Shown here: positions 1-64,000 of the stretch, piece by piece
Position numbering within the stretch: position 1 is the first letter of the stretch
Layout of the letters: every line of letters starts with the position of its first letter
NCBI GenBank assembly: GCA_944324345.1
Contig: CALUVT010000001.1
Span: 248,001 to 312,000 of the forward strand
Length of the DNA: 64,000 bases
From: Candidatus Gastranaerophilales bacterium
Lineage (GTDB): Bacteria; Cyanobacteriota; Vampirovibrionia; Gastranaerophilales; Gastranaerophilaceae
Direction of reading: 5' to 3'
Program-made: the position numbers and the translations under genes
Notes under the pieces: model-generated
What the model was told of the DNA's origin: nothing
Database searches by the model: none
The model's input: only the letters and a program-made list of their open reading frames with translations

Positions 1-330
1 GGGAAATTAGTTTTAAAACTTTTATATGGTCAAGATTATTATGTAAATGCTTATCCGATATTAATAATGTATTTTATAGCGAATATATTTATTGCAAATG
101 GTGCTATATTTGGGGTATACTTAACAGCAATAGATCAGCAATACATAAAAATAAAAATGAAGGTAGAAACAACTATAATAACAATTTTAGGGTTAATAAT
201 ATTGCATAAATATGCAATATATGGTGCAGTTATTGCATTACTAATTTCAAGTATTTATGTTTCGGCACGTTTTACTTTTGTTAGTTTGAAATTTATTAGG
301 CAAGGAGAAGTGAATGAAAAACAATTTTAA
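1..330 (+). CDS. Polysaccharide flippase (Wzx-like), C-terminal part
   Basis: The frame is open from base 1, so this is the last 109 residues of a longer gene; the ATG at 67 is internal. It shows two or three hydrophobic stretches and begins with a KLLYG...Y..AYPIL segment that resembles the region before the late transmembrane helices of Wzx/MOP flippases, which move lipid-linked oligosaccharide units across the inner membrane. The downstream Wzz-like gene supports a Wzy-type surface-polysaccharide locus. The next gene overlaps it by 17 bp, so the two are probably co-transcribed. The family call rests on a short fragment. Confidence 0.6.
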   Translation, partial: GKLVLKLLYGQDYYVNAYPILIMYFIANIFIANGAIFGVYLTAIDQQYIKIKMKVETTIITILGLIILHKYAIYGAVIALLISSIYVSARFTFVSLKFIRQGEVNEKQF

Positions 331-1993
331 TACAGTACATTATTTGATAGCTTTACTGAAAGCTTATGGTATAAAAAATATAGTTTCAAGTCCTGGGACT
401 CAAAATTCTTTTTTCAATGCTACTGTTCAAGAAGATAAGGATTTTAGATGTTTTTCTGTAATAGATGAAAGGAGTGCTGCGTATGTTGCAACAGGAATAT
501 CATTTGAGACTAAACAACCTACGGTTATTACCTGTACAGGTGCTACAGCTGCAAGAAATTATATGTCTGCTCTAACAGAGGCATATTATAGGAGAGTTCC
601 TATAATTGCGATAACTTTCTTTGATATTAATTGTAATAAATTTAATTTATCTCCACAGTATACCGATAGGAGTGTTAGTCAAAATGATATTAAGTACTTG
701 TCCGTGGAACTACCTATGATAAATACTATGATTGAAGAAATTAATTGCGTTACTTTTATCAATGCAGCACTTTCACAAGCATTTTATTTAAATAAACCTG
801 TTCATATAAATTGTCCTGCCAATTTAGATTTTGGCAATTTGAGAAAGGATTTACCAATAAATATTTGGAAAACTGATTACTATTCAAAAGATTTTGATGA
901 TGTTGTTAAAGAGCTAGAAAATACTGATTTTGCAGTTTTTATTGGTTCACATGAGAGATTTTCAAAGGAGGAAGAAATCGCTATTTCTGAATTTGCAGAA
1001 AGTTGGAATATTCCAGTATTTTGTGATCACACATCACAGTATCATGGAAGTAATAAAATTTTGATCTCTAAAGCTTTTGCAATGGTAAGAAATTTGAGAA
1101 ACAAACCTAAACTGTTAATTGATATTGGGAAAATTTCTGGAGAATATATTTATACAAATGTGTTTAAGGAGGCAAGGGTTTGGCGAGTCTCAAGTGATGG
1201 CATTTATGCTGGTCGTTCAAGTCGACCTTTAACTAAGATATTTGCTTGTACGGAAAAGTATTTCTTTGAAAAATTAAAGAATACTAAATGCAAAAAGTCG
1301 GACTATTATACAAAAATTGAAGAAAGTATTAAGAATATAAAATATCCTGAGCTTCCTTTATGTACAGCTTTGGTATGTCAAAATCTAGCAAAATTTATGC
1401 CTAAAAATTCATCATTACACCTAGCTATACTAAATTCTTTAAGAAACATGAATTTCTTTGATTTAGATTCAAGTATAAGTGTAAATTGTAATGTTGGCGG
1501 ATTTGGTATAGATGGAGCTGTTTCTACTCTCGTTGGGCAGTCGCTTGTAAATCCGGATAAAAAATGTTTTGGCGTAATAGGTGATTTAGCATTTTTTTAT
1601 GATATGAATGCCATTGGTCAAAGGGAAATAAAAAATAATCTTAGAATTATTATTGTGAATAATCATAAAGGGATTGAAATGAGGCTGAACTCGGAGTTGG
1701 AAAAATATGTAAGTGACAAATCTGATATCCTAATTACGGCAGGAGGACATAACAATGGCGGAGCTATGGGATGGGCAAAATCTTGTGGCTTTGAATATTT
1801 ACAGGCAAAAACAACAGATGAGTTTGTGAATCAAATCGATTCTTTTTGCAATGGTTCTTTTGATAAACCTGTTTTATTTGAGGTGTTCACAAGTACAAAA
1901 GATGAACAAGATGGTTTACATTTAATGTGGAAGTATAATAGAGATAAGTTTGAAGAAGGTTTAATAAAATGTTATAAAACTGTGGTAAAATAG
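314..1993 (+). CDS. MenD-like thiamine diphosphate-dependent enzyme in a glycan locus
   Basis: A 559-residue ThDP-dependent carboligase/decarboxylase of the MenD type. The N-terminal PYR domain has SSPGT near 25-29, the D-E-R-S motif at 51-54 (Glu52 is the probable ThDP-activating glutamate) and an EAYYRRVPII segment typical of MenD. The C-terminal PP domain carries the metal/ThDP motif GDLAFFYDMN...NN around residues 423-450. AAGGAG stands 7 nt before the ATG. The setting (flippase, SDR, Wzz) argues against menaquinone synthesis; it may build or modify a nucleotide-sugar or a polysaccharide substituent. The substrate cannot be told from sequence. Confidence 0.75.
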   Translation: MKNNFNTVHYLIALLKAYGIKNIVSSPGTQNSFFNATVQEDKDFRCFSVIDERSAAYVATGISFETKQPTVITCTGATAARNYMSALTEAYYRRVPIIAITFFDINCNKFNLSPQYTDRSVSQNDIKYLSVELPMINTMIEEINCVTFINAALSQAFYLNKPVHINCPANLDFGNLRKDLPINIWKTDYYSKDFDDVVKELENTDFAVFIGSHERFSKEEEIAISEFAESWNIPVFCDHTSQYHGSNKILISKAFAMVRNLRNKPKLLIDIGKISGEYIYTNVFKEARVWRVSSDGIYAGRSSRPLTKIFACTEKYFFEKLKNTKCKKSDYYTKIEESIKNIKYPELPLCTALVCQNLAKFMPKNSSLHLAILNSLRNMNFFDLDSSISVNCNVGGFGIDGAVSTLVGQSLVNPDKKCFGVIGDLAFFYDMNAIGQREIKNNLRIIIVNNHKGIEMRLNSELEKYVSDKSDILITAGGHNNGGAMGWAKSCGFEYLQAKTTDEFVNQIDSFCNGSFDKPVLFEVFTSTKDEQDGLHLMWKYNRDKFEEGLIKCYKTVVK

Positions 1994-2004
1994 GAAATGA
2001 AGAT

Positions 2005-2892
2005 ATGGGCAAAATCGCAAAAGAAAAAATAAAAACTTGGTTTATAACAGGAGCTTCAAGTGGGGTTGGTCACAAATTAGCTGAAGAATTGTTAAGTAGA
2101 GGTTATAATGTAATCGCTGTTTCAAGAAGAGTCCCTGATATTTGTCATGAGAATGTTTTGTGCTTATCGGTTGATGTAACAAAACCTGAAACGATAAAGG
2201 AAGCTATACAAAAAGGGATAGACCGGTTTGGTAGAATTGATGTTTTGTCTAATAATGCAGGTATTTCCGCTAATATAATTGCTGAAGAAGAAACTCTTGA
2301 GCATATGAAAGAGGTAATGGAAACAAACTTTTTCGGGACCTTCAATACTATTAATGCACTTCTTCCACATTTTAGAGAAAATAACAATGGCACTATTATC
2401 AGTAATACTTCTCAGTCAGGTCTTTCTCCAAGGGCATATGGTTCAGCTTATTGCTCTTCAAAATATGCAATAGAAGGTTTAACAAGCGTTTGTTGGGTAG
2501 AAACTCAAAATTTTTGTAGAGTAATGGCATTTGAACTTGGTTGGTTTGAGGGCACAGGTATAATAAATCAAGATTTTTGTAAACAATCATTTTATAAAGA
2601 GTATGAAATTTTGAGGCCTGCTCACAAGCATTTTTATTATTCATTTAAAAATGATTTGAATATAGCTGTTAAGTATATAATTGATCAAGTAGAAAAAGAA
2701 AAATTGCCTAGAAGACTGATTTTAGGGAAAGATGCTTTTATCAGAGTAAAATCGGAAATAGCTTCTTTAAAAAGGGATTTATATGCTTCTAAAAGACGTG
2801 CTTTAAAATGTGCAAAGTTTGATAAAGAATTCCCTAAAAAAGCATTGAAAAAGATTGTAAGAGTTGTATTTAAAAGAGAAATAAACATATAA
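2005..2892 (+). CDS. SDR-family NAD(P)-dependent oxidoreductase
   Basis: A 295-residue classical short-chain dehydrogenase. The Rossmann motif TGASSGVG is at 15-22, NNAG at 83-86, catalytic Tyr149 and Lys153 lie in YCSSK, and a serine is in the SNTSQSG strand upstream. It follows the MenD-like gene by 11 bp and precedes the Wzz gene by 9 bp, so it is probably in the same operon and may reduce the product of the ThDP enzyme or a sugar intermediate. The C-terminal ~60 residues are basic and Lys/Arg-rich, beyond the usual SDR core. Substrate unknown. Confidence 0.85.
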   Translation: MGKIAKEKIKTWFITGASSGVGHKLAEELLSRGYNVIAVSRRVPDICHENVLCLSVDVTKPETIKEAIQKGIDRFGRIDVLSNNAGISANIIAEEETLEHMKEVMETNFFGTFNTINALLPHFRENNNGTIISNTSQSGLSPRAYGSAYCSSKYAIEGLTSVCWVETQNFCRVMAFELGWFEGTGIINQDFCKQSFYKEYEILRPAHKHFYYSFKNDLNIAVKYIIDQVEKEKLPRRLILGKDAFIRVKSEIASLKRDLYASKRRALKCAKFDKEFPKKALKKIVRVVFKREINI

Positions 2893-2901
2893 GGAGAAAT
2901 C

Positions 2902-4269
2902 ATGCAGCAACAACCTATTAATTATTATATTCCTCAGGATGAGTTAGATGAAGAATTAACAATTGATATGAAAAAGATACTTTTTGCTTTGTGGAGTAGA
3001 AGATCTTTAATTGTTAAAACATTTACACTTATATTGGTTATTTTTGTTGCTTTGACTTTTATTATGCCTAAAAAATATAAAGTTGAATCAGACTTATATG
3101 TTAACAAAGCCAACAATTCAAATATGATGGAAATTAATCCTTATGCTATTGAAGAACTTGGTGGTGCCGGCGGTGGCATGGCTGCTCTTATGGCTGGTGG
3201 TGGTGGGCTCACTAACGAGCTTGAGCTGATGCAATCTCCGCTTGTGATTGATAAAGTTATCAGAGAAAATAATCTTGTTTATAAGAAAAAGTTTGGAATT
3301 TTGCCTAATAAAAAAGAAGGTGAATATATCTCTACTAAAGCATTTTTGGCGAAAAATATTTCTTTTGAAAATAAAAAGGGCACTAATGTAATCACTATTG
3401 AGTACAAATCTAAAGACCCAGAACTTGCCTATAATGTTGTAAATTCAATAATAAATAATTATGTGGAACTTCACAAACAACTAAACAGCGAAAAATCAAA
3501 ATCTGATAAACAAGTTATTGAACGCGAATATAACAAAGCTAAAAAGGCTTTAAACCAAAAGGTTAACACTGTAGGCGGACTTCCTGAGCAGGCTGCTGCA
3601 ACTGCCGGAAATCTATCTGCCATGAGTGCATTTTCAAAATCTGCTCAACAAGCCATGGCAAATATTAAAGGGCAGATTGTTGCAGGTCAAAAATCAAGAA
3701 TCGCAGTGACAGAAGAAGCTGAAAAAGTTGCGGCTCTATCATCAAAACTTGAATGGGCAAAAATGGTTGATGAAATGTCTGATTCGTCAAAAGTTCTTGT
3801 TTTGAAAGAACCCCAAAAACTTAGAGATTTTGAATATTCGTCTCCAAAGTTATTGATAAACATTTTATTAGGTATTGTGTTTGGCTTTATTGCATCATTG
3901 TTTGCCGTGATTTTGGCGGAAAATACTGATAAAAAACTTACCTATTCAATGCTTGGTGATAATATTATTTACAATTTGGAAGATGATTTTTCTGATTTGA
4001 AATTGTACCTTTTAGCGAACCAAGATAAAAAAGTTTCGATTGCAGTGTTTGAAAATATTTCCCAAAATATTGCAGAGCAGTTGCAGGCTTATAAAAATGT
4101 TAATCTGGTAAAAGCTGATATAACAGAAGAATTTGTTCAAAATATTAAAAATTCTGATGAAGTTGTTGTTTTAACATCAATTGGTAAGACAAATTCAAAG
4201 CTATATAAGCAGATAAAAATGATGCTTGCTGAAATGAAAAAAGATGTTGCAATTGAGGCTTTGGTATAA
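2902..4269 (+). CDS. Wzz-like polysaccharide chain-length determinant with degenerate kinase-like tail
   Basis: A 455-residue polysaccharide co-polymerase. Transmembrane helices lie at about 38-55 and 316-338, with a periplasmic domain containing a Gly-rich patch (about 89-108) and a coiled-coil stretch. A Pro-containing segment (KEPQKL...SSPK) precedes TM2, as in Wzz proteins. About 115 cytoplasmic residues follow TM2; the strand pattern recalls a BY-kinase (P-loop) fold, but I see no Walker A (GxxxxGKS/T) and no Tyr-rich tail. AGGAGA sits before the ATG. It likely sets chain length for the Wzx-exported glycan; the tail may be a binding module or a decayed kinase. Confidence 0.8.
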   Translation: MQQQPINYYIPQDELDEELTIDMKKILFALWSRRSLIVKTFTLILVIFVALTFIMPKKYKVESDLYVNKANNSNMMEINPYAIEELGGAGGGMAALMAGGGGLTNELELMQSPLVIDKVIRENNLVYKKKFGILPNKKEGEYISTKAFLAKNISFENKKGTNVITIEYKSKDPELAYNVVNSIINNYVELHKQLNSEKSKSDKQVIEREYNKAKKALNQKVNTVGGLPEQAAATAGNLSAMSAFSKSAQQAMANIKGQIVAGQKSRIAVTEEAEKVAALSSKLEWAKMVDEMSDSSKVLVLKEPQKLRDFEYSSPKLLINILLGIVFGFIASLFAVILAENTDKKLTYSMLGDNIIYNLEDDFSDLKLYLLANQDKKVSIAVFENISQNIAEQLQAYKNVNLVKADITEEFVQNIKNSDEVVVLTSIGKTNSKLYKQIKMMLAEMKKDVAIEALV

Positions 4270-4274
4270 AGCTT

Positions 4275-5081
4275 TTACAAATATCTTTTGCTTTCTTGAC
4301 CTTCAACACCCGCATATAGTTCAACATATTGTTTTGCTGGGCTTGATTCAATTTTGGTTAACAAAACTTCTTCTATTTGGAAAAATCCGACATCTCCTGA
4401 CATTTCAATATCAATTCTGATTGGTTTGTTGTGCCCGTGGTGGATGCCAATCCTATTTATTGCATTTGCGGAATACTTATGAATATCCCCAACACGTGGG
4501 GTCGTATTTATAGCCATAGGGATTCTGGCTCTTCCTTTTGTCATATCACATCCATCAGCTATTAGTAAAATTCCTGCTTCTATTGAATGAATTTTTTTAG
4601 ATGACATATGACCAACTATAGCTTCGATTGCTAATGATTTTATAACAACTCTTTTATGTAAATTGTCCGGAAAAACATGCATCAGAGTTCTTTCGATAAT
4701 TGGTTGAGCTAAAAGTGCAGACATATCTTCATGGCCTTGCCTGCCTATCATCATTCCTAAATCGTGCATTAGGCCTGAAAGAATTACGGCACACATACTA
4801 TCTTCAAAAGTTCCAATTTCTTCTTTTTCAAGTGAAGTTTGTATCCCGGAATCTTTTAAAAGATTTAACATCTTTATGGCATTTGCAGCAACTTGACGCA
4901 TATGTACAGGGCCGTGGTCATTATAGCCAAGCCTTTTTATAGAAACGTTATTTGCATAATCCTGCATTTCTTGCAGCTCTTCATCTGCAAATAAATAATT
5001 TACAAGTTTTGTACAATTTGGCAGATTTTCTAATCTTTTTAAAATTTTAGATTCTAATGATACTTCTTTTATTGACTTCAT
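4275..5081 (-). CDS. HD-domain phosphohydrolase
   Basis: A 268-residue soluble HD-superfamily protein. Candidate metal ligands are His60, the His106-Asp107 pair (MHDLGM), His117 (GHE) and a later Asp in the ADGCDM segment. No GYP motif or sensory domain is attached. The family includes nucleotide phosphohydrolases; substrate unknown. It converges with the Wzz gene across a 5-bp gap and is probably monocistronic. No clear Shine-Dalgarno precedes the ATG at 5081, and AT-rich promoter-like sequence lies just upstream. Confidence 0.75.
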   Translation of the reverse strand: MKSIKEVSLESKILKRLENLPNCTKLVNYLFADEELQEMQDYANNVSIKRLGYNDHGPVHMRQVAANAIKMLNLLKDSGIQTSLEKEEIGTFEDSMCAVILSGLMHDLGMMIGRQGHEDMSALLAQPIIERTLMHVFPDNLHKRVVIKSLAIEAIVGHMSSKKIHSIEAGILLIADGCDMTKGRARIPMAINTTPRVGDIHKYSANAINRIGIHHGHNKPIRIDIEMSGDVGFFQIEEVLLTKIESSPAKQYVELYAGVEGQESKRYL

Positions 5082-5335
5082 AATTTTTCAACCACATTAA
5101 TACTATATTCTAATAATATAATACCCAATAAATAAAAAAAATGTATATTTTTTTAACTTTTTAATGAATTAGAGTAAAAATAATTTAGTAAGAAATAAAA
5201 TATTTAGTTAAATATTAAATTTTTAAAATATAAAAATAAAAAATTTGTCGAACAAAACTATTGATAATCGTTTTGTGAGAGCCCCTCCCCTATGCACAGA
5301 ATAGGTGAGTTGACCAGTCCCATTTATTTTAAAAT

Positions 5336-5348
5336 TGGAGACGAGGGG
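5336..5348. repeat. 13-bp direct copy of the tmRNA 3' end
   Basis: TGGAGACGAGGGG occurs here and again at 5542-5554 inside the tmRNA acceptor/T-arm region, 206 bp away in the same orientation. Direct repeats of a tmRNA 3' end are the usual trace of site-specific integration, but there is no integrase nearby and the enclosed segment is short. It could also be chance or a partial duplication. Confidence 0.4.
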
Positions 5349-5359
5349 GGGGGCTTCTT

Positions 5360-5462
5360 GAATTTGCTCCACGCTCATGGAGTTTCGCCTAAAAAGCTTT
5401 GCTTTAGCCGGCTCAATCCATTCGCTATCCGGACTCGCTCTGCTACGTCCGTACGCAAATTC
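5360..5462. repeat. Nested hairpin element (possible structured RNA or palindromic repeat)
   Basis: An 8-bp closing stem, GAATTTGC (5360-5367) with GCAAATTC (5455-5462), encloses four short inverted repeats in a row: CTCCA/TGGAG (5367-5382), AAAGC/GCTTT (5393-5405), CCGG/CCGG (5408-5432) and CGGAC/GTCCG (5430-5451). Adjacent units share a few bases, so not all can pair at once. It is much more GC-rich than its surroundings and lies in the direction of ssrA transcription. It may be part of the ssrA precursor trailer, an independent RNA, or an intergenic repeat family. Confidence 0.45.
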
Positions 5463-5502
5463 GCCGAACCCTTAAATAGTGTTCTCCACCAAACTCATCT
5501 GA

Positions 5503-5541
5503 CCATAATAAAGGACATCACAAATATGCCCTTTATTATGG
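5503..5541 (-). terminator. Hairpin just past tmRNA
   Basis: CCATAATAAAGG (5503-5514) and CCTTTATTATGG (5530-5541) form a perfect 12-bp stem with a 15-nt loop. One arm includes the last three tmRNA bases (CCA). There is no U-tract after it on the minus strand, so it may serve as a processing structure rather than a true terminator. Confidence 0.45.
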
Positions 5542-5933
5542 TGGAGACGAGGGGAGTCGAACCCCTGTCCAAAACGGATCTAAACAAACGTCTACGAGTG
5601 TAGATATTAATTCGCTCGGATTATTCAGGGAATATCAAAACCTTTATAAACAATCCAAAGTGTTTTTTACGGAAACACTAACCTTTAACGGTTGTCTTGA
5701 TGCATCTACCGTCATAAATGCACTGCCGCTTGCATAGTGGACCCATATAACCGGCAAGCTGGGCTATATGAGTAGCTAGGAGCTGACTTATGCTGCTAAA
5801 GCTTGTGCTCTAGAGAAGTCTGCTTTAATTACATTGTTAGCATTTAATTTAGTGTGCTCGTTGATAACCGAGAACAGCGCTCGGACTCGCAGCTTATTCC
5901 AACCAAACGTCCTGTCAAATCCAAAACGTCCCC
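5539..5933 (-). ncRNA. ssrA: tmRNA (transfer-messenger RNA)
   Basis: One-piece tmRNA of about 395 nt that rescues stalled ribosomes. The 5' end GGGGACG (5933 leftwards) pairs with CGUCUCC at the 3' end, followed by A and an encoded CCA ending at 5539. The T-arm (GGGGUUCGACUCCCC) is intact. On the minus strand the tag frame reads ANNVIKADFSRAQALAA followed by TAA, i.e. a 17-residue encoded tag after the tRNA-borne alanine. The ALAA end is a typical ClpXP degron, and the A-N-N start resembles cyanobacterial tags. Pseudoknot boundaries were not modelled. Confidence 0.95.
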
Positions 5934-5993
5934 TTATTTAATTTTTAATGTGCTATTCTTTATTATAAACTATTTTATATTTATTTCAAGGTA

Positions 5994-6398
5994 TTATTCG
6001 GTTATGTGGAATGAACATTTTGAACAGTGAGCTTTGGGGTGAAGCATTAAATTATCTTCTAAATCATACAGTCTAGCAATTCTTGTAACCAAAGGAGCTC
6101 CGCATTTTGGACATTTTAAGCCTCCGGCACCGTTCAAAATAAGTTCTTTTATACTATCTATTATTTCCTGAGATACTGTGTATGTCGAAAAATCTTTCTC
6201 TAATACTTTTATTTCTTGTGGATCACATTTTAGTACTTTGGCAAGATTTTGTCTTACTGTAACGGCTAAAAATAGTTCTTTACCTGATTCTATATCTTCA
6301 ATCAAACTTATCGGTAAGTTGCATTCTTTAGCAAGTCCTTTGGTTGAATATCCTGCTTCATCTCTTTTATGTTGAATAAATTGTGCTAATGTTTTCAT
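5994..6398 (-). CDS. XRE-family HTH protein with C-terminal zinc ribbon
   Basis: A 134-residue protein. The N-terminal ~65 residues form an XRE-type helix-turn-helix (ISLIEDIESGK near 30-40). The C-terminus has two Cys pairs, CPKC (96, 99) and CSKC (125, 128), spaced as a zinc ribbon. Probably a DNA-binding regulator; target unknown. The ATG has no Shine-Dalgarno but a TATAAT (minus strand, 6406-6411) ends 7 nt upstream, so the message is probably leaderless. Its promoter lies against the terminator of the next gene. Confidence 0.75.
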   Translation of the reverse strand: MKTLAQFIQHKRDEAGYSTKGLAKECNLPISLIEDIESGKELFLAVTVRQNLAKVLKCDPQEIKVLEKDFSTYTVSQEIIDSIKELILNGAGGLKCPKCGAPLVTRIARLYDLEDNLMLHPKAHCSKCSFHITE

Positions 6399-6416
6399 AA
6401 TTTATATTATATAACT

Positions 6417-6447
6417 AAAACACCCTCTTTATTCAAGAGGGTGTTTT
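6417..6447 (-). terminator. Intrinsic terminator of the unknown gene at 6454-7425
   Basis: A 13-bp perfect stem, AAAACACCCTCTT (6417-6429) with AAGAGGGTGTTTT (6435-6447), and a 5-nt loop. On the minus strand the U-tract is the TTTT end of the stem; on the plus strand T-runs extend to 6449. It lies 7 bp past the stop of the gene at 6454 and probably works in both directions. Confidence 0.85.
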
Positions 6448-6453
6448 TTATGA

Positions 6454-7425
6454 TTAATCAAAATATTCAGGGGTTATGCCTGTTGGAATTTCTTTCCAAG
6501 CCACTTTGTCTGACCACATTTTTGCTTTATCAAAATCGTAATAAGCTTTTTGTGGATTTCCTTCGTCATCAAGGCATAAATCTCCATTTTCATCGTAAAC
6601 ATAGGTCCCATACATAAATCTTCCGGGATCTTCGCCTCTTCTGTATTCGCCCTTCCAAACAAGATTGTTATTATTGTCGAACACATATTTTACGTTGAAT
6701 TGGCCGTTTTTGCCGTTAGAACGTACTTCGTATCCGGCATAATTCCATTCCCAATCTTCCGGTTTTTTAGAAGAAGGTGAAACGTATCTTGTTAACTTAA
6801 TCCCTTTACCGGGAACATCTACAACTTCTGTTCTTAACCAAGATGTTTTAGGGTTTTGGGGATCTTCATAAAAGTCTAAGATTTTTGTTACAAGTGCAAG
6901 TCTGTTTTTATTTGTCCCAACACTGTCAACTTGAGTTTCGTAGTATTTGTCGTCATATCTATTGTGTGCTTTTGATGCAACGAAAGCTACATCATTATTT
7001 TCATCGGCTGGAATAGGTCCGTCAAGTTCTACTCCGATATTCAATCCCTGTTTTATCAATGAATCCGCTAAGTGGAAAGGATATTCTGTAACATAGATTG
7101 GTTTAATAACCGTATTTATAATAGTGTCATGGATAATGGTTGTATCATTTCTATCGCATCCTTGACCAATGGCCCATGCCCAAGCGTAAGCCTCAGCAGT
7201 TGCGTGTGCTCCCCAATCTTCACAACTTGATAATCCGGTTAATCCTCCGGCTGATGCCCCTAGAAGCATTAAACCATACATCATATTTCTCAAAGCTTTT
7301 GCTGATTCTTTAGATGCAGGATCCATTTGCTGTGGATAATTGTTTTCTTGATGTTTGTTTTCAGGTTTTTTACCTTGTCCTGAAAAATTCACGAAAGAGA
7401 CATTATTTATTGCCTTTACATTCAT
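6454..7425 (-). CDS. Unknown protein with one hydrophobic segment and lipobox-like LSSC
   Basis: A 323-residue protein of no recognised family. I place the start at ATG 7425 because GGAGGTG (7435-7441) is a good Shine-Dalgarno for it; the upstream TTG at 7443 would overlap that site. A polar N-terminal region carries NFSG near 13-16, a style seen in lineage-specific proteins of this group. A hydrophobic stretch at about 47-66 ends in L-S-S-C68, which looks like a lipobox although far from the N-terminus. The C-terminal part holds YD-type repeats (YVFDNNNNL, YVYDENGD). A separate promoter and strong terminator suggest a single-gene unit. Confidence 0.6.
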   Translation of the reverse strand: MNVKAINNVSFVNFSGQGKKPENKHQENNYPQQMDPASKESAKALRNMMYGLMLLGASAGGLTGLSSCEDWGAHATAEAYAWAWAIGQGCDRNDTTIIHDTIINTVIKPIYVTEYPFHLADSLIKQGLNIGVELDGPIPADENNDVAFVASKAHNRYDDKYYETQVDSVGTNKNRLALVTKILDFYEDPQNPKTSWLRTEVVDVPGKGIKLTRYVSPSSKKPEDWEWNYAGYEVRSNGKNGQFNVKYVFDNNNNLVWKGEYRRGEDPGRFMYGTYVYDENGDLCLDDEGNPQKAYYDFDKAKMWSDKVAWKEIPTGITPEYFD

Positions 7426-7474
7426 AGTGGTTTGCACCTCCAATTTTAGATTTCATTGTTAGTATATAAAATAG

Positions 7475-7519
7475 AAACATGTTTTTAGTTGCTACTAAAA
7501 CTGTACCAAAAACATGTTT
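7475..7519. repeat. Nested palindromes upstream of the gene at 6454-7425
   Basis: AAACATGTTTTT (7475-7486) and AAAAACATGTTT (7508-7519) are inverted copies. Inside them TTTTAGT (7483-7489) and ACTAAAA (7494-7500) form a second inverted pair with a 4-nt loop. The block lies about 50 bp before the start of the leftward unknown gene and 78 bp past the recA stop. It may be an operator or a recA terminator-like structure. Confidence 0.45.
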
Positions 7520-7597
7520 TTATTGAAATACATTGTTATATCAAGGTTTAAGCCCCTTTACATTTTTTAATATGTTTAGATTCCTAAGTTATAATAC

Positions 7598-8623
7598 CTA
7601 TGAATTAGCAAGTTTCTCTCTCACTAATGTTTCTATAGTATTTAGGATATCAGGATTTTCTGCCAGAAAATCACGAGCTTTGTCTCTACCTTGTCCAAGT
7701 TTTTCATCATTGAAGCTAAACCAAGAACCGGCTTTTTTTACGATATCAAGATTAACTGCGACATCAAGAATGTTTCCTATTTTGCAAATACCTTTGCCAA
7801 ACATGATATCAAATTCTGCTGTCCTAAAAGGTGGTGCAACTTTATTTTTTACAACTCTAACTCTGACATGGTTGCCTACGTCACCATCTTCGCCTTTCAC
7901 ACCCTCTGTACGTTTAATTTCCATACGAACAGATGCATAATACTTTAGGGCGTTACCACCGGTTGTTGTTTCAGGATTTCCGTACATTACACCAATTTTC
8001 ATTCTTAATTGGTTGATGAAGATTACTGTAGTGTTTGTCTTGCCTATGATACCGGTAAGTTTTCTTAATGCTTTGCTCATCAATCTCGCTTGAAGACCCA
8101 TTTGCTGATCTTCCATAGAACCTTCAATTTCTGCCTTTGGAACAAGAGCGGCAACAGAGTCAACAACGACTATATCCACTGCACCTGAGCGAACGAGCTC
8201 TTCTGTTATATCAAGTGCCTGTTCTCCGGTGTCAGGTTGAGATATCAATAAGTCATCAATTTGAACTCCAAGATTTCTTGCATATTCAGGGTCAAGAGCG
8301 TGCTCAGCATCAACGAAAGCCGCAATACCGCCTCTTTTTTGACATTCGGCTACAATATGCTGTGCTAAAGTAGTTTTCCCTGAACTTTCAGGGCCATATA
8401 TTTCAATAATACGACCTCTTGGAATTCCTCCAATACCAAGAGCAACATCAAGAGAAAGTGCTCCTGTAGGGATTGCATCGACATTTACTGTCGGTTTGTC
8501 CCCTAGTTTCATTATGGAACCTTTGCCGAAATCTTTTTCTATCTTTTCTATCGCAAGTTTTAATGCTTTACTTCTTTCATCACTATTCAATGATGTATCA
8601 ATCTCTTTTTCTTTTATAGCCAT
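7598..8623 (-). CDS. recA: Recombinase RecA
   Basis: A 341-residue RecA, the strand-exchange protein of homologous recombination and SOS co-protease. Walker A GPESSGKT is at 77-84, and the MAW, Walker B ([11 protein letters not shown]) and L2 loop (GNPETTTGG) segments are all present. It ends soon after the C-terminal domain without the strongly acidic tail of E. coli RecA. TATAAT lies only 1 nt before the ATG on the minus strand, with AAAGGG a little further up. The gene behind it in the same direction is the MerR-like protein, 38 bp away. Confidence 0.98.
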
Positions 8624-8661
8624 AATTATACAATTCCCTTTAACCTGAAAAATACAGGGGA

Positions 8662-9159
8662 TTAATCCCAGATATGTTTTTCTTTCTTCTTATAAAAACC
8701 TAAACCTACAGGTTTGTAAGTGTTTAAATCATTTTTAAGTTGATAAATTTCTTTATTAAGATCAATTATTTTTTGTCTTAATGTTTCATTATCAGTTTTG
8801 CATCTTATGAGTTCTACGACAACTTCATCCATTCCTTCAAGTTTTTCGTCAATAACTTTGGAGATTCTGTCGCTTAGTTTATTTTCCATTTCTCTTAAGG
8901 AATTAAGAATATTCAAAATAGCTGAAGACTGCTTAGCAGGTGCTTTTGCAGGAGGCATAGCAGCACCTTTCATAGCTTGAACTTTTCTTAAACTTTTCAC
9001 TTCTTCGTACGAAAAGTAAGTTTGTCCTTTGCTATTTTTTCTGGGTAAAATAGATGCACGTTTGCACAATTCAACAATTTCTTTATTATCTGTTTTTAAA
9101 ATACTTCTCACTTCCTGTGGAGATAAAGTTTTCCCCTCTAGCTCTTGTTCTAATATCAT
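8662..9159 (-). CDS. MerR-like HTH protein with coiled coil
   Basis: A 165-residue protein. Residues ~10-65 look like a MerR-type winged HTH (SPQEVRSIL, then [14 protein letters not shown]). An Ala/Pro linker and a long coiled coil (~85-145) follow, with a basic/aromatic end. GAGGG precedes the ATG. It lies directly upstream of recA in the same direction. It may be a DNA-binding organiser or regulator; no specific function is recognised. Confidence 0.6.
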
Positions 9160-9295
9160 CTTATATCCCTCAAAATTTCTCCAATAATATTGTATTTTAT
9201 TTATAAAAAAAAAACAAATAATTTAACAATCTTGTAACATCACTTAATATAACAAGAAAAACCAAAAATCAAAGCAGTTAATGATTTAACAATAG

Positions 9296-10027
9296 TTACT
9301 TACATACGTAAAGATATTCTTTTTGAGGGGTTTCAAATTTGAGTTTATCCAATCTGTTTCTAATTGTTGTTGCTTGTTCGCAGAATGGTTTTAATGACAA
9401 AAATTTTCTGTAATATCTTATGGCATCCATTTTTTTCCCAAGTTTATCAAAGCACAAACCTATACCTGCATATGCTTTATAATAGTCGGGGTTTAATTTC
9501 AAAATTTGACTTAACAAATTAGATGCTTCTTTATATTTATCAAGTTTCATTAAAAGAGTTGATTTATGTTCGTAGGCTTTCAAAAATCCGGGAGAATTTT
9601 CTATTAGTTTTTGATAAATCATTAGTGCAAGTTCATATTCTTCACATAGTTCGTGAGAAATTCCCAATTGTAAAATAGCGTCAGGGTTATCGGGATTGAG
9701 CTGTATTGTACGTATAAAATTCTTTATAGCCTTACATGGGAAACCGAGTAAAAGATTGCATATCCCGAGTTCAAAAAATGTTTGAGGATTGTCCTGCTGA
9801 AGTTTTGAGGCGACATCAAGGAATTTGATTGCTTTTTCGTATTCTTCAAGGTGTTTGTAACATATTCCAAGCCCAAGGTAACTCTCAGCATTATTTCTGT
9901 CGATTAAAATAGCATTTAAATAGTTTGCAACAGCTTCTTTGTAAGCATTTCCGAGTCTGAGAGCGTTTGCCTTGTTATAAAATTTAATTCCAACGGTGTT
10001 ATCTTTTGTTTTTATACCGGATACCAC
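9296..10027 (-). CDS. Tetratricopeptide repeat protein
   Basis: A 243-residue protein built almost wholly of TPR units, five or six in number (ALRLGNAYKEAVANYLNAI, SYLGLGICYKHLEEYEKAI, ALLQLGISHELCEEYELAL and similar). No signal peptide or transmembrane segment, so a cytoplasmic scaffold is likely. The start is GTG at 10027, supported by GGAGGAAGG 9 nt upstream. It is transcribed away from the secreted-paralog operon. Partner unknown. Confidence 0.85.
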   Translation of the reverse strand: MVSGIKTKDNTVGIKFYNKANALRLGNAYKEAVANYLNAILIDRNNAESYLGLGICYKHLEEYEKAIKFLDVASKLQQDNPQTFFELGICNLLLGFPCKAIKNFIRTIQLNPDNPDAILQLGISHELCEEYELALMIYQKLIENSPGFLKAYEHKSTLLMKLDKYKEASNLLSQILKLNPDYYKAYAGIGLCFDKLGKKMDAIRYYRKFLSLKPFCEQATTIRNRLDKLKFETPQKEYLYVCK

Positions 10028-10133
10028 GTTTCTAACCTTCCTCCGTTACTATGATAAAATTTTTCCGCTATTTGCATAACATCCGTTTGATGTATAACTT
10101 TATCAATCATTGGATTTATTATTGAGGTTGTGA

Positions 10134-10139
10134 TATAAA
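10134..10139 (+). promoter_or_regulatory. Extended -10 for the secreted-paralog operon
   Basis: TATAAA at 10134-10139 is preceded by TGA (extended -10) and ends 6 nt before the ATG at 10146. No Shine-Dalgarno lies between them, so transcription would start at or next to the initiation codon. Confidence 0.55.
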
Positions 10140-10145
10140 ATTATT

Positions 10146-10961
10146 ATGAAAAAGTGTTTGATTTTGGTTTTAATATTCTCTATCGGGATGTCTGTTTTTG
10201 CGGAAGAAGTTTCTCTGGGAGGTGTTGAAACCCAGAAGATTGAGCTTCCAAAAACCAATATTGATAATAAAAAATCTCTTGTGGTTAATGACCAGCAAGT
10301 TATAGATGAGCTTGTAAAACTCCAAAAAGACAAGGATATAGAAGATATTGAAAATCTTTGGAAAGGGACTGTTGAAAATAATCAGGTTATAGGTTTTGCT
10401 CTTAAAAAACTTGCAACTCCTGAAAGTCAGAGAAGAATCCATTCCTCTTTGATGGCAAAAACTCTTTCCGCTGTTGTTGCAGGGGCATCGCTTGCTCCAT
10501 CTTTAATAGGGGCTGATTATATGCTTCAATCATCTGCTTTTGCGGCAGGTCGTTTAGCCCAAAATTTGATTAACAGAAAAAATATGCCGACAGAGATTCC
10601 ACTTACCGATACTGAACTTATTGAACTTGCAGGGCTTGTTGAAAGTTTGCAGGATAAGATTATTACGGCTTATTACAATTACAAAAGTTCTCTTTCACAG
10701 TTGAAGGAAACAAGACAAAGACTTCTCTTGTATAACAAGAATTATGCGAAAGCTTTGGATGAAGAAGACTTGATGGAAATAAGCATATCATCAGCTCTTT
10801 ACGATAACATGAGGGTAGAAGAATTTTACTATATGGAAAATGCAAAAAAATACCATCTGGAACTTCAGCGGTTGGCGGGCAAAAAAGTTGTTGATAAGCT
10901 CAACCTTTATCAATTTAATTACAACTCGACATTAGTGGGAGAAAAGGCGGTGACAAAATGA
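10146..10961 (+). CDS. Secreted protein, paralog of the next gene
   Basis: A 271-residue protein with a clear signal peptide (cleavage after A19, SVFA|EE). The mature part has an LWKG element near 75, a small hydrophobic Ala-rich stretch (~104-136) and a helical C-terminal half (YYNYKSSLSQLKE...) whose heptad pattern recalls the helical hairpins of TolC-type efflux proteins. Its product resembles that of the next gene over most of its length, and the two overlap at ATGA. Probably periplasmic or outer-membrane associated. No family recognised with certainty. Confidence 0.65.
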   Translation: MKKCLILVLIFSIGMSVFAEEVSLGGVETQKIELPKTNIDNKKSLVVNDQQVIDELVKLQKDKDIEDIENLWKGTVENNQVIGFALKKLATPESQRRIHSSLMAKTLSAVVAGASLAPSLIGADYMLQSSAFAAGRLAQNLINRKNMPTEIPLTDTELIELAGLVESLQDKIITAYYNYKSSLSQLKETRQRLLLYNKNYAKALDEEDLMEISISSALYDNMRVEEFYYMENAKKYHLELQRLAGKKVVDKLNLYQFNYNSTLVGEKAVTK

Positions 10962-11845
10962 AAAAATTCTTAATTACTGCACTGCTAGTGTCTATTTCAG
11001 TCCCGTCTTTTGCAATAAACTACGAGGACATAGATATTCCAAAGCCTCCGGCATATCGTACAGGGCTTTCTGAAGAGCCGGAAAAAGAATATATGGAAGC
11101 AAAAGCGGAGAATAAAGTTCATCAGGAATATGTAAAAAAAGATGTTGAGCAGTTTGATGTTAATGATTTGACCTATGCGGATTTGAGTATAAAGCAGATA
11201 TCAAGGGAAGTTGCAGCTGACCTTGAACTTGATCAGGAAAATATGGTTGGTGATTTATCATTACTTTGGCAAGGTGCGGCAAGCCAGAGTGACACTATAA
11301 ACTTTGCGTTGTACAAGTTATCGAACCCTGATGAGGACAAACCTGATGAAAAATCTGTCAAAAAGGTATTAACAACAATAGCAAGTATGTCGACTCTTGT
11401 TGGTGCAGGTATGGGAAATCCTCTGTTGGCAACAAGTTCTATCATTGGCGGTAATATTCTTGGAATTATGTCACAGGACACAAAAGCTTTGAATTATAAA
11501 TATACAAAAGTAACTGACGCTGATATGATAATTCTGGTAAGAAAAATTGAAGACTTACAGCAAAAGACCGTGGACCTTTACTATAATTACATGATGGCAC
11601 GTAAAAAGCTTAAAATGCTTGAAAAAATTACCGAAGAAAGAAAGAAAAATTATGAACTTTCACAGGATATGCCTCGTGAAGTAATTCTTATTACCGATGC
11701 TTATTATAGGACAGCTCTTGACAACCAGATGAAAGCAAATTCTGATTACTATGCCAAACGTGCAGCTTTGGAGCAGTTTGTAGGAAATGATGTTTTTAAA
11801 CAGTTTGAGCAAGATTTGAAAAAACGAGAAGAAAAAGAAAAATGA
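10958..11845 (+). CDS. Secreted protein, paralog of the previous gene
   Basis: A 295-residue protein with a signal peptide (cleavage after A19, SFA|IN). It shares with its neighbour the LWQG element, the small-residue hydrophobic middle (TLVGAGMGNPLLATS), and the helical end with LYYNYMMARKKLKML and a Val-Gly near the C-terminus. The two look like a tandem duplication. Start and stop overlap with both flanking genes (ATGA at 10958 and 11842), so the three genes are translationally coupled. Function unknown; a TolC-like half-barrel or periplasmic coiled-coil role is speculation. Confidence 0.65.
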   Translation: MKKFLITALLVSISVPSFAINYEDIDIPKPPAYRTGLSEEPEKEYMEAKAENKVHQEYVKKDVEQFDVNDLTYADLSIKQISREVAADLELDQENMVGDLSLLWQGAASQSDTINFALYKLSNPDEDKPDEKSVKKVLTTIASMSTLVGAGMGNPLLATSSIIGGNILGIMSQDTKALNYKYTKVTDADMIILVRKIEDLQQKTVDLYYNYMMARKKLKMLEKITEERKKNYELSQDMPREVILITDAYYRTALDNQMKANSDYYAKRAALEQFVGNDVFKQFEQDLKKREEKEK

Positions 11846-12489
11846 TTTTTTTGCCTTTTGAAGTTAATTCCGGTGAATATAATATGAAAAAAGATTCCGA
11901 ATTGTTGGATAATGCAATTAAAAACTCCCTTCGAGAACCTATTTTCAGATTGTATGGTTGGTCACCTGCCTGCGTATCTTTGGGACGTAATCAAAAAAGC
12001 GACTTTTTAGATGGGAATTTTTTGAAAGAGAATAATATTCAAGTTGTAAGACGTCTGACAGGTGGCAGAGCACTTTTGCATGATAATGAAATTACGTATA
12101 GCTTTGTTTGTCCTGCCTCAAACCTTAAAAATGGCGAAAATGTTGTTGAATCATACAAAGAAATTTCTCAAATTTTTATTGATAAATTTCGGGAATTGGG
12201 TATTGTGCTTGATTTTGGAGGTAAACCTGCAAGAGGACATTTCGACTACTGTATGTTAGTATCTACCGGTGCTGATTTATGTTTTAATGGCAAAAAACTC
12301 ATTGGTTCCGCTCAATTTAGAAAAGAGGGTTATATTTTACAGCACGGCTCGATATTGTATGATTATGATAAAGAACTTTTAGAAAAAATTTTTAAAGAGA
12401 CTGTGGATGTTTCTTCCATTACTTGTATAAAGGAAATTAATCCGGAAATTACGAAGAATAATATTTTAAAGGTCTTATCATCTTGGTAA
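11842..12489 (+). CDS. Octanoyl/lipoyl protein transferase, LipM/LplA type
   Basis: A 215-residue member of the biotin/lipoate ligase fold. It has the RRLTGGRALLH block (70-80), Cys137 in a position matching the acyl-binding Cys of LipM, the GSAQ motif with an upstream Lys152, and QHGSIL at 167-172. The Cys favours octanoyltransferase (octanoyl from acyl-carrier protein to GcvH/E2 domains) over ATP-dependent LplA. It overlaps the upstream secreted-protein gene by 4 bp, an odd operon partner. No lipA is in the window. Confidence 0.75.
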   Translation: MIFLPFEVNSGEYNMKKDSELLDNAIKNSLREPIFRLYGWSPACVSLGRNQKSDFLDGNFLKENNIQVVRRLTGGRALLHDNEITYSFVCPASNLKNGENVVESYKEISQIFIDKFRELGIVLDFGGKPARGHFDYCMLVSTGADLCFNGKKLIGSAQFRKEGYILQHGSILYDYDKELLEKIFKETVDVSSITCIKEINPEITKNNILKVLSSW

Positions 12490-12646
12490 TTTTCCTAATT
12501 TGTTAAGAAATGTAAAAAGTAGTATATTTGTTGACAGGCAAGTGTTTAAGCCTAATTCATATTTTTTCAATCTTTGTGATGAGCAATTTTAATTTTTAAA
12601 ATCACTTTATATAAATACAGGGGAACTAAATTAAGGGGATTTTAAA

Positions 12647-13978
12647 ATGTTAAATAACGTATATTTTTCACCGTTTGTTAATGATTCTACAGTAAGACCA
12701 ATGACTCAGTATTCACCAAATATTAATCCTTATATCGAATTTCCTACAATTGATTTCAAAGTAGGAGATTTTTTGGCAGCGTCAGGATATCCGATAAATA
12801 CTGATTGGAACGGATTAGGGCGTGAATATATGGATAAGTGCAAGACAGAATTAGACCTAAGAGATAGTTTGGGAAAATTGAGTAATTTATCATACAAGGT
12901 AAGTACTGTTCTTGAAGATGATAATTTAAATGAATCTCAAAAAGAAAGATTACAAGAAATCCTTGATAAAGTTGAAGAAATAGAAGAATATGTTAAGCAA
13001 GCAAAATCTGTAGAACAGAAAAAAGCTGCAATCAAGTCTATAGAAGAATTAGCTGAAGAAGCTGGTGCTTTATCAACAGAGATTGCTGAAGAAATTCAAC
13101 AAGCTGCTGAAGAAGCTGCACAGGAAGCTGAAAATGCGGATGAAAGTGGACAAACTCCTGCTAATGATATAAATGCTCCTTTGCAACAAGATTTAACAGA
13201 TGAACAAAAAACTCAAGCTCTTGATATTTGTCAATCAATATATCAGGGGGCGATAGGAGTTGTTGGAACTGATTACGATTATATAATTGATGGTTATAAT
13301 GGTAAACAGGGTACAAGTGCAATTAACAAAGACAATGTAACTGCGGTTTTGAACAAATGGCAGGAACAGTTTGCTCAAACATCAGGAGACGAAAATCTTA
13401 TAGAAACACTGTTTGATGAAGAAATGTTATGGAATCCAAGTCTTTCAAAAAGAGATCAAGATGGTAAGATTGCTAAGCCAAAAAACAATGTTGATATAAT
13501 ATGGAATATTGTGAAATGTTTGGAAGAAAAAGCCAAAGAATTAAATGTATATAATGATGTTTGTGGATTTTTCACAACAGCTTATGATGAGTTAGATGAT
13601 ACATTTGTAAATCAATCAAAAGTTAAGGATGCTGTTATGGCAATCAATAAAGCAGTAACTAATGCTGAAAACATAAAGAAAGCTGAAGATAAGAAAAATG
13701 AAGCAAAAGAGGCTAAGGAAGCTGAAATTCAAGATAAGAAACTTAGAATTGAAACAGATGCAAAAAATCTATTCATAGGCGATATGAGAGAAATCTGGGC
13801 TGATGATGAACTTGAGCTTTCTGATAAGGTTCAGTATAAAAATGGTAAATTTGTTGTCAGAATTGAAGGTCGAGATTATTCTGCAAAAACATTCAGAGAA
13901 TTAGCTAATAAGCTCACAGAAGCAGGGTATGATCCCAAAAAATACTTAACAAAACAGCAATTGGCTGTAGCAGCTTAA
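12647..13978 (+). CDS. Unknown acidic coiled-coil protein
   Basis: A 443-residue protein of no recognised family. It has no signal peptide. Residues ~85-160 are a Glu/Ala/Lys-rich coiled coil (EEIQQAAEEAAQEAE), and a second charged helix lies at ~345-375. The N-terminus (MLNNVYFSPFVNDS) is polar and aromatic. AAGGGGA precedes the ATG. Its composition recalls the 1565-residue protein at 21239-25936, although no shared domain was aligned. It is followed by a terminator and is probably monocistronic. Confidence 0.6.
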   Translation: MLNNVYFSPFVNDSTVRPMTQYSPNINPYIEFPTIDFKVGDFLAASGYPINTDWNGLGREYMDKCKTELDLRDSLGKLSNLSYKVSTVLEDDNLNESQKERLQEILDKVEEIEEYVKQAKSVEQKKAAIKSIEELAEEAGALSTEIAEEIQQAAEEAAQEAENADESGQTPANDINAPLQQDLTDEQKTQALDICQSIYQGAIGVVGTDYDYIIDGYNGKQGTSAINKDNVTAVLNKWQEQFAQTSGDENLIETLFDEEMLWNPSLSKRDQDGKIAKPKNNVDIIWNIVKCLEEKAKELNVYNDVCGFFTTAYDELDDTFVNQSKVKDAVMAINKAVTNAENIKKAEDKKNEAKEAKEAEIQDKKLRIETDAKNLFIGDMREIWADDELELSDKVQYKNGKFVVRIEGRDYSAKTFRELANKLTEAGYDPKKYLTKQQLAVAA

Positions 13979-14078
13979 GTGTTTAAAAATTGTACAGTGA
14001 AAATAAAGTGATTCCTCATAATGGTAAAAGAAAGTGGGAGCTTACCAAAAAGTAAGTAGGTTAGGTGAAAGTGAAGAA

Positions 14079-14106
14079 AAAGTCCTTGGTTTTATTCAAG
14101 GACTTT
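14079..14106 (+). terminator. Bidirectional intrinsic terminator
   Basis: AAAGTCCTTG (14079-14088) pairs with CAAGGACTTT (14097-14106) around an 8-nt loop. On the plus strand ATTTTTTAT follows, ending transcription of the gene at 12647. On the minus strand TTTTTCTT follows, and the stem covers the ispD stop codon, so it also ends that operon. Confidence 0.85.
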
Positions 14107-14764
14107 ATTTTTTATCAAGATAAATTGCTGCAATTTCTATATCATTTTGAGTCGTTATTTTAATATTTTTGTAACTCCCATCCAAAATATACACAGTTTG
14201 TCCAAGCTCTTCGAGCATCCCTGCATCATCTGTAAAGTTTCTGCCTTTTAATTTTTCATGTGCATCCTTGATTAAATTGTATTCAAAAGCTTGAGGAGTT
14301 TGGGTGTTGTACAATTTTGCACGATCAATTGTTCTTATAATTTTACCGTCTACAACTTCTTTTATTGTATCTATTGTTTTTGTTGCAACACTGAGAGCTT
14401 TTTTATCTACTACCATTTCTATTGCCCTATTGACAAGTTCGGTTGATATCATAGGTCTTGCTGCATCATGTATTAATACAAAATCACATTGACAGGCATG
14501 AAGACCATTGTATACTGATGCTTGACGAGTTGCTCCTCCTTCTATAATCTTTACTTTTGGACTGTTTGCAAAAATTAAATTTAATTCTTCCATAATTGTT
14601 TTATTTGCACATATTATTATTTCATCAATATTTGACGCCTCAAAAGCTTCTACAGTATATTTGATAACTTCTTTACCGTTAATTTTTTCAAGCAATTTAT
14701 TTTTGCTGCCGAACCTTGATGATGTTCCGCCCGCAGGAATTATTGCACTAACTTTGAAGTTCAT
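14105..14764 (-). CDS. ispD: 2-C-methyl-D-erythritol 4-phosphate cytidylyltransferase
   Basis: A 219-residue IspD of the MEP isoprenoid pathway, which makes CDP-ME from MEP and CTP. The nucleotide loop PAGGTSSRFGSKNK is at ~11-24; HDAARPMI (mid-protein), TIDTIKE and DDAGMLE near the end are typical. GGAG lies upstream of the ATG. It is the last gene of a leftward group with thiL and the GGDEF/HD-GYP gene (5 bp after thiL). ispF lies separately at 44775, so the two genes are not fused or adjacent as in many bacteria. Confidence 0.95.
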   Translation of the reverse strand: MNFKVSAIIPAGGTSSRFGSKNKLLEKINGKEVIKYTVEAFEASNIDEIIICANKTIMEELNLIFANSPKVKIIEGGATRQASVYNGLHACQCDFVLIHDAARPMISTELVNRAIEMVVDKKALSVATKTIDTIKEVVDGKIIRTIDRAKLYNTQTPQAFEYNLIKDAHEKLKGRNFTDDAGMLEELGQTVYILDGSYKNIKITTQNDIEIAAIYLDKK

Positions 14765-14769
14765 TTTAT

Positions 14770-15675
14770 CTACTCCTTAAAATGGTTGAATAACTTGTCG
14801 TCGATTTGTGTAAAGGTTTTTCCGTCAAAATTTACGGAAAACGGTCCCTCTTTTACATCTCCAATTATCGTATAACCACTAATCTTTTGCAACACACTTT
14901 CAGGAACCGCAGCAACAAGTTGATAATCTTCTCCTCCGTACAAAACTGTCTGCATATCAACCCTGGAATCGTGAGGAATTTTTGTTGTATCAATGTCGAG
15001 ATTTACGTTGCTTGATTTTGCAATCTGGAATAATGCATCGGCAAGCCCGTCTGATGTGTCCATCATCGCATAATCAGATTGTATATTTTCAGATATGTTC
15101 CGCGAAAATTCTATTTGTGCTTCCGGCATGAGATGAGATTTTATGAATTTATTTTCTATATTGTTTTTGGTGAATTCCGGATTTCCTTTTAGTAAAAGTT
15201 CTAATCCATAAGCACTTGAGCCGTGTTCTCCAGATACTATTATTTTATAGCCGGGTTTTGCATGGCTTCTTGAAGATATTTTTCTTCCTTTACTTGAGCC
15301 TATTGCTGTTGCCGAAATATAGATTTTGTCACTCCCTGTTATATCCCCGCCTACAATTTCAACGCCTAAAGCTGCATCTTTTGCTCCGTTGTAAAAATTT
15401 CTTATAAAATTGCTGTTTGTGTCGCTTGGTAAAGATAGAGATATGGTTAGGTATAGTGGTTTAGCCCCGCTTGCACATATGTCGCTTATATTAACCATAA
15501 CCGTTTTGTAGCCTAACTGATAAGGAGTTATAAGATCCTTTTTAAAATGCACGTCTTCAACAAGGCTATCTTGGCTAACTAAAATATTTAAATCCTTTAA
15601 ATATGCACAATCATCCCCTATATATTTGGAATTTAATGTTGATTTAATTATTTGTATAAATTCTTGTTCTTTCAT
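14770..15675 (-). CDS. thiL: Thiamine-monophosphate kinase
   Basis: A 301-residue ThiL that phosphorylates ThMP to thiamine diphosphate. It has the GDD (20-22), SLVEDVHF, VNISDICASGAKP and VGGDITGS blocks, and DTSDGLADAL. Its ATG shares an A with the TGA stop of the upstream GGDEF/HD-GYP gene (TGATG), indicating translational coupling. The MenD-like enzyme at 314 would need its product. No TPP riboswitch features were seen upstream. Confidence 0.95.
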   Translation of the reverse strand: MKEQEFIQIIKSTLNSKYIGDDCAYLKDLNILVSQDSLVEDVHFKKDLITPYQLGYKTVMVNISDICASGAKPLYLTISLSLPSDTNSNFIRNFYNGAKDAALGVEIVGGDITGSDKIYISATAIGSSKGRKISSRSHAKPGYKIIVSGEHGSSAYGLELLLKGNPEFTKNNIENKFIKSHLMPEAQIEFSRNISENIQSDYAMMDTSDGLADALFQIAKSSNVNLDIDTTKIPHDSRVDMQTVLYGGEDYQLVAAVPESVLQKISGYTIIGDVKEGPFSVNFDGKTFTQIDDKLFNHFKE

Positions 15676-17570
15676 CAGATATCATGATCAATTAGCGATA
15701 CAAATTCTTGTACCAATGCTGTATTCCATTTTTTACCCGCATCTTGTTTTATTACTTCAAGTGCCTGTTTAGGAGTAAGTTCTGCTCTGTATGTTCTTGG
15801 TTCTATTAGTGCAAAGTATGCGTCCACAATTAAGATTATTTGCGAAGTCATCGGGATTTCTTCTTTAGAAATCTTTGATGGATAACCTGTACCATCCCAA
15901 TTTTCATGGTGATGTTCTATTATTGGGATTATATCTTGAATGTAACTTATTGGTTGGAGTATTTCTCTTGCAGCAATAATTGGATGCTCTTTTATATGTT
16001 CCCTTTCTTCTTCAGTCAATGGACTTATCTTTTGTAGAAGCTCTTGTGGAAGCATTAAATTTCCTATATCGTACAGTAGCATTGCTATTTTAAGTTTGTC
16101 TATATCGTCTTTTGAAAGATCAAACCTTTTGGCAAGACTCACTGCTAACTGTACTTTCGACTTAACAGTACCTTTGTGGTGCAGCGGATTGTATGATTGT
16201 GTTAGCATATCTGCAACCGTGTACAAAATTTCTTTAGGAACTTCATTGTTTTCGTTTTTGAGTTTGGTTTTGATTTCAGCAGTCAGCTCGGGGCTGATAG
16301 GTACATTATGTTTGGATAGAATATCTGTAAATGTGTTGATGGCAATTTCTTGCCAGCTTGTCTCGGATATTGGTTTTGCAAGTGTAACACGATTTCTGCC
16401 GTTTCTTTTGGAACTGTACATTGCTTGATCTGTAAGTTCAAGGATATCCTCAATGTTATCAGAATGTTCTAAAAATGTTGCAACACCTATACTTGCGGTT
16501 ATGTTTCCTATAGTGTCAAGTTTTTCTTCTTCGAGTGCTTTTCTGATTCTTTCTGCTGCTATCATTGCACCTTCTGACTCAACTCCGGGCAATATAACAT
16601 TGAACTCTTCGCCACCCATACGTGCAGCGGTATCTATTGCACGGGCGTTATGCTTAAGTACATTTGCTACAGTCTTTATGGCCAAATCTCCATAGGCATG
16701 TCCATATTTGTCGTTGATTTCTTTTAAATGGTCAAGATCCAGCCCTATTATGCTAAAAGGCTGTTTTTGACGAAGAGCACGTCTGACTTCTTTTTTCAAA
16801 TACTCTTCAAAATACCTTCTGTTGTACAATCCAGTCAGAGAGTCAGTCACTGCCTGAGCTTTAACCTCTTCAAACAAACCGGCAATTGTTATTGCCATTT
16901 CAATTTGTTGTGCAAAGATTGTTAGAAAATCGGTTTCTCCCTCTGTTAAGTCTTTTCGAGATGAAAATACGTTGAACCAGCCAAAAAGCGAGTTTCTGTT
17001 ATAAAGCGGAACGGTTATTATAGATTTACTGGGACTGCCTTGGACTATTTCATTTATAACTTTGTCATCCGTTTCAGGAATAACTGATTTTAAAGTTCCG
17101 CCAATATCCAATGTCTGTACAATTTTTTTTAGATTTGCGGCTTTTGCGTATACCCCTTCTGAATTATAGACAAGTTTTCTTGTCTGAATGGGGATTTTTA
17201 AAATTCTATTAACTCTTTTAATTGAAGGATCATCGGATTGAGCAAGTACGGACAAATATGCTCCCTTTTCATCTTCACATTTTTTTATTATGTTGCAGTG
17301 AAGATAACCGAGTTCGCCTTGAATATTATTTACAATAGTTTCAAGAACGCTTTGTAATGGACGGGATGCATTCATCATATCCCAAATATGTTGCAAAGTA
17401 AGCATTCTTTTATTTGCAATATTTAGCTCTCTTGTCCGTTCTTCTATTTCTTTTTCAAGCTGAATGTTGCGTTCATAAACTTCCAGATAATCCTGTTTGT
17501 TATGATAAACGATACTTTCTACTTCTGAAACCTTTTTATAAATGTCTTTTAAATTTTCGAAAAAATTCAT
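15675..17570 (-). CDS. GAF-GGDEF-HD-GYP cyclic-di-GMP protein with degenerate HD
   Basis: A 631-residue soluble signalling protein. An N-terminal coiled coil (~10-60) leads to a GAF domain (~75-230), a GGDEF domain with GGEEF at 319-323 and an intact I-site R310-x-x-D313, and an HD-GYP domain (~455-625). The GGEEF domain should be an active diguanylate cyclase. In the HD-GYP part the usual HDIGK reads Y500-D501-I-G-N, while HHENWDGTGYP (554-564) is intact, so phosphodiesterase activity is doubtful. I place the start at ATG 17570, with TATAAT ending 6 nt upstream (17577-17582) and no Shine-Dalgarno; a GTG at 17585 would contain that promoter. Confidence 0.9.
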   Translation of the reverse strand: MNFFENLKDIYKKVSEVESIVYHNKQDYLEVYERNIQLEKEIEERTRELNIANKRMLTLQHIWDMMNASRPLQSVLETIVNNIQGELGYLHCNIIKKCEDEKGAYLSVLAQSDDPSIKRVNRILKIPIQTRKLVYNSEGVYAKAANLKKIVQTLDIGGTLKSVIPETDDKVINEIVQGSPSKSIITVPLYNRNSLFGWFNVFSSRKDLTEGETDFLTIFAQQIEMAITIAGLFEEVKAQAVTDSLTGLYNRRYFEEYLKKEVRRALRQKQPFSIIGLDLDHLKEINDKYGHAYGDLAIKTVANVLKHNARAIDTAARMGGEEFNVILPGVESEGAMIAAERIRKALEEEKLDTIGNITASIGVATFLEHSDNIEDILELTDQAMYSSKRNGRNRVTLAKPISETSWQEIAINTFTDILSKHNVPISPELTAEIKTKLKNENNEVPKEILYTVADMLTQSYNPLHHKGTVKSKVQLAVSLAKRFDLSKDDIDKLKIAMLLYDIGNLMLPQELLQKISPLTEEEREHIKEHPIIAAREILQPISYIQDIIPIIEHHHENWDGTGYPSKISKEEIPMTSQIILIVDAYFALIEPRTYRAELTPKQALEVIKQDAGKKWNTALVQEFVSLIDHDI

Positions 17571-17592
17571 AAACTTATTATACACTATGTTT

Positions 17593-18636
17593 TCAGTTTT
17601 GTAATATTTTGTTTACAATATTTATAATTTCTTGCGGAGATGGTTTTGTTCTGCAGAGTCCTTTTGAAGGTCCTGTTAATGGACAATTCCTTCTGTGGCA
17701 AGGTTTGCAATCAAGTTCTCCCCTTATTGAACAGTATTTTTCGGGGTCTCCCAAAGGCCCGTACATTTTTGGCGGAGTGCAACAAAAAATTGTAATTATT
17801 GCAGGGACTTCTGTTGCACGAGCAAGGTGGGCACTGCCTGAATCAGGTGATATTACAAGTGATGCCCGTGAAAATAATTCTATTAATTCTTTTACTTGAG
17901 TTTTTCCGGCAAGGTTAGTAAAATTCCCCCCACTTATGTAAGAGATTAAATCATTATCTTTTTCTGTTCCGGAAAATACAAGTGAACATTTGTCTTTAAT
18001 AGCTTCGACAACTTGTTTCCAATTATCTTTTTTCCAATGTTTCATTTTCCACGTTGTCGCAGGACAAATAACAACCATTGGTTTTGATTTGTCAACATCT
18101 TTTAAAAGTTCATCAATCTTTTCTTTGGTTTTCTCGTCAGACGGCGGCAATGTGAATTTAATATCATCAGTCCCTTCAAGATTCATATACTTAGCAAATT
18201 GCATGTATTGAATAATAATGTTTGTAGAACAATCAGGATTTGGTGCTCTTTTGACCACTTCGTTACCGGCGTATGTTGAAAATTCTCTGCTGTGTTCAAA
18301 TACAAGTTTTCTCTTTGCACGACAGAGAAGCATCCATTGCATACTCTTAAACATTCCTTGAGAATCTATTGCAACATCATAAAATTCCTTACGGACTTCC
18401 TTTGCAATTTGTATAAATTCGATTATGTTTTTAAAAGAAAAACCTCTTTTTTTCCATCTTTGAATAGGTACAAGTATAGCTTTTTCTACCGCAGGGTTGC
18501 CGTTTATAACATCATAACCTTTTTCTGAAACAAGCCAAGTAATTTCATACCCGTTTTTTTTCAGTACATTCGCCAGCGGAATGTTAAAAATTATATCCCC
18601 CAGTGATGAAAGTTTTATAAGTAGAAGTTTTTTCAT
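17593..18636 (-). CDS. Glycosyltransferase family 9 (heptosyltransferase-like)
   Basis: A 347-residue GT9 enzyme of the WaaC/WaaF/WaaQ type that adds heptose to LPS inner core. The N-terminal KLSSLGDIIFNIPL motif (8-21), the donor-binding CPATTWKMKHWKKDNW and SPDSGSAHLARA segments, and the GT-B layout are clear. A Cys-rich end (CKPCHRRNCPLTG) is common in this family. It implies a Gram-negative envelope. It overlaps the upstream ROK kinase by 4 bp, suggesting coupling. Confidence 0.88.
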   Translation of the reverse strand: MKKLLLIKLSSLGDIIFNIPLANVLKKNGYEITWLVSEKGYDVINGNPAVEKAILVPIQRWKKRGFSFKNIIEFIQIAKEVRKEFYDVAIDSQGMFKSMQWMLLCRAKRKLVFEHSREFSTYAGNEVVKRAPNPDCSTNIIIQYMQFAKYMNLEGTDDIKFTLPPSDEKTKEKIDELLKDVDKSKPMVVICPATTWKMKHWKKDNWKQVVEAIKDKCSLVFSGTEKDNDLISYISGGNFTNLAGKTQVKELIELFSRASLVISPDSGSAHLARATEVPAIITIFCCTPPKMYGPLGDPEKYCSIRGELDCKPCHRRNCPLTGPSKGLCRTKPSPQEIINIVNKILQN

Positions 18637-19592
18637 AATACACGCTCCTCTAGAAATGCTGCCCCTGTGACGCCTGAATAATCTCCCAACATAGCTTTGG
18701 TAAATTTAATTTTTTCTGCAGGTACAGGTAAGGACTTTGATCTGGCTTTTTTTATTGTTTTTTGGTAAAAATAGTCAACTGCCTCTATCAAACCTCCTCC
18801 AAGAATTACTAATTCAGGATTAACAAAGTTTATAATGCTTGCAATGCCACCGGAAAGATATTCAGAAGCCTCTGTTACGCATTGAAGAACAAGTTCATCT
18901 TCTCTTTCTATGGATTTTTGAATCATACTAGATGTAATTGATTTTCCGGGTTCAAGGTAGTCTTGGATACAAGATTTTCTCCCCTTTTTTAATGCACCTT
19001 CAATTCTTGTTTCAATCGCTGAACGTGATGCGTAAGCCTCTAAACATCCGTGAGCTCCGCAAGCACATTGTCTGCCGTTTAAATCTACAATTATGTGCCC
19101 TATTTCTCCTGCTGTACCTGTGGCTCCATAAATTATTGCTCCGTTTTTTACAATGCAAGAACCAACACCGGTGCCGACAAAAATACATACAAAATCTTTA
19201 CAGCCTTTGCCTGAACCAAATTTCATTTCACCTATTGCAGCTATTTCTACGTCATTGCCAAGGTATACAGTGAGGTTGAAGTGTTTTTCAAGTATATTTT
19301 TTATGTTTAAGTTAAAACAGTCTAGATTTGGGGCACCTATTAATATCCCGTTTTTTCTGTCAATTTGCCCTGCGGCACCAACGCCTATTGAACTTATTTC
19401 TTCAACAGAAATTCTACTTTCTTCCAAAAGTTCTTCAATCCCTTCTATCATCTTTTTCATGATGTTTTCGGGACCCTTTTGTTTTTTTGTCTTCTTTTTT
19501 ACATGATGCAAAATCTCGCCTGTTTGTTTATCAACAAGTGCAATTAAAATCTTTGTTCCACCTAGGTCTATTCCAACAGAATATTTTTTCAT
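18633..19592 (-). CDS. ROK-family sugar kinase (glucokinase-like)
   Basis: A 319-residue ROK kinase. The ATP motif GIDLGGTKI is at 8-16, the ROK signature region has the zinc-binding CACGAHGCLEAYAS, and the catalytic Asp sits in YLGNDVEIAA. It probably phosphorylates glucose or an N-acyl hexosamine. A TATAAT (minus, 19602-19607) stands 9 nt before the ATG with TTGCAA 17 nt further up, so the transcript may have a leader of only 2-3 nt. It is followed by the overlapping GT9 gene. Confidence 0.88.
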   Translation of the reverse strand: MKKYSVGIDLGGTKILIALVDKQTGEILHHVKKKTKKQKGPENIMKKMIEGIEELLEESRISVEEISSIGVGAAGQIDRKNGILIGAPNLDCFNLNIKNILEKHFNLTVYLGNDVEIAAIGEMKFGSGKGCKDFVCIFVGTGVGSCIVKNGAIIYGATGTAGEIGHIIVDLNGRQCACGAHGCLEAYASRSAIETRIEGALKKGRKSCIQDYLEPGKSITSSMIQKSIEREDELVLQCVTEASEYLSGGIASIINFVNPELVILGGGLIEAVDYFYQKTIKKARSKSLPVPAEKIKFTKAMLGDYSGVTGAAFLEERVL

Positions 19593-19679
19593 ATATTTGA
19601 GATTATATATTAAAAACTACAAATTTGCAAAATGATTGATTATCTGTTAGCATGTATTTTAATAACAAGGGGATAGCTT

Positions 19680-21227
19680 ATGAAATACATTAAAATGTTT
19701 TTTATTACTCTGGTTTTACTTATGTTCACTTGTCAGAGCTCGTTTTGTGCTGAGGTATGGGTGAATGATTTAAGAAATCTGTTTTTGAATAATTCGGCTA
19801 TAATTTATGAGATAAATTTGAGAACATTTGCTGCTCAGGATACTAATAAAAACGGAATAATAGATTTTGATGATGCTGAGGAAAGCGGAAACTTTTTAAA
19901 TGCTGTTGCAAAACTTGATGAGTTGAGCCAAAAGGGTATTAATACAATTCATGTTATGCCTGTTACTCCTGTAGGAAAAACCAAAGCTTTGGGAACTGCG
20001 GGATCTTTATATGCAGCATTGAGCTTTGATTCTTTAAATCCCCAATTAGAAAGTAAACAAAGTGCTTTATCACTTGAAGAGCAGGCAAAAAAATTCATCG
20101 CAGAAGCTCATAAGCGTAACATAAGAGTAATAATAGATTTACCTTCTTGCGGTTCTTATGATTTGTATATGCAGCGTCCCGAACTTTTTGTTAAAGATAA
20201 ATCCGGACAGCCGGTTATCCCAAATGATTGGACAGATGTCAGGCTTTTGAACGCAGGTTCCGAAACTGCCGTTAACAAAGATGTATATAATCTTTTCAAA
20301 AATTTTGTTGATATGGTTATATCTTTAGGTGCTGACGGGATTAGGGCCGATGTAGCAACTAATAAACCTGCAAAATTTTGGAAAGATTTAATAACATATT
20401 CAAGAAACAAAGATCCTCAGTTTTTGTGGCTTGCTGAGGCTTCTGAAAGCTGGACAGATCCGGTTTCTTCCTACGCTGTTTTTACACCGTATGATAAGTT
20501 GTTGGAAGCAGGATTTGATGGTTACTATGGAAGTTATTTCAATTTGAAAAATTTTAAAAATGGAAAAGATCTTATTGATTTAATTCAAAAAACAAATCAA
20601 AATCTCTTAAATTATCCCGAAAATAAAGCTGTTATAGGGAGCTTTTCAACTCATGATGAGTTAAGTCCAATTCTTACAAATGGTAAAAGATTTTCGGAAA
20701 TGATTATATGGCTCAGTGCTACATTGCCGCTTAATTCTTATTTTGTAGACGGTTTTGATACTGGTGACAATTACATTTACATGTGGGCAAATAAAAAAGC
20801 TTTAAAATCCTATACTGATGACGATTATTATTTTGTTCATCGCGGGAAAATGGATATATTTAATTTCTCAAGACCTTTAGGCGGAAATGATAAGTCTTTG
20901 CAGTCCGCTTTTGTTACTGCTAATAATCTAAAAAAACAATTTATGCCGGTAATTATGAACGGGGAATTTATCCCTTTAAAAACTTCTAATCCTTCGGTAT
21001 TTGCTTATTCAATGAGTTACAAGAAACAAAATATCGTTGTGATTGGAAATCTTAATTATAGAAATGAAGTGGATGTAACGGTTAAAATTCCGCATTTTTC
21101 AAATAGCAACAGTGTAATTCCTCTTAAAATAGAGGGAATTCCAATTGTTAAAAATAATACGTTTAAAATTCCGCTAAACCCGGGAGAAACTCAAGTTCTT
21201 ATTATTAATGATTTGGAAATAAAATAG
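19680..21227 (+). CDS. Exported alpha-amylase family (GH13) protein
   Basis: A 515-residue secreted GH13 enzyme. A signal peptide ends after A24 (SFCA|EV). The barrel begins at YEINLRTF. Catalytic residues appear intact: nucleophile Asp224 (GIRAD), acid/base Glu253 (LWLAEAS) and His325-Asp326. A Ca-binding-like D-x-N-x-N-G loop lies at ~55-67. The C-terminal ~100 residues form the usual beta domain. It should act on alpha-glucans or related sugars outside the cytoplasm; specificity unknown. GGGGAT precedes the ATG. Confidence 0.88.
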   Translation: MKYIKMFFITLVLLMFTCQSSFCAEVWVNDLRNLFLNNSAIIYEINLRTFAAQDTNKNGIIDFDDAEESGNFLNAVAKLDELSQKGINTIHVMPVTPVGKTKALGTAGSLYAALSFDSLNPQLESKQSALSLEEQAKKFIAEAHKRNIRVIIDLPSCGSYDLYMQRPELFVKDKSGQPVIPNDWTDVRLLNAGSETAVNKDVYNLFKNFVDMVISLGADGIRADVATNKPAKFWKDLITYSRNKDPQFLWLAEASESWTDPVSSYAVFTPYDKLLEAGFDGYYGSYFNLKNFKNGKDLIDLIQKTNQNLLNYPENKAVIGSFSTHDELSPILTNGKRFSEMIIWLSATLPLNSYFVDGFDTGDNYIYMWANKKALKSYTDDDYYFVHRGKMDIFNFSRPLGGNDKSLQSAFVTANNLKKQFMPVIMNGEFIPLKTSNPSVFAYSMSYKKQNIVVIGNLNYRNEVDVTVKIPHFSNSNSVIPLKIEGIPIVKNNTFKIPLNPGETQVLIINDLEIK

Positions 21228-21238
21228 AGTTATTATGA

Positions 21239-24200
21239 TTAAGCGTAGTAACGTCTTAATGCTTCAATACGTTTTCTGCGTTTTTTCATAATTTCTTGAG
21301 TTCTTTGATCAAGTTCCCAAGCAGGGACAACTTTTCTTTTTGTATCTTCATCAGTTTCTTCATTGTTTGTCATGAGATTTGCTGCCATACTGCCAACTTG
21401 TCCCAGAAGTTCCATGTAAGGTTTTGCTTTTTCCATTAGATTTGGAGAAGATGTTTGAGTAGATACTTTAGGTATTTCTGCAAGTTTAAGATCAGGGTTT
21501 GCAACCTCTCCTGTCATTTTATTGATACTTTCTGCAAGTGCAATTTTAGGATCTTTGCTTGCGATTTCAGACATTTGTCTTCTTATTTCTTCATCTCTTG
21601 TTTCTTCATAATCAGCTTCTGCCTCTGCTCTTGCCTCAACTTCAGCTTCTGCCTCAGCTTTTTCCTGTGCATTTGATTCAGCTTCAGCTCTTGCTATTGC
21701 CTCAGCTTCAGCTTCTGCGCCTGCTTCTGCTTTAGCTTCTGCCTCTGCATTTTGCGTTGCTTCTGTCGTTTCGGTTGCTGTTTCTGTTGCGGCTTCAGCA
21801 TCGGCTTTTGCTTCGGTTGCTGTTTCTGATGGAGTTTTGTCATTTGCAGCTGTAGGATCTTTGCTGTTGGCTGCTGTTTCGTTGATTTCTTGTACAGCTT
21901 CGTCTGTTGCTTGTTGAGTGTCTTGTGAGGCAGCTTGTTTTAAATCTTGTGCTTGTTGTTGTTCTACATCTGTTTGAGCTGCAGTGCTGTCACTTTGAGT
22001 GGTAGTTGTATCAGCTGTTTGTGTATCTGTTGTTACATCTGCTTCAGCTGTATTTGTAGCTTGAGTTCCTGTTTGTTGGCTATCTTGTGTTTCTCCTTCG
22101 TTTTCTGTTTTGCTATTTTTTGATTTGTCATCGGCTTCAGTACCACTCTTTTTGCTTTTATCTGTGCCTTCTGCCTTTTTATCATTCTTATCACCGGTGG
22201 ATTCACTTGTACTGTTATTGTTGGATTTTTCTATAAAGTTATTTGCCATTGAACCTGCAGTACCGGCTAAAGACAAGCCCATACCTACCAAGCCCATAAC
22301 TTTTGTAAGGTCGGTATCTCCTTCTTGTCCGTTCCATTCTCTTACTTGGCTTATTGTCTGTCCGGTTTTTGATATGATATTACCTGTATGAAGTGCTATG
22401 GTCGAGATTTTCGATAGATTACTTGTAGTATTTCCAATTGAACTGAAAGCGCCTGCAGCTCCGGTTACAGCTGATGCTGCACCTGCTACTACTGAAATTG
22501 AATTAAGTACTCCAGGATCTTCTCCTTGGAATTCTTGTATTGATGCTCCTAAACTTGCGGCTGAACTTACAACATTTAATGACGCAGTAGCAATTTGCAT
22601 AGCACTGCTTGCTGCAGATCCTGCACCTGTCATTGACATTACAGCATTAACAATTGCCATACCTAATGTTATGAACGCCTGCGTTATCATGCCGTTCGCG
22701 GCCATAATACCTGATTTAACCACAGCACAGAATAAAGTTCCGAGTACACCTATGTTTGTTAAAACTCCGCCTAAAGCTGAGGTTACTGGAATTAAACTCA
22801 GTAAACTTCCGATTGCTGTTACTACTTGGAATACTTTTTCAAATATGCCGACAAAACCGAGTTGTTTTTCTAATTTCTTTTGTTTTGCTTCTTCAGCTTT
22901 AATTCTGTCATTGGATTTTTGTTCTTTTACTTTTGTTACTTCTTGGAATCTCTTGTTAGATGTTTTGATAAATTTTTGAGATGCTGTTATCTTTTTCTGA
23001 TTTCTAGTAACAACTCTGTCATTTGCATTAAATTGTATGCCTAATTGTGTGATACGTTGGTTGTTAAATTCAATTGAAGATATGTTTTCTGTAACTTTTG
23101 GATTTTGAGTTTGACCGGCGTTGAAATTGTTTGAAGCTAGCAAACCGCCATTTTCTCCTTGTTGTTTGTTATTTGGTTGGGCAGGTTGATTTGCAGCTGC
23201 GGTCTGTGCTTCTGCTATAAGTTGTTCGTTTTCAAGTGTTATTTGTTCAAATTCGGTAAGAATTCTTTGTTGTTCTTTTTGTATTTTTTCTGTTTCTTTT
23301 TGAAGCTTTTGCATTTCTTTAGCTTCTTTATTTATTTGTTTTTGAAGATTTTTGCCTTCTCTTTCAAGTTGTTGTTCAGATTTTTCTTCATCTCTGGTGA
23401 TGTCTTGTGTCTCTTTTTGACCTTTTTCTGTTTCTGATTTGATACCTTTTAAACCACTGTTGGCACTTGCTGCTTGTTCTTTTGCGTTGTCTTTGGATAC
23501 AGAAGATGTTGCATCTTCTTCTTCTGTAGAGCCGTTGTTTATTGTAACAGTTTTAGCAGCAGCTTGATTGTTTTGATTTTTCTGTCTGACTGCTGATGCT
23601 GTTCTTGCAATATCTTGGGCTTGTCTAACTGGAGAAACCGGTATAGCAGAACCTGTAGATCCTTCTTTACCTGTCATTATAGGTGATGTTGCTTCTTGAA
23701 TATTGTTGTTTGCTGTTGTGTCTGCCTTTGCAGTTTGTTCTTCCTGACTTTCTGAGGAGTTTGCAGCATTTTCTACAGGTTTTTCTGTTGTCTGTTCTGC
23801 AGTTTGTTCGCCACTTTGTCCCTCTTGTTGCTCTGTCCCTTCTTCATTTGTTGCTCCTTGAGGAGTGTCTTCTGAAGTGATTGCAACAATTTGGTTGTTC
23901 ACATTGTTCAAAGATGTTAATGCGTCGTTACCGCTTGTTACGGCAGAGTTTGTAGTTTTTTCGGCAAGTTTAGGTAATATTGGGTTTGCAATTGTTTTGG
24001 CTGCAAATCCAATTCCCATGCTTATAGTACCTTTTGCCAAGTTGACAACACCTTTTACATATTGGAATGCAAGGATTTGCATCAACCCTAAAACTCTACG
24101 ATATTGACCGATTTTAGTTAAGGTGATACCTGTGTTTCTTGTAAATTCCAGTTGCTCTTTAGCTTGTGGTATTATTTCTTCTTTTTGTTCAACGTTGGTT

Positions 24201-25936
24201 GCAAGTTTTTCGTTTTCTTCCGGAATAGCTTTATCTAAAGTTGCTTTTTCTTTTGCTGTTGCAGCTTTAAATATTTCAACAGAATTTGTGTTTTCTTGTT
24301 GAAGATTTGCTATTGATTGGTTATTTGATGAAATTTTGCTCTTGTTGTTTTCAACGGTTTGTTTGTCTTGTTCTTCCATACCGTTGTATTTGTTTGAATC
24401 ATCTTCTCCATTTTTTACGTTTTCTTCGACTTCGTCTTCCGGTTGACCTGTTATATCAGAAATTTCTTTTTCAAGTTGAGTGTTTTCGCTTTCAAGTTTT
24501 TCTGCTTCTTGCTGGCGTTGTTCTTGTTCTTCTTTAAACGCTTTTACTATTGCGGTTACTCTTTCATTTGCAATGGATGCAAATTTTTTGTCTCTTCTTG
24601 CAATGTTGATTGATTTTAGTGCGTTTACTGTTTGTGATAGAAGTTCTCCGTTAAGATCTGTTGCTTCTCCTGTTAGGGCTCTTACAGATTCATCCGTTAT
24701 TTGGAAATCTTCTTCTTGTGTCATTCCCGGAAGTTTTGATTCTTCTTGTGCTTGTGCACTGTTTGGATCGGTTTCCTGAATTGCACCGGTAGTGCTTTCA
24801 CTTTCTAATTCGTTTGCGTTGGTGGAGGTTACTTGATCTTTTATATCTAACACTGTTGCGATGTCATTTACAGATTTTTGGGTTTCTGATACATATTCTT
24901 TTGTATCATTACCAATTTTACTTGCTTCTTTAGATAAGGCTTTACCTGTTACTAAAGCAATAATGTCGCTTATAAAACCTACTGTTTTGGTATCATTTTT
25001 TAATGAGTTGTAGTCATTTTTGGATGTGTAATCCGCTAAGGTATCAGCCATTTCAATGGTTTCGTCTGCAAGTTTGTCGCCCAAAGATACATAGATATTA
25101 ATTTCGTTTAATGATTTTGCTATTTCTCTTTTATCAATGCTAAAATCACTGCTGTCTGAATTTGATTTTTTATCTTCAAACATTCCAGTTAATTCTGCAT
25201 ATCTTGCAGCTTCTTTGTCAGATAGTACTTCGCCATTGTTTACTTTTGTCTGAATTTTGTTCCATTCTCTGATTAAATCTTCGTATTCTTCCAATGACTT
25301 TCTTTGTTCTTCCATCGCGTCGGAAAGTTTCATTTCTCTTTCACGTTTTTGAGGTAAAAGTTCATCTATAATGTCACTGATTTTTTCATTATTTTGTTCG
25401 CATTTTTCAATTTTTTTAACCGTTTTTGGAATAAGATCCAAGAGCGGTTCTTTTTCGGAAGTAGGTTCTTCCTGTTCATCAGCGTCTGTTGAAATGTAGT
25501 TGGAAGCTGATGTTTCATAAATAGTGTGTGCGATGTCTAAAACATCTTGAGGAATATTTACACCATTATTTTCCATTTGGATTATTTCTTCAGCAGAATA
25601 ACCTGCCCATTGTGGATCAATAACCAAACCGTTTTCTTTGGCGTATGCTTCTAAGGTATATTTAGTTTTTATATCGTTTGTTTTGCTGCCTTTGCTGTGG
25701 TTAGAAGGGTCTTTCCAAGAATAACCGTTCGCATCTATAGGTTCATATTCTACACTATCGTTCCCATAAAATTCCTTGCAGTAGTCGTTATAATATTTTA
25801 CAAAATCTTCTTTTTCTTCCGCATTTAATTGATAATAAAGATTTACGGCCTCATTGTAGGTTATTTCCTTGCCGTTTTCTTCAAGGTAATACTGCTGTAA
25901 TATTTCGTATTTATTTGGTATACCTGTAATGCGCAT
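21239..25936 (-). CDS. Giant unknown protein with hydrophobic core and Ala/Glu repeats
   Basis: A 1565-residue protein of no recognised family. It has no signal peptide. Order of parts: a globular-looking N-terminus (~1-120), long charged coiled coils (~170-600), a hydrophobic patch (~615-655), a Gln/Thr/Glu-rich linker (~690-800), more coiled coil (~850-1010), a hydrophobic, Gly/Ala/Ser-rich region (~1030-1235), a Thr/Gln/Asp-rich low-complexity stretch, an Ala/Glu run (~1375-1449) and a basic end (KKRRKRIEALRRYYA). The coiled coil-hydrophobic-coiled coil order recalls translocator-like proteins, but no homology is claimed. AAGGAAAAGGA precedes the ATG. Confidence 0.6.
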   Translation of the reverse strand: MRITGIPNKYEILQQYYLEENGKEITYNEAVNLYYQLNAEEKEDFVKYYNDYCKEFYGNDSVEYEPIDANGYSWKDPSNHSKGSKTNDIKTKYTLEAYAKENGLVIDPQWAGYSAEEIIQMENNGVNIPQDVLDIAHTIYETSASNYISTDADEQEEPTSEKEPLLDLIPKTVKKIEKCEQNNEKISDIIDELLPQKREREMKLSDAMEEQRKSLEEYEDLIREWNKIQTKVNNGEVLSDKEAARYAELTGMFEDKKSNSDSSDFSIDKREIAKSLNEINIYVSLGDKLADETIEMADTLADYTSKNDYNSLKNDTKTVGFISDIIALVTGKALSKEASKIGNDTKEYVSETQKSVNDIATVLDIKDQVTSTNANELESESTTGAIQETDPNSAQAQEESKLPGMTQEEDFQITDESVRALTGEATDLNGELLSQTVNALKSINIARRDKKFASIANERVTAIVKAFKEEQEQRQQEAEKLESENTQLEKEISDITGQPEDEVEENVKNGEDDSNKYNGMEEQDKQTVENNKSKISSNNQSIANLQQENTNSVEIFKAATAKEKATLDKAIPEENEKLATNVEQKEEIIPQAKEQLEFTRNTGITLTKIGQYRRVLGLMQILAFQYVKGVVNLAKGTISMGIGFAAKTIANPILPKLAEKTTNSAVTSGNDALTSLNNVNNQIVAITSEDTPQGATNEEGTEQQEGQSGEQTAEQTTEKPVENAANSSESQEEQTAKADTTANNNIQEATSPIMTGKEGSTGSAIPVSPVRQAQDIARTASAVRQKNQNNQAAAKTVTINNGSTEEEDATSSVSKDNAKEQAASANSGLKGIKSETEKGQKETQDITRDEEKSEQQLEREGKNLQKQINKEAKEMQKLQKETEKIQKEQQRILTEFEQITLENEQLIAEAQTAAANQPAQPNNKQQGENGGLLASNNFNAGQTQNPKVTENISSIEFNNQRITQLGIQFNANDRVVTRNQKKITASQKFIKTSNKRFQEVTKVKEQKSNDRIKAEEAKQKKLEKQLGFVGIFEKVFQVVTAIGSLLSLIPVTSALGGVLTNIGVLGTLFCAVVKSGIMAANGMITQAFITLGMAIVNAVMSMTGAGSAASSAMQIATASLNVVSSAASLGASIQEFQGEDPGVLNSISVVAGAASAVTGAAGAFSSIGNTTSNLSKISTIALHTGNIISKTGQTISQVREWNGQEGDTDLTKVMGLVGMGLSLAGTAGSMANNFIEKSNNNSTSESTGDKNDKKAEGTDKSKKSGTEADDKSKNSKTENEGETQDSQQTGTQATNTAEADVTTDTQTADTTTTQSDSTAAQTDVEQQQAQDLKQAASQDTQQATDEAVQEINETAANSKDPTAANDKTPSETATEAKADAEAATETATETTEATQNAEAEAKAEAGAEAEAEAIARAEAESNAQEKAEAEAEVEARAEAEADYEETRDEEIRRQMSEIASKDPKIALAESINKMTGEVANPDLKLAEIPKVSTQTSSPNLMEKAKPYMELLGQVGSMAANLMTNNEETDEDTKRKVVPAWELDQRTQEIMKKRRKRIEALRRYYA

Positions 25937-26022
25937 AATAATCCTTTTCCTTAACGTATTTGTCGGAATTATTAAGCGGAATCTTTAATAAAATAAAGTA
26001 TAAAAATCTCTTAAATAGCCAA

Positions 26023-26054
26023 AAAGCGTACAAAGAGTAAACTTTGTACGCTTT
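26023..26054 (-). terminator. Intrinsic terminator of trxA
   Basis: AAAGCGTACAAAG (26023-26035) pairs with CTTTGTACGCTTT (26042-26054), a 13-bp stem with a 6-nt loop. On the minus strand it is followed by a T-run (TTTTT). It lies 37 bp past the trxA stop. Confidence 0.85.
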
Positions 26055-26090
26055 ACAATATTTAATATTTTTATCGTTTTTTTACGATTA

Positions 26091-26414
26091 TTATAAATGT
26101 TTTTCTATATTAGAAATGATTGTTGATTTAGGCATCAGACCGACAAGTCTTTCAAGAGCTTTCCCGTTTTTGAATACCAACAAACTTGGTAAACCGCTTA
26201 TAGAGTAGTCTTGAGCTGTTTTTAAGTTTTCATCAGTGTTAATTTTTACAAATTTTACCTTACCGGAAAATTCTGATGCAACTTCATCTAATATAGGCCC
26301 TAATTTTCTGCAAGGTCCGCACCAAGGTGCCCAAAAATCAACAACAACAGGTTGTTCGCAGTTTAGAACTTCTTGTTCAAAACTTGCATCGTTGATATCA
26401 TTAGCATTTGACAT
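26091..26414 (-). CDS. trxA: Thioredoxin
   Basis: A 107-residue thioredoxin with the WCGPC redox active site (31-35), the cis-Pro loop SISGLPSLLVF and normal family length. It reduces disulfides in cytoplasmic proteins. AAGGAGAT stands upstream of the ATG. The gene stands alone between its own terminator and the divergent exonuclease gene. Confidence 0.97.
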   Translation of the reverse strand: MSNANDINDASFEQEVLNCEQPVVVDFWAPWCGPCRKLGPILDEVASEFSGKVKFVKINTDENLKTAQDYSISGLPSLLVFKNGKALERLVGLMPKSTIISNIEKHL

Positions 26415-26509
26415 TACATATCTCCTTTATTTTCTTTCTTAACTGGTACATTCTATCACAGAAAATTTTTTTGTGCTATTATCTTAATAGAATTCTATAG
26501 GATAAGAAA

Positions 26510-27427
26510 ATGGCTAGGAAAAAAGTAATAGAAATTGTTCTCGATACAGAAACAACGGGTTTGGATTATACAAAAGAACGAATAGTTGAATTTGCAGCTG
26601 TCAGGCTGGAAAATGGGAAAATAAAAGATGAATTTCAAACACTTATTAATCCCCAACAACATATTAGAAAATCGAGTATAGCAATTCATGGAATTACCGA
26701 GGATATGGTTGCCGATGCTCCTACAGAAGCTGAAGCAATGCCCAAAATCCTTGAATTTATCGGAGATTATCCAATTGTTGCTCACAACTGTATTTTTGAT
26801 TACTCATTTTTGAATGAAGCAAGTTTAAGAACGGTTGGCAGAGAGTTAAATAATCCGAGGATCGACTCTCAACAGATGTTTAAGGAAATTTATCCGGATC
26901 TTCCCTCTCATGGTTTGGAAGCTCTTACTGAAAAATTTCATGTTGATTTGAAAAACCATCACAGAGCTATGGCTGATACTATGGGATTGGCGTTGGCGTA
27001 TCCTAAGTTGAAGAAATTGTATTTACAAAAATATGATTGGGAAATGAAACAGCTGGATAATGTAGAATATTTATTCGAAAGATTCTTAAGAATTCAACAG
27101 ACCGTGACTACATTGCAGTCTGAGTTGCAGGATTTAAAATCTGTTTTTAAACTTTACTTTGAACAGGGAGGAAAACCTATAGTATCACAATCCGGAGAGA
27201 CCCTTGTTTATAATTCAAAACAATCATTCGGTTATGATTTGCATCAGATAAAAGATGTTTTGGAAGAAGTCGGAGCTTTTGACAAGGCTGTAAAACTTAA
27301 TACCGGATTTATAGACAGGCTTGTTTGCGGGTGCAGACTTGATGAAGAAAAACGAGAATTGATAAAAGATGCCCGTCACGAGATTACGGAAACAAGAAAT
27401 ATACAAATTATAAAGGCAGGAAAGTAG
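26510..27427 (+). CDS. DnaQ-like 3'-5' exonuclease
   Basis: A 305-residue protein. Residues ~6-165 form a DEDDh exonuclease: Asp12/Glu14 in LDTETTGL, an Asp in AHNCIFDYSFL, and the His/Asp pair in HHRAMADT. It belongs with the proofreading subunit of DNA polymerase III or PolC-type exonucleases. The C-terminal ~130 residues are helical and of no recognised domain. AGGATAAG precedes the ATG; the transporter follows by 4 bp. Confidence 0.82.
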   Translation: MARKKVIEIVLDTETTGLDYTKERIVEFAAVRLENGKIKDEFQTLINPQQHIRKSSIAIHGITEDMVADAPTEAEAMPKILEFIGDYPIVAHNCIFDYSFLNEASLRTVGRELNNPRIDSQQMFKEIYPDLPSHGLEALTEKFHVDLKNHHRAMADTMGLALAYPKLKKLYLQKYDWEMKQLDNVEYLFERFLRIQQTVTTLQSELQDLKSVFKLYFEQGGKPIVSQSGETLVYNSKQSFGYDLHQIKDVLEEVGAFDKAVKLNTGFIDRLVCGCRLDEEKRELIKDARHEITETRNIQIIKAGK

Positions 27428-27431
27428 GAAA

Positions 27432-28820
27432 ATGTTATCTAACTTAGCACAATTTTTTAAAGAACCGCCGGTAAAAGAGACTATTCAAGATGGCGAAAAA
27501 GTTAAAAGCATGTATGCTCACTGGAGATTTAGAATATTTTATGCATGTTTTATAGGATATACGGTATTTTATCTTTGTAAGAAAAATATAGCTGTTGCAC
27601 TTCCGGGATTAAGCAGTGAATACGGTTATTCAAATACAGAACTTGGTCTTTTAGGAAGTTCTTTGTATTTGACTTATGGAGTCGGAAAATTTATTAACGG
27701 AGTTTTGGCAGACGGTTCCGATGTTAGAAAATTTTTGCCTACAGCGTTGATTATGACGGCAATAGCAAATTTGTGTTTTGCTCTTTCAGCTGTCTTTATA
27801 ACCCCTGGACATGTATCTTTCTTTGGATTACCTACTAATACAATATTGTTATGGTTATTTGTATTTTTCTGGGGTGCTTCTGGTTGGTTCCAATCTGCCG
27901 GGTTCCCTGCTGTTGCAAAAAGTTTAACCTATTGGTATTCCAATTCTGAAAGAGGAACTAAGTGGTCTTTGTGGTCTTGTTCTCACCAAACAGGGACTTT
28001 CTTAAGTGTAATTATTTCCGGATTTTTGGTTGCTCATTGGGGTTGGAAAATGGCGTTTTTTGTCCCTGGGACATTGGCTATAATTACTGCTGTATGGTTA
28101 TATGACAGATTACGCGACAGACCTCAGTCTTTGGGATTGCCTGATATTGAAACTTATAATAACGAGCCTGTGGCTAAAAAAGCTGATAATTGTGAGGAAG
28201 ATAACAGATCTTATGTAGAGATATTTAAGGAAAACATACTCTATAACAAAACAATTTGGCTTTTGGCAATTGCTTATATTTTCGTTTATATCATAAGATT
28301 TGGTGCAGAAGATTGGATGATTAAATATTTAAGTGAGGCTAAAAATAATTCACTTGAGATAGCTGCAATGAAATTGAGTTCACTACCGCTTGTTGGGATT
28401 GTTGGAACAATTTGTGCAGGATTAATTTCTGATAAAATCTTTAAGGGACAAAGGGCAATTGTTAACTTGATATATTTAACAGGGGTTGTTGTTTGCCTTA
28501 TTCTTTTAAAATTTAATACTATTAGTGCTATTGATTTTATTCTAATAGGTTTGTTGGGTGCGTTTACGTACGGCCCTCAGATGATGATTGGCGGACTCTG
28601 TGCTGTTGAATCAAGCTCTAAAAAAGTAGCTTCTGCTGCAACAGGTTTTACAGGAACTTTTGGTTATGTAGGAGCTGTTTTATCTGCTACAGGAACGGGG
28701 TTTATGGTTGACAAATTCGGCTGGAACGGTGCTATTGCATTTTGGGTAATTTCAGCATTAATATGTATTGCAATATGTGTTATATTGATGGTTGATGAGA
28801 AAAAACGCAGACACAATTAA
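27432..28820 (+). CDS. OPA-family MFS transporter (GlpT/UhpT/UhpC-like)
   Basis: A 462-residue major facilitator protein with about 12 transmembrane helices. Features typical of organophosphate:phosphate antiporters are FYLCKKNIAVALPGL near TM1, GLLGSSLYLTYGVGKFINGVLAD after TM2, and LWSCSHQTG. It likely exchanges glycerol-3-phosphate or a sugar phosphate for Pi. The last helix is followed by a short basic tail. It converges with the histidine kinase gene, leaving 1 bp between stop codons. Confidence 0.85.
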   Translation: MLSNLAQFFKEPPVKETIQDGEKVKSMYAHWRFRIFYACFIGYTVFYLCKKNIAVALPGLSSEYGYSNTELGLLGSSLYLTYGVGKFINGVLADGSDVRKFLPTALIMTAIANLCFALSAVFITPGHVSFFGLPTNTILLWLFVFFWGASGWFQSAGFPAVAKSLTYWYSNSERGTKWSLWSCSHQTGTFLSVIISGFLVAHWGWKMAFFVPGTLAIITAVWLYDRLRDRPQSLGLPDIETYNNEPVAKKADNCEEDNRSYVEIFKENILYNKTIWLLAIAYIFVYIIRFGAEDWMIKYLSEAKNNSLEIAAMKLSSLPLVGIVGTICAGLISDKIFKGQRAIVNLIYLTGVVVCLILLKFNTISAIDFILIGLLGAFTYGPQMMIGGLCAVESSSKKVASAATGFTGTFGYVGAVLSATGTGFMVDKFGWNGAIAFWVISALICIAICVILMVDEKKRRHN

Positions 28821-28821
28821 T

Positions 28822-29967
28822 TTACTGCGGAATACAAAACCAAAAAGTACTACCACAATGAAGGCGAGATTTTACAAAAATATCGCCTTTATGTGCTTTT
28901 GCGATAGTTTTACATACGGCAAGTCCAACTCCTGAACCTTGTTGGCGTTTTAGCTGGTTTCTGTTTACTTGGGTAAAAAATGTGAAAATCTTAGATAAAT
29001 CTTTTTTGCTTATGCCATCTCCGCTGTCTTTTATTTCAAAGATAAATTCATTATTGGTATTTAAGTATGAAATAATAGATATTATACCGTTTTCTTTGCT
29101 GAATTTAATTGCATTGGAAATAAGATTGTATACAAGCTGCTTAAACCTAAGAGGATCTGCTGTGATTGTTACATCCGAAAGAGTGTAATTAAACGTGAGA
29201 TTTTTTTCTTTACGCATTTCATCAAAGCTCCAGATGATATCACTTATAATTTTTTTAGGTTTACATTTTTCTAAATGAAGTTCAAGTGGTTTGTAGTTGC
29301 TTCTTGAAAAATCCAGCACATTCTGTATTAACCCCATAAGAAACAAGGCACTTTGATGAACATTATTTATATGTTTTTCATGTTTTGTCCCTTTGAGATT
29401 TTCGGAAAGCAAGTCGGCAAAACCAATTATTGAATTTAATGGGGTTTTAAATTCGTGAGAGACACTTGCTAAAAATTCCATTCGGTTTTTGTGATTGATT
29501 TCTCTCTCTTTTATCAGTGAAATAATTTCAAGTTTTGAATTAATATATTCAATTAGAATGTTTACTGTATCAATGTTATCCCTATAAAAATTTTTGTCAT
29601 TGCCAACAAGTCCAATATAGCCAAGAGTGTTATTCCTGTATATTATTGGCTTAATGATTTTATCGTCTTTAGATAAAAAAATCATGTAATCATATAAATC
29701 ATTTATTTCTACATTATTATAAAAATCCGACATAATCTGCCGAATTTTCTTTAACTGGGCAATTAGCTCTTTGTCCTTTTTATATAAATCTGTCCCTTTA
29801 ATACGGTTAATTTCAATTTTATTAGTTTCCCAGTTCGCAAGTCCTATCCAGGCTGCTTTTGCTTGTGTAGTTTCCAACAGCCCCTGATTTATAAGATCTG
29901 TTATTTCTTTCTCTGTTTTAGCTGTATTAATTTTTTTCACAAAACTGTAAATTGCTTCTTTGTTCAT
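28822..29967 (-). CDS. Soluble sensor histidine kinase
   Basis: A 381-residue kinase with a GAF-like sensor (~1-150), a HisKA dimerisation domain with SHEFKTPLNS (His near 173) and a HATPase domain (NLISNAIKFS, DSGDGISKKDL, GSGVGLAVCKT). There is no membrane segment, so it senses a cytoplasmic signal. No response regulator is adjacent; the lone receiver at 51231 is 21 kb away. The start ATG 29967 lies 6 nt after TATAAT (minus, 29974-29979) with no Shine-Dalgarno; this promoter overlaps that of gmk. Confidence 0.88.
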   Translation of the reverse strand: MNKEAIYSFVKKINTAKTEKEITDLINQGLLETTQAKAAWIGLANWETNKIEINRIKGTDLYKKDKELIAQLKKIRQIMSDFYNNVEINDLYDYMIFLSKDDKIIKPIIYRNNTLGYIGLVGNDKNFYRDNIDTVNILIEYINSKLEIISLIKEREINHKNRMEFLASVSHEFKTPLNSIIGFADLLSENLKGTKHEKHINNVHQSALFLMGLIQNVLDFSRSNYKPLELHLEKCKPKKIISDIIWSFDEMRKEKNLTFNYTLSDVTITADPLRFKQLVYNLISNAIKFSKENGIISIISYLNTNNEFIFEIKDSGDGISKKDLSKIFTFFTQVNRNQLKRQQGSGVGLAVCKTIAKAHKGDIFVKSRLHCGSTFWFCIPQ

Positions 29968-29969
29968 TG

Positions 29970-29981
29970 TATAATTATAAT
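29970..29981. promoter_or_regulatory. Overlapping divergent -10 boxes of gmk and the histidine kinase
   Basis: TATAAT on the plus strand at 29970-29975 ends 6 nt before the gmk ATG (29982). TATAAT on the minus strand at 29974-29979 ends 6 nt before the kinase ATG (29967). Only 14 bp separate the two start codons, so there is no room for a Shine-Dalgarno on either side, and both messages are probably leaderless. Confidence 0.65.
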
Positions 29982-30545
29982 ATGAACAAAAAATTATTTG
30001 TAGTATCAGGGTCATCAGGTGTCGGTAAAGGCACTGTTCTTAAGGAATTTCTTAAAAGAAATCCCGATTTTATGCTTTCAATTTCTTGTACAACAAGAAA
30101 ACCCAGAGAAGGAGAAGTTGACGGAGTTAATTACTTTTTTATTTCCAAGGATGAATTTAAAAAAGCTGTTCAAAGTGATAAATTCCTTGAATGGGCAGAG
30201 TTTGCCGGAAATTTTTACGGCACAAAAAAGAAGTTTATAAATCAATGTCTTGAAGAAGGTAAAAACATTATTCTTGAAATAGATACTCAAGGGGCTTTAA
30301 AAGTAAAACAACAGATGCCTGAGGCTATTTTGATATTTATTTGTCCACCGTCTCTCGAGGCTCTTGAAAATCGTTTGAGAGGGCGTCATACAGAAGATGA
30401 GGAAACTATTCAAAAGCGTCTTATGGAAGTTCAGGAAGAGATAAAACGAGCTGAAAGTTTTGATTATAAAATAGTAAATGATAATTTAGACAATGCGGTT
30501 TTGGAGTTAGAAAAAATTTTATCCGGAGAACAAGAAAATGCTTAG
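29982..30545 (+). CDS. gmk: Guanylate kinase
   Basis: A 187-residue enzyme converting GMP to GDP with ATP. P-loop GSSGVGKGT at 9-17; SCTTRKPREGEVDGVNYFF, and EIDTQGALKVK follow the family plan. ATG 29982 was chosen because it aligns with the normal N-terminus; the upstream ATG at 29952 would lie inside the divergent gene. Its stop overlaps the coaBC start by 8 bp. The usual neighbour rpoZ is missing. Confidence 0.95.
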   Translation: MNKKLFVVSGSSGVGKGTVLKEFLKRNPDFMLSISCTTRKPREGEVDGVNYFFISKDEFKKAVQSDKFLEWAEFAGNFYGTKKKFINQCLEEGKNIILEIDTQGALKVKQQMPEAILIFICPPSLEALENRLRGRHTEDEETIQKRLMEVQEEIKRAESFDYKIVNDNLDNAVLELEKILSGEQENA

Positions 30546-31701
30546 CGGAAAGACAGTTCTGATAGGGATAACAGGCGGAATAGCCGCATATAAAATCTGT
30601 GAACTTATAAGGATGTATAAACGGGCAAATGCAGATGTTCTTGTTGTTTGTACTCCAAATGCTTTGAATTTTGTAACTAAATTGACACTTCAGAATTTAA
30701 GTAAAAACCCCGTTGCGGTGGAAGAATTTGAGGTAAACAATTTTAATCCTGAACACATATCTTATGCAGATAGAGCTGATATTATGGTTATAGCTCCGGC
30801 AACAGCCAATACGATTTCAAAGATTGCAACAGGTGTATGTGACAATCTTTTAACATCAATTGCTTGTGCTTTTACAAAACCTGTTATCATAGCCCCTGCG
30901 ATGAATTGTAATATGTGGGATAACCCTCTTATATCTGAGAATTTGGGGAAATTACATTATGAAATTTTAGAGCCCGAAAGTGGTTATTTAGCTTGCGGGT
31001 ATGAAGGTAAGGGGCGTTTGTGTTCTTTGGACAAGATTTTTGATAAGACTGTTGAAATTTTAAAGTGTAAACCTTTAAATGGCAAAAAAATTGTTATTAC
31101 TTGTGGTGGTACGATAGAAGATATTGACCCTGTTAGATATATTTCAAATTATTCTTCCGGCAAAATGGGGCTTGCTCTTGCTGATGTTGCTAAAAATCTG
31201 GGTGCGGATGTAACTTTAGTTACAACAAAAGATGTTTCTCGCAAATACAATGTCGTTGAAGTTAAATCGGCACTTGAGATGAAAAATGCTGTTGAACAAG
31301 AATTTGAAAATTCAGACTGCATTATTATGGCTGCAGCTGTGGCGGATTATAGAGTAAAAGAAATTTCAGAACAAAAAATAAAGAAAACTAAAGATGATGA
31401 AATTACTCTAACACTTGTTAAAAACCCGGATATATTGAAAGAAATTTCAATGAAGAAAACATCTCAAATTGTTGTCGGTTTTTGTGCTGAAAGTGAGAAT
31501 TTAATTGAAAATGCAAAAGAAAAAATTTCTAAAAAAGGTTGTGACTATTTGATTGCAAATGATATTTCACGTAAGGATATAGGTTTTTCAAGTGATTATA
31601 ATGAAGTGACTATTTTGGATAAAAATGGTGGTATGAAAAAATTAGAACGTGCAGACAAAAGAACAATTGCACGCAAAATTTTTGAGGAAATCTATGGATA
31701 A
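30538..31701 (+). CDS. coaBC: Bifunctional phosphopantothenoylcysteine decarboxylase/synthetase
   Basis: A 387-residue CoaBC of coenzyme A synthesis. The CoaC flavoprotein half has GITGGIAAYK at the start, and APAMNCNMW with the catalytic Asn/Met region near 123. The CoaB half begins near 182 with ITCGGTIEDIDPVRYISNYSSGKMG and ends with NPDILKEI. GGAGAACAAG precedes the ATG. It sits between gmk and the Nif3-like gene, overlapping both, so all three are coupled. Confidence 0.95.
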   Translation: MLSGKTVLIGITGGIAAYKICELIRMYKRANADVLVVCTPNALNFVTKLTLQNLSKNPVAVEEFEVNNFNPEHISYADRADIMVIAPATANTISKIATGVCDNLLTSIACAFTKPVIIAPAMNCNMWDNPLISENLGKLHYEILEPESGYLACGYEGKGRLCSLDKIFDKTVEILKCKPLNGKKIVITCGGTIEDIDPVRYISNYSSGKMGLALADVAKNLGADVTLVTTKDVSRKYNVVEVKSALEMKNAVEQEFENSDCIIMAAAVADYRVKEISEQKIKKTKDDEITLTLVKNPDILKEISMKKTSQIVVGFCAESENLIENAKEKISKKGCDYLIANDISRKDIGFSSDYNEVTILDKNGGMKKLERADKRTIARKIFEEIYG

Positions 31702-32383
31702 ATACCAACTAGTGAAAAAAATTGAAGATTTTGCACCACTAGAAACAGCCGAGGATTGGGATTGTTCGGGTTGGGTTGTCGAAACTTCATCCCGTGAAAT
31801 AAAAAGAATTATGCTTGCATTGACTATAACTTGTGATGTCATAAAACAAGCTAAAAAACAAAATTGTGATATGGTTATATCACATCATCCTTTATTTAGT
31901 GTTCCATTATCTTACAAAGATATAGATTTATATTGTGCTCACACAAATATGGACAAGGCAAAAGGCGGGACAACTGACAGGTTAATAGAAAGTTTGGGCT
32001 TTTCTGGTATTGTGTCAAGTGGAGAATTCTTGAGAATTGTTGAATGTGACACTACTGTTGAAAAATTTGCTGTTAAGCTTTTAAAAATTTCTCCTAATAT
32101 GCGTTTTGTAAACAATCGGAATGCAGTTGGTTTAAAAAGAATTGCTTTTTGTTCAGGCAGCGGCTCGGAATTTATTCCGGAGGCTTTTGAAATGGGTTGT
32201 GATGCAATGGTCACAGGAGATTTAAAATTTCATACAGCACTTGAAAGCCCTATTGTACTGTTTGATATAGGACATTTTGAAAGTGAAATAAATGTTTTGG
32301 ATGTGTTCGAAACTCTGATTTCTGAAGGGGTGGAGGTAATTAGGGCATTTGAGAACAGTCCTTTCAGACAAATAAAATCTTGA
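31694..32383 (+). CDS. Nif3-like dinuclear metal-center protein
   Basis: A 229-residue NIF3/DUF34 protein. Metal-binding segments are ISHHPLF, AHTNMD with a later GDLKFH, and DIGHFESE near the end. The biochemical role of the family is unsettled (metal handling or a hydrolase). The ATG at 31694 overlaps coaBC by 8 bp; the upstream start at 31649 would lie well inside coaBC. The tRNA-Gln follows 40 bp later. Confidence 0.85.
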   Translation: MDKYQLVKKIEDFAPLETAEDWDCSGWVVETSSREIKRIMLALTITCDVIKQAKKQNCDMVISHHPLFSVPLSYKDIDLYCAHTNMDKAKGGTTDRLIESLGFSGIVSSGEFLRIVECDTTVEKFAVKLLKISPNMRFVNNRNAVGLKRIAFCSGSGSEFIPEAFEMGCDAMVTGDLKFHTALESPIVLFDIGHFESEINVLDVFETLISEGVEVIRAFENSPFRQIKS

Positions 32384-32423
32384 CATTGAAATTTTAGCAA
32401 ATAGAATAGATAACGTAGCTTGT

Positions 32424-32495
32424 TGGGGCGTCGCCAAGTGGTAAGGCACCTGGTTTTGGTCCAGGCATTCGGAGGTTCGAATCCTTCCGCCCCAG
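32424..32495 (+). tRNA. tRNA-Gln (anticodon UUG)
   Basis: A 72-nt cloverleaf. Acceptor stem UGGGGCG/CGCCCCA, D-arm GCCAAGUGGUAAGGC, anticodon arm CCUGG-UUUUGGU-CCAGG with anticodon TTG, T-arm GGAGG-UUCGAAU-CCUUC with a G-U/mismatch-tolerant stem. The UGGGG start is typical of bacterial tRNA-Gln. The discriminator is G and no CCA is encoded (GAAC follows), unlike the tmRNA. Confidence 0.95.
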
Positions 32496-32502
32496 AACTT
32501 TT

Positions 32503-32540
32503 AAAGACACACATTAATGTGTGTCTTTTTATTTTTCTTT
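32503..32540 (+). terminator. Intrinsic terminator after tRNA-Gln
   Basis: AAAGACACACATT (32503-32515) is followed directly by its inverse AATGTGTGTCTTT (32516-32528), then TTATTTTTCTTT. It probably ends the gmk-coaBC-Nif3-tRNA unit. Confidence 0.88.
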
Positions 32541-32723
32541 AAATTAATTTAATCAAAATTGCTATATGTCTTTACTTTACAATATATTAGTGGTAGTATA
32601 TCGTCAGTTAGTATTTTATTTTGTTAAGTGTGGTAATTTATATTCTTAATTCAGATGTTATTGTTTGAGCTTTAATGTTTGGATTGCAAATGGCGGTACA
32701 TATTTAGTGCCGAGGATATCGAG

Positions 32724-33851
32724 ATGAATAATGTTTTGTTGGAAGATAGAATTTATGTAACTCAACCCCTGTTGCCAGAGCTGTCGGAATTCAATGAACA
32801 TTTGAAAGATATATGGGATTCGAAATGCCTCACCAATATGGGAAGCAAACATAATGAGCTTGAAAGTAAGTTGAGAGAAGTGTTAAAAGTTCCTTATGTT
32901 TCTTTGTTTAACAATGGTACTATAGCTCTTTTGACTGCTATAAAAGCTATGGATTTACCTTACGGGAGTGAAGTTATAACAACTCCTTTTACTTTTGCTG
33001 CAACTCCGCATTGCATTTCTTGGAATGGTTTAAAACCTGTATTTTGCGATATTGAACCCGAGACGATGACTATTGATGCAAACAAGATTGAAGATTTAAT
33101 TACTCCGAATACTTCTGCCATTTTGGGTGTTCACGTATATGGTTTTCCTTGTGATGTTTATAAAATTGAAAAGATTGCAAAAAAGTACAATTTGAAAGTT
33201 ATATATGACGCTGCTCACGCTTTTTCAACAGAAATTGACGGGAAGGGTATAGGAACATTTGGTGATATTTCAATGTTTTCATTTCATGCAACGAAGTTGT
33301 TCAATACAGTTGAGGGTGGATGTTTAACATATAACAATCCTGATTTGGTAAACAAAATTTATAATTTAAGGAACTTTGGCATAAGATCTGAAGAACTTGT
33401 TGAAGATGTCGGTATAAATGGCAAACTTGATGAAATTCGCTCCGTTATAGGACTTTTGAACTTGAAATTATATAGTGATGAGCAGGAAAAGCGTGCGATT
33501 ATCAAGGATTACTACGATTCGAAACTTTCGAGGATAAAAGGGATAAAAATACCCAAAATGCCTGAAAATACCACAGATTCTTATCAATACTATCCGATTA
33601 TAATAGAAGAAGAGTTTCCTATTTCGAGAAATGAATTGTATGAAAAATTCAAAGCTTTTAACATATTTACAAGAAAATATTTTTATCCGATATGCACGGA
33701 TTATGAGTGTTATAAGAATAATCCTTCCGTAAAGCCTTTCGATTTGCCTGTTGTGAATGATTATAAAAATAAAGTTTTATGTCTTCCGTATTACGGTACG
33801 CTAAAATTAGATGAGTTAGATTTTATTTGTGGAATTATTGAAGATGTATAA
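32724..33851 (+). CDS. DegT/DnrJ/EryC1/StrS-family sugar aminotransferase
   Basis: A 375-residue PLP enzyme that transfers an amino group to a nucleotide-linked keto-sugar. SLFNNGTIALLTAIKA binds the cofactor phosphate, DAAHAF holds the pyridine-N Asp, and the Schiff-base Lys is in FSFHATKLFNTVEGG. I start it at ATG 32724 (GAGGATATCGAG upstream), which matches the family N-terminus; an upstream ATG at 32679 adds 15 residues of no resemblance. It heads a rightward glycan cassette after the tRNA-Gln terminator. The 183 bp before it show no promoter I trust. Confidence 0.9.
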   Translation: MNNVLLEDRIYVTQPLLPELSEFNEHLKDIWDSKCLTNMGSKHNELESKLREVLKVPYVSLFNNGTIALLTAIKAMDLPYGSEVITTPFTFAATPHCISWNGLKPVFCDIEPETMTIDANKIEDLITPNTSAILGVHVYGFPCDVYKIEKIAKKYNLKVIYDAAHAFSTEIDGKGIGTFGDISMFSFHATKLFNTVEGGCLTYNNPDLVNKIYNLRNFGIRSEELVEDVGINGKLDEIRSVIGLLNLKLYSDEQEKRAIIKDYYDSKLSRIKGIKIPKMPENTTDSYQYYPIIIEEEFPISRNELYEKFKAFNIFTRKYFYPICTDYECYKNNPSVKPFDLPVVNDYKNKVLCLPYYGTLKLDELDFICGIIEDV

Positions 33852-35031
33852 TAATTGCAAACTATTTTCAAAAGAAGTAAACGACAAACATATTATTTAT
33901 AGATTTCTTGGATTAAGAGTAACTTTTCAAAATCCGAATTTTGAATGCGAATACAAAACAGAAACTAAAAAGGCTTTGAAAATTCAAAATGGTTATGACC
34001 TGACGCCATTAAAATCGGCAAAGAAAATGATTTTGTTTTTAACTCCTTCTCAAATGAAAATCAGCGGCGGAGTTATGTCAATTTATTCTTTGTGTGAAGT
34101 GAGCAGGGAACTTAATCCTGATTTTTGTTGTATTTTGTCCACATATCCAAATGATAAATATACCTACGCAAGTAATGACTATTTCTATAATAACGAAAAA
34201 ATATACCGTTTTTCACAGATAGTTGATAATTGCAAAAATTTAGAAAGTTTAATGATACATATTCCTGATTATTACGCAAAATATTTTTATGGAGATTTAA
34301 AAAATAAAGAAAAAAGATTTCTAAGTTCGGTTAAAAACTTACATATAAACATATTAAATCAAAATATAGATTTAATGGCTGAGCCGCAAGATTTGGAAAG
34401 TTTATTTAAACTAACAACCAATGTTACCCAGACAACAGCCCATGGTAGGTATGCTACTCAAGAAGTTTGTAACAAATGGCAAATTCCGACTCATTTGTTT
34501 TTAGCCATGTGGGATATGTCAAAATATAAAAAACGCTTTTTTGAAGAGAAAGAAAAGATAATTGTTTTATCTCCCGATGAGAATGAAAATAAAGAGGCAA
34601 TTGTAAGTAATCTAAAAGAAAAGCTTGCTGACTGGCAGTTTGTAACAGTCGAAAATATGACATTTGCGGAATATATGGATTTGATCTCCAAGGCATTTTT
34701 TACTGTCACATTTGGAGAAGGTTTTGACGGGTATTTTACTCAGCCTCTGTATGTTGGAAGTATTGGAATTTCGGTCTACAATGATAAGTTCTTCCCAGAA
34801 GAAAATTGGGCAAAATTAGATAATGTGTTTTCTTCGTATGAAGAAATGGAGGAAAATTGTGCAAAGTTTATTTTAGATTTGTCGGATAATTGCGTAAAAT
34901 ATAATAATTTATTGTCTTTAAATAAAGACATGTTTGATAGTATATATAATTTTGAAGAGTATAGGGACAATATAAAACGTTTTTATGAAGGGAAATATGA
35001 TTATCTTCCTCAAAAAAAGGAGAACGAATGA
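33844..35031 (+). CDS. GT-B type glycosyltransferase
   Basis: A 395-residue protein. TPSQMKISGGVMSIYSL (~65-81) resembles the GG-containing donor/acceptor loop of GT4/WsaF-like enzymes, and FFTVTFGEGFDGYFTQPLYVG near 290-310 looks like the C-terminal nucleotide-sugar site. No membrane segment. Start ATG 33844 overlaps the aminotransferase by 8 bp; an alternative at 33829 exists. It likely adds the amino-sugar made by its neighbours to a surface glycan. Donor unknown. Confidence 0.7.
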   Translation: MYNNCKLFSKEVNDKHIIYRFLGLRVTFQNPNFECEYKTETKKALKIQNGYDLTPLKSAKKMILFLTPSQMKISGGVMSIYSLCEVSRELNPDFCCILSTYPNDKYTYASNDYFYNNEKIYRFSQIVDNCKNLESLMIHIPDYYAKYFYGDLKNKEKRFLSSVKNLHINILNQNIDLMAEPQDLESLFKLTTNVTQTTAHGRYATQEVCNKWQIPTHLFLAMWDMSKYKKRFFEEKEKIIVLSPDENENKEAIVSNLKEKLADWQFVTVENMTFAEYMDLISKAFFTVTFGEGFDGYFTQPLYVGSIGISVYNDKFFPEENWAKLDNVFSSYEEMEENCAKFILDLSDNCVKYNNLLSLNKDMFDSIYNFEEYRDNIKRFYEGKYDYLPQKKENE

Positions 35032-35723
35032 AACTCGGAATAATGCAGCCTTATTTTTTTCCCTATATTGGCTATTGGCAATTGATTAACGCTGTCGACA
35101 AGTACGTAGTATACGATGATGTTAATTTCATAAAAGGCGGTTGGATAAATCGTAATAATATTCTTTTGAACGGAGGCAAACATCTAATTACCATACCTTT
35201 AGAAAAAGCTTCCCCGTTCAAACTAATTAATGAAATATCAGTAACAGGCAATGAAGTTCTAAAAAATAAATTAATAAAAACGATTAAATCAGCATACATA
35301 AAAGCTCCATTTTACGAGCAGGTGATGCCACAAATTGAAAAGCTTATATTTGAAAGTTCAAGTATTTCAGAGCTTAATTTTAATATAATTCTTACAATAC
35401 AAAAATATTTGGATATACAAACAGAGATATTTCTGTCATCACAAATCAAAAAAAATAATGAGTTAAAAGGGCAAGATAAAGTGATTGATATTGTCCATAT
35501 TATGGGTGCAGAAGAATATATTAATGCTATGGGCGGGCAAGAATTGTACAGCAAAGATAATTTTGCAAAAGAGAAAATAAAGCTGAGCTTCTTAAAACCC
35601 AATGAAATAAGATATAAACAATTTAAAAATATATTCGTCCCAAATTTATCAATAATAGATGTTATGATGTTTAATTCCCCGGAACAAATAAAGGATATGT
35701 TAGATGACTACACTCTCGTATAA
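35028..35723 (+). CDS. WbqC-family protein
   Basis: A 231-residue WbqC-like protein. The family's N-terminal IMQPYFFPYIGYWQLI motif (~5-20) and the YDDVNFIKGGWINRN block are nearly complete. The family is common in O-antigen and sugar-modification clusters; its reaction is not firmly known (an acyl- or amino-transfer role on dTDP-sugars has been suggested). It overlaps the glycosyltransferase by 4 bp and the next gene by 20 bp, so it is tightly coupled. Confidence 0.85.
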   Translation: MKLGIMQPYFFPYIGYWQLINAVDKYVVYDDVNFIKGGWINRNNILLNGGKHLITIPLEKASPFKLINEISVTGNEVLKNKLIKTIKSAYIKAPFYEQVMPQIEKLIFESSSISELNFNIILTIQKYLDIQTEIFLSSQIKKNNELKGQDKVIDIVHIMGAEEYINAMGGQELYSKDNFAKEKIKLSFLKPNEIRYKQFKNIFVPNLSIIDVMMFNSPEQIKDMLDDYTLV

Positions 35724-36642
35724 GGAAATTGGCGGGTATTTCGGCTTAGATTTAGTTCTGAGATATGATAATGTAAAAGATAGTATAGCTCTAAACAGTG
35801 CAAGGAATTGTCTGAGGTACGTTATCAAAGCCTTTAGTATAAGTGAAATATATATTCCGTTTTATACCTGTCCTGTAGTTTGGCAGGCTATAAAAAAAGA
35901 GAATTGTAAAATTCATTTTTATCATATTGATGAAAATTTTATGCCGGTTTCAGATTTTTCGGAAAATGCTTATATCCTTTACAACAACTATTTTGGGATT
36001 TGTGCAGGTAATGTAAAATCTTTGGCATCAAAATATAAAAATTTGATAGTTGATAATGCACAAGCCTTTTATATGCCCCAATATGGTATTGCATCTTTTA
36101 ATTCAATTAGAAAGTTTTTTGGTGTACCGGATGGAGCATTGTTACAATCAGATAAGATATGTGATTGTGAATTTGAACGCGACAATTCTTATCAGAGATT
36201 TTCACATCTGTTAAAAAGAGCAGATGTTTCTGTCAAGTTTGGTTATCAGGATTTTTTAGTTAATGAAGACTCTTTAGATGATTGTGAAATTAAAACAATG
36301 TCGAATTTGACCCAAAAGTTGTTTCAGACTATAGATATTGAAGCTGCAAAAGAAAAAAGACTTGAAAATTTTGTATACTTAAACAAATATTTGTCCAAAT
36401 CGAATGAATTAAATATCTGTTTAGATAAAGACGATGTTCCGATGGTATACCCTTATTTAACGATGAGAGAAAATCTTAGAGCAGAATTAATTAAAAACAA
36501 AATTTTTGTAGCAACATATTGGAACCCGCAGCCTGAAAATACACAGGAAGGAGTTTTCCAAAAATATTTGCTTCCTTTACCTATTGATCAAAGGTATGAC
36601 CGTAAAGATTTATCACGAATTTTGGAGGTTATTGGTGCCTAA
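35704..36642 (+). CDS. DegT-like PLP-fold protein
   Basis: A 312-residue protein with the fold pattern of DegT aminotransferases but divergent. SARNCLRYVIKAF looks like the cofactor-binding helix, DNAQAF like the Asp motif, and RKFFGVPDGALL holds the candidate Schiff-base Lys. Such shortened DegT relatives recur beside WbqC genes. It may act on the same sugar as the gene at 32724. It overlaps WbqC by 20 bp at its start and the small ORF at 36635 by 8 bp at its end. Confidence 0.7.
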   Translation: MTTLSYKEIGGYFGLDLVLRYDNVKDSIALNSARNCLRYVIKAFSISEIYIPFYTCPVVWQAIKKENCKIHFYHIDENFMPVSDFSENAYILYNNYFGICAGNVKSLASKYKNLIVDNAQAFYMPQYGIASFNSIRKFFGVPDGALLQSDKICDCEFERDNSYQRFSHLLKRADVSVKFGYQDFLVNEDSLDDCEIKTMSNLTQKLFQTIDIEAAKEKRLENFVYLNKYLSKSNELNICLDKDDVPMVYPYLTMRENLRAELIKNKIFVATYWNPQPENTQEGVFQKYLLPLPIDQRYDRKDLSRILEVIGA

Positions 36643-36781
36643 GATTAATGTTTTAGTATTTCCGGCAGGAGAAATGGCGATATTTATAGACAACGCTTAT
36701 AAAGAAAGAGAAATTGTTCAGCAAAAATATAAAATTCCCGTTTTTGATGTTGAAGGTATTGAAGTTTTGCTGAATTGGTGA
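36635..36781 (+). CDS. 48-residue ORF, possible remnant of an ATP-grasp-type gene
   Basis: A short frame starting at GTG 36635 with a strong GGAGG 6 nt upstream, overlapping the previous gene by 8 bp. The start INVLVFPAGE resembles the first strand of ATP-grasp/carbamoyl-phosphate-synthase-like proteins that often sit in such sugar cassettes. The rest (PVFDVEGIEVLLNW) could be the far end of the same family, which would mean an internal deletion. It could equally be a genuine small protein. Followed at once by a terminator. Confidence 0.45.
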   Translation: MPKINVLVFPAGEMAIFIDNAYKEREIVQQKYKIPVFDVEGIEVLLNW

Positions 36782-36792
36782 AATTAGTCTTG

Positions 36793-36820
36793 AAAAATTA
36801 GGGATATATACCTAATTTTT
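36793..36820. terminator. Bidirectional terminator of the glycan cassette and pnuC
   Basis: AAAAATTAGG (36793-36802) pairs with CCTAATTTTT (36811-36820) around an 8-nt loop; T-runs stand at both ends. It lies 12 bp past the 48-residue ORF and covers the pnuC stop codon on the minus strand. Confidence 0.75.
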
Positions 36821-37498
36821 TAACTCTTTTTTCCATTGTCTGTAAAAATAGATTGCAAGTATAAAATAAACTCCCCACATAACAACTGTTGAATATGCTT
36901 TTGTGCCGTTAATAACTAGGCTTAGCCACATAAAAAACGAAAGTCCGTTAACAACCATCCAAACAATCCACTGCTCAATTGCTCGTTTTACGGTTAAATA
37001 CATCCCAAGTATTGATAAAAATGTTGTAATTCCGTCGATAATTGGACTTTTATCATGGAAATAATTCAGTAATACAATAGTTCCAATACAGCCTATTATA
37101 CCAATAAGAAAAAGAATTAAGTTTTGTTTTTGTGTTAATTTAATTTTGACAATTTCGCCAGATTCTTTTTTCAAGTGTTTTTGCCATCTGAAAATCCCCA
37201 AAACTTGCATAGGAATGTAATATAAAAGATATAGCAGCATATTTCCCCATAATGCATTTTCAAATGAGAGAAATATATAGCATCCTGAGCCCATGAGCCC
37301 GAAAAAATAACATGAAATTTTACCCTTCCCCGCGATTATGGTATACAAAATTCCGCATATAGCGTTAATAACTGCTGCAGGACTATCTTTTAAGATAAAT
37401 ATATTAGTTAAAATCATCACAAGTACTACTGCTAACCCTATTATTTCAAAAGGTTGCCAGCCGCTTAATTCTTTTTTAATAAATTCTGTGATTTTCAT
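36812..37498 (-). CDS. pnuC: Nicotinamide riboside transporter PnuC
   Basis: A 228-residue membrane protein with seven or so hydrophobic helices. GWQPFEIIGLAVVL at the start and WQKHLKKESGEI, RAIEQWIVWMVVNGLSF follow the PnuC family plan. It imports nicotinamide riboside for NAD synthesis. I favour ATG 37498 over 37507: a -10-like TATACA (minus, 37508-37513) abuts 37507, so a transcript from it would start at about 37500. It diverges from the gene at 37524. No NAD riboswitch was seen. Confidence 0.82.
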   Translation of the reverse strand: MKITEFIKKELSGWQPFEIIGLAVVLVMILTNIFILKDSPAAVINAICGILYTIIAGKGKISCYFFGLMGSGCYIFLSFENALWGNMLLYLLYYIPMQVLGIFRWQKHLKKESGEIVKIKLTQKQNLILFLIGIIGCIGTIVLLNYFHDKSPIIDGITTFLSILGMYLTVKRAIEQWIVWMVVNGLSFFMWLSLVINGTKAYSTVVMWGVYFILAIYFYRQWKKELKN

Positions 37499-37523
37499 TA
37501 TTAGCATTGTATAATGAATTCAC

Positions 37524-38504
37524 ATGAAAGTACAGGCGATATATAATAGCAAAATTTTAAAAAAAGGATTAGAGTTTGCGGCAGATAATGGTTCATTATT
37601 TGTGGCAACAGCTTCTTTGGCTCTTTCTACTGTAGCTCGTCCTATTGCGATTATGGCAACTCCAAAAACAGATAAGGAAAATAAAAAATATGCCTGTGCA
37701 AAATCTCTCGCATCAAGTGCTGTCGGTTACCTTTTAATGTTTGCGGCATCTTCTCCTGTTGCAAGGGCGGTAAAAAATATTGATACAAGACCGTATGAAT
37801 ATTTAAAAAAGACAACAGTAGAAAACCTAAAATCTGGTGAGAAGAGTTTAAAATCTTCAGGGAAATATAAATTTGCAACTCAATTATTTAAGCTAGGAAT
37901 AGGTTTTGTGATTGCTGTCCCAAAGTCCATAATGACTTGCTCTTTGATTCCACCGTTTATGTCCCTGTTGTTTCGCAGAAAAAAGAATAAGGAACAGGCA
38001 AAAAAAACGGTAACTTTTACTGGTTTATACAACAACGGAACTAAAAAACTTTCAAAGTTTTTTGGAAAAATAATTGATACCTCATTTGTTCAAAAAATGT
38101 CTGAAAAATTCCACAAAACAAATTTTGAACAGCATATAATCTCTTTAACAGATGCCCTTACAACAACTGCATTTATCGCACAAACAGCTCACAGTAAAAA
38201 GATTGAACAGTCAAGAAAAAAGGCTTTGATGTACAATTCTGCTATCTCTACAGGGTTGTGTATCGCAGGAGGATATGCTATTAACGGTATGCTGGAAAAG
38301 CCGACAGAAAAATTTATTAAAAATTTCATACAAGCAAATAAAGATTCCAAAAATTTAGGGAAATACATTGAAGGTATAAAAGTTGCTAAACCGGCCCTTA
38401 TACTTGGAGGAATTTATTATATTGTTATCCCAATAATATCAACATTTTTTGCAGACAGATTTGATAAACATTCAAAAAATCCAGCAAATCAACCGGTACA
38501 ATAA
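37524..38504 (+). CDS. Unknown membrane protein, lineage-specific type
   Basis: A 326-residue protein with four or five hydrophobic segments (~22-45, 62-80, 120-145, 240-255, 285-305) between basic, Lys-rich loops. MKVQAIYNSKILKKGLEFAADNGSLF begins it; no signal peptide is apparent. I recognise the style from Gastranaerophilales-type genomes but know no function. TATAAT (37510-37515) ends 8 nt before the ATG, giving a near-leaderless message. Its stop abuts the bioB stop. Confidence 0.6.
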   Translation: MKVQAIYNSKILKKGLEFAADNGSLFVATASLALSTVARPIAIMATPKTDKENKKYACAKSLASSAVGYLLMFAASSPVARAVKNIDTRPYEYLKKTTVENLKSGEKSLKSSGKYKFATQLFKLGIGFVIAVPKSIMTCSLIPPFMSLLFRRKKNKEQAKKTVTFTGLYNNGTKKLSKFFGKIIDTSFVQKMSEKFHKTNFEQHIISLTDALTTTAFIAQTAHSKKIEQSRKKALMYNSAISTGLCIAGGYAINGMLEKPTEKFIKNFIQANKDSKNLGKYIEGIKVAKPALILGGIYYIVIPIISTFFADRFDKHSKNPANQPVQ

Positions 38505-39413
38505 CTATTTTATAGATTTCCCCAAACTTTCAACGGTTTTAATATCTTCATCAGGTGATTTTCCCGTTGTTGTGAGGTAATCTCCTACCATAATCCCTTC
38601 AACACAAGTTTTCAGTGCAATTTTTTGGTTTTCATCTGAAAGTCGAATTCTACCACCACAAAAACGAATTATAGAATTTGGGTTTGCAATTTTGAAAATG
38701 GCAAGTGTCCTTAATATATTTTCTTCATCTATTTTGTCATGGTAATTTTCAAATGGAGTGTGGGGTATTGGCATTAGAATATTTATAGGGATAGAATCAG
38801 GTTCAATTTCTGCAAGCTCTAAAGCCATTTCAACTCGCTGTTCGATGCTCTCTCCCATCCCTAAAATTACTCCGCAGCATAATTCCATTCCGTATTTTTT
38901 TACAAGTTTGCAGGTATTAATTCTGTCCTCAAAAGTGTGCGTTGTACAAATTTCCGGATAATATGATTTTGAAGTGTTGATGTTGTGATGAAAGCGTTTT
39001 AGCCCGCTCTTACTTAATTTCTCGGCCTGCTTCTCATTTAATATCCCAATTGATGCACAACTTTTTATCCCATCAATTTTATTAACTTCTTTTATCATCT
39101 CAAGAATTTTGTCAAAATCACTTTCATCAGGAGTTTTTCCTGAAGTTACAACGGCGAATCTGGATGCTCTGTTTTTTCGTGCTTTAATTGCAGCTTTTCT
39201 AACCTCATCAAGCTCTATAAGCGGGAAAGAGTTTATATCTGTGCGGTAGTGAGAGCTCTGTGCACAGTATTTGCAATTTTGAGAGCATTTCCCGTTTCTT
39301 GCGTTTACAAGAGAACAAAATTCGACCTCATTTTTCACACATTTTGATGATATTTCTAAAAGTCTATCAAGTTCTAAATTATATAATTTTAACAACTCTT
39401 GTTTTGAAATCAT
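38505..39413 (-). CDS. bioB: Biotin synthase
   Basis: A 302-residue radical-SAM enzyme inserting sulfur into dethiobiotin. The CSQNCKYCAQSS cluster motif near residue 44, the Cys of the second cluster (CASIGI, CCGVILGMGE) and the FRFAVVTSG-like SRFAVVTSGK block are present. The start is ATG 39413; 36 bp of in-frame sequence further up covers the promoter region. No other bio genes are nearby. Confidence 0.92.
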   Translation of the reverse strand: MISKQELLKLYNLELDRLLEISSKCVKNEVEFCSLVNARNGKCSQNCKYCAQSSHYRTDINSFPLIELDEVRKAAIKARKNRASRFAVVTSGKTPDESDFDKILEMIKEVNKIDGIKSCASIGILNEKQAEKLSKSGLKRFHHNINTSKSYYPEICTTHTFEDRINTCKLVKKYGMELCCGVILGMGESIEQRVEMALELAEIEPDSIPINILMPIPHTPFENYHDKIDEENILRTLAIFKIANPNSIIRFCGGRIRLSDENQKIALKTCVEGIMVGDYLTTTGKSPDEDIKTVESLGKSIK

Positions 39414-39435
39414 AACTATTATGGTATACCGCTGA

Positions 39436-39464
39436 TTGACTAAAGTCAAATGATATGCTAGAAT
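39436..39464 (+). promoter_or_regulatory. Promoter of the zinc-ribbon/PH gene with a palindrome at its -35
   Basis: TTGACT (39436-39441), a 17-bp spacer and TAGAAT (39459-39464) form a good sigma-70 promoter 18 bp before the ATG at 39483. The -35 is one arm of TTGACT-AA-AGTCAA (39436-39449), so the same palindrome offers a TTGACT on the minus strand facing bioB. Confidence 0.65.
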
Positions 39465-39482
39465 TAGCAGAAAGGTGGAAAA

Positions 39483-40121
39483 ATGTTTTGTTCAAATTGC
39501 GGAAAACAAATTAAAGAAAACGATAATTTTTGCAGATATTGCGGGTATGACTTAAGAGTTGATGCCGTAATAGACAAGCAGCCCCGAGAAGATGTGTTTC
39601 ACGAAGATGAATTGGGTAAAAATATAAATGATTCCGAGATTGTGAATGAAGATTACAAACTCCCACCGGATGATGCGGAAGAATTTGTTTTGTATGATAT
39701 TAAAAAACATTGGATGGCCCTTTTTTGGCCCGTTGTTTTGACTCCTGTGTTTTTTATCTATTTTTGGAATATTTTCTTAAATACCCACAGTATATTTAGT
39801 TGGCTTGTAGTTTTGGGACTTTTAGCCGGAATTATATATCCTGTATTAAGGTATGTTTATGACAAAATAATTATTACAACGAAGTTTGCTCACATTAAGA
39901 TGGGAGTTTTAAACTCGGTTGAAATAGATGTACCTTTGAAGGAAATAGATAAACTCGATATTACCCAAACCGCTATGGGAAGATTGTGTGATTATGGTAC
40001 GATTTCCTTTGTGGCGGATTCTCAAAGGTTTGAATATAGATATATAAAAGCTCCGCAAGATTTGCAATACATAATTGACAATCCTGCAAGATTTGTAAAA
40101 GAAGCCTTAAGCGATGACTAG
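39483..40121 (+). CDS. Zinc-ribbon and bacterial PH domain membrane protein
   Basis: A 212-residue protein. The N-terminal zinc ribbon has CSNC (3, 6) and CRYC (17, 20) pairs. After an acidic linker come two transmembrane helices (~79-98, 104-122), then a bPH2/YdbT-like beta domain (VYDKIIITTKFAHIKMGVLNSVEIDVPLKEIDK). Likely an inner-membrane protein; function unknown. AAGGTGG precedes the ATG. It is divergent from bioB. Confidence 0.75.
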   Translation: MFCSNCGKQIKENDNFCRYCGYDLRVDAVIDKQPREDVFHEDELGKNINDSEIVNEDYKLPPDDAEEFVLYDIKKHWMALFWPVVLTPVFFIYFWNIFLNTHSIFSWLVVLGLLAGIIYPVLRYVYDKIIITTKFAHIKMGVLNSVEIDVPLKEIDKLDITQTAMGRLCDYGTISFVADSQRFEYRYIKAPQDLQYIIDNPARFVKEALSDD

Positions 40122-40149
40122 AAATATTAAAAAAACTTGACTTGATGTT

Positions 40150-40806
40150 TTATATGTTTTCGAATTTTAAATTATTTCTGTAAAGGTTATCAATAAGTTG
40201 GGCTATGCTTTCTTTATCTTTGTCGTCCATGACTTTAATGTTGTCATAGCATCTTGTATTTACGGAAGGTTTCGACAATTCAGCAGGTTTGACTTTTGTA
40301 TTTGAATTATTAACCCAGTTTGTAACTTTCTCTGTTACAGGGTCAATTCTTTTTATTATACTGACTGTTCTTCCGTCACTTTTGTATATTGAAATCGTAA
40401 CAATTTTTCCTGTTTCAAGATCATATTCTTGTATAGAAGAAATTTTGTTTTCGTCTTTTACGTTAAAGTTTATTGTACGCAATTTTTTCCCTGTTTCAGG
40501 GTCAAATTCATCAATTGACTTATATAGAACGTAATTTATTGTCCGTAATTTTTTCCCGGTTTTTCGGTCAAATTCGTCAATTGAACGGATTTTTTTGTCA
40601 TTGAAATAATCATAATGTGTTGTCTTAATTCTTGAATTCGTATTAACATCAAATTCTATAATTCTGTCTACAGACTTTCCATTTCGGCGGTAGATAACCT
40701 CTTCTCTTGTTTCGGGATGCAAATTAGAATAAAGAAGTTTCAGATGTGCACTATCAAGGTTTTTCTTTTCAGGTATAGCCTTTTGGATTGCTGTTAATAA
40801 TTTCAT
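40150..40806 (-). CDS. Unknown protein with TGK-type tandem repeats (DUF2963-like)
   Basis: A 218-residue protein whose middle is four or five imperfect ~22-26-residue repeats of the form (S)IDEFDxxTGKKLRTI. From memory this pattern resembles DUF2963 repeats known from phytoplasmas and also the MORN/YD-like repeats of other bacteria. There is no signal peptide or membrane segment. AGGAG precedes the ATG. Function unknown. Confidence 0.55.
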   Translation of the reverse strand: MKLLTAIQKAIPEKKNLDSAHLKLLYSNLHPETREEVIYRRNGKSVDRIIEFDVNTNSRIKTTHYDYFNDKKIRSIDEFDRKTGKKLRTINYVLYKSIDEFDPETGKKLRTINFNVKDENKISSIQEYDLETGKIVTISIYKSDGRTVSIIKRIDPVTEKVTNWVNNSNTKVKPAELSKPSVNTRCYDNIKVMDDKDKESIAQLIDNLYRNNLKFENI

Positions 40807-40927
40807 CTTAAATTTCTCCTACATATATAATACATAATAAAATATTTTTTGCTATTTTATGTAAAGTATTATATATAATTCAAAGTAAAATAATAAATTC
40901 CCCTACAGGGTTAATTACAATAATATA

Positions 40928-41269
40928 TTAACCTCTTTTTTTAAGGAGTTTCAAGAAAACCTTGTAATCAGTTCCCCAGCTTGCCATGGCATTTAAAACA
41001 GGAGCCAAACTATAACCGACATCAGTCAAGGTATATTCAACTCTTGGAGGTACTTGCGGGTAGGCTTTTCTCTCAATAAGTCCGTCATCCTCCATTGTTC
41101 TCAGGTTGGTTGTAAGAACTTTTTGTGAAATACCCGAGCAAACTTTTTTCAGCTCATTGAAACGCCTTGTACCGTTTAGCAAATCCCTGATAATAAGGAT
41201 TTTCCATTTGTTGCCTATCAGTTTAAGTGTTGTTTCAACTGGACACTTTGGAAGGTCTTTTATCTCCAT
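40928..41269 (-). CDS. HxlR-family transcriptional regulator
   Basis: A 113-residue winged-HTH protein. CPVETTLKLIGNKWKILIIRDLLNGTRRFNELKK at ~9-42 with an N-terminal Cys is the HxlR signature; ISQKVLTTNLRTMEDDGLIERKAY follows. Members sense redox or aldehyde stress and usually repress a neighbouring gene. It stands alone here, with inverted TAGTAT/ATACTA motifs over its own promoter, so autoregulation is likely. Confidence 0.88.
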   Translation of the reverse strand: MEIKDLPKCPVETTLKLIGNKWKILIIRDLLNGTRRFNELKKVCSGISQKVLTTNLRTMEDDGLIERKAYPQVPPRVEYTLTDVGYSLAPVLNAMASWGTDYKVFLKLLKKRG

Positions 41270-41277
41270 AAAATCTC

Positions 41278-41340
41278 CTATAGTATCTTTTGGTAATCAT
41301 ACTACAAGGCTATAGTATAAAATTTATCTATATTTGTCAA
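41278..41340 (-). promoter_or_regulatory. HxlR promoter with TAGTAT operator motifs
   Basis: On the minus strand TTGACA (41335-41340), a 17-bp spacer and TACTAT (41312-41317) form a promoter. TAGTAT (41281-41286), ATACTA (41299-41304) and TAGTAT (41313-41318) alternate in orientation; the first and third lie in a repeated CTATAGTAT (41278, 41310). The third overlaps the -10. Confidence 0.55.
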
Positions 41341-41357
41341 ACAGGTAAAGTGATTCA

Positions 41358-41379
41358 AAAATTATTATTAGATAATTTT
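41358..41379 (-). terminator. Possible terminator of the phosphate transporter gene
   Basis: AAAATTAT (41358-41365) and ATAATTTT (41372-41379) form an AT-only 8-bp stem with a 6-nt loop; on the minus strand a TTTTT tract follows. It overlaps the stop codon at 41368. The stem is weak. Confidence 0.4.
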
Positions 41380-42384
41380 ATAAATCAAGTAATAAATTAT
41401 AGATGAAATTATCATACAAGCCGGAATTGTCAGTACCCAGGCAATTACGATATTTCCAACAATTCTCCACTTAACGGCGTGTGCATGGAACGTGGAGCCT
41501 ACACCCATAATGGCAGTTGAAATAACGTGAGTTGTGCTCAATGGAATCCCGAAATGTGAGGCTGTTAAAATCAACCCTGCAGCAGATGTTTCGGCCGCAA
41601 AACCGTGAATAGGTTTAAGTTTTATAATTTTATGCCCCATTGTTTTAATAATTTTCCACCCGCCATTCATAGTTCCGGCAGCCATTGTAAGAGCACAGGC
41701 AATAATTACATATATAGGAATCTCAAAATCTCCTGAAGGATTTGTATGCAAAACTCCACCTGCAAGGAGAGCAAGAGTTATTATACCCATTGTTTTTTGA
41801 GCATCATTAGAACCATGGCTAAGTGCCATTAAACCAGATGATATTAATTGCAGTTTTCGAAATTGTTTATTGACTGTTTGCGGGTTTTCTCTTAGAACAA
41901 GAATTACCCAAGCAATCAATAGCATTAGAGCAAAACCTACACAAAAACCTAAGATCGGTGATGTAAACATCGGAATTATAACTTTATCAATAAGGGTATG
42001 AAAATGTACAACGTCTACTCCCGCCTTCACAATAGCAGCTCCCAAAAGCCCTCCAATAAGTGCATGTGAAGAACTTGAAGGAAGCCCAAGCCACCAGGTG
42101 AACAAGTTCCAAATTACAGCTGCTAATAAAGCACAGAATATTACAGTTAATGTAATCAAATCAGAATTTACAATTCCTGAACCTATTGTTTTTGCAACGT
42201 GGGTTCCTGTTAATGCTCCAACAAATTCTAAACTTGCACCAAATAATACAGCTTGTTTTGGGGATAAAACCTTTGTAGATACGACAGTTGCAATTGCATT
42301 CGCACAATCGTGAAATCCGTTTATAAATTCAAACGCAAGAGCTACAAGCACTACAGCTATTAAAAGTAAAATTGTTATTGACAT
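41368..42384 (-). CDS. PiT-family inorganic phosphate transporter
   Basis: A 338-residue membrane protein with ten or so helices. Both PiT signature segments are clear: FINGFHDCANAIATVVSTKVLSP near 22-44 and LSHGSNDAQKTMG near 187-199. It carries phosphate with H+ or Na+. AGGGAT precedes the ATG. The DUF47 protein gene lies 12 bp upstream in the same direction, the usual pairing. Confidence 0.93.
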   Translation of the reverse strand: MSITILLLIAVVLVALAFEFINGFHDCANAIATVVSTKVLSPKQAVLFGASLEFVGALTGTHVAKTIGSGIVNSDLITLTVIFCALLAAVIWNLFTWWLGLPSSSSHALIGGLLGAAIVKAGVDVVHFHTLIDKVIIPMFTSPILGFCVGFALMLLIAWVILVLRENPQTVNKQFRKLQLISSGLMALSHGSNDAQKTMGIITLALLAGGVLHTNPSGDFEIPIYVIIACALTMAAGTMNGGWKIIKTMGHKIIKLKPIHGFAAETSAAGLILTASHFGIPLSTTHVISTAIMGVGSTFHAHAVKWRIVGNIVIAWVLTIPACMIISSIIYYLIYKII

Positions 42385-42396
42385 AATTTTCTATCC

Positions 42397-43038
42397 CTAT
42401 GCCTGCTTCAAAACAACGTTCAAAATTGTATCTGATACAAAAAAGCAAGCATCAAATGCATTTTCAATTTCTTTGTACATATCTCTTAATTTGATAACAT
42501 CAAGAGCTTCATACTTCCCAGAAAATAAATTTGCCATTGCACGACGGTGAATTTCATCACCGTGAGATTCAATCTCTTTCATCTCGATATTAAGTTCAGT
42601 GATTTCTTCAACATCAGAAACTTTTTTGAACTGTTTTGTAATTTCTCCCAATTTCTCGGTAGCTTGAACTAAAGTCAAAGCCTGTTCTTTCATTTCATCA
42701 GTGTAGTTGTTTAATCTGTACACTTCTAAATTTAAACAGGCTTTTACAATTTTTTTTGTTATTTTATTAAGTTGCACTGCAATTGTTTGAATATCTTCTC
42801 TTTCTATTGGAGTAATAAAGCTTTTGTTAAGTTGTTTAAGGCATGCCTTATAAGATAATTTACCTTTTCTTTTGTATTTTAAAGCTTTTTCTTTATATTC
42901 ATCATTTAAATGATTGTGCATAATTTCATCATATAATCTGGCTGTTTTTTGACATATTTCTGCACTATCCTGAAAATATGTAAAAAACATTTTATCTTCA
43001 GGCGGCATAATGTATGACATTAAATTAAATTTTGGCAT
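42397..43038 (-). CDS. DUF47/PhoU-like phosphate transport regulator
   Basis: A 213-residue all-helical protein of the DUF47 (YkaA/Pit accessory) family. Two PhoU-like repeats contain the acidic E-x-x-x-D metal motifs (EIESHGDEIHR and the first-repeat counterpart). It is thought to regulate the partner PiT transporter. AAGGAGA precedes the ATG. A 7-bp inverted repeat at 43059-43078 lies just upstream. Confidence 0.88.
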   Translation of the reverse strand: MPKFNLMSYIMPPEDKMFFTYFQDSAEICQKTARLYDEIMHNHLNDEYKEKALKYKRKGKLSYKACLKQLNKSFITPIEREDIQTIAVQLNKITKKIVKACLNLEVYRLNNYTDEMKEQALTLVQATEKLGEITKQFKKVSDVEEITELNIEMKEIESHGDEIHRRAMANLFSGKYEALDVIKLRDMYKEIENAFDACFFVSDTILNVVLKQA

Positions 43039-43058
43039 AACTTTTCTCCTTAACTGAG

Positions 43059-43078
43059 GTGTGAAATTTTATTCACAC
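43059..43078. promoter_or_regulatory. Inverted repeat before the DUF47-PiT pair
   Basis: GTGTGAA (43059-43065) and TTCACAC (43072-43078) are separated by 6 nt and lie 21 bp upstream of the DUF47 ATG. It could be an operator or a leader hairpin; it has no T-run, so a terminator is unlikely. Confidence 0.4.
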
Positions 43079-43134
43079 ACGCCAAGCATACTTAAAAAAC
43101 ACTTGTTTGAAAAGAGTATCGTTACAAATTTTAA

Positions 43135-44034
43135 TTAACTTTTACAACTACATTTTTCACAGCCTTCAGGTTCAGCGTGAATAGAAATAATACAGTTCCC
43201 AAGTGTTTTATTAATTTCGATTTCAATGTTATCACAGATTTTATGGCATTCTTCTATTGTCATTTGTTTTGGAAAAAGAAGAGTCATGTCAAGCTGTTTT
43301 TCGGGACCTACATTTCTCCCTTTGAGAGTTCTGTAGCCATGCACCCCTTTATCTTTGAATTCTTTAATAATTTTTTGTACAGCTTCAATGTCACTCTGGG
43401 GCAATGAACCGTCCAGAAGATTATTTAAAGTTTCTTTTGAAATTGAAAACCCTGCTCTAAATATAAATATTGCAACAATAATTGCTATTATAGGGTCTAA
43501 AATATGAATTCCGGTGAGTTTGATTAAGACAAGACCAACCATTACACCTAAAGAGGAATAAATATCAGTTCTCAAATGTTCTCCATCGGCAAAAAGAGAA
43601 ATTGAATTTGATTTCTTTGCTACTTTGAATAGAATGCTACTGACAATATAGTTCGCAACAACAGCAAAAAGCATTACTCCAATACCTAGAGTAGTATCAA
43701 CTTCTATGTTTTGGGGAAATAGAAGTTTTTTACCAGCTTCATAAATAATGAAAAGTCCTGCAAAAATTATTAACCCGCCTTCTATAAACCCTGATATATC
43801 TTCATATTTCCCATGCCCAAAAGGGTGATCGCTATCTGCGGGCTCTGATGATTTCATTACTGCAAAAAATGTCAAAACAGATGCTAAACAATCACTTAGA
43901 GAGTGAATAGCTTCTGATATAATACTGATTGAGCCTGAAATAATTCCTGCTATAAATTTTAAGATAATTATAATTGCGTTTGAGGTTATCGAAAGTCCTG
44001 CTGCAAATTTTTTTTCGGTTACGATATTCGTCAT
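43135..44034 (-). CDS. Cation diffusion facilitator (CDF) efflux transporter
   Basis: A 299-residue CDF exporter with six transmembrane helices. The SEAIHSLSDCLAS (HxxxD) and ADGEHLRTDIYSS (H-x-x-x-D) metal sites are present, along with DSDHPFGHGKYE. The cytoplasmic domain is normal and the end is Cys-rich (CEKCSCKS). Zn, Fe or Mn is probable. I prefer ATG 44034 with GGAG 6 nt upstream over the GTG at 44055, which overlaps the AlkD-like gene by 19 bp. Confidence 0.9.
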   Translation of the reverse strand: MTNIVTEKKFAAGLSITSNAIIIILKFIAGIISGSISIISEAIHSLSDCLASVLTFFAVMKSSEPADSDHPFGHGKYEDISGFIEGGLIIFAGLFIIYEAGKKLLFPQNIEVDTTLGIGVMLFAVVANYIVSSILFKVAKKSNSISLFADGEHLRTDIYSSLGVMVGLVLIKLTGIHILDPIIAIIVAIFIFRAGFSISKETLNNLLDGSLPQSDIEAVQKIIKEFKDKGVHGYRTLKGRNVGPEKQLDMTLLFPKQMTIEECHKICDNIEIEINKTLGNCIISIHAEPEGCEKCSCKS

Positions 44035-44036
44035 TT

Positions 44037-44717
44037 TTATCTCCGCTTTAGACACTTTAACATGGTTTTGGTATCTTTATCAACCCTTAAAGATTCGCAA
44101 ATTTTTGAAATACCTTTGTTAAAAGTCCAATCATCTAGTCTTGAAATCCTCAAATATTTTAAAGTTTTTTGCGGGTATTTAATGAAACATATTGAAAGAG
44201 CCCATGAAACCGCCATTTGTGCATAATATCTTTCATCTTTAAATTTATCTATAAGTTTCAAAACCTCGTCTAAATAGTCGTCAGTTATAAAATATTCAAG
44301 CAGCATAACGTAGCCGAAACGTTTGTCATATTCATTTTCTGACGTAAAATATGGCTGGATAAAATCCCATACAAGTTTCTTGTTTTGTTTTGTAAATTTC
44401 AGACTGTTGCAAAAACTGTCACAGACTGCCCAGTTATCAATTTTAGGTATGAAATTTTTTATATATTTAAGAATTTCTTCCGGATTTTGTTTTATAAGTC
44501 CTATAACCATTCCTTGAAGCATAATTTCTTCCATGTATTCAAATTTATTTTGAATTAAAAATTTCTGCCAATCACTGCTTTTATAAATCTCATTTGCGAT
44601 TTTCCTGAGTTTAGGTAAACGAACACCCAAAACATTATCTATATTTGGGATTAGAGATGCAGAGAATTTTTGAAAATCACTTTCTGATTCTTTTAAAAGT
44701 CTTTCTTTAATATTCAT
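44037..44717 (-). CDS. DNA alkylation repair protein, AlkD-like
   Basis: A 226-residue HEAT-like all-helical DNA glycosylase. LGVRLPKLRKIANEI (~31-45), NWAVCDSFCNSL (~95-106, with the Trp/Asp pair) and RFGYVMLLEYFI match AlkD/AlkC-type proteins. It would excise alkylated purines. The CDF gene begins 2 bp after its stop, so both may be co-transcribed. No Shine-Dalgarno precedes the ATG. Confidence 0.85.
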   Translation of the reverse strand: MNIKERLLKESESDFQKFSASLIPNIDNVLGVRLPKLRKIANEIYKSSDWQKFLIQNKFEYMEEIMLQGMVIGLIKQNPEEILKYIKNFIPKIDNWAVCDSFCNSLKFTKQNKKLVWDFIQPYFTSENEYDKRFGYVMLLEYFITDDYLDEVLKLIDKFKDERYYAQMAVSWALSICFIKYPQKTLKYLRISRLDDWTFNKGISKICESLRVDKDTKTMLKCLKRR

Positions 44718-44774
44718 ATAGAAATTTCTCTCGATATTTTTGATTAAAACGTGTTACCTGATAATTTTACCTAG

Positions 44775-45251
44775 TTAAACTTTTTTTAATAAAACTACAG
44801 AGTGAGCTTCAATTGCAAGTTCTTGTCCGACAGCATCCATTTTTTCGTTTGTTTTTGCTTTAATAGAAATTCTTTCGGGTTCAACTTCAAGAATACGACA
44901 TAAGACTTCTTTCATTTTGGGAATATATGGCATCATTTTGGGTTGCTGAGCTACGATATTGCTATCAAGATTTTCTATTACATATTTTTTCTCTTTTACA
45001 AGTTTATAAACATCTTTTAAAAGCATAGTACTGTCTGCATCTTTGTAAAGTTCATCATTGTCGGGGAAAAGAGTCCCAATATCCGACAATGCAAGTGCTC
45101 CAAGCATTGCATCTATTATCGCATGGATTAGAACATCCGCATCCGAATGTCCTAAAAGCCCTTTTTCATGAGTGATTTTTACTCCTCCTATTACAAGGTC
45201 TCTTCCTTCAATAAGTTTATGGATATCATAACCTATTCCTATCCTATACAT
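44775..45251 (-). CDS. ispF: 2-C-methyl-D-erythritol 2,4-cyclodiphosphate synthase
   Basis: A 158-residue IspF of the MEP pathway. GIGYDIHKL (D8, H10) and GLLGHSDADVLIHAI hold metal ligands, DIGTLFPDND and the ending SIKAKTNEKMDAVGQ are typical. It follows the HAD gene by 2 bp and GAGG precedes the ATG. ispD lies 30 kb away. Confidence 0.96.
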   Translation of the reverse strand: MYRIGIGYDIHKLIEGRDLVIGGVKITHEKGLLGHSDADVLIHAIIDAMLGALALSDIGTLFPDNDELYKDADSTMLLKDVYKLVKEKKYVIENLDSNIVAQQPKMMPYIPKMKEVLCRILEVEPERISIKAKTNEKMDAVGQELAIEAHSVVLLKKV

Positions 45252-45253
45252 TA

Positions 45254-46066
45254 TTACCTCATATTACAAAATTTGTGAATTGCTTTTACAAAACCATTAT
45301 TATTAACATCATCGGTTACAAAGTCTGCACAAGCTTTTAATTCAGGGGTTCCATTACCCATTGCAACTTTTACGCCGCCTGATTTTAAAAGTTCTATATC
45401 GTTGTTTTGGTCACCTATTGTCAACACTTCATCTTTTTCTATACCCCATTTTTTACACAAATACTCTACAGCACAAGATTTTCTGGCATCTTTGTTTGAA
45501 ATTTCACAAAAATAAGGTGTGGATTTCACGATGTATAAATTAGGATATTTTTTACTCAAATATTCTACCCAACTTGTTACAGTATCAGCATCCCCGTACT
45601 TTATGGCCAAAATTTTGTTGACATTTTTGATTTCTAAATTTTCAAAAGGGCATACAGTGTATTCTATATATCTTGCATCTGTATATTTTCTTATAATTTC
45701 ATCGTCTTTCTCTACATAAAGGATATCATCCATATAAAGATTGATGTGAACGTTATTGTCTTTAGCCCATTTGATAATTTCTTTTGCCCGATTAGGGTCT
45801 AGGTCTTTGCGGTAGAAGACTTTTCCGTTTTCTTTATTTTCTTTTATCATACCGCCCTGATAGGAAACAATTGGGGTATCAAGTCCCAATTCATCTGCCA
45901 AAAATGTTGTTGCTTTGTGCATTCTTCCTGTTACAAGTACAACTTTTACATTGCTTGCTGTTAATTTTTTTATGCAATCTTTTACTTCAGGAGTAAATCC
46001 AAAATCCCATTTGAGAATTGTTCCGTCTATATCTGTTGCAACCATTTTAATTTTATGTTCAGACAT
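45254..46066 (-). CDS. Cof-type HAD hydrolase
   Basis: A 270-residue HAD phosphatase of the Cof/HAD-IIB type. Motif I DIDGT at 13-17 (nucleophile Asp13), motif II VTGR, Lys of motif III near 210 and motif IV GDQNNDIELL with the GVKVAMGNG cap. It probably hydrolyses a sugar phosphate or a flavin/PLP phosphate; substrate unknown. It sits 3 bp behind the NUDIX gene. Confidence 0.88.
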   Translation of the reverse strand: MSEHKIKMVATDIDGTILKWDFGFTPEVKDCIKKLTASNVKVVLVTGRMHKATTFLADELGLDTPIVSYQGGMIKENKENGKVFYRKDLDPNRAKEIIKWAKDNNVHINLYMDDILYVEKDDEIIRKYTDARYIEYTVCPFENLEIKNVNKILAIKYGDADTVTSWVEYLSKKYPNLYIVKSTPYFCEISNKDARKSCAVEYLCKKWGIEKDEVLTIGDQNNDIELLKSGGVKVAMGNGTPELKACADFVTDDVNNNGFVKAIHKFCNMR

Positions 46067-46069
46067 AAT

Positions 46070-46597
46070 TTATTTCCTTATTCCTCCCCTTAGCAATGCA
46101 CATAAAGTTTTGGCATCATTTATTTCGCCGGTATAAATCATATCCATTACCTTGTCAATTTCATATTCAAAAGCCTGAATTATTTCACCTTCATCAGGAT
46201 GACAGCGGGTAAAGTGCAAATCTTCAGCTTTGTAAAGGTATAATTTTTCATCACTATAACCGGGTGATGTATATACATAACCCAAATTAGTCCATTTTTC
46301 AGCACAATATCCTGTTTCTTCCTCAAGTTCACGTTTTGCTGCTTCAAATGGGTCTTCTCCATATTCAAGTTTACCTGCAGGAAGTTCAAACATAACCTCT
46401 TTTATAGGGTATCTGAATTGTTTAACGAGGAGTATTTTGTTATCTTTCAGGGCCAGAATAACTACGCCTCCGGAGTGTTTGACAACTTCTCTGAAAGATT
46501 TTTTACCGGTTGAAAGTTCAACACCGTCTTTTAAAACTTTTACAACTTTCCCTTCATATATAAGCTGTGAATCCAATGTTTTTTCTGCAAATTCCAT
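46070..46597 (-). CDS. NUDIX hydrolase, ADP-ribose pyrophosphatase-like
   Basis: A 175-residue NUDIX protein. The Nudix box GKLEYGEDPFEAAKRELEEE is complete and its G-x5-E-x7-R-E-U-x-E-E pattern holds; it is preceded by MFELPA. Length and the early GGVVILAL stretch fit ADP-ribose or nucleotide-sugar diphosphatases. It heads a tight leftward series with HAD and ispF. Confidence 0.88.
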   Translation of the reverse strand: MEFAEKTLDSQLIYEGKVVKVLKDGVELSTGKKSFREVVKHSGGVVILALKDNKILLVKQFRYPIKEVMFELPAGKLEYGEDPFEAAKRELEEETGYCAEKWTNLGYVYTSPGYSDEKLYLYKAEDLHFTRCHPDEGEIIQAFEYEIDKVMDMIYTGEINDAKTLCALLRGGIRK

Positions 46598-46621
46598 ATT
46601 TGAATATTAACATGAAAAATT

Positions 46622-47791
46622 TTATAACGCACGAATAATTGCTTTAATATTTATGTCTGTAACTTTCAATAATGCAACGGTTTTTGCTGTTTCGTCGAAT
46701 GAATTCAAAGATTTTAGGACTTCTGCAGTTTTTAATATAAGTGTTTGGCTGTTTGATTTTAAAAGTTCCTTAACAGCCATAACATCTGTTGCAAAGTCAA
46801 GTGCAGTGTAGACAAAAGGACTATTTTCGTTGAGTTCAAGGTTTACATATTTTTCTAAATCTTTTTTATTTACTCCGTTTAAAAGCCTTTTTATATCCTG
46901 TACTTCGTTTTTAGTTTCTTTGTCTTCATCAAATAAATATTCATCATTTTCCGTAAGAATTTCAAATTTCTCCTTAGCATTAAGTATAACTACGGCTCCT
47001 TGGCTGTCATTAAAATTATGAATTAATCTTTCAAAAACATCGAACAATTCGTAATCAAAAACAGTTGATAGAGGGAATATTTCACCTAACCCGTTTATAA
47101 TATTGTTCAAAACGATAAGTCCGTCAGTATAATTTTTATCAAGAAGTTCAAAAATTGATACAAGATAAGGAATTTCGCCGGCAATATTTTCTGACATCGC
47201 AGAATTTTTCATAGCACAAAGAATTTCGTTTACAGCATCCTTTTCTCCGTATGCAGTCAAAAATTTTACAGCTGCAAGTTTTTCAAAATCGTCATTACTT
47301 TTTAGCTTTTCTATTGCCTCAAAATATGCTTCTCTGTCATTACAAGCCGCCAGAGCAGATGCACAGTTGTGTGACAAAAACTCATTATCGGAGTATGCGT
47401 ATTTTTTTAAATATTCAAAAGAGAGCGGATCATGAACGTAGCTGAAATATTTTGACGCATATATTTTTTCTTCATCCGTCCCGTTTTCAAGTTTTTCTAG
47501 CATTGTATCCGTTACATCTTCATCAGAATATCTTACGAGAGAATTTATTATTGCATCTTCGTAAGAAGGGGAATAATATTTGAGAAATTTTAAAAGATTT
47601 TTATAATTAGTTTCGTTTACGGCATTTTCAATTCTCTGAGCTGTATTCTGTTTTACAAAATCAAATAGGAAACCGTCATTTTCGACAAGTTCCTTAAAAA
47701 GTTCAACATCAGGTAAGTTGACCAAATTTTTAGCTGCAGTTTCGTAGTCATTTTTATTCTTGCCTGTAAGTTTTTTTAAATCTTCATTCAT
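46622..47791 (-). CDS. HEAT-repeat-like protein
   Basis: A 389-residue protein made of paired helices of HEAT/ARM-like character (for example EEKIYASKYFSYVHDPLSFEYLKKYA, HNCASALAACNDREAYFEAIEKL). No signal peptide, catalytic motif or membrane helix. It is likely a scaffold or adaptor. The NUDIX gene starts 24 bp after its stop. Function unknown. Confidence 0.6.
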   Translation of the reverse strand: MNEDLKKLTGKNKNDYETAAKNLVNLPDVELFKELVENDGFLFDFVKQNTAQRIENAVNETNYKNLLKFLKYYSPSYEDAIINSLVRYSDEDVTDTMLEKLENGTDEEKIYASKYFSYVHDPLSFEYLKKYAYSDNEFLSHNCASALAACNDREAYFEAIEKLKSNDDFEKLAAVKFLTAYGEKDAVNEILCAMKNSAMSENIAGEIPYLVSIFELLDKNYTDGLIVLNNIINGLGEIFPLSTVFDYELFDVFERLIHNFNDSQGAVVILNAKEKFEILTENDEYLFDEDKETKNEVQDIKRLLNGVNKKDLEKYVNLELNENSPFVYTALDFATDVMAVKELLKSNSQTLILKTAEVLKSLNSFDETAKTVALLKVTDINIKAIIRAL

Positions 47792-48003
47792 AATAAATAT
47801 TCCATTAAGTAGCTAATATATATTTTAACATAAATACATGTTTTGTAAAAACAACTGTATAGGATACATTTTTCTTAGTTGCGAAAATCTAAAAACCCGC
47901 TTGAAAAAGTGTTCCAAGACAAAATATTTCTTCTGATGTTATACAAAGGACAACAAGTCAGAATTTAAATCCCAATATTTGCTTAAATATCGAGAAAATT
48001 TGT

Positions 48004-48606
48004 CTAATCTAAGTAAAAAACGGTAATAACTTTATGTCCTTCTTCTGCATATTGAACTGCATTATGCAAAGTTTTACTTGTATGAGATAAGAAACATATT
48101 AATTGATTGCAGTCATCTATTATTTCTCTGTTACAAACACGAGAAGCGTCAGCTAAAGTCATCATGGCTCTGTCCGGATGCTCAACTATATTCGGAACCC
48201 CGATAAGTTGATTTTGAACATCCGACGGCTGCTGCCCGATTGTTTGTGGCAAAATTACTTTTAACTTATCAGGATTTGACTTCATTGCTCCGCGAATTGC
48301 AGCAGCATTTGTCCCTGAAGAACCACCTGATGTAATTATGGTATTTCCTTGCATAACAAGAGCTGTTGTCAAGGTTTCAATCATTTGTTGGTGCGTGATT
48401 GGAAGATTTCTACTTCCAATTATTGCGATTCTTTTTGCAGACTGCTGAATGGTAGCAAGTTCCATAGCCAATTCGTCAACGGTATCAGGTGAAGAAGAAG
48501 ACACTTTGTCCATATCATCGTCAATTGGTACCACAATTGAATTTTGTTTTTCTTTTGCATCATCTTCATTACTCATTAACACTTCATTCATATCAATTTC
48601 TACCAT
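48004..48606 (-). CDS. DprA/SLOG-like Rossmann protein
   Basis: A 200-residue protein. After an acidic, Ser-rich N-terminus (~50 residues) comes a Rossmann domain with RIAIIGSRNLP, ITSGGSSGTNAAAIRGA and a final VITVFY strand, as in DprA and LOG-type proteins. Similar stand-alone proteins are annotated in cyanobacteria as DNA recombination-mediator A. It may bind nucleotides or DNA. I prefer ATG 48606 (AAAGTGAG upstream) to the GTG at 48615. The 212 bp before it up to 47792 show no other gene. Confidence 0.75.
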   Translation of the reverse strand: MVEIDMNEVLMSNEDDAKEKQNSIVVPIDDDMDKVSSSSPDTVDELAMELATIQQSAKRIAIIGSRNLPITHQQMIETLTTALVMQGNTIITSGGSSGTNAAAIRGAMKSNPDKLKVILPQTIGQQPSDVQNQLIGVPNIVEHPDRAMMTLADASRVCNREIIDDCNQLICFLSHTSKTLHNAVQYAEEGHKVITVFYLD

Positions 48607-48686
48607 TTTTCTCACTTTCTAATTGCAATCTACACATTTTTAGTTTATGCTGATTATATCACAAAAATTTTATTTTGGGAAGGGAT

Positions 48687-51224
48687 ATGGAAAATATACT
48701 TGATAATCTTAATGCGGAACAGAGAGAGGCCGTACAAACCGTTGAAGGGCCATTGCTTGTATTAGCAGGTGCGGGAAGCGGAAAAACTAAATTACTTACC
48801 TCGAGAATAGCTTATTTAATACAAAATTGTCACGTACGCCCAAGGAATATACTGGCCGTTACATTTACCAATAAAGCTGCAAAGGAGATGAAAGAACGGT
48901 TAGGCAATATTTTAGGTGAAAATACCGTAAAATACATGTGGGTTGGAACTTTTCACGGGATTTGCGGAAGGATTTTGAGAGAAAATATAGAAAATTACAG
49001 TTTCCAGTCTGGGAAAAGATTAGATAAAAATTTTACTATTTATGACGAGGCTGATTCAAACGCGGTTATTAAACAAGCAGTTAAAAAGCTAAACCTTGAC
49101 GATAAAGTTTATGCCCCAAAACTTGTTAAGGCAGTAATCTCAAATGCAAAAAATAAAATGCAGGATGCATATACTTTTGCTACTTTTGCAAGAGACTTCA
49201 AATCTCAAAAAATAGCGGCAATTTATGAAGAATATGAAAATTCCTTAAATAACAACAATGCAATAGATTTTGATGACATGTTGCTTTTGACGGTAAAGCT
49301 TTTGGAACAGTGTAAAGAAGTCCGCCAGCTTTACTACGACAGATTTCAACATATTTTAGTTGATGAATTTCAAGATACCAATATGGCACAGTACAAGCTT
49401 ATTAATATGCTTTATACAAATTTACATTCTGAAATTCCAAAAGAACGCTCACTCTGTGTGGTCGGGGATGTCGATCAATCTATATATAGCTGGCGTGGAG
49501 CAGATTATACGATTATTTTGAATTTCCAAAAGGACTTTAAAAATACAAAGCTTATAAAACTTGAACAAAATTACAGGTCAACTGCCAATATTCTTAATGT
49601 TGCAAACGCAATCATTGAAAATAACACTGAACGTGTTGATAAAGTTCTGTATTCAAATAAAGGTGAAGGTGAGCTTATAGATTACTTTGAGGCACAAGAT
49701 GAAGCTGATGAGGCGAATTTTATTGCAAGTCGTATTAAACAAGATTCCGGAGGGGATTACAATCGTTATGCGGTCCTATATCGTACAAACTCCCAGTCAC
49801 GTGCTATAGAAGAAGCTTGTATGGCTGCTGGTATTCCCTATAAAATTTATGGGGGGCTAAAATTCTATGACCGTAAGGAAATTAAGGATATTATTGCTTA
49901 CTTAAGATTGATATATAATCCCGATGATTCCCAAAGTTTTAGAAGGATAGTTAACGTTCCCAAACGTGCAATCGGTGAAACTACAATAAAAAATCTTGCT
50001 GATTTCGCAGATAAAGAGGACATAAGCCTTTTTGCCGCCTGTCAAAGAATCGAAGAAGCCGGCGAAATTCCTCCCAGAACAAGGGCAAAATTAAAGGATT
50101 TTTCAGAGCTTATTTTGAAATTTAAAGATGCACAAAACTCTTATTCATTACAGGAATTTGTAACCCTTGTTATCGAAAAAACAGGTTACTTGGCAGAATT
50201 ACAGATGCAGAATACCCCTGAAAGTGAAGCAGATATTGAAAACTTGCAGGAATTAGTCAACGTTGCGGGTGAATTTATTCCTGAAGAACTTGATAATGTT
50301 TTGGGAGAATTTTTGCAGCAGGTTGCTTTGGTTTCCGATACCGATGCATTAGAAAATATTAGTAATAACGTAACTTTGATGACATTACATTCGGCAAAGG
50401 GCCTGGAATTTCCTGTCGTATTTCTTGCCGGTTGTGATGAGGGAGTTTTTCCTCACCAGAGAACTTTCAACAATCCTTCAGAATTAGAAGAAGAAAGACG
50501 TTTGATGTATGTTGGGGTAACTCGTGCTGAGGAAAAATTGTACCTTACATCTGCAAAAAGGCGTCAAATGTGGGGAGAATATAAGTATTACAATCCATCA
50601 AGATTTATTGATGAAATTCCTCACCAATTGTTAAATTCAATAGGTTTTGAAGGTTCTACAAGCGGAACTTCGACATTCCAAAATGCTGTTTCAAAGGCAA
50701 AAACTGGTAAGTCAGATTTTTCATATTCTGCAGCTCAAGCAGACAGTTACGGGTTTATAAAACCTTCAACAGGCTTTGGGAAAGGGTTTGTTGCCCCAAC
50801 TCGCGGTCTGGCTATAGGAAATTCCAAATCTGACAGAGAACGTCAAAATTCGAGTTATTATGACAAACCTCAAAGGACTCCTTCCCGTACAATTCTTGTT
50901 AAATCAAAAGAAAACAAACAGCGTGATGAAGAAAAGGTAAGAGAATTTTTTAAAGATAACGCAATAAAAAGAATGTTGGAAGAAAAAAGACAGAAAGAAC
51001 GCCAACAGCAGCAATTTGAAGAAGAAAGACAAAAGAGAATGGAAATGTCTGCTCCTATTGAATATGTTTTTAACGAGGGGGAAAGAGTTTTCCATGATAA
51101 ATTGGGTATAGGGCACATAAAAGAAGTTACTCAAATAGGTGATAGTATGATGTATACCATAGATTTTGGCAGACAGGGGATAAAAGCTATGGATGCAGCG
51201 TATGCAAAATTAAAAAAGTTTTAA
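48687..51224 (+). CDS. pcrA: ATP-dependent DNA helicase PcrA/UvrD
   Basis: An 845-residue superfamily 1A helicase. Walker A AGAGSGKT at 27-34, motif II VDEFQDTN, QNYRS and TLHSAKGLEFPVVF, then VGVTRAEEKLYLT. The C-terminal linker is Gln/Arg-rich and ends in a Tudor-like domain (GERVFHDKLGIGHIKEV), as in PcrA. It clears proteins from DNA and acts in excision repair. I start it at ATG 48687, 12 nt after the TTG at 48675, with GGGAAGGG just upstream. Confidence 0.94.
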   Translation: MENILDNLNAEQREAVQTVEGPLLVLAGAGSGKTKLLTSRIAYLIQNCHVRPRNILAVTFTNKAAKEMKERLGNILGENTVKYMWVGTFHGICGRILRENIENYSFQSGKRLDKNFTIYDEADSNAVIKQAVKKLNLDDKVYAPKLVKAVISNAKNKMQDAYTFATFARDFKSQKIAAIYEEYENSLNNNNAIDFDDMLLLTVKLLEQCKEVRQLYYDRFQHILVDEFQDTNMAQYKLINMLYTNLHSEIPKERSLCVVGDVDQSIYSWRGADYTIILNFQKDFKNTKLIKLEQNYRSTANILNVANAIIENNTERVDKVLYSNKGEGELIDYFEAQDEADEANFIASRIKQDSGGDYNRYAVLYRTNSQSRAIEEACMAAGIPYKIYGGLKFYDRKEIKDIIAYLRLIYNPDDSQSFRRIVNVPKRAIGETTIKNLADFADKEDISLFAACQRIEEAGEIPPRTRAKLKDFSELILKFKDAQNSYSLQEFVTLVIEKTGYLAELQMQNTPESEADIENLQELVNVAGEFIPEELDNVLGEFLQQVALVSDTDALENISNNVTLMTLHSAKGLEFPVVFLAGCDEGVFPHQRTFNNPSELEEERRLMYVGVTRAEEKLYLTSAKRRQMWGEYKYYNPSRFIDEIPHQLLNSIGFEGSTSGTSTFQNAVSKAKTGKSDFSYSAAQADSYGFIKPSTGFGKGFVAPTRGLAIGNSKSDRERQNSSYYDKPQRTPSRTILVKSKENKQRDEEKVREFFKDNAIKRMLEEKRQKERQQQQFEEERQKRMEMSAPIEYVFNEGERVFHDKLGIGHIKEVTQIGDSMMYTIDFGRQGIKAMDAAYAKLKKF

Positions 51225-51230
51225 AGAAAT

Positions 51231-51620
51231 ATGAAAAAAAGAATTTTGATTGTGGATGATTCAAGCAGGTGGGTTCTTTACCATAAAGATGCAGTGAGAG
51301 AGATTTTTGGAGGAGAAGCTGAAATAGATACTGCTTCATCTGCCAAGGAAGGTGTAGAAAGGTTGATGTCTTCAATTGATTGCCCTTATGATTTTATTTT
51401 TACTGATATGCAGATGGAATCTGATTTTTTACCTTTTTATGCCGGAGAATGGTTTATAAAGCAAATAAAATTTTTTAACGAATACAAAAATACAAAAATT
51501 ATAATTATCTCTGCAACCTCTAATATAAGACAAATTGCGGAAAAATATTCCGTTGATTACATCCCAAAATATAGGTGTAATGATTTAAAAGAATATTGTA
51601 ACAAATTATTAAATTCTTAA
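51231..51620 (+). CDS. Stand-alone response-regulator receiver
   Basis: A 129-residue CheY-like receiver. The acidic pair is D9-D10 (VDDSS), the phospho-acceptor Asp sits in FTDMQM near residue 59, the Thr/Ser of IIISATS and the Lys of YIPKYR are in place. No output domain. It follows pcrA by 6 bp. It is a candidate partner for the orphan kinase at 28822, though no link is shown. Confidence 0.8.
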   Translation: MKKRILIVDDSSRWVLYHKDAVREIFGGEAEIDTASSAKEGVERLMSSIDCPYDFIFTDMQMESDFLPFYAGEWFIKQIKFFNEYKNTKIIIISATSNIRQIAEKYSVDYIPKYRCNDLKEYCNKLLNS

Positions 51621-51721
51621 TTGAATTTTTAAAGTTTAGGCTAAAAGTTTCCGATACATAAATTGTTGAAAGGTTAGATAAGAATTCAAGTTATAGTCAA
51701 AAAAAGGAGGCGTAAGAATTT

Positions 51722-51856
51722 ATGTACGGATATATATCTTGGCCCGGAGTATACAGTTTTAAAGAAGAAATCGGAATGTTTATGGAGTATCTAAGAGAAC
51801 AGATTGATGAAATTATGAAAAAGATTGAAGAGACAGAAGATGCAATTGCAAAATAG
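51722..51856 (+). CDS. 44-residue small protein
   Basis: A short frame with an exceptionally good ribosome-binding site (AAAAAGGAGG, about 10 nt before the ATG). The product begins MYGYISWPGVYSFKEE and continues as an amphipathic, acidic helix (EYLREQIDEIMKKIEETED). It stands in the 305-bp gap between the receiver and clpB and is followed by a terminator, so it looks like a real monocistronic small gene. No known family comes to mind. Confidence 0.65.
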   Translation: MYGYISWPGVYSFKEEIGMFMEYLREQIDEIMKKIEETEDAIAK

Positions 51857-51890
51857 CAATTGTGAAGCATAGAAGTTGATTAGGATTTGT

Positions 51891-51917
51891 AAAGCCGGTA
51901 TTATATATACCGGCTTT
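51891..51917 (+). terminator. Intrinsic terminator of the 44-residue gene
   Basis: AAAGCCGGTA (51891-51900) pairs with TACCGGCTTT (51908-51917) around a 7-nt loop, with TTGTTTTTTT following on the plus strand. It also lies just past the clpB stop on the other strand. Confidence 0.82.
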
Positions 51918-51925
51918 TTGTTTTT

Positions 51926-54562
51926 TTAAATTTTTTTAAATGTAAGTTTGTTGTTTTCACAATCTATTTTGATTTTGTCATCTTTTTTAAATTCTCCTTC
52001 AAGAATTTTCATAGAAAGAGGAATTTCAACGAGTTGTCTTATGACGCGTTTTAATGGTCTTGCTCCAAAAAGCGGTTCATAACCCTCGTTTGCAAGATAA
52101 TTTTTTGCATCATCGGACAATTCAAGTTCAATATTTTGTTCTAGTAAGCGTTTTTGTAACGAACTTATTTGGATATTGACAATGCTTTTTAATTCTTCCA
52201 AAGTCAAAGGTTTGAACATTATAATTTCATCAATTCTGTTAAGAAATTCAGGTTTGAATTTTTCTCTAAGAGATTTGTTCAATCTTTCTTTTTTTTCTTC
52301 TTCAGAAAGACTTTCATCAAGAATAATTTCGCTGCCAAGGTTGCTTGTCATAATTATGACTGTATTTTTAAAGTCAACAAGTCTGCCCTGTCCATCTGTC
52401 AAACGCCCGTCATCAAACATTTGAAGCATAAGATTAAAAATATCCGGATGTGCTTTTTCAACTTCATCAAAAAGTATTACCGAATACGGTTTTCGTCGGA
52501 CAGCTTCTGTTAACTGCCCGCCTTCTTCATATCCGATGTAGCCTGCAGTTGTTCCGACAAGACGTGAGGTTGCAGATTTTTCCATAAATTCAGACATATC
52601 AATTCTGACAAGAGCATCTTCATCATCAAATAAGATATCGGCAAGAGTTTTACCAAGTTCAGTCTTCCCGACTCCGGTAGGACCAAGGAAGAAGAATGTA
52701 CCTATAGGACGTTTTGGATCTCTTAGCCCCGAACGTGAGAGGCGAATTGCATTGGCAATTTTTGTTACGGCTTCATCTTGACCTACAACACGCTTGTGCA
52801 TAACTTCTTCCATGCCGATTAATTTTTTTGACTCGTCTTCCATTAACTTGTTTACAGGTATGCCTGTCCATTTTGCAACGATTGATGCAATATCATCCTC
52901 ATCAACTTCTTCTTTTATCAGCCTTTTTTTGCCTGCTTGGCTTTGTATTGTCTTAAGCTTCTTTTCCATATCAAGCATTTGGCTGTATTTTAATTCTAAA
53001 GAAGCGGTCATTGTCGGATTTTTCTTCGACATTTCGATTTGTGATTTTAGTTTTTCGATATTACGTTTTACTGCTGCTGTTGAATCTATTACCTTTTTTT
53101 CATTTAGCCACTGCTCTTTTAGTTTATTTATTTTGGCATCTATGTCAGATATTTTTTTGCTTATCTTATCTACTTTCTTTAGTGCGTCTTGAGAACCGTC
53201 TTTTTCCAAAGCTTTTTTGTTCATCTCAAGTTGCATTTTTTCTCGAATAAATACATCTATTTCTTCCGGCATGGTGTCAATTTCTATTCTTAATGCAGAT
53301 GCCGCTTCATCCAGCAAGTCAATTGCCTTATCCGGAAGATGTCTGTCTGTGATGTATCTGTGAGAAAGTTTGACAGCCGCAATTATTGCACTATCCATAA
53401 TTTTTATGCCATGATAACCCTCATATTTATCTTTTAACCCTCTTAGAATACTTATCGTGGTTTCTACTGAAGGCTCATCAGCTACAACCGGTTGAAAACG
53501 CCGTTCCATAGCTTTGTCTTTTTCTATGTATTTTCTGTATTCATCTATGGTGGTGGCTCCAATTACCCTTATTCCGCCTCTTGCTAACATGGGTTTTAGC
53601 AAATTCCCGGCATCTGCTCCACCCTCTGATGATCCGGCTCCCATGATTGTGTGGATTTCATCTATAAAAAGAATTAAGTCAGCTGATTTATCTTCAATTG
53701 CTTTCAAAACGGATTTCAAGCGTTCTTCAAATTCTCCTCTATATGAAGCACCGGCAAGCATTGCACCTAAGTCAAGTGCAAGAATTTTATCGTTTTTTAG
53801 GCTTTCTGGGACATCGCCTGATACTATTCTTTGTGCCAAACCTTCAATAATAGCGGTTTTGCCCACGCCTGGTTCTCCGATTATGACGGGGTTATTTTTT
53901 GAACGCCTGTTTAAAATCTGTATTGTACGTCGAATTTCATCATCTCGACCTATAACAGGGTCCAGTTTGTTGTTTTTGGCACATTCGGTTAAGTCTGTTG
54001 TGTATTTTTCTAATGCGTCATTGGTTTTACTGTTTTTTATATCTGATTTTATACCTTTGTTTGAAGTATTTGATGAATTTTCGGATGGTGAGGATTCTGT
54101 AGTTTGTGTTTCTTCGAGATTTACTATATTATTTACCTCTTCCGTCATCTTTTCATAAAGTTCAAGTCTGTTTATACCACTTTGTTCCCACAGATAATTT
54201 AGAGTTTTGTTATCCATTCTAAACAAGGCTAGAAACAGGTGCTCTATACTTATTTGTTCGTCGCTTCTTTTTTCGGCTTCTTCATTTGCCAAATTCATCA
54301 TTGCTACTGTTTCCGGAGCAAATCGTACATCAGAAAATTTCCCTCTGGCATAGTATGAACGTTTGGAAAGGTAGTTGTTTAGTCTTTCTACAATTTGCGG
54401 ATTGTCAACTCCTACACGCTCAAGCAGAATTTTGGGTAATTCATTTTGATCCAGCATTAAAGCAAGCATTATGTGCTCGGGTGAAAGTTCTGCAAAATTT
54501 CTGGCTACAACAATAGATTTTGCGGATTTGATAATTGCTTGAACATGGTCTGTAAGTAACAT
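51926..54562 (-). CDS. clpB: Chaperone ClpB
   Basis: An 878-residue Hsp100 disaggregase. A Clp N-domain repeat region (1-150), NBD1 with Walker A GEPGVGKT near 229, the coiled-coil M domain (~410-520) and NBD2 with GPTGVGKT near 625 are all present. The long M domain separates it from ClpA/ClpC, and there is no ClpP-binding loop. It acts with DnaK on aggregated proteins. A TTGATT-17-TATAAT promoter lies upstream, and AGAAGGGAT precedes the ATG. No CIRCE element was seen. Confidence 0.94.
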   Translation of the reverse strand: MLLTDHVQAIIKSAKSIVVARNFAELSPEHIMLALMLDQNELPKILLERVGVDNPQIVERLNNYLSKRSYYARGKFSDVRFAPETVAMMNLANEEAEKRSDEQISIEHLFLALFRMDNKTLNYLWEQSGINRLELYEKMTEEVNNIVNLEETQTTESSPSENSSNTSNKGIKSDIKNSKTNDALEKYTTDLTECAKNNKLDPVIGRDDEIRRTIQILNRRSKNNPVIIGEPGVGKTAIIEGLAQRIVSGDVPESLKNDKILALDLGAMLAGASYRGEFEERLKSVLKAIEDKSADLILFIDEIHTIMGAGSSEGGADAGNLLKPMLARGGIRVIGATTIDEYRKYIEKDKAMERRFQPVVADEPSVETTISILRGLKDKYEGYHGIKIMDSAIIAAVKLSHRYITDRHLPDKAIDLLDEAASALRIEIDTMPEEIDVFIREKMQLEMNKKALEKDGSQDALKKVDKISKKISDIDAKINKLKEQWLNEKKVIDSTAAVKRNIEKLKSQIEMSKKNPTMTASLELKYSQMLDMEKKLKTIQSQAGKKRLIKEEVDEDDIASIVAKWTGIPVNKLMEDESKKLIGMEEVMHKRVVGQDEAVTKIANAIRLSRSGLRDPKRPIGTFFFLGPTGVGKTELGKTLADILFDDEDALVRIDMSEFMEKSATSRLVGTTAGYIGYEEGGQLTEAVRRKPYSVILFDEVEKAHPDIFNLMLQMFDDGRLTDGQGRLVDFKNTVIIMTSNLGSEIILDESLSEEEKKERLNKSLREKFKPEFLNRIDEIIMFKPLTLEELKSIVNIQISSLQKRLLEQNIELELSDDAKNYLANEGYEPLFGARPLKRVIRQLVEIPLSMKILEGEFKKDDKIKIDCENNKLTFKKI

Positions 54563-54616
54563 TTTTATATCCCTTCTCGTACGTGATTGAACGTTTCAAA
54601 ACCTCTTTACTAACCA

Positions 54617-54645
54617 ATTATACAATTGCTTATATTTAAAATCAA
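54617..54645 (-). promoter_or_regulatory. clpB promoter
   Basis: On the minus strand TTGATT (54640-54645), a 17-bp spacer and TATAAT (54617-54622) lie 54 bp before the clpB ATG. This gene has a normal leader with a Shine-Dalgarno. Confidence 0.65.
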
Positions 54646-54659
54646 AATGTTTAGATAAA

Positions 54660-54878
54660 TTAAAATGAAAAAGTAAACAGTTCTCTAATTTCTACTCCCA
54701 GGGCTCCAGCTATTGCAAGTAGTTTTTCTAAAGTCGGATTTGCTTCGCCTCTTTCGATTTGCCCCATATAGATCTCGCTTATGTCTATTTTTTCTGCGAA
54801 TTTTTCTTGAGAATAGCGTTTACTTTTTCTCAGGTACGCAATTTTGGCACCAAGTTTTTTGTAAGCGTTGTTATTCAT
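54660..54878 (-). CDS. Small XRE-family HTH regulator
   Basis: A 72-residue protein that is all HTH: LGAKIAYLRKSKRYSQEKFAEKI, then ISEIYMGQIERGEANPTLEKLL. It should bind DNA as a dimer; target unknown. The start is ATG 54878 with a TATAAT (minus, 54887-54892) 8 nt upstream and no Shine-Dalgarno; a GTG at 54881 adds one residue. It is divergent from the small LuxR-type gene. Confidence 0.85.
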   Translation of the reverse strand: MNNNAYKKLGAKIAYLRKSKRYSQEKFAEKIDISEIYMGQIERGEANPTLEKLLAIAGALGVEIRELFTFSF

Positions 54879-54978
54879 CACATTTTATTATAAATTCTTG
54901 ACTAAATATTTACTAAATGATACTAATATGGTTATATATGTTCACAGTATATTTTTATTAGCTAAAAGGAAGTAATTT

Positions 54979-55200
54979 ATGGCTTACAGTAAAAGTATAA
55001 AATTCAAAGATATTGAAAAAGAGATTATTGAGTTGCTCAAGTATGGTTACACGAATGCTAAGATTGCCGAAACTTTACATGTAAGTAGTCATACTGTTAA
55101 ATATTATGTAGCATCTATTATTAATAAATTGGGTGCTGTGAATCGAATAAATGCTGTCTTTTTACTTGCAGCAGGAGGGTATTTTAAAGAGATTGAATAA
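54979..55200 (+). CDS. Small LuxR-type HTH protein
   Basis: A 73-residue protein consisting of a LuxR/GerE HTH only: IEKEIIELLKYGYTNAKIAETLHVSSHTVKYYVASIINKLGAVNRINAV. No receiver or sensor domain. AAAAGGAAG precedes the ATG. It overlaps the end of the convergent LdpA gene by 17 bp. It may pair with a separate sensor or with the lone receiver at 51231. Confidence 0.85.
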   Translation: MAYSKSIKFKDIEKEIIELLKYGYTNAKIAETLHVSSHTVKYYVASIINKLGAVNRINAVFLLAAGGYFKEIE

Positions 55201-56113
55201 GGCTTTTGGCAATATTTACAGCTTCATTAAAAATGTATTGATTTCTTAAAAAATCTTCTCTTTCCAAATATCTGCTGACTATTTTTCTTGCAAAACTGCC
55301 TATTGCTATTCCGTTGTAGTTAATATTACACATTTTTGCAAGTTCTGCTGTTTTGGAATTTGTTCCGCCGGATAGCATAATATAGACGGGTAATTTTGCA
55401 TTTTGAACAATTTCTGCCGTTGCAACTGCTTGCAATGTCGTTTTGTAATCGTCTTTCCCACCGCTCATTGGAAAACCGTCAGCTTGGACAATTGTCGTAT
55501 ATGGTTCACGATTTTTTGTCATTTGTATTATAAGCTCAAGCATCTTCTCTTCACTTAAATGACCTCTTGCAGTGCAAATACTTAGCATGCCATTATAGTT
55601 GTTAGTTATAAATGCCCATTTTTGAAGTGCTTCGTCAATATCTTCACTCATACAGTGGAGCTCTATACAATCTATCCCTTTTGAAAATAAGGGGGGTAAA
55701 ACTTCATTCAAATCCTTACTTTCTTCCGTGAATGAGATTGCGTTATGTTTGCAAACTGAGTAACACTTTCCACAACCAATACATCTCGATTGTTTTACTT
55801 TACAATGTTTTATTGTTTTTTGAGGACAAATTTCTTCACATTTATGGCAGGAAATACATTTTTCATAGTTTATTCCGGCTTTTCTAATGTGAGGATCGCC
55901 TTTAATCCCAACACTTACGCACAAATAACCTTCATTGCTGCCTAATCCCCTTTTTGCAGCATCTATAATTTCAGGTTTTGCAGACAAATCAAAAAATTTA
56001 CAACCTGCAGCAGAATAAAGTGCAACAAGCTTTTCAACTTCTGTGGCGTCTTCATTACCTGCTCCACAGACCAGCTTAAAGCATTTGCGGTTTTCGAGGA
56101 GTTCTTTTAACAT
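55184..56113 (-). CDS. LdpA-like iron-sulfur protein
   Basis: A 309-residue protein resembling cyanobacterial LdpA (light-dependent period). The N-terminal region reads KLVCGAGNEDATEVEKLVALYSAAG. Two ferredoxin clusters are present, Cys86/89/92/96 and Cys111/114/117/121. The C-terminal half has the QADGFPMSGG and LSGGTNSKTAELA motifs and GIAIGSFARKIV seen in LdpA. In Synechococcus LdpA senses redox state for the KaiABC clock; that role is unlikely to hold unchanged here. Its ATG shares an A with the stop of the upstream gene (TAATG), so the two are coupled. Confidence 0.75.
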   Translation of the reverse strand: MLKELLENRKCFKLVCGAGNEDATEVEKLVALYSAAGCKFFDLSAKPEIIDAAKRGLGSNEGYLCVSVGIKGDPHIRKAGINYEKCISCHKCEEICPQKTIKHCKVKQSRCIGCGKCYSVCKHNAISFTEESKDLNEVLPPLFSKGIDCIELHCMSEDIDEALQKWAFITNNYNGMLSICTARGHLSEEKMLELIIQMTKNREPYTTIVQADGFPMSGGKDDYKTTLQAVATAEIVQNAKLPVYIMLSGGTNSKTAELAKMCNINYNGIAIGSFARKIVSRYLEREDFLRNQYIFNEAVNIAKSLIQSL

Positions 56114-57288
56114 TAATACACCATGTTATTGTAAATAATTTCTGATGCTTTAACAATAAAATCTTTGCCTAAAGGCGAATTGTGCGGTCTATTCGCAAAA
56201 ATTACGACAATGTATTTTTTGCCGTTTGGAGCAAAAACAATTCCGGCATCACCAAGCATTTTACCTATATCGCCTGTTTTATGAAGGAAAGTAGCTCCAC
56301 TTGGCAAACCTGCAGCAATCAGGCGGTTGTTATGTACGTGTCCCATATAATCAAAAATCTTTTCACGGGATGATGTACTCAAGAAATTCGGGTTATCAAT
56401 ATTATAAAGTATTTGGGCCATATCGCGTGCTGTTGAATGATTTGTGCCTCCAAGGTCCGGAAGCCAAGTTTGAATATATGTATGCTTTAGTCCCCATTCT
56501 CTAATTCCGGAATTTATATCTGTCATTGAACCCAATTCTGCCATAATCATATTTGTTGCAGAATTATCGGATTCTGTTATCATCATTCTTGCAAGTGTGT
56601 CTATTTTGTATTTAGAATTTGCTGCTTTAAATTGTAAGCTGCCTGAACCTTCTGTTCTGTAATATTCTGTCAAAGGCATTTCATCATATATAGTGAGTTG
56701 ATTTTTTTCTATTGAGCGGAATAACTGAACCAAAACAGGAAGTTTTATGATACTTGCTGTTGGGAAGATTTCATCTGCGTTTATATCGACATAATTGCCT
56801 GTTTCGTAATCCCAAACGTATATTGACGGATGAATTGACAGATATGTTGATGCAAGATTTTTTAACTGATTTTCAAGCCCTGCAAGTTCTGTCCCTTCCT
56901 TTAAAGCTGCCATCTCAGGTCTTTTAACTTCTGCACCTTCAAGAGATCTTTGCCCCAAAAACCAATGGTTTGAGATATAGTTAGAGGTTGGGAAAAGCAG
57001 TTGCTGAAAATCCGCTTTAACTTCTTTATAAGGAGTTGGGTTCAACATGAATTTTGATACCCTGTTAAATCCGTATGGCAAAACAGTAAATCCGAGCAAA
57101 GCAACAAACGCAACTGATACAACTCTATGAATAAAATAATTCCGTTGAATTTTCTTTTGATTGGCTTTATGTTTAATCTGCAATGGCTGTACATGTGTTT
57201 GAGAACGCCCATACGAATACTGACTTTGACGCGGGTAAGTGTATTCCTGATACCGATTATTGTATTGTTGACGTGCTAATTCCGGCAT
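56113..57288 (-). CDS. Membrane-anchored class A-type serine hydrolase (PBP/beta-lactamase-like)
   Basis: A 391-residue protein. A polar, Gln/Tyr-rich cytoplasmic N-terminus (~50 residues) leads to one transmembrane helix (~54-72) and a serine hydrolase domain. Motifs: Ser179-I-I-Lys182, Ser240-Asp241-Asn242 and Lys337-Thr-Gly. The class A Glu166 region (ExxLN) reads instead LPDLGGTN, with no Glu. Thus it fits a PBP-like or atypical class A hydrolase more than an active beta-lactamase. GGGGAGG stands about 12 nt before the ATG. It is coupled to the LdpA-like gene. Confidence 0.78.
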   Translation of the reverse strand: MPELARQQYNNRYQEYTYPRQSQYSYGRSQTHVQPLQIKHKANQKKIQRNYFIHRVVSVAFVALLGFTVLPYGFNRVSKFMLNPTPYKEVKADFQQLLFPTSNYISNHWFLGQRSLEGAEVKRPEMAALKEGTELAGLENQLKNLASTYLSIHPSIYVWDYETGNYVDINADEIFPTASIIKLPVLVQLFRSIEKNQLTIYDEMPLTEYYRTEGSGSLQFKAANSKYKIDTLARMMITESDNSATNMIMAELGSMTDINSGIREWGLKHTYIQTWLPDLGGTNHSTARDMAQILYNIDNPNFLSTSSREKIFDYMGHVHNNRLIAAGLPSGATFLHKTGDIGKMLGDAGIVFAPNGKKYIVVIFANRPHNSPLGKDFIVKASEIIYNNMVY

Positions 57289-57418
57289 AAATATTCAATT
57301 CCTCCCCAAGGGATTTTCTCCCAGTAGTATTCATTTTACTTTACATAAAATAAAATGGCAAGTCAGTTTACATTTTTTTAAGTTATAATAAACATAAAAT
57401 TAGTAAGGAGAGTAGCAA

Positions 57419-57730
57419 ATGAGTAACGATTGCGTATTTTGTAAAATTGTTAACGGAGAATTTAACACAGAGTTTGTGTATGAAAATGAATATGTTGTAG
57501 TGTTTAAAGATATTAATCCGAAAGCTCCTATTCATTTACTTGTAGTTCCAAGATTGCATGTAGAATCTTTGAACGAATTGGAAGACAAGAATTTGATGGC
57601 GGAGTTATTGATGGCTGTTAAGGAAACAACCAAAAAAATCGGACTTAAGTCATATAAAACATTGATTAATACAGGAAAAGATGCAGGACAGGAAGTTTTT
57701 CATCTTCATATTCATATATTAGGGAAATAA
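57419..57730 (+). CDS. HIT-family protein (HinT-like)
   Basis: A 103-residue histidine-triad protein with CVFCKIVNGE at the start and the catalytic HLHIHIL at the end; DINPKAPIHLLVVPR lies between. It hydrolyses purine nucleoside phosphoramidates. AAGGAGAG precedes the ATG and a TATAAT lies about 28 bp upstream. Possibly co-transcribed with speE. Confidence 0.93.
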   Translation: MSNDCVFCKIVNGEFNTEFVYENEYVVVFKDINPKAPIHLLVVPRLHVESLNELEDKNLMAELLMAVKETTKKIGLKSYKTLINTGKDAGQEVFHLHIHILGK

Positions 57731-57768
57731 TTTTATAATTTGTATACATTGATTGAAAGGAAAAAATA

Positions 57769-58620
57769 ATGAAAAACGGAATAGAAAACGGATATTACCA
57801 TGAAATTACTCCATCTGGATTTGGAATAGCAATAAAGGCCGGAAAGGTTTTATTTTCAAAACAATCTGATTTCCAAAAGGTAGAAGTTTTTGAAACAGAT
57901 TCAGAATTAGGAAGAGTATTGACTCTTGATGATTTAATGATGACTACTGAAGGTGATGAGTATCATTATCACGAAATGATTGCACATATCCCAATGATGC
58001 ACCACAAAAATCCTGAAAATGTTTTGGTAATCGGCGGCGGTGATGGCGGTACAGTTAGAGAAGTTTTAAAACACAAGTCTGTAAAAAAAGTTGTTTTAGC
58101 AGAAATTGATGGAATGGTAATTGATGCTTGTAAAGAATTTTTGCCTACGATTTCTTGTGGTCTTTCAGATTCACGTGTAGAAATAGAAGTAGTAGATGCA
58201 ATTGAATTCATCAAAGACAAAAAGAATGAATATGATATAGTCCTAATAGATTCAACTGACCCTATGGGGCCTGGTGAGGGCTTATTTACTGAAGAATTTT
58301 ATACAAACGTAAAAAATTCATTGAAAAAAGGCGGAATTGTTGCTGCTCAATCAGAAAGCCCATTTGTGAATAAAGAAGAAATCAAAAAGATGTATAATTT
58401 GTTGAAGAAGGTATTTCCAGTATGTTCAACTTATACATCAAATATCCCTACATATCCCGGCGGTTATTGGGCTTGGGCATTTTGCTCAGTTGATGTAGAA
58501 CCTTTATCATATTTTGCAGATGACAGATATGAAGATATCGTGAAAACTTGCAAAATTTATAATAGAGATTACCATAATGCAAGATTTGCATTGCCAAATT
58601 ATCTTAAAAATCTGTTATAA
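57769..58620 (+). CDS. speE: Polyamine aminopropyltransferase (spermidine synthase)
   Basis: A 283-residue SpeE. GGGDGGTVREVLKH binds decarboxylated SAM, AEIDGMVIDACKEF and LIDSTDPMGPGEGLFTEEFY hold the catalytic Asp region. It makes spermidine from putrescine or a longer polyamine. GAAAGGA precedes the ATG. No speD is in the window. Confidence 0.94.
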   Translation: MKNGIENGYYHEITPSGFGIAIKAGKVLFSKQSDFQKVEVFETDSELGRVLTLDDLMMTTEGDEYHYHEMIAHIPMMHHKNPENVLVIGGGDGGTVREVLKHKSVKKVVLAEIDGMVIDACKEFLPTISCGLSDSRVEIEVVDAIEFIKDKKNEYDIVLIDSTDPMGPGEGLFTEEFYTNVKNSLKKGGIVAAQSESPFVNKEEIKKMYNLLKKVFPVCSTYTSNIPTYPGGYWAWAFCSVDVEPLSYFADDRYEDIVKTCKIYNRDYHNARFALPNYLKNLL

Positions 58621-58760
58621 GAATTTATATAATTATAAAAAGACATAGTGTTTTATATCTGTGTAACGGATTAAAATTACTATGTTTTTTTATATATTTT
58701 ATACTTAGAGATTTTTATGCTAATATACTTTTGCGATTTGTATTTTGAGAGGGATAATTA

Positions 58761-60134
58761 ATGTCAGTTATCATAATGATTTTACTTATAGGATTATTAA
58801 TTCTTGTTCATGAATTAGGTCATCTTGGTGCAGCTTTGCTTTTTAAAGTTAAAGTTGACAAGTTTGGTATTGGTTTGCCTATCGGACCTACTTTGTGGGA
58901 GAAGAAAGTTAAAGGTATAACACTTGTTGTTCATGCTTTTTTATTCGGGGGTTATGTTTCATTCCCGGATGATGACAAGGATTCTGATCTCCCTCAAAAT
59001 TCTCCGGAACGTTTGATGAACAAACCCGTTTGGCAGCGTGCAATAATTTTTTCAGCAGGAGTTGTTGCAAATGTTATTTGTGCATATGTTTTAGTTCTTT
59101 TAACTGCTTTTATGTGGGGAAATTTACCGTCAGGAAAGTTTGATACTTACGTGAATGAAATTGTTGCTGAAAAAACTCAATCTGTATGGCAATCAGGTAT
59201 GCAAAAAGGAGATAAGATTATTGAAATTAATTCTACCCCGATAAATACAAAATATGCAGTAAACCTTTATGCTCTTTATAGTGCGGGGTATGACGGCAAA
59301 GTTAATCAGGTGAATGCGGAACAAAATTATGAAAAATTAAAAAATCTAAATCCGGCATTTAGCGATGACGAAATTATACCTTCAGGTTTGGTAGTCAAAC
59401 TTATTTCTATTCCTTATGAAACGAAAATTATTCTAAGTCAGAATGTTTTAAATGCAGTAGAACTTTTTAAACCTGTTGAGGTAAATCTTTCAGATACTCA
59501 ATTAAAATTAAGGGATGAGTTGATTGGCAAGAAGTTCTTAGAAACTACAGGCAACTATACTCTTAAAGATGTGGCTTATGCATTGACAGATGGTGTAAAA
59601 CCTCTTGATATTACTGTCTTGCGAAATGGGAAAGAAGTAAAGCTTAAGACGATATATCCTGACAGGGAAGGTCTTATTGGAATTACTCTTGACAGAAAAG
59701 AGATTTTAGTGCCGATTACCGGTATAAAGTCCGCTTTTAGTACGAGTTACAGATATCTTTATAACGAAACAAAATCTATGCTCATTGTCTTGAAGCAACT
59801 GTTTACAGGTAAAATCCCGTTGAAAAATATGCATGGTGTTGTTTTGATTACAAAAATGGGCGGCGACATAATAAATTCTGAAGGTATATTTTACGGTATT
59901 CTTTTGACAGCTGTTATATCTATGAACCTTGCAATATTAAATATTCTTCCGATACCTGCCCTTGATGGCGGGTATCTGCTGTTTTTGCTGATTGAAAAAA
60001 TTCAGGGGAAACCAGTTGATGAAGAAATAATGAATAAGGTTATGACAGTATTTTTTGCACTGTTAATCCTTTTACTTGTATTTGTATTGTTCAATGATAT
60101 ATATGTGTTAGTCAAACCCTTATTTGTAAAGTAA
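58761..60134 (+). CDS. rseP: RseP-type intramembrane site-2 protease
   Basis: A 457-residue M50 metalloprotease. HELGH at 18-22 in the first helix, a PDZ-like region (~130-330, with an extra insert) and the second metal motif NILPIPALDGG near 395-405. It cuts membrane-bound anti-sigma factors or signal peptides. GAGAGGGAT precedes the ATG. A weak hairpin lies in the 140-bp gap after speE. Confidence 0.9.
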   Translation: MSVIIMILLIGLLILVHELGHLGAALLFKVKVDKFGIGLPIGPTLWEKKVKGITLVVHAFLFGGYVSFPDDDKDSDLPQNSPERLMNKPVWQRAIIFSAGVVANVICAYVLVLLTAFMWGNLPSGKFDTYVNEIVAEKTQSVWQSGMQKGDKIIEINSTPINTKYAVNLYALYSAGYDGKVNQVNAEQNYEKLKNLNPAFSDDEIIPSGLVVKLISIPYETKIILSQNVLNAVELFKPVEVNLSDTQLKLRDELIGKKFLETTGNYTLKDVAYALTDGVKPLDITVLRNGKEVKLKTIYPDREGLIGITLDRKEILVPITGIKSAFSTSYRYLYNETKSMLIVLKQLFTGKIPLKNMHGVVLITKMGGDIINSEGIFYGILLTAVISMNLAILNILPIPALDGGYLLFLLIEKIQGKPVDEEIMNKVMTVFFALLILLLVFVLFNDIYVLVKPLFVK

Positions 60135-60165
60135 ATAATTAAGACAGGGTAAAATATTTTATTCG

Positions 60166-60822
60166 CTAACGCTGTCCAAAATTTGTAACAGGATAGTTCT
60201 TGGTAGTCCAGTTGTTTTCTACCAAAATTTTTAAGCAATTTGGCATATTAGAACCTCCACCATCAGGTCTATAGCCTGTATTTTGGTTAAAATCTGTTCT
60301 TCTACATTCTGTTGTTCCCATAGATATACCATACGGAAACTTTTCCTGATCAAGAACCGGAGAGGTATTGAGATATAGTGAGAATATATCCACACCAATT
60401 GCATTAGGGCCTTCTACACCGTTAACATCAAAAATTATATAAGTGAGATGAGGTCTGTATGTAGACATATTGGCAAATATTAGTATTGATGAATTTTGGA
60501 GTTGGTATGCGGTACCTACAAAATAACTTCCAGCTTCAGAGTAAAAGTCTTGTATAGAATTTGTTTTTTTTACGTAAGCAATTCTATTATCTATATATTT
60601 ATCGGCAAATTCTTTATCAACATATCCCCAACTTTCATATGGTCCAAGCTCTGATTGAATAGAACGTAAAATTTTTTCCACGTCATAATATGTCGTTCTT
60701 GCAGCGGTGATATACCTGTGTGATAAATAATTTTTCAACATAGGCATAGTTAGTGCAACTGCAATTCCGATGACTGTCAATGTGATTAAAACTTCAGCTA
60801 AACTAAAACCTTTTTTTGTCAT
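60166..60822 (-). CDS. Type IV pilin-like / pseudopilin protein
   Basis: A 218-residue prepilin. A short leader and KG|FSLAEVLITLTVIG form the class III signal with the Glu at +5. The mature part is a globular domain with YIIFDVNGVEGPNAIGVD, a block I associate with pseudopilins of Gastranaerophilales-type genomes. I start it at ATG 60822 because AAGAGGAT (7-8 nt upstream) fits it; ATG 60843 would overlap that site. It needs a prepilin peptidase and pilus assembly genes, none in the window. Its promoter carries a two-site operator. Confidence 0.8.
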   Translation of the reverse strand: MTKKGFSLAEVLITLTVIGIAVALTMPMLKNYLSHRYITAARTTYYDVEKILRSIQSELGPYESWGYVDKEFADKYIDNRIAYVKKTNSIQDFYSEAGSYFVGTAYQLQNSSILIFANMSTYRPHLTYIIFDVNGVEGPNAIGVDIFSLYLNTSPVLDQEKFPYGISMGTTECRRTDFNQNTGYRPDGGGSNMPNCLKILVENNWTTKNYPVTNFGQR

Positions 60823-60850
60823 TAGTATTATCCTCTTTTTCATAAAACAA

Positions 60851-60899
60851 GATATATTATATCTGCATGCATGATATATTATATCCTATTTATTGTCAA
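60851..60899 (-). promoter_or_regulatory. Pseudopilin promoter with a two-site palindromic operator
   Basis: On the minus strand TTGACA (60894-60899), a 17-bp spacer and TATCAT (60871-60876) form a near-consensus promoter. GATATATTATATC occurs twice, at 60851-60863 and 60873-60885; each copy is a palindrome around its central T, and their centres are 22 bp apart, two helix turns. One covers the -10/spacer, the other the transcription start. The XRE gene at 60961 is divergent and is the likely binder. Confidence 0.65.
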
Positions 60900-60960
60900 C
60901 ATGATTTATTCCATCATTTTATGGCAGAGGATATTGTATAAAATATAAACAAGAGGGAAT

Positions 60961-61284
60961 ATGTCTGATATAAGAAAAAAATTTGGAAGACGTTTAGTAG
61001 AGTTGAGGAAAACTCAAAATTTTAATCAAGAGCGTTTTGCTGAAGCTATTGATATATCCCCGAGGAATTTAAGCAATATTGAAAATGGCTATACTTTTCC
61101 TACCCCTGAGAGAATAGAAAAAATTGCACAAGTATTGAATTGTCCTATAAAAAGCTTATTTGATTTTGAACATCATAAGAACAATCCGGATATACTGTCG
61201 GAAATAAACAAATACGCAAAATCAGCTGATAGAAATCGTTTGCAAGATATTTATAAAGTTGTTAAAGCTCTGCTTGAAATATAG
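60961..61284 (+). CDS. XRE-family transcriptional regulator
   Basis: A 107-residue protein. The XRE helix-turn-helix (~7-62, FNQERFAEAIDISPRNLSNIENGYTFP) is followed by a helical C-terminal half that may dimerise. GAGGGAAT precedes the ATG. The divergent pseudopilin gene and the repeated GATATATTATATC sites between them suggest that this protein represses one or both genes. Confidence 0.88.
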   Translation: MSDIRKKFGRRLVELRKTQNFNQERFAEAIDISPRNLSNIENGYTFPTPERIEKIAQVLNCPIKSLFDFEHHKNNPDILSEINKYAKSADRNRLQDIYKVVKALLEI

Positions 61285-61355
61285 AAATCTTATTGACTTA
61301 GGTTTATTCTTGAGTGCGACTTAATGTGTTTTTTGATAGTGAATTATTTATTCTT

Positions 61356-62300
61356 CTATTCATTAATTTCTTTTTTCACGTCCGGAGTTTTTACCTTTTG
61401 AACTATTTTATCTATTACAGATAGTTTTGCAAAGTCATCTCTGATTTCTTGAGCTTTTCTTTCAAGTTTGTTATAAACTTGGGAATTTATCTCTCCCCCG
61501 ATTAAAATTAGTACTGACGTATAATAAAGCCATACCATCAAAACAGCAAAAGCTCCGATTGTACCATAAACCATGTTATAAGTTTTTAAATTGTTCACGT
61601 AAATGGAAAATCCCCATGAGCCGATTAACCAGAATGTTGTAAAAAACCAAGTCCCTGGGATTGCACTTTTTCTTTTAAATCTTTCATTTCCTCTTAAATC
61701 CGGAAGAATATAGTAGCTTAAGAACGCCATCAAAAATAATGCTGCAAATGCAACCGGCCAACGCAGAGTAAGAAGTGTTATAGCAGTTCCTTTCGCCATA
61801 TGAAAGTGATTAACCATCAAATTTATTATAGCTTTTCCAAATACAATAAGGTTAATACTCAAAAACATAACCATTGTGTCTACAAATACCATTAGTAGTG
61901 ATAATGCACGCGTGTAGATAAAATTTCTTGTTTCGTTCACCTTATAAGCTCTGTTTAAACCCTTTAAAACAACTGCAATAGCGTTTGTAGACAAAACAAG
62001 TGTTACGCAAAAGCCTATTATTGCCATTAATTTTCCGTGAGAAAAAATCATAGCCTCCGACAGAACCGTCAAAATTAAATCCATAGCCTGCTCAGGCATA
62101 AACGTTGCAAGGAATCTTAATATAGGAGTCATAAGAGCTTTATTTCCCATCCATCCGAAAATAGATGTTAATAAAAGCATAAACGGGAAAATCCCGATAA
62201 CCATCATAAATCCCATTTCTGCGGCCATTCCGTAGAAATCATTTTTGATGATTGATATAATTAATCTTTTTATACCTCTTACAAACCCTTTAAAACTCAC
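61356..62300 (-). CDS. YihY/virulence factor BrkB-family membrane protein
   Basis: A 314-residue membrane protein with about six helices. The family's DFYGMAAEMGFMMVIGIFPFMLLL near the N-terminus, LRWPVAFAALFLMAFLSYYILPD and GAFAVLMVWLYYTSVLILIGGEIN motifs are present. Function of the family is unclear despite older names. The start is GTG 62300, 2 bp past the nrnA stop, so the two are coupled. Confidence 0.88.
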   Translation of the reverse strand: MSFKGFVRGIKRLIISIIKNDFYGMAAEMGFMMVIGIFPFMLLLTSIFGWMGNKALMTPILRFLATFMPEQAMDLILTVLSEAMIFSHGKLMAIIGFCVTLVLSTNAIAVVLKGLNRAYKVNETRNFIYTRALSLLMVFVDTMVMFLSINLIVFGKAIINLMVNHFHMAKGTAITLLTLRWPVAFAALFLMAFLSYYILPDLRGNERFKRKSAIPGTWFFTTFWLIGSWGFSIYVNNLKTYNMVYGTIGAFAVLMVWLYYTSVLILIGGEINSQVYNKLERKAQEIRDDFAKLSVIDKIVQKVKTPDVKKEINE

Positions 62301-62302
62301 TT

Positions 62303-63268
62303 TTAAATCTCTCTTGTTTTAATCTCTGCAAGAACTCTTTTGACAGCATCCTCAACAGGAGCCTTAATAGTACAGCCGGAAGCGAACTTGTGTCCACCGC
62401 CGCCAAAGACCTCACAAATTTTAGCGACGTCCGCAAATTTACTTCTCATAGAAATTTTGGTTGCACCGGATTTCATTTCTTTAGCGACAAATGCGACTCT
62501 TGTCGTCACTATCGCCCGAAGTTTTTCGGTCAAGCCTTCCATACACTCGTCATTTGCCGAGTATTTTTCCATATCTTTTTTATAAACTACTGTGTAAGCT
62601 ATTTTATCATCCTCAAGAAATTTTGCTTTACTTATGCAATATGCTTGGAACATTACAAGCGTTTTTGAATCTGATTCATATACTTTTTTATATATTTCAG
62701 AAGGTTTTACCCCAATTTCAACGAGTTTTGAAGCACATTCAAAAGTTTTTTCTTTTGTATTGTCAAAGCGGAATGACCCTGTATCTGTGAGAATTGCAGT
62801 GTAAAGACAAGTTGCACAGTCGATATCAATATTTAAATCCATTTTTCTGAAACAGTCAAATAATACTTCCCCTGTTGAACTTGCATCAGGATTGATGATA
62901 TTTAAATTAGCGTATGCATTATTTGTTTTATGATGATCAATGTTAACTGTATTTTTAGCTTTATCAAAAAGAATTTTCCCGTCACAAATCCTTTCAATTG
63001 AAGCCACATCTACATTAATTACCAAATCATATTCTCTTGATTTATCAATCTCATCGATGTTTTTTACTTCCGATATATGGGGTAAAAATGAGTATATATC
63101 AGGGATTTTTGAGATTGCAGCCATATCACATTTTTTCTTGTAATTTTTTAAAACAGCAGAATACAATGCACACATAGACCCTAAAGTATCCCCGTCAGGG
63201 TTGATATGGGAAAATATTAATATGTTTTTAGATGATTTTATGATATCATTCAAATTAGAACATTCCAT
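62303..63268 (-). CDS. DHH-family phosphoesterase (NrnA-like)
   Basis: A 321-residue DHH/DHHA1 protein. HINPDGDTLGSM (~21-32), INVDVAS, NIDHHKTN (DHH) and TAILTDTGSFRF carry the metal ligands; the DHHA1 part has GGGHKFASGC. It likely degrades nanoRNA and/or pAp. Length is normal for NrnA. It starts the leftward pair with the YihY gene. Confidence 0.9.
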   Translation of the reverse strand: MECSNLNDIIKSSKNILIFSHINPDGDTLGSMCALYSAVLKNYKKKCDMAAISKIPDIYSFLPHISEVKNIDEIDKSREYDLVINVDVASIERICDGKILFDKAKNTVNIDHHKTNNAYANLNIINPDASSTGEVLFDCFRKMDLNIDIDCATCLYTAILTDTGSFRFDNTKEKTFECASKLVEIGVKPSEIYKKVYESDSKTLVMFQAYCISKAKFLEDDKIAYTVVYKKDMEKYSANDECMEGLTEKLRAIVTTRVAFVAKEMKSGATKISMRSKFADVAKICEVFGGGGHKFASGCTIKAPVEDAVKRVLAEIKTREI

Positions 63269-63348
63269 TTCTAAATGGTATCACAAAAAAAAAGGGGTGC
63301 AAAACTTCAAAAAAGTTAAGGTGCTGTTATAAGGTTTCAAGAGGAAAG

Positions 63349-63684
63349 ATGAAGAAGATTCTTTATACGGATTTTGTGACAACCGAGTCGCTTGTCGAGG
63401 AATTGCTTGAAAAAAAGGAAATAAAAAAAGCCATTACTCGCAGTAATCTATACAAATTTTGGGAAAAAATTGCAGGCACAAAGTTCGGGAAAAAATCAAA
63501 ACCATATTCGATGTTGCCCGGGAGCATAATGTTAATAGCTTGTGAAAATGCGATTGTTGCTCAGGAATTGACTTTGAGAAAAACTCAGCTTTTGGTAAAA
63601 TTTGAACCCTATTTAAAATCTTTAAAGATAACAGTAAAAGATTTACGCTTTGATCCTAAAAAATGGGATGATAATAATGTTTAA
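63349..63684 (+). CDS. DUF721/DciA-like protein
   Basis: A 111-residue small basic protein of the DUF721 (DciA) type. FWEKIAGTKFGKKSKPYSMLPGSIMLIACENAIVAQELTLRKTQLL matches the family core. DciA helps load the replicative helicase in bacteria without DnaC. AGAGGAAAG precedes the ATG. dapF follows by 28 bp. Confidence 0.75.
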   Translation: MKKILYTDFVTTESLVEELLEKKEIKKAITRSNLYKFWEKIAGTKFGKKSKPYSMLPGSIMLIACENAIVAQELTLRKTQLLVKFEPYLKSLKITVKDLRFDPKKWDDNNV

Positions 63685-63712
63685 TGTATAATACTTTCAA
63701 AAAGGATAAATT

Positions 63713-64000
63713 ATGAAGACTGTAAAAATTACTAAAATGCAAGGATGCGGTAATGATTTTGTAATAATGGATTATTCGGAATATGAAAAGACCGGTATGA
63801 AAATGGAAGTACTTGCTAAAAAGATTTGTGACAGACACTTTGGAGTCGGAGCGGATGGTTTGATAATACCGGATTGCTCTCATGAAAATTCTGATGCTGA
63901 CATAAGTTGGTATTTTTATAATTCAGATGGTTCAACGGCACAGATGTGCGGTAACGGGATGAGATGTTTTGCAAAATACGTTTACGATAACAAGCTGGTA
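63713..64000 (+). CDS. dapF: Diaminopimelate epimerase, N-terminal part
   Basis: The first 96 codons of DapF, cut by the window end. KMQGCGNDFVIMDY at ~8-21, GVGADGLIIP and AQMCGNGMRCFAKY with the first catalytic Cys are plain. It interconverts LL- and meso-diaminopimelate for lysine and peptidoglycan. AAAAGGAT precedes the ATG. The presence of meso-DAP fits an LPS-bearing cell. Confidence 0.95.
   Translation, partial: MKTVKITKMQGCGNDFVIMDYSEYEKTGMKMEVLAKKICDRHFGVGADGLIIPDCSHENSDADISWYFYNSDGSTAQMCGNGMRCFAKYVYDNKLV

Follow-up and report, generated by a model that had tools for sequence, protein, structure and literature searches.

Overlapping -10 boxes between gmk and a histidine kinase gene point to a probable minimal bidirectional promoter of two leaderless genes in Gastranaerophilales

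The window, i.e. the whole stretch of 64,000 nucleotides that was analysed, contains two divergent genes whose start codons lie almost back to back. On the plus strand, gmk (29982-30545), the first gene of gmk-coaBC, encodes guanylate kinase (TIGR03263, 248.8 bits, above the cut-off; PF00625). The minus strand carries at 28822-29967 the gene of a soluble sensor histidine kinase, in which an N-terminal alpha/beta domain is followed by HisKA and HATPase_c, as judged from PF00512, PF02518 and a structure model. The model (mean pLDDT 79.9, pTM 0.48) displays the alpha/beta N-terminal domain and a long helix, and among its PDB matches kinase cores and phytochromes predominate. We read the layout of the modelled N-terminal domain as GAF-like. 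The kinase shows no long hydrophobic stretch, which fits a soluble sensor. A gene for a GlpT/UhpC/PgtP-like MFS transporter (27432-28820) converges on the kinase gene. This gene adjoins the kinase gene in 22 of 25 kinase loci, including those in which gmk is located elsewhere (loci L156-L177), and the transporter may be the functional partner of the kinase.

In the window sequence the kinase ATG begins at 29967 (minus strand) and the gmk ATG at 29982 (plus strand), which leaves an intergenic gap of 14 bp (TGTATAATTATAAT, 29968-29981) that holds both -10 boxes. Hereby, gmk is preceded by TATAAT at 29970-29975 (plus strand) and the kinase gene by TATAAT at 29974-29979 (minus strand), each box ending 6 nt before its ATG. 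The spacing and both positions are exactly those of the original prediction, which had been made from the letters of the window. The boxes have positions 29974-29975 in common and together make up a palindrome of 10 bp (TATAATTATA, 29970-29979), perfect by inspection, so that a single element, the putative shared core of a bidirectional promoter, can be read on both strands. In random sequence of local composition the chance of finding TATAATTATA at that place is p ~ 6e-5. The gap contains no Shine-Dalgarno sequence before either ATG and offers no space for one, as had been claimed, and both gmk and the kinase gene show the pattern of leaderless genes, namely a -10 box about 6 nt before the start and no Shine-Dalgarno site. 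By inspection, matches to a -35 element are weak in both directions. An additional TATAAT on the plus strand (29976-29981), unmentioned in the original prediction, abuts the gmk ATG; it was set aside as a functional box and is probably incidental, since it is not conserved and many relatives carry TATACT or TATAGT instead. A comparison with Rfam gave no match at the gap, and elsewhere only a tmRNA and a tRNA.

The original prediction had proposed checking the two boxes in related genomes. Here, 56 distinct gmk loci with a protein identity of at least 70% were compared, in 24 of which the kinase gene lies 14 bp away, while in 32 it does not. TATAAT is found 6 or 7 nt ahead of the gmk ATG in 52 of the 56 loci, with or without an adjoining kinase gene (24/24 kinase-adjacent loci; 28/32 others), and it is kept despite unrelated upstream DNA, e.g. 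in L044, where it directly follows a terminator-like inverted repeat. The minus box retains A-11 and T-7 in 24/24 kinase-adjacent loci compared to 4/32 others at the same spacing (Fisher P 9e-12, a value that is overstated since the loci are related by descent); if a spacer of 7 is also allowed, 15/32 non-adjacent loci carry A-11 and T-7, presumably through AT-richness. Within the kinase-adjacent set the minus box reads TATAAT in 19 loci, TATGAT in two, TACAAT in two and TACGAT in one. Where the kinase gene is absent or displaced, the minus box at the gmk locus has mostly decayed, and in two apparent recent losses (L004, L007) the plus box is perfect while the minus box has turned into AACAAT or TCTAAT. 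Kinase genes located away from gmk in turn possess a near-start -10 box of their own, with a spacer of 7 in L159 and L163, 6 in L160 and 9 in L168 and L171. Across the 24 relatives with the gene pair, the gap shows no variation at 11 of its 14 positions and averages 95% identity to the window, compared to 72% (gmk) and 50% (kinase) at third positions of the first codons. Judged from this comparison, each box is maintained by its own gene, independently of the pairing, and the conserved overlap of the boxes is not due to chance. More distant gmk loci (e.g. L073, L087) carry TATAAT 25-32 nt upstream, some of them with an SD-like AGGA.

The spacing of each box from its ATG recurs genome-wide. For genome G000 (Gastranaerophilales, 1.76 Mb, 33% GC in the sample) 407 genes in a 464-kb sample, corresponding to 26% of the genome, were counted, with the first ATGs of long open frames serving as uncurated gene starts. 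Exact TATAAT occurs at spacer 6 in 12 genes and at spacer 7 in six, compared to 1.47 expected per position from positions further upstream (P 6e-8). A second species of the genus, G007, yields 15 and 9 genes, respectively, over a background of 1.32 (P 1e-11). Internal Met codons show no TATAAT peak at such spacing, nor is the peak found in two more distant genomes, G056 of the same order and G069 of the same class. The presence of the peak in both genus members examined and its absence from G056 and G069 suggests a lineage-specific shift. Among 93 TAnnAT upstream sequences free of a Shine-Dalgarno motif, T-15 is present in 74%, A-16 in 58% and G-14 in 43%, accompanied by a T-rich stretch from -19 to -17 and a weak TT at -35/-34; these upstream elements played no part in the selection of the set. 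By a simple motif test 43% of the genes are Shine-Dalgarno-led. Because the TATAAT peak at spacer 6-7 coincides with upstream elements that were not selected for, the predicted leaderless promoters of G000 are of sigma70 type and form a minority class beside the Shine-Dalgarno-led genes; as a positional class, leaderless-type promoters are found in G000 and G007 alike. In G000, several genes (L118, L119, L123, L124) share a start sequence similar to TGCTATAATAGTGATATGAAACATCAC and would form a repeated leaderless gene family with near-identical first codons.

Taken together, we consider it probable (roughly 0.8) that gmk and the kinase gene are two leaderless genes driven by one minimal bidirectional promoter of sigma70 type, which would span only the 20 bp from CAT to ATG (29965-29984). 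Sigma70-type RNA polymerase would recognise TATAATTATA in either orientation and begin transcription 7 nt past the respective -10 box, on the A of either AUG. The predicted transcription starts thus fall within the start codons, at 29982 for gmk (start codon 29982-29984, plus strand) and at 29967 for the kinase (start codon 29965-29967, minus strand), 15 bp apart. Starting on the A of AUG, each mRNA would open with its start codon and would be translated without a Shine-Dalgarno site. The idea that both genes are leaderless, put forward in the original prediction, thus gains support from the comparative and genome-wide evidence. By inspection, the A of each AUG should pair with the T that represents position -15 of the opposing promoter. 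No base upstream of the -10 box is better conserved in the genus than T-15, and with the AUG A paired to it start codons and promoter contacts would be interlocked.

This reading has to be weighed against other explanations. The annotated starts could be wrong, with the true starts and their Shine-Dalgarno sites lying inside the genes, an outcome that the original prediction itself had named among its refutations. Beyond the general possibility nothing speaks for it, and it can hardly be credited: the P-loop of gmk (GSSGVGKG) lies within the first 16 residues, TIGR03263 is aligned from residue 4, and close relatives share the N-termini of both proteins (MNKKLFVV in gmk, MNKxAIYxFxKKIN in the kinase) from the first Met onwards. 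An in-frame TTG at 29952 would in principle allow gmk to begin further upstream. Alternatively, only gmk might possess a real leaderless promoter, while transcription of the kinase gene begins at a promoter farther upstream within gmk and the TATAAT ahead of the kinase ATG arises incidentally from an AT-rich palindrome. The DNA is indeed AT-rich, and a sigma70 scan including the -35 element returned 16 sites compared to 14.5 expected, so that weak promoter-like sites occur region-wide at about the shuffled rate. We nevertheless regard this explanation as improbable, given that the minus box is kept, or reads TATGAT, TACAAT or TACGAT, in every counted kinase-adjacent relative and is usually lost where the kinase gene is gone or displaced, that kinase genes located apart from gmk retain a -10 box close to their start, and that the kinase ATG lacks a preceding Shine-Dalgarno site.

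A further explanation takes the overlap to be a selected switch, in which competition between the two orientations sets the ratio of histidine kinase to guanylate kinase and couples signalling to GTP supply. Since the boxes share positions 29974-29975, polymerase should be accommodated in only one orientation at a time, and the mutual exclusion that the original prediction had postulated is in line with the sequence. Competition is moreover possible in principle: in E. coli bidirectional promoters it arose when one direction was strongly activated, and only then, whereas all five promoters tested were free of it at basal activity (PMC12825309). The original prediction had gone further and proposed a built-in competition between the kinase gene and gmk. 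Such a dedicated contest is not supported, because the E. coli promoters show no basal competition and 32 of the 56 close gmk loci have either lost the pairing or never acquired it. Since these loci do without a kinase gene 14 bp away and the separated genes keep their near-start -10 boxes, the pairing is dispensable in evolution. In addition, the steadier neighbour of the kinase gene is the gene for the sugar-phosphate-type transporter. A selected switch is thus unlikely, and at ordinary activity the two directions of the proposed bidirectional promoter would probably disturb each other little. The arrangement looks like economy combined with promoter symmetry rather than a dedicated switch.

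The shared module is not confined to the gmk locus. With at most one mismatch, CATnnTATAATTATAnnATG gives 83 matches in 33 genomes of the genus, a count that includes orthologous loci repeatedly, compared to six for the reversed control. In three further species of the genus (G028, G010, G012) the 14-bp geometry is repeated between the divergent genes rarA and one for a sugar-binding protein. A reading of the CAT opposite rarA as a widespread double-leaderless pair was rejected, since most species have no long gene starting there and only these three count; the palindromes at L151 and L129 were likewise dismissed, as no genes start at both boxes. At G000:C2:249880-249899 (L187), TATAATTATA is common to a leaderless sugar permease gene and a phosphomannomutase-like gene that has a normal leader, both named from a reading of their translations; the 20-mer at this site is found again in many species of the genus. 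The window itself harbours a second near-leaderless bidirectional pair with overlapping -10 boxes at 37496-37526, formed by pnuC (minus strand, ATG 37498, TACAAT, spacer 7) and a 326-aa gene of no assigned function (plus strand, ATG 37524, TATAAT, spacer 8). Its predicted starts are 23 bp apart, a distance preferred in E. coli. A tentative and rather doubtful proposal is that the genus, perhaps the family, uses recurrent 20-bp modules of two interlocked promoters and two start codons, in which mutual exclusion then links the genes. As part of this proposal, the extended -10 consensus (C/T)ATG-n-TATAAT would spell, in reverse complement, a start codon in the position that a divergent leaderless gene requires, so that promoters might easily gain one.

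Bidirectional promoters have been described by Warman, Grainger and colleagues, in which near-symmetrical -10 DNA gives rise to divergent starts a few bp apart and opposing polymerases exclude each other; in E. coli the preferred distances are 10, 18 or 23 bp, and at the frequent 18-bp distance the +1 A of one promoter is paired with -18T of the opposing one (PMC12825309, PMC10268837). The gap between gmk and the kinase gene resembles these promoters in that near-symmetrical -10 DNA is common to both strands. It differs from them in its predicted distance of 15 bp, in a +1 A that would lie opposite -15T instead of -18T, and in that both transcripts are predicted to be leaderless, the promoter enclosing both start codons. 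A survey by Zheng et al. from 2011 dealt with leaderless genes that lack a Shine-Dalgarno site and carry a TA-like box directly ahead of the start codon; it places its stress on Actinobacteria and Deinococcus-Thermus and states that many Cyanobacteria use neither mechanism (PMC3160421). The genes considered here agree with those of this survey in the fixed distance between -10 box and ATG, in the missing Shine-Dalgarno site and in forming a genome-wide minority beside Shine-Dalgarno-led genes, but they belong to one gut lineage related to Cyanobacteria and occur back to back. In the open-access literature we found no paper on leaderless genes in Melainabacteria or Vampirovibrio, and none of the titles or abstracts among the open-access matches describes a double-leaderless bidirectional promoter. 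In phage lambda PRM/PR, the leaderless cI gene transcribed from PRM likewise faces an interfering divergent promoter. There, the lack of a leader is limited to one side and the -10 boxes are separate, whereas at the gmk locus both genes are predicted to be leaderless and the boxes overlap. The promoter between gmk and the kinase gene would thus join two known kinds, the bidirectional promoter and the leaderless gene, and is probably a compact form of two-way promoters.

In conclusion, the region between gmk and the kinase gene offers a natural and conserved example of promoter geometry and translation starts that appear to coincide on both strands. As a short module it would provide a clean test object for the choice of orientation by RNA polymerase. 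In such genomes, start prediction may go wrong if a gene finder relies on Shine-Dalgarno sites. For the Gastranaerophilales themselves, the finding points to a lineage-specific class of leaderless genes, undescribed in the open-access literature searched.
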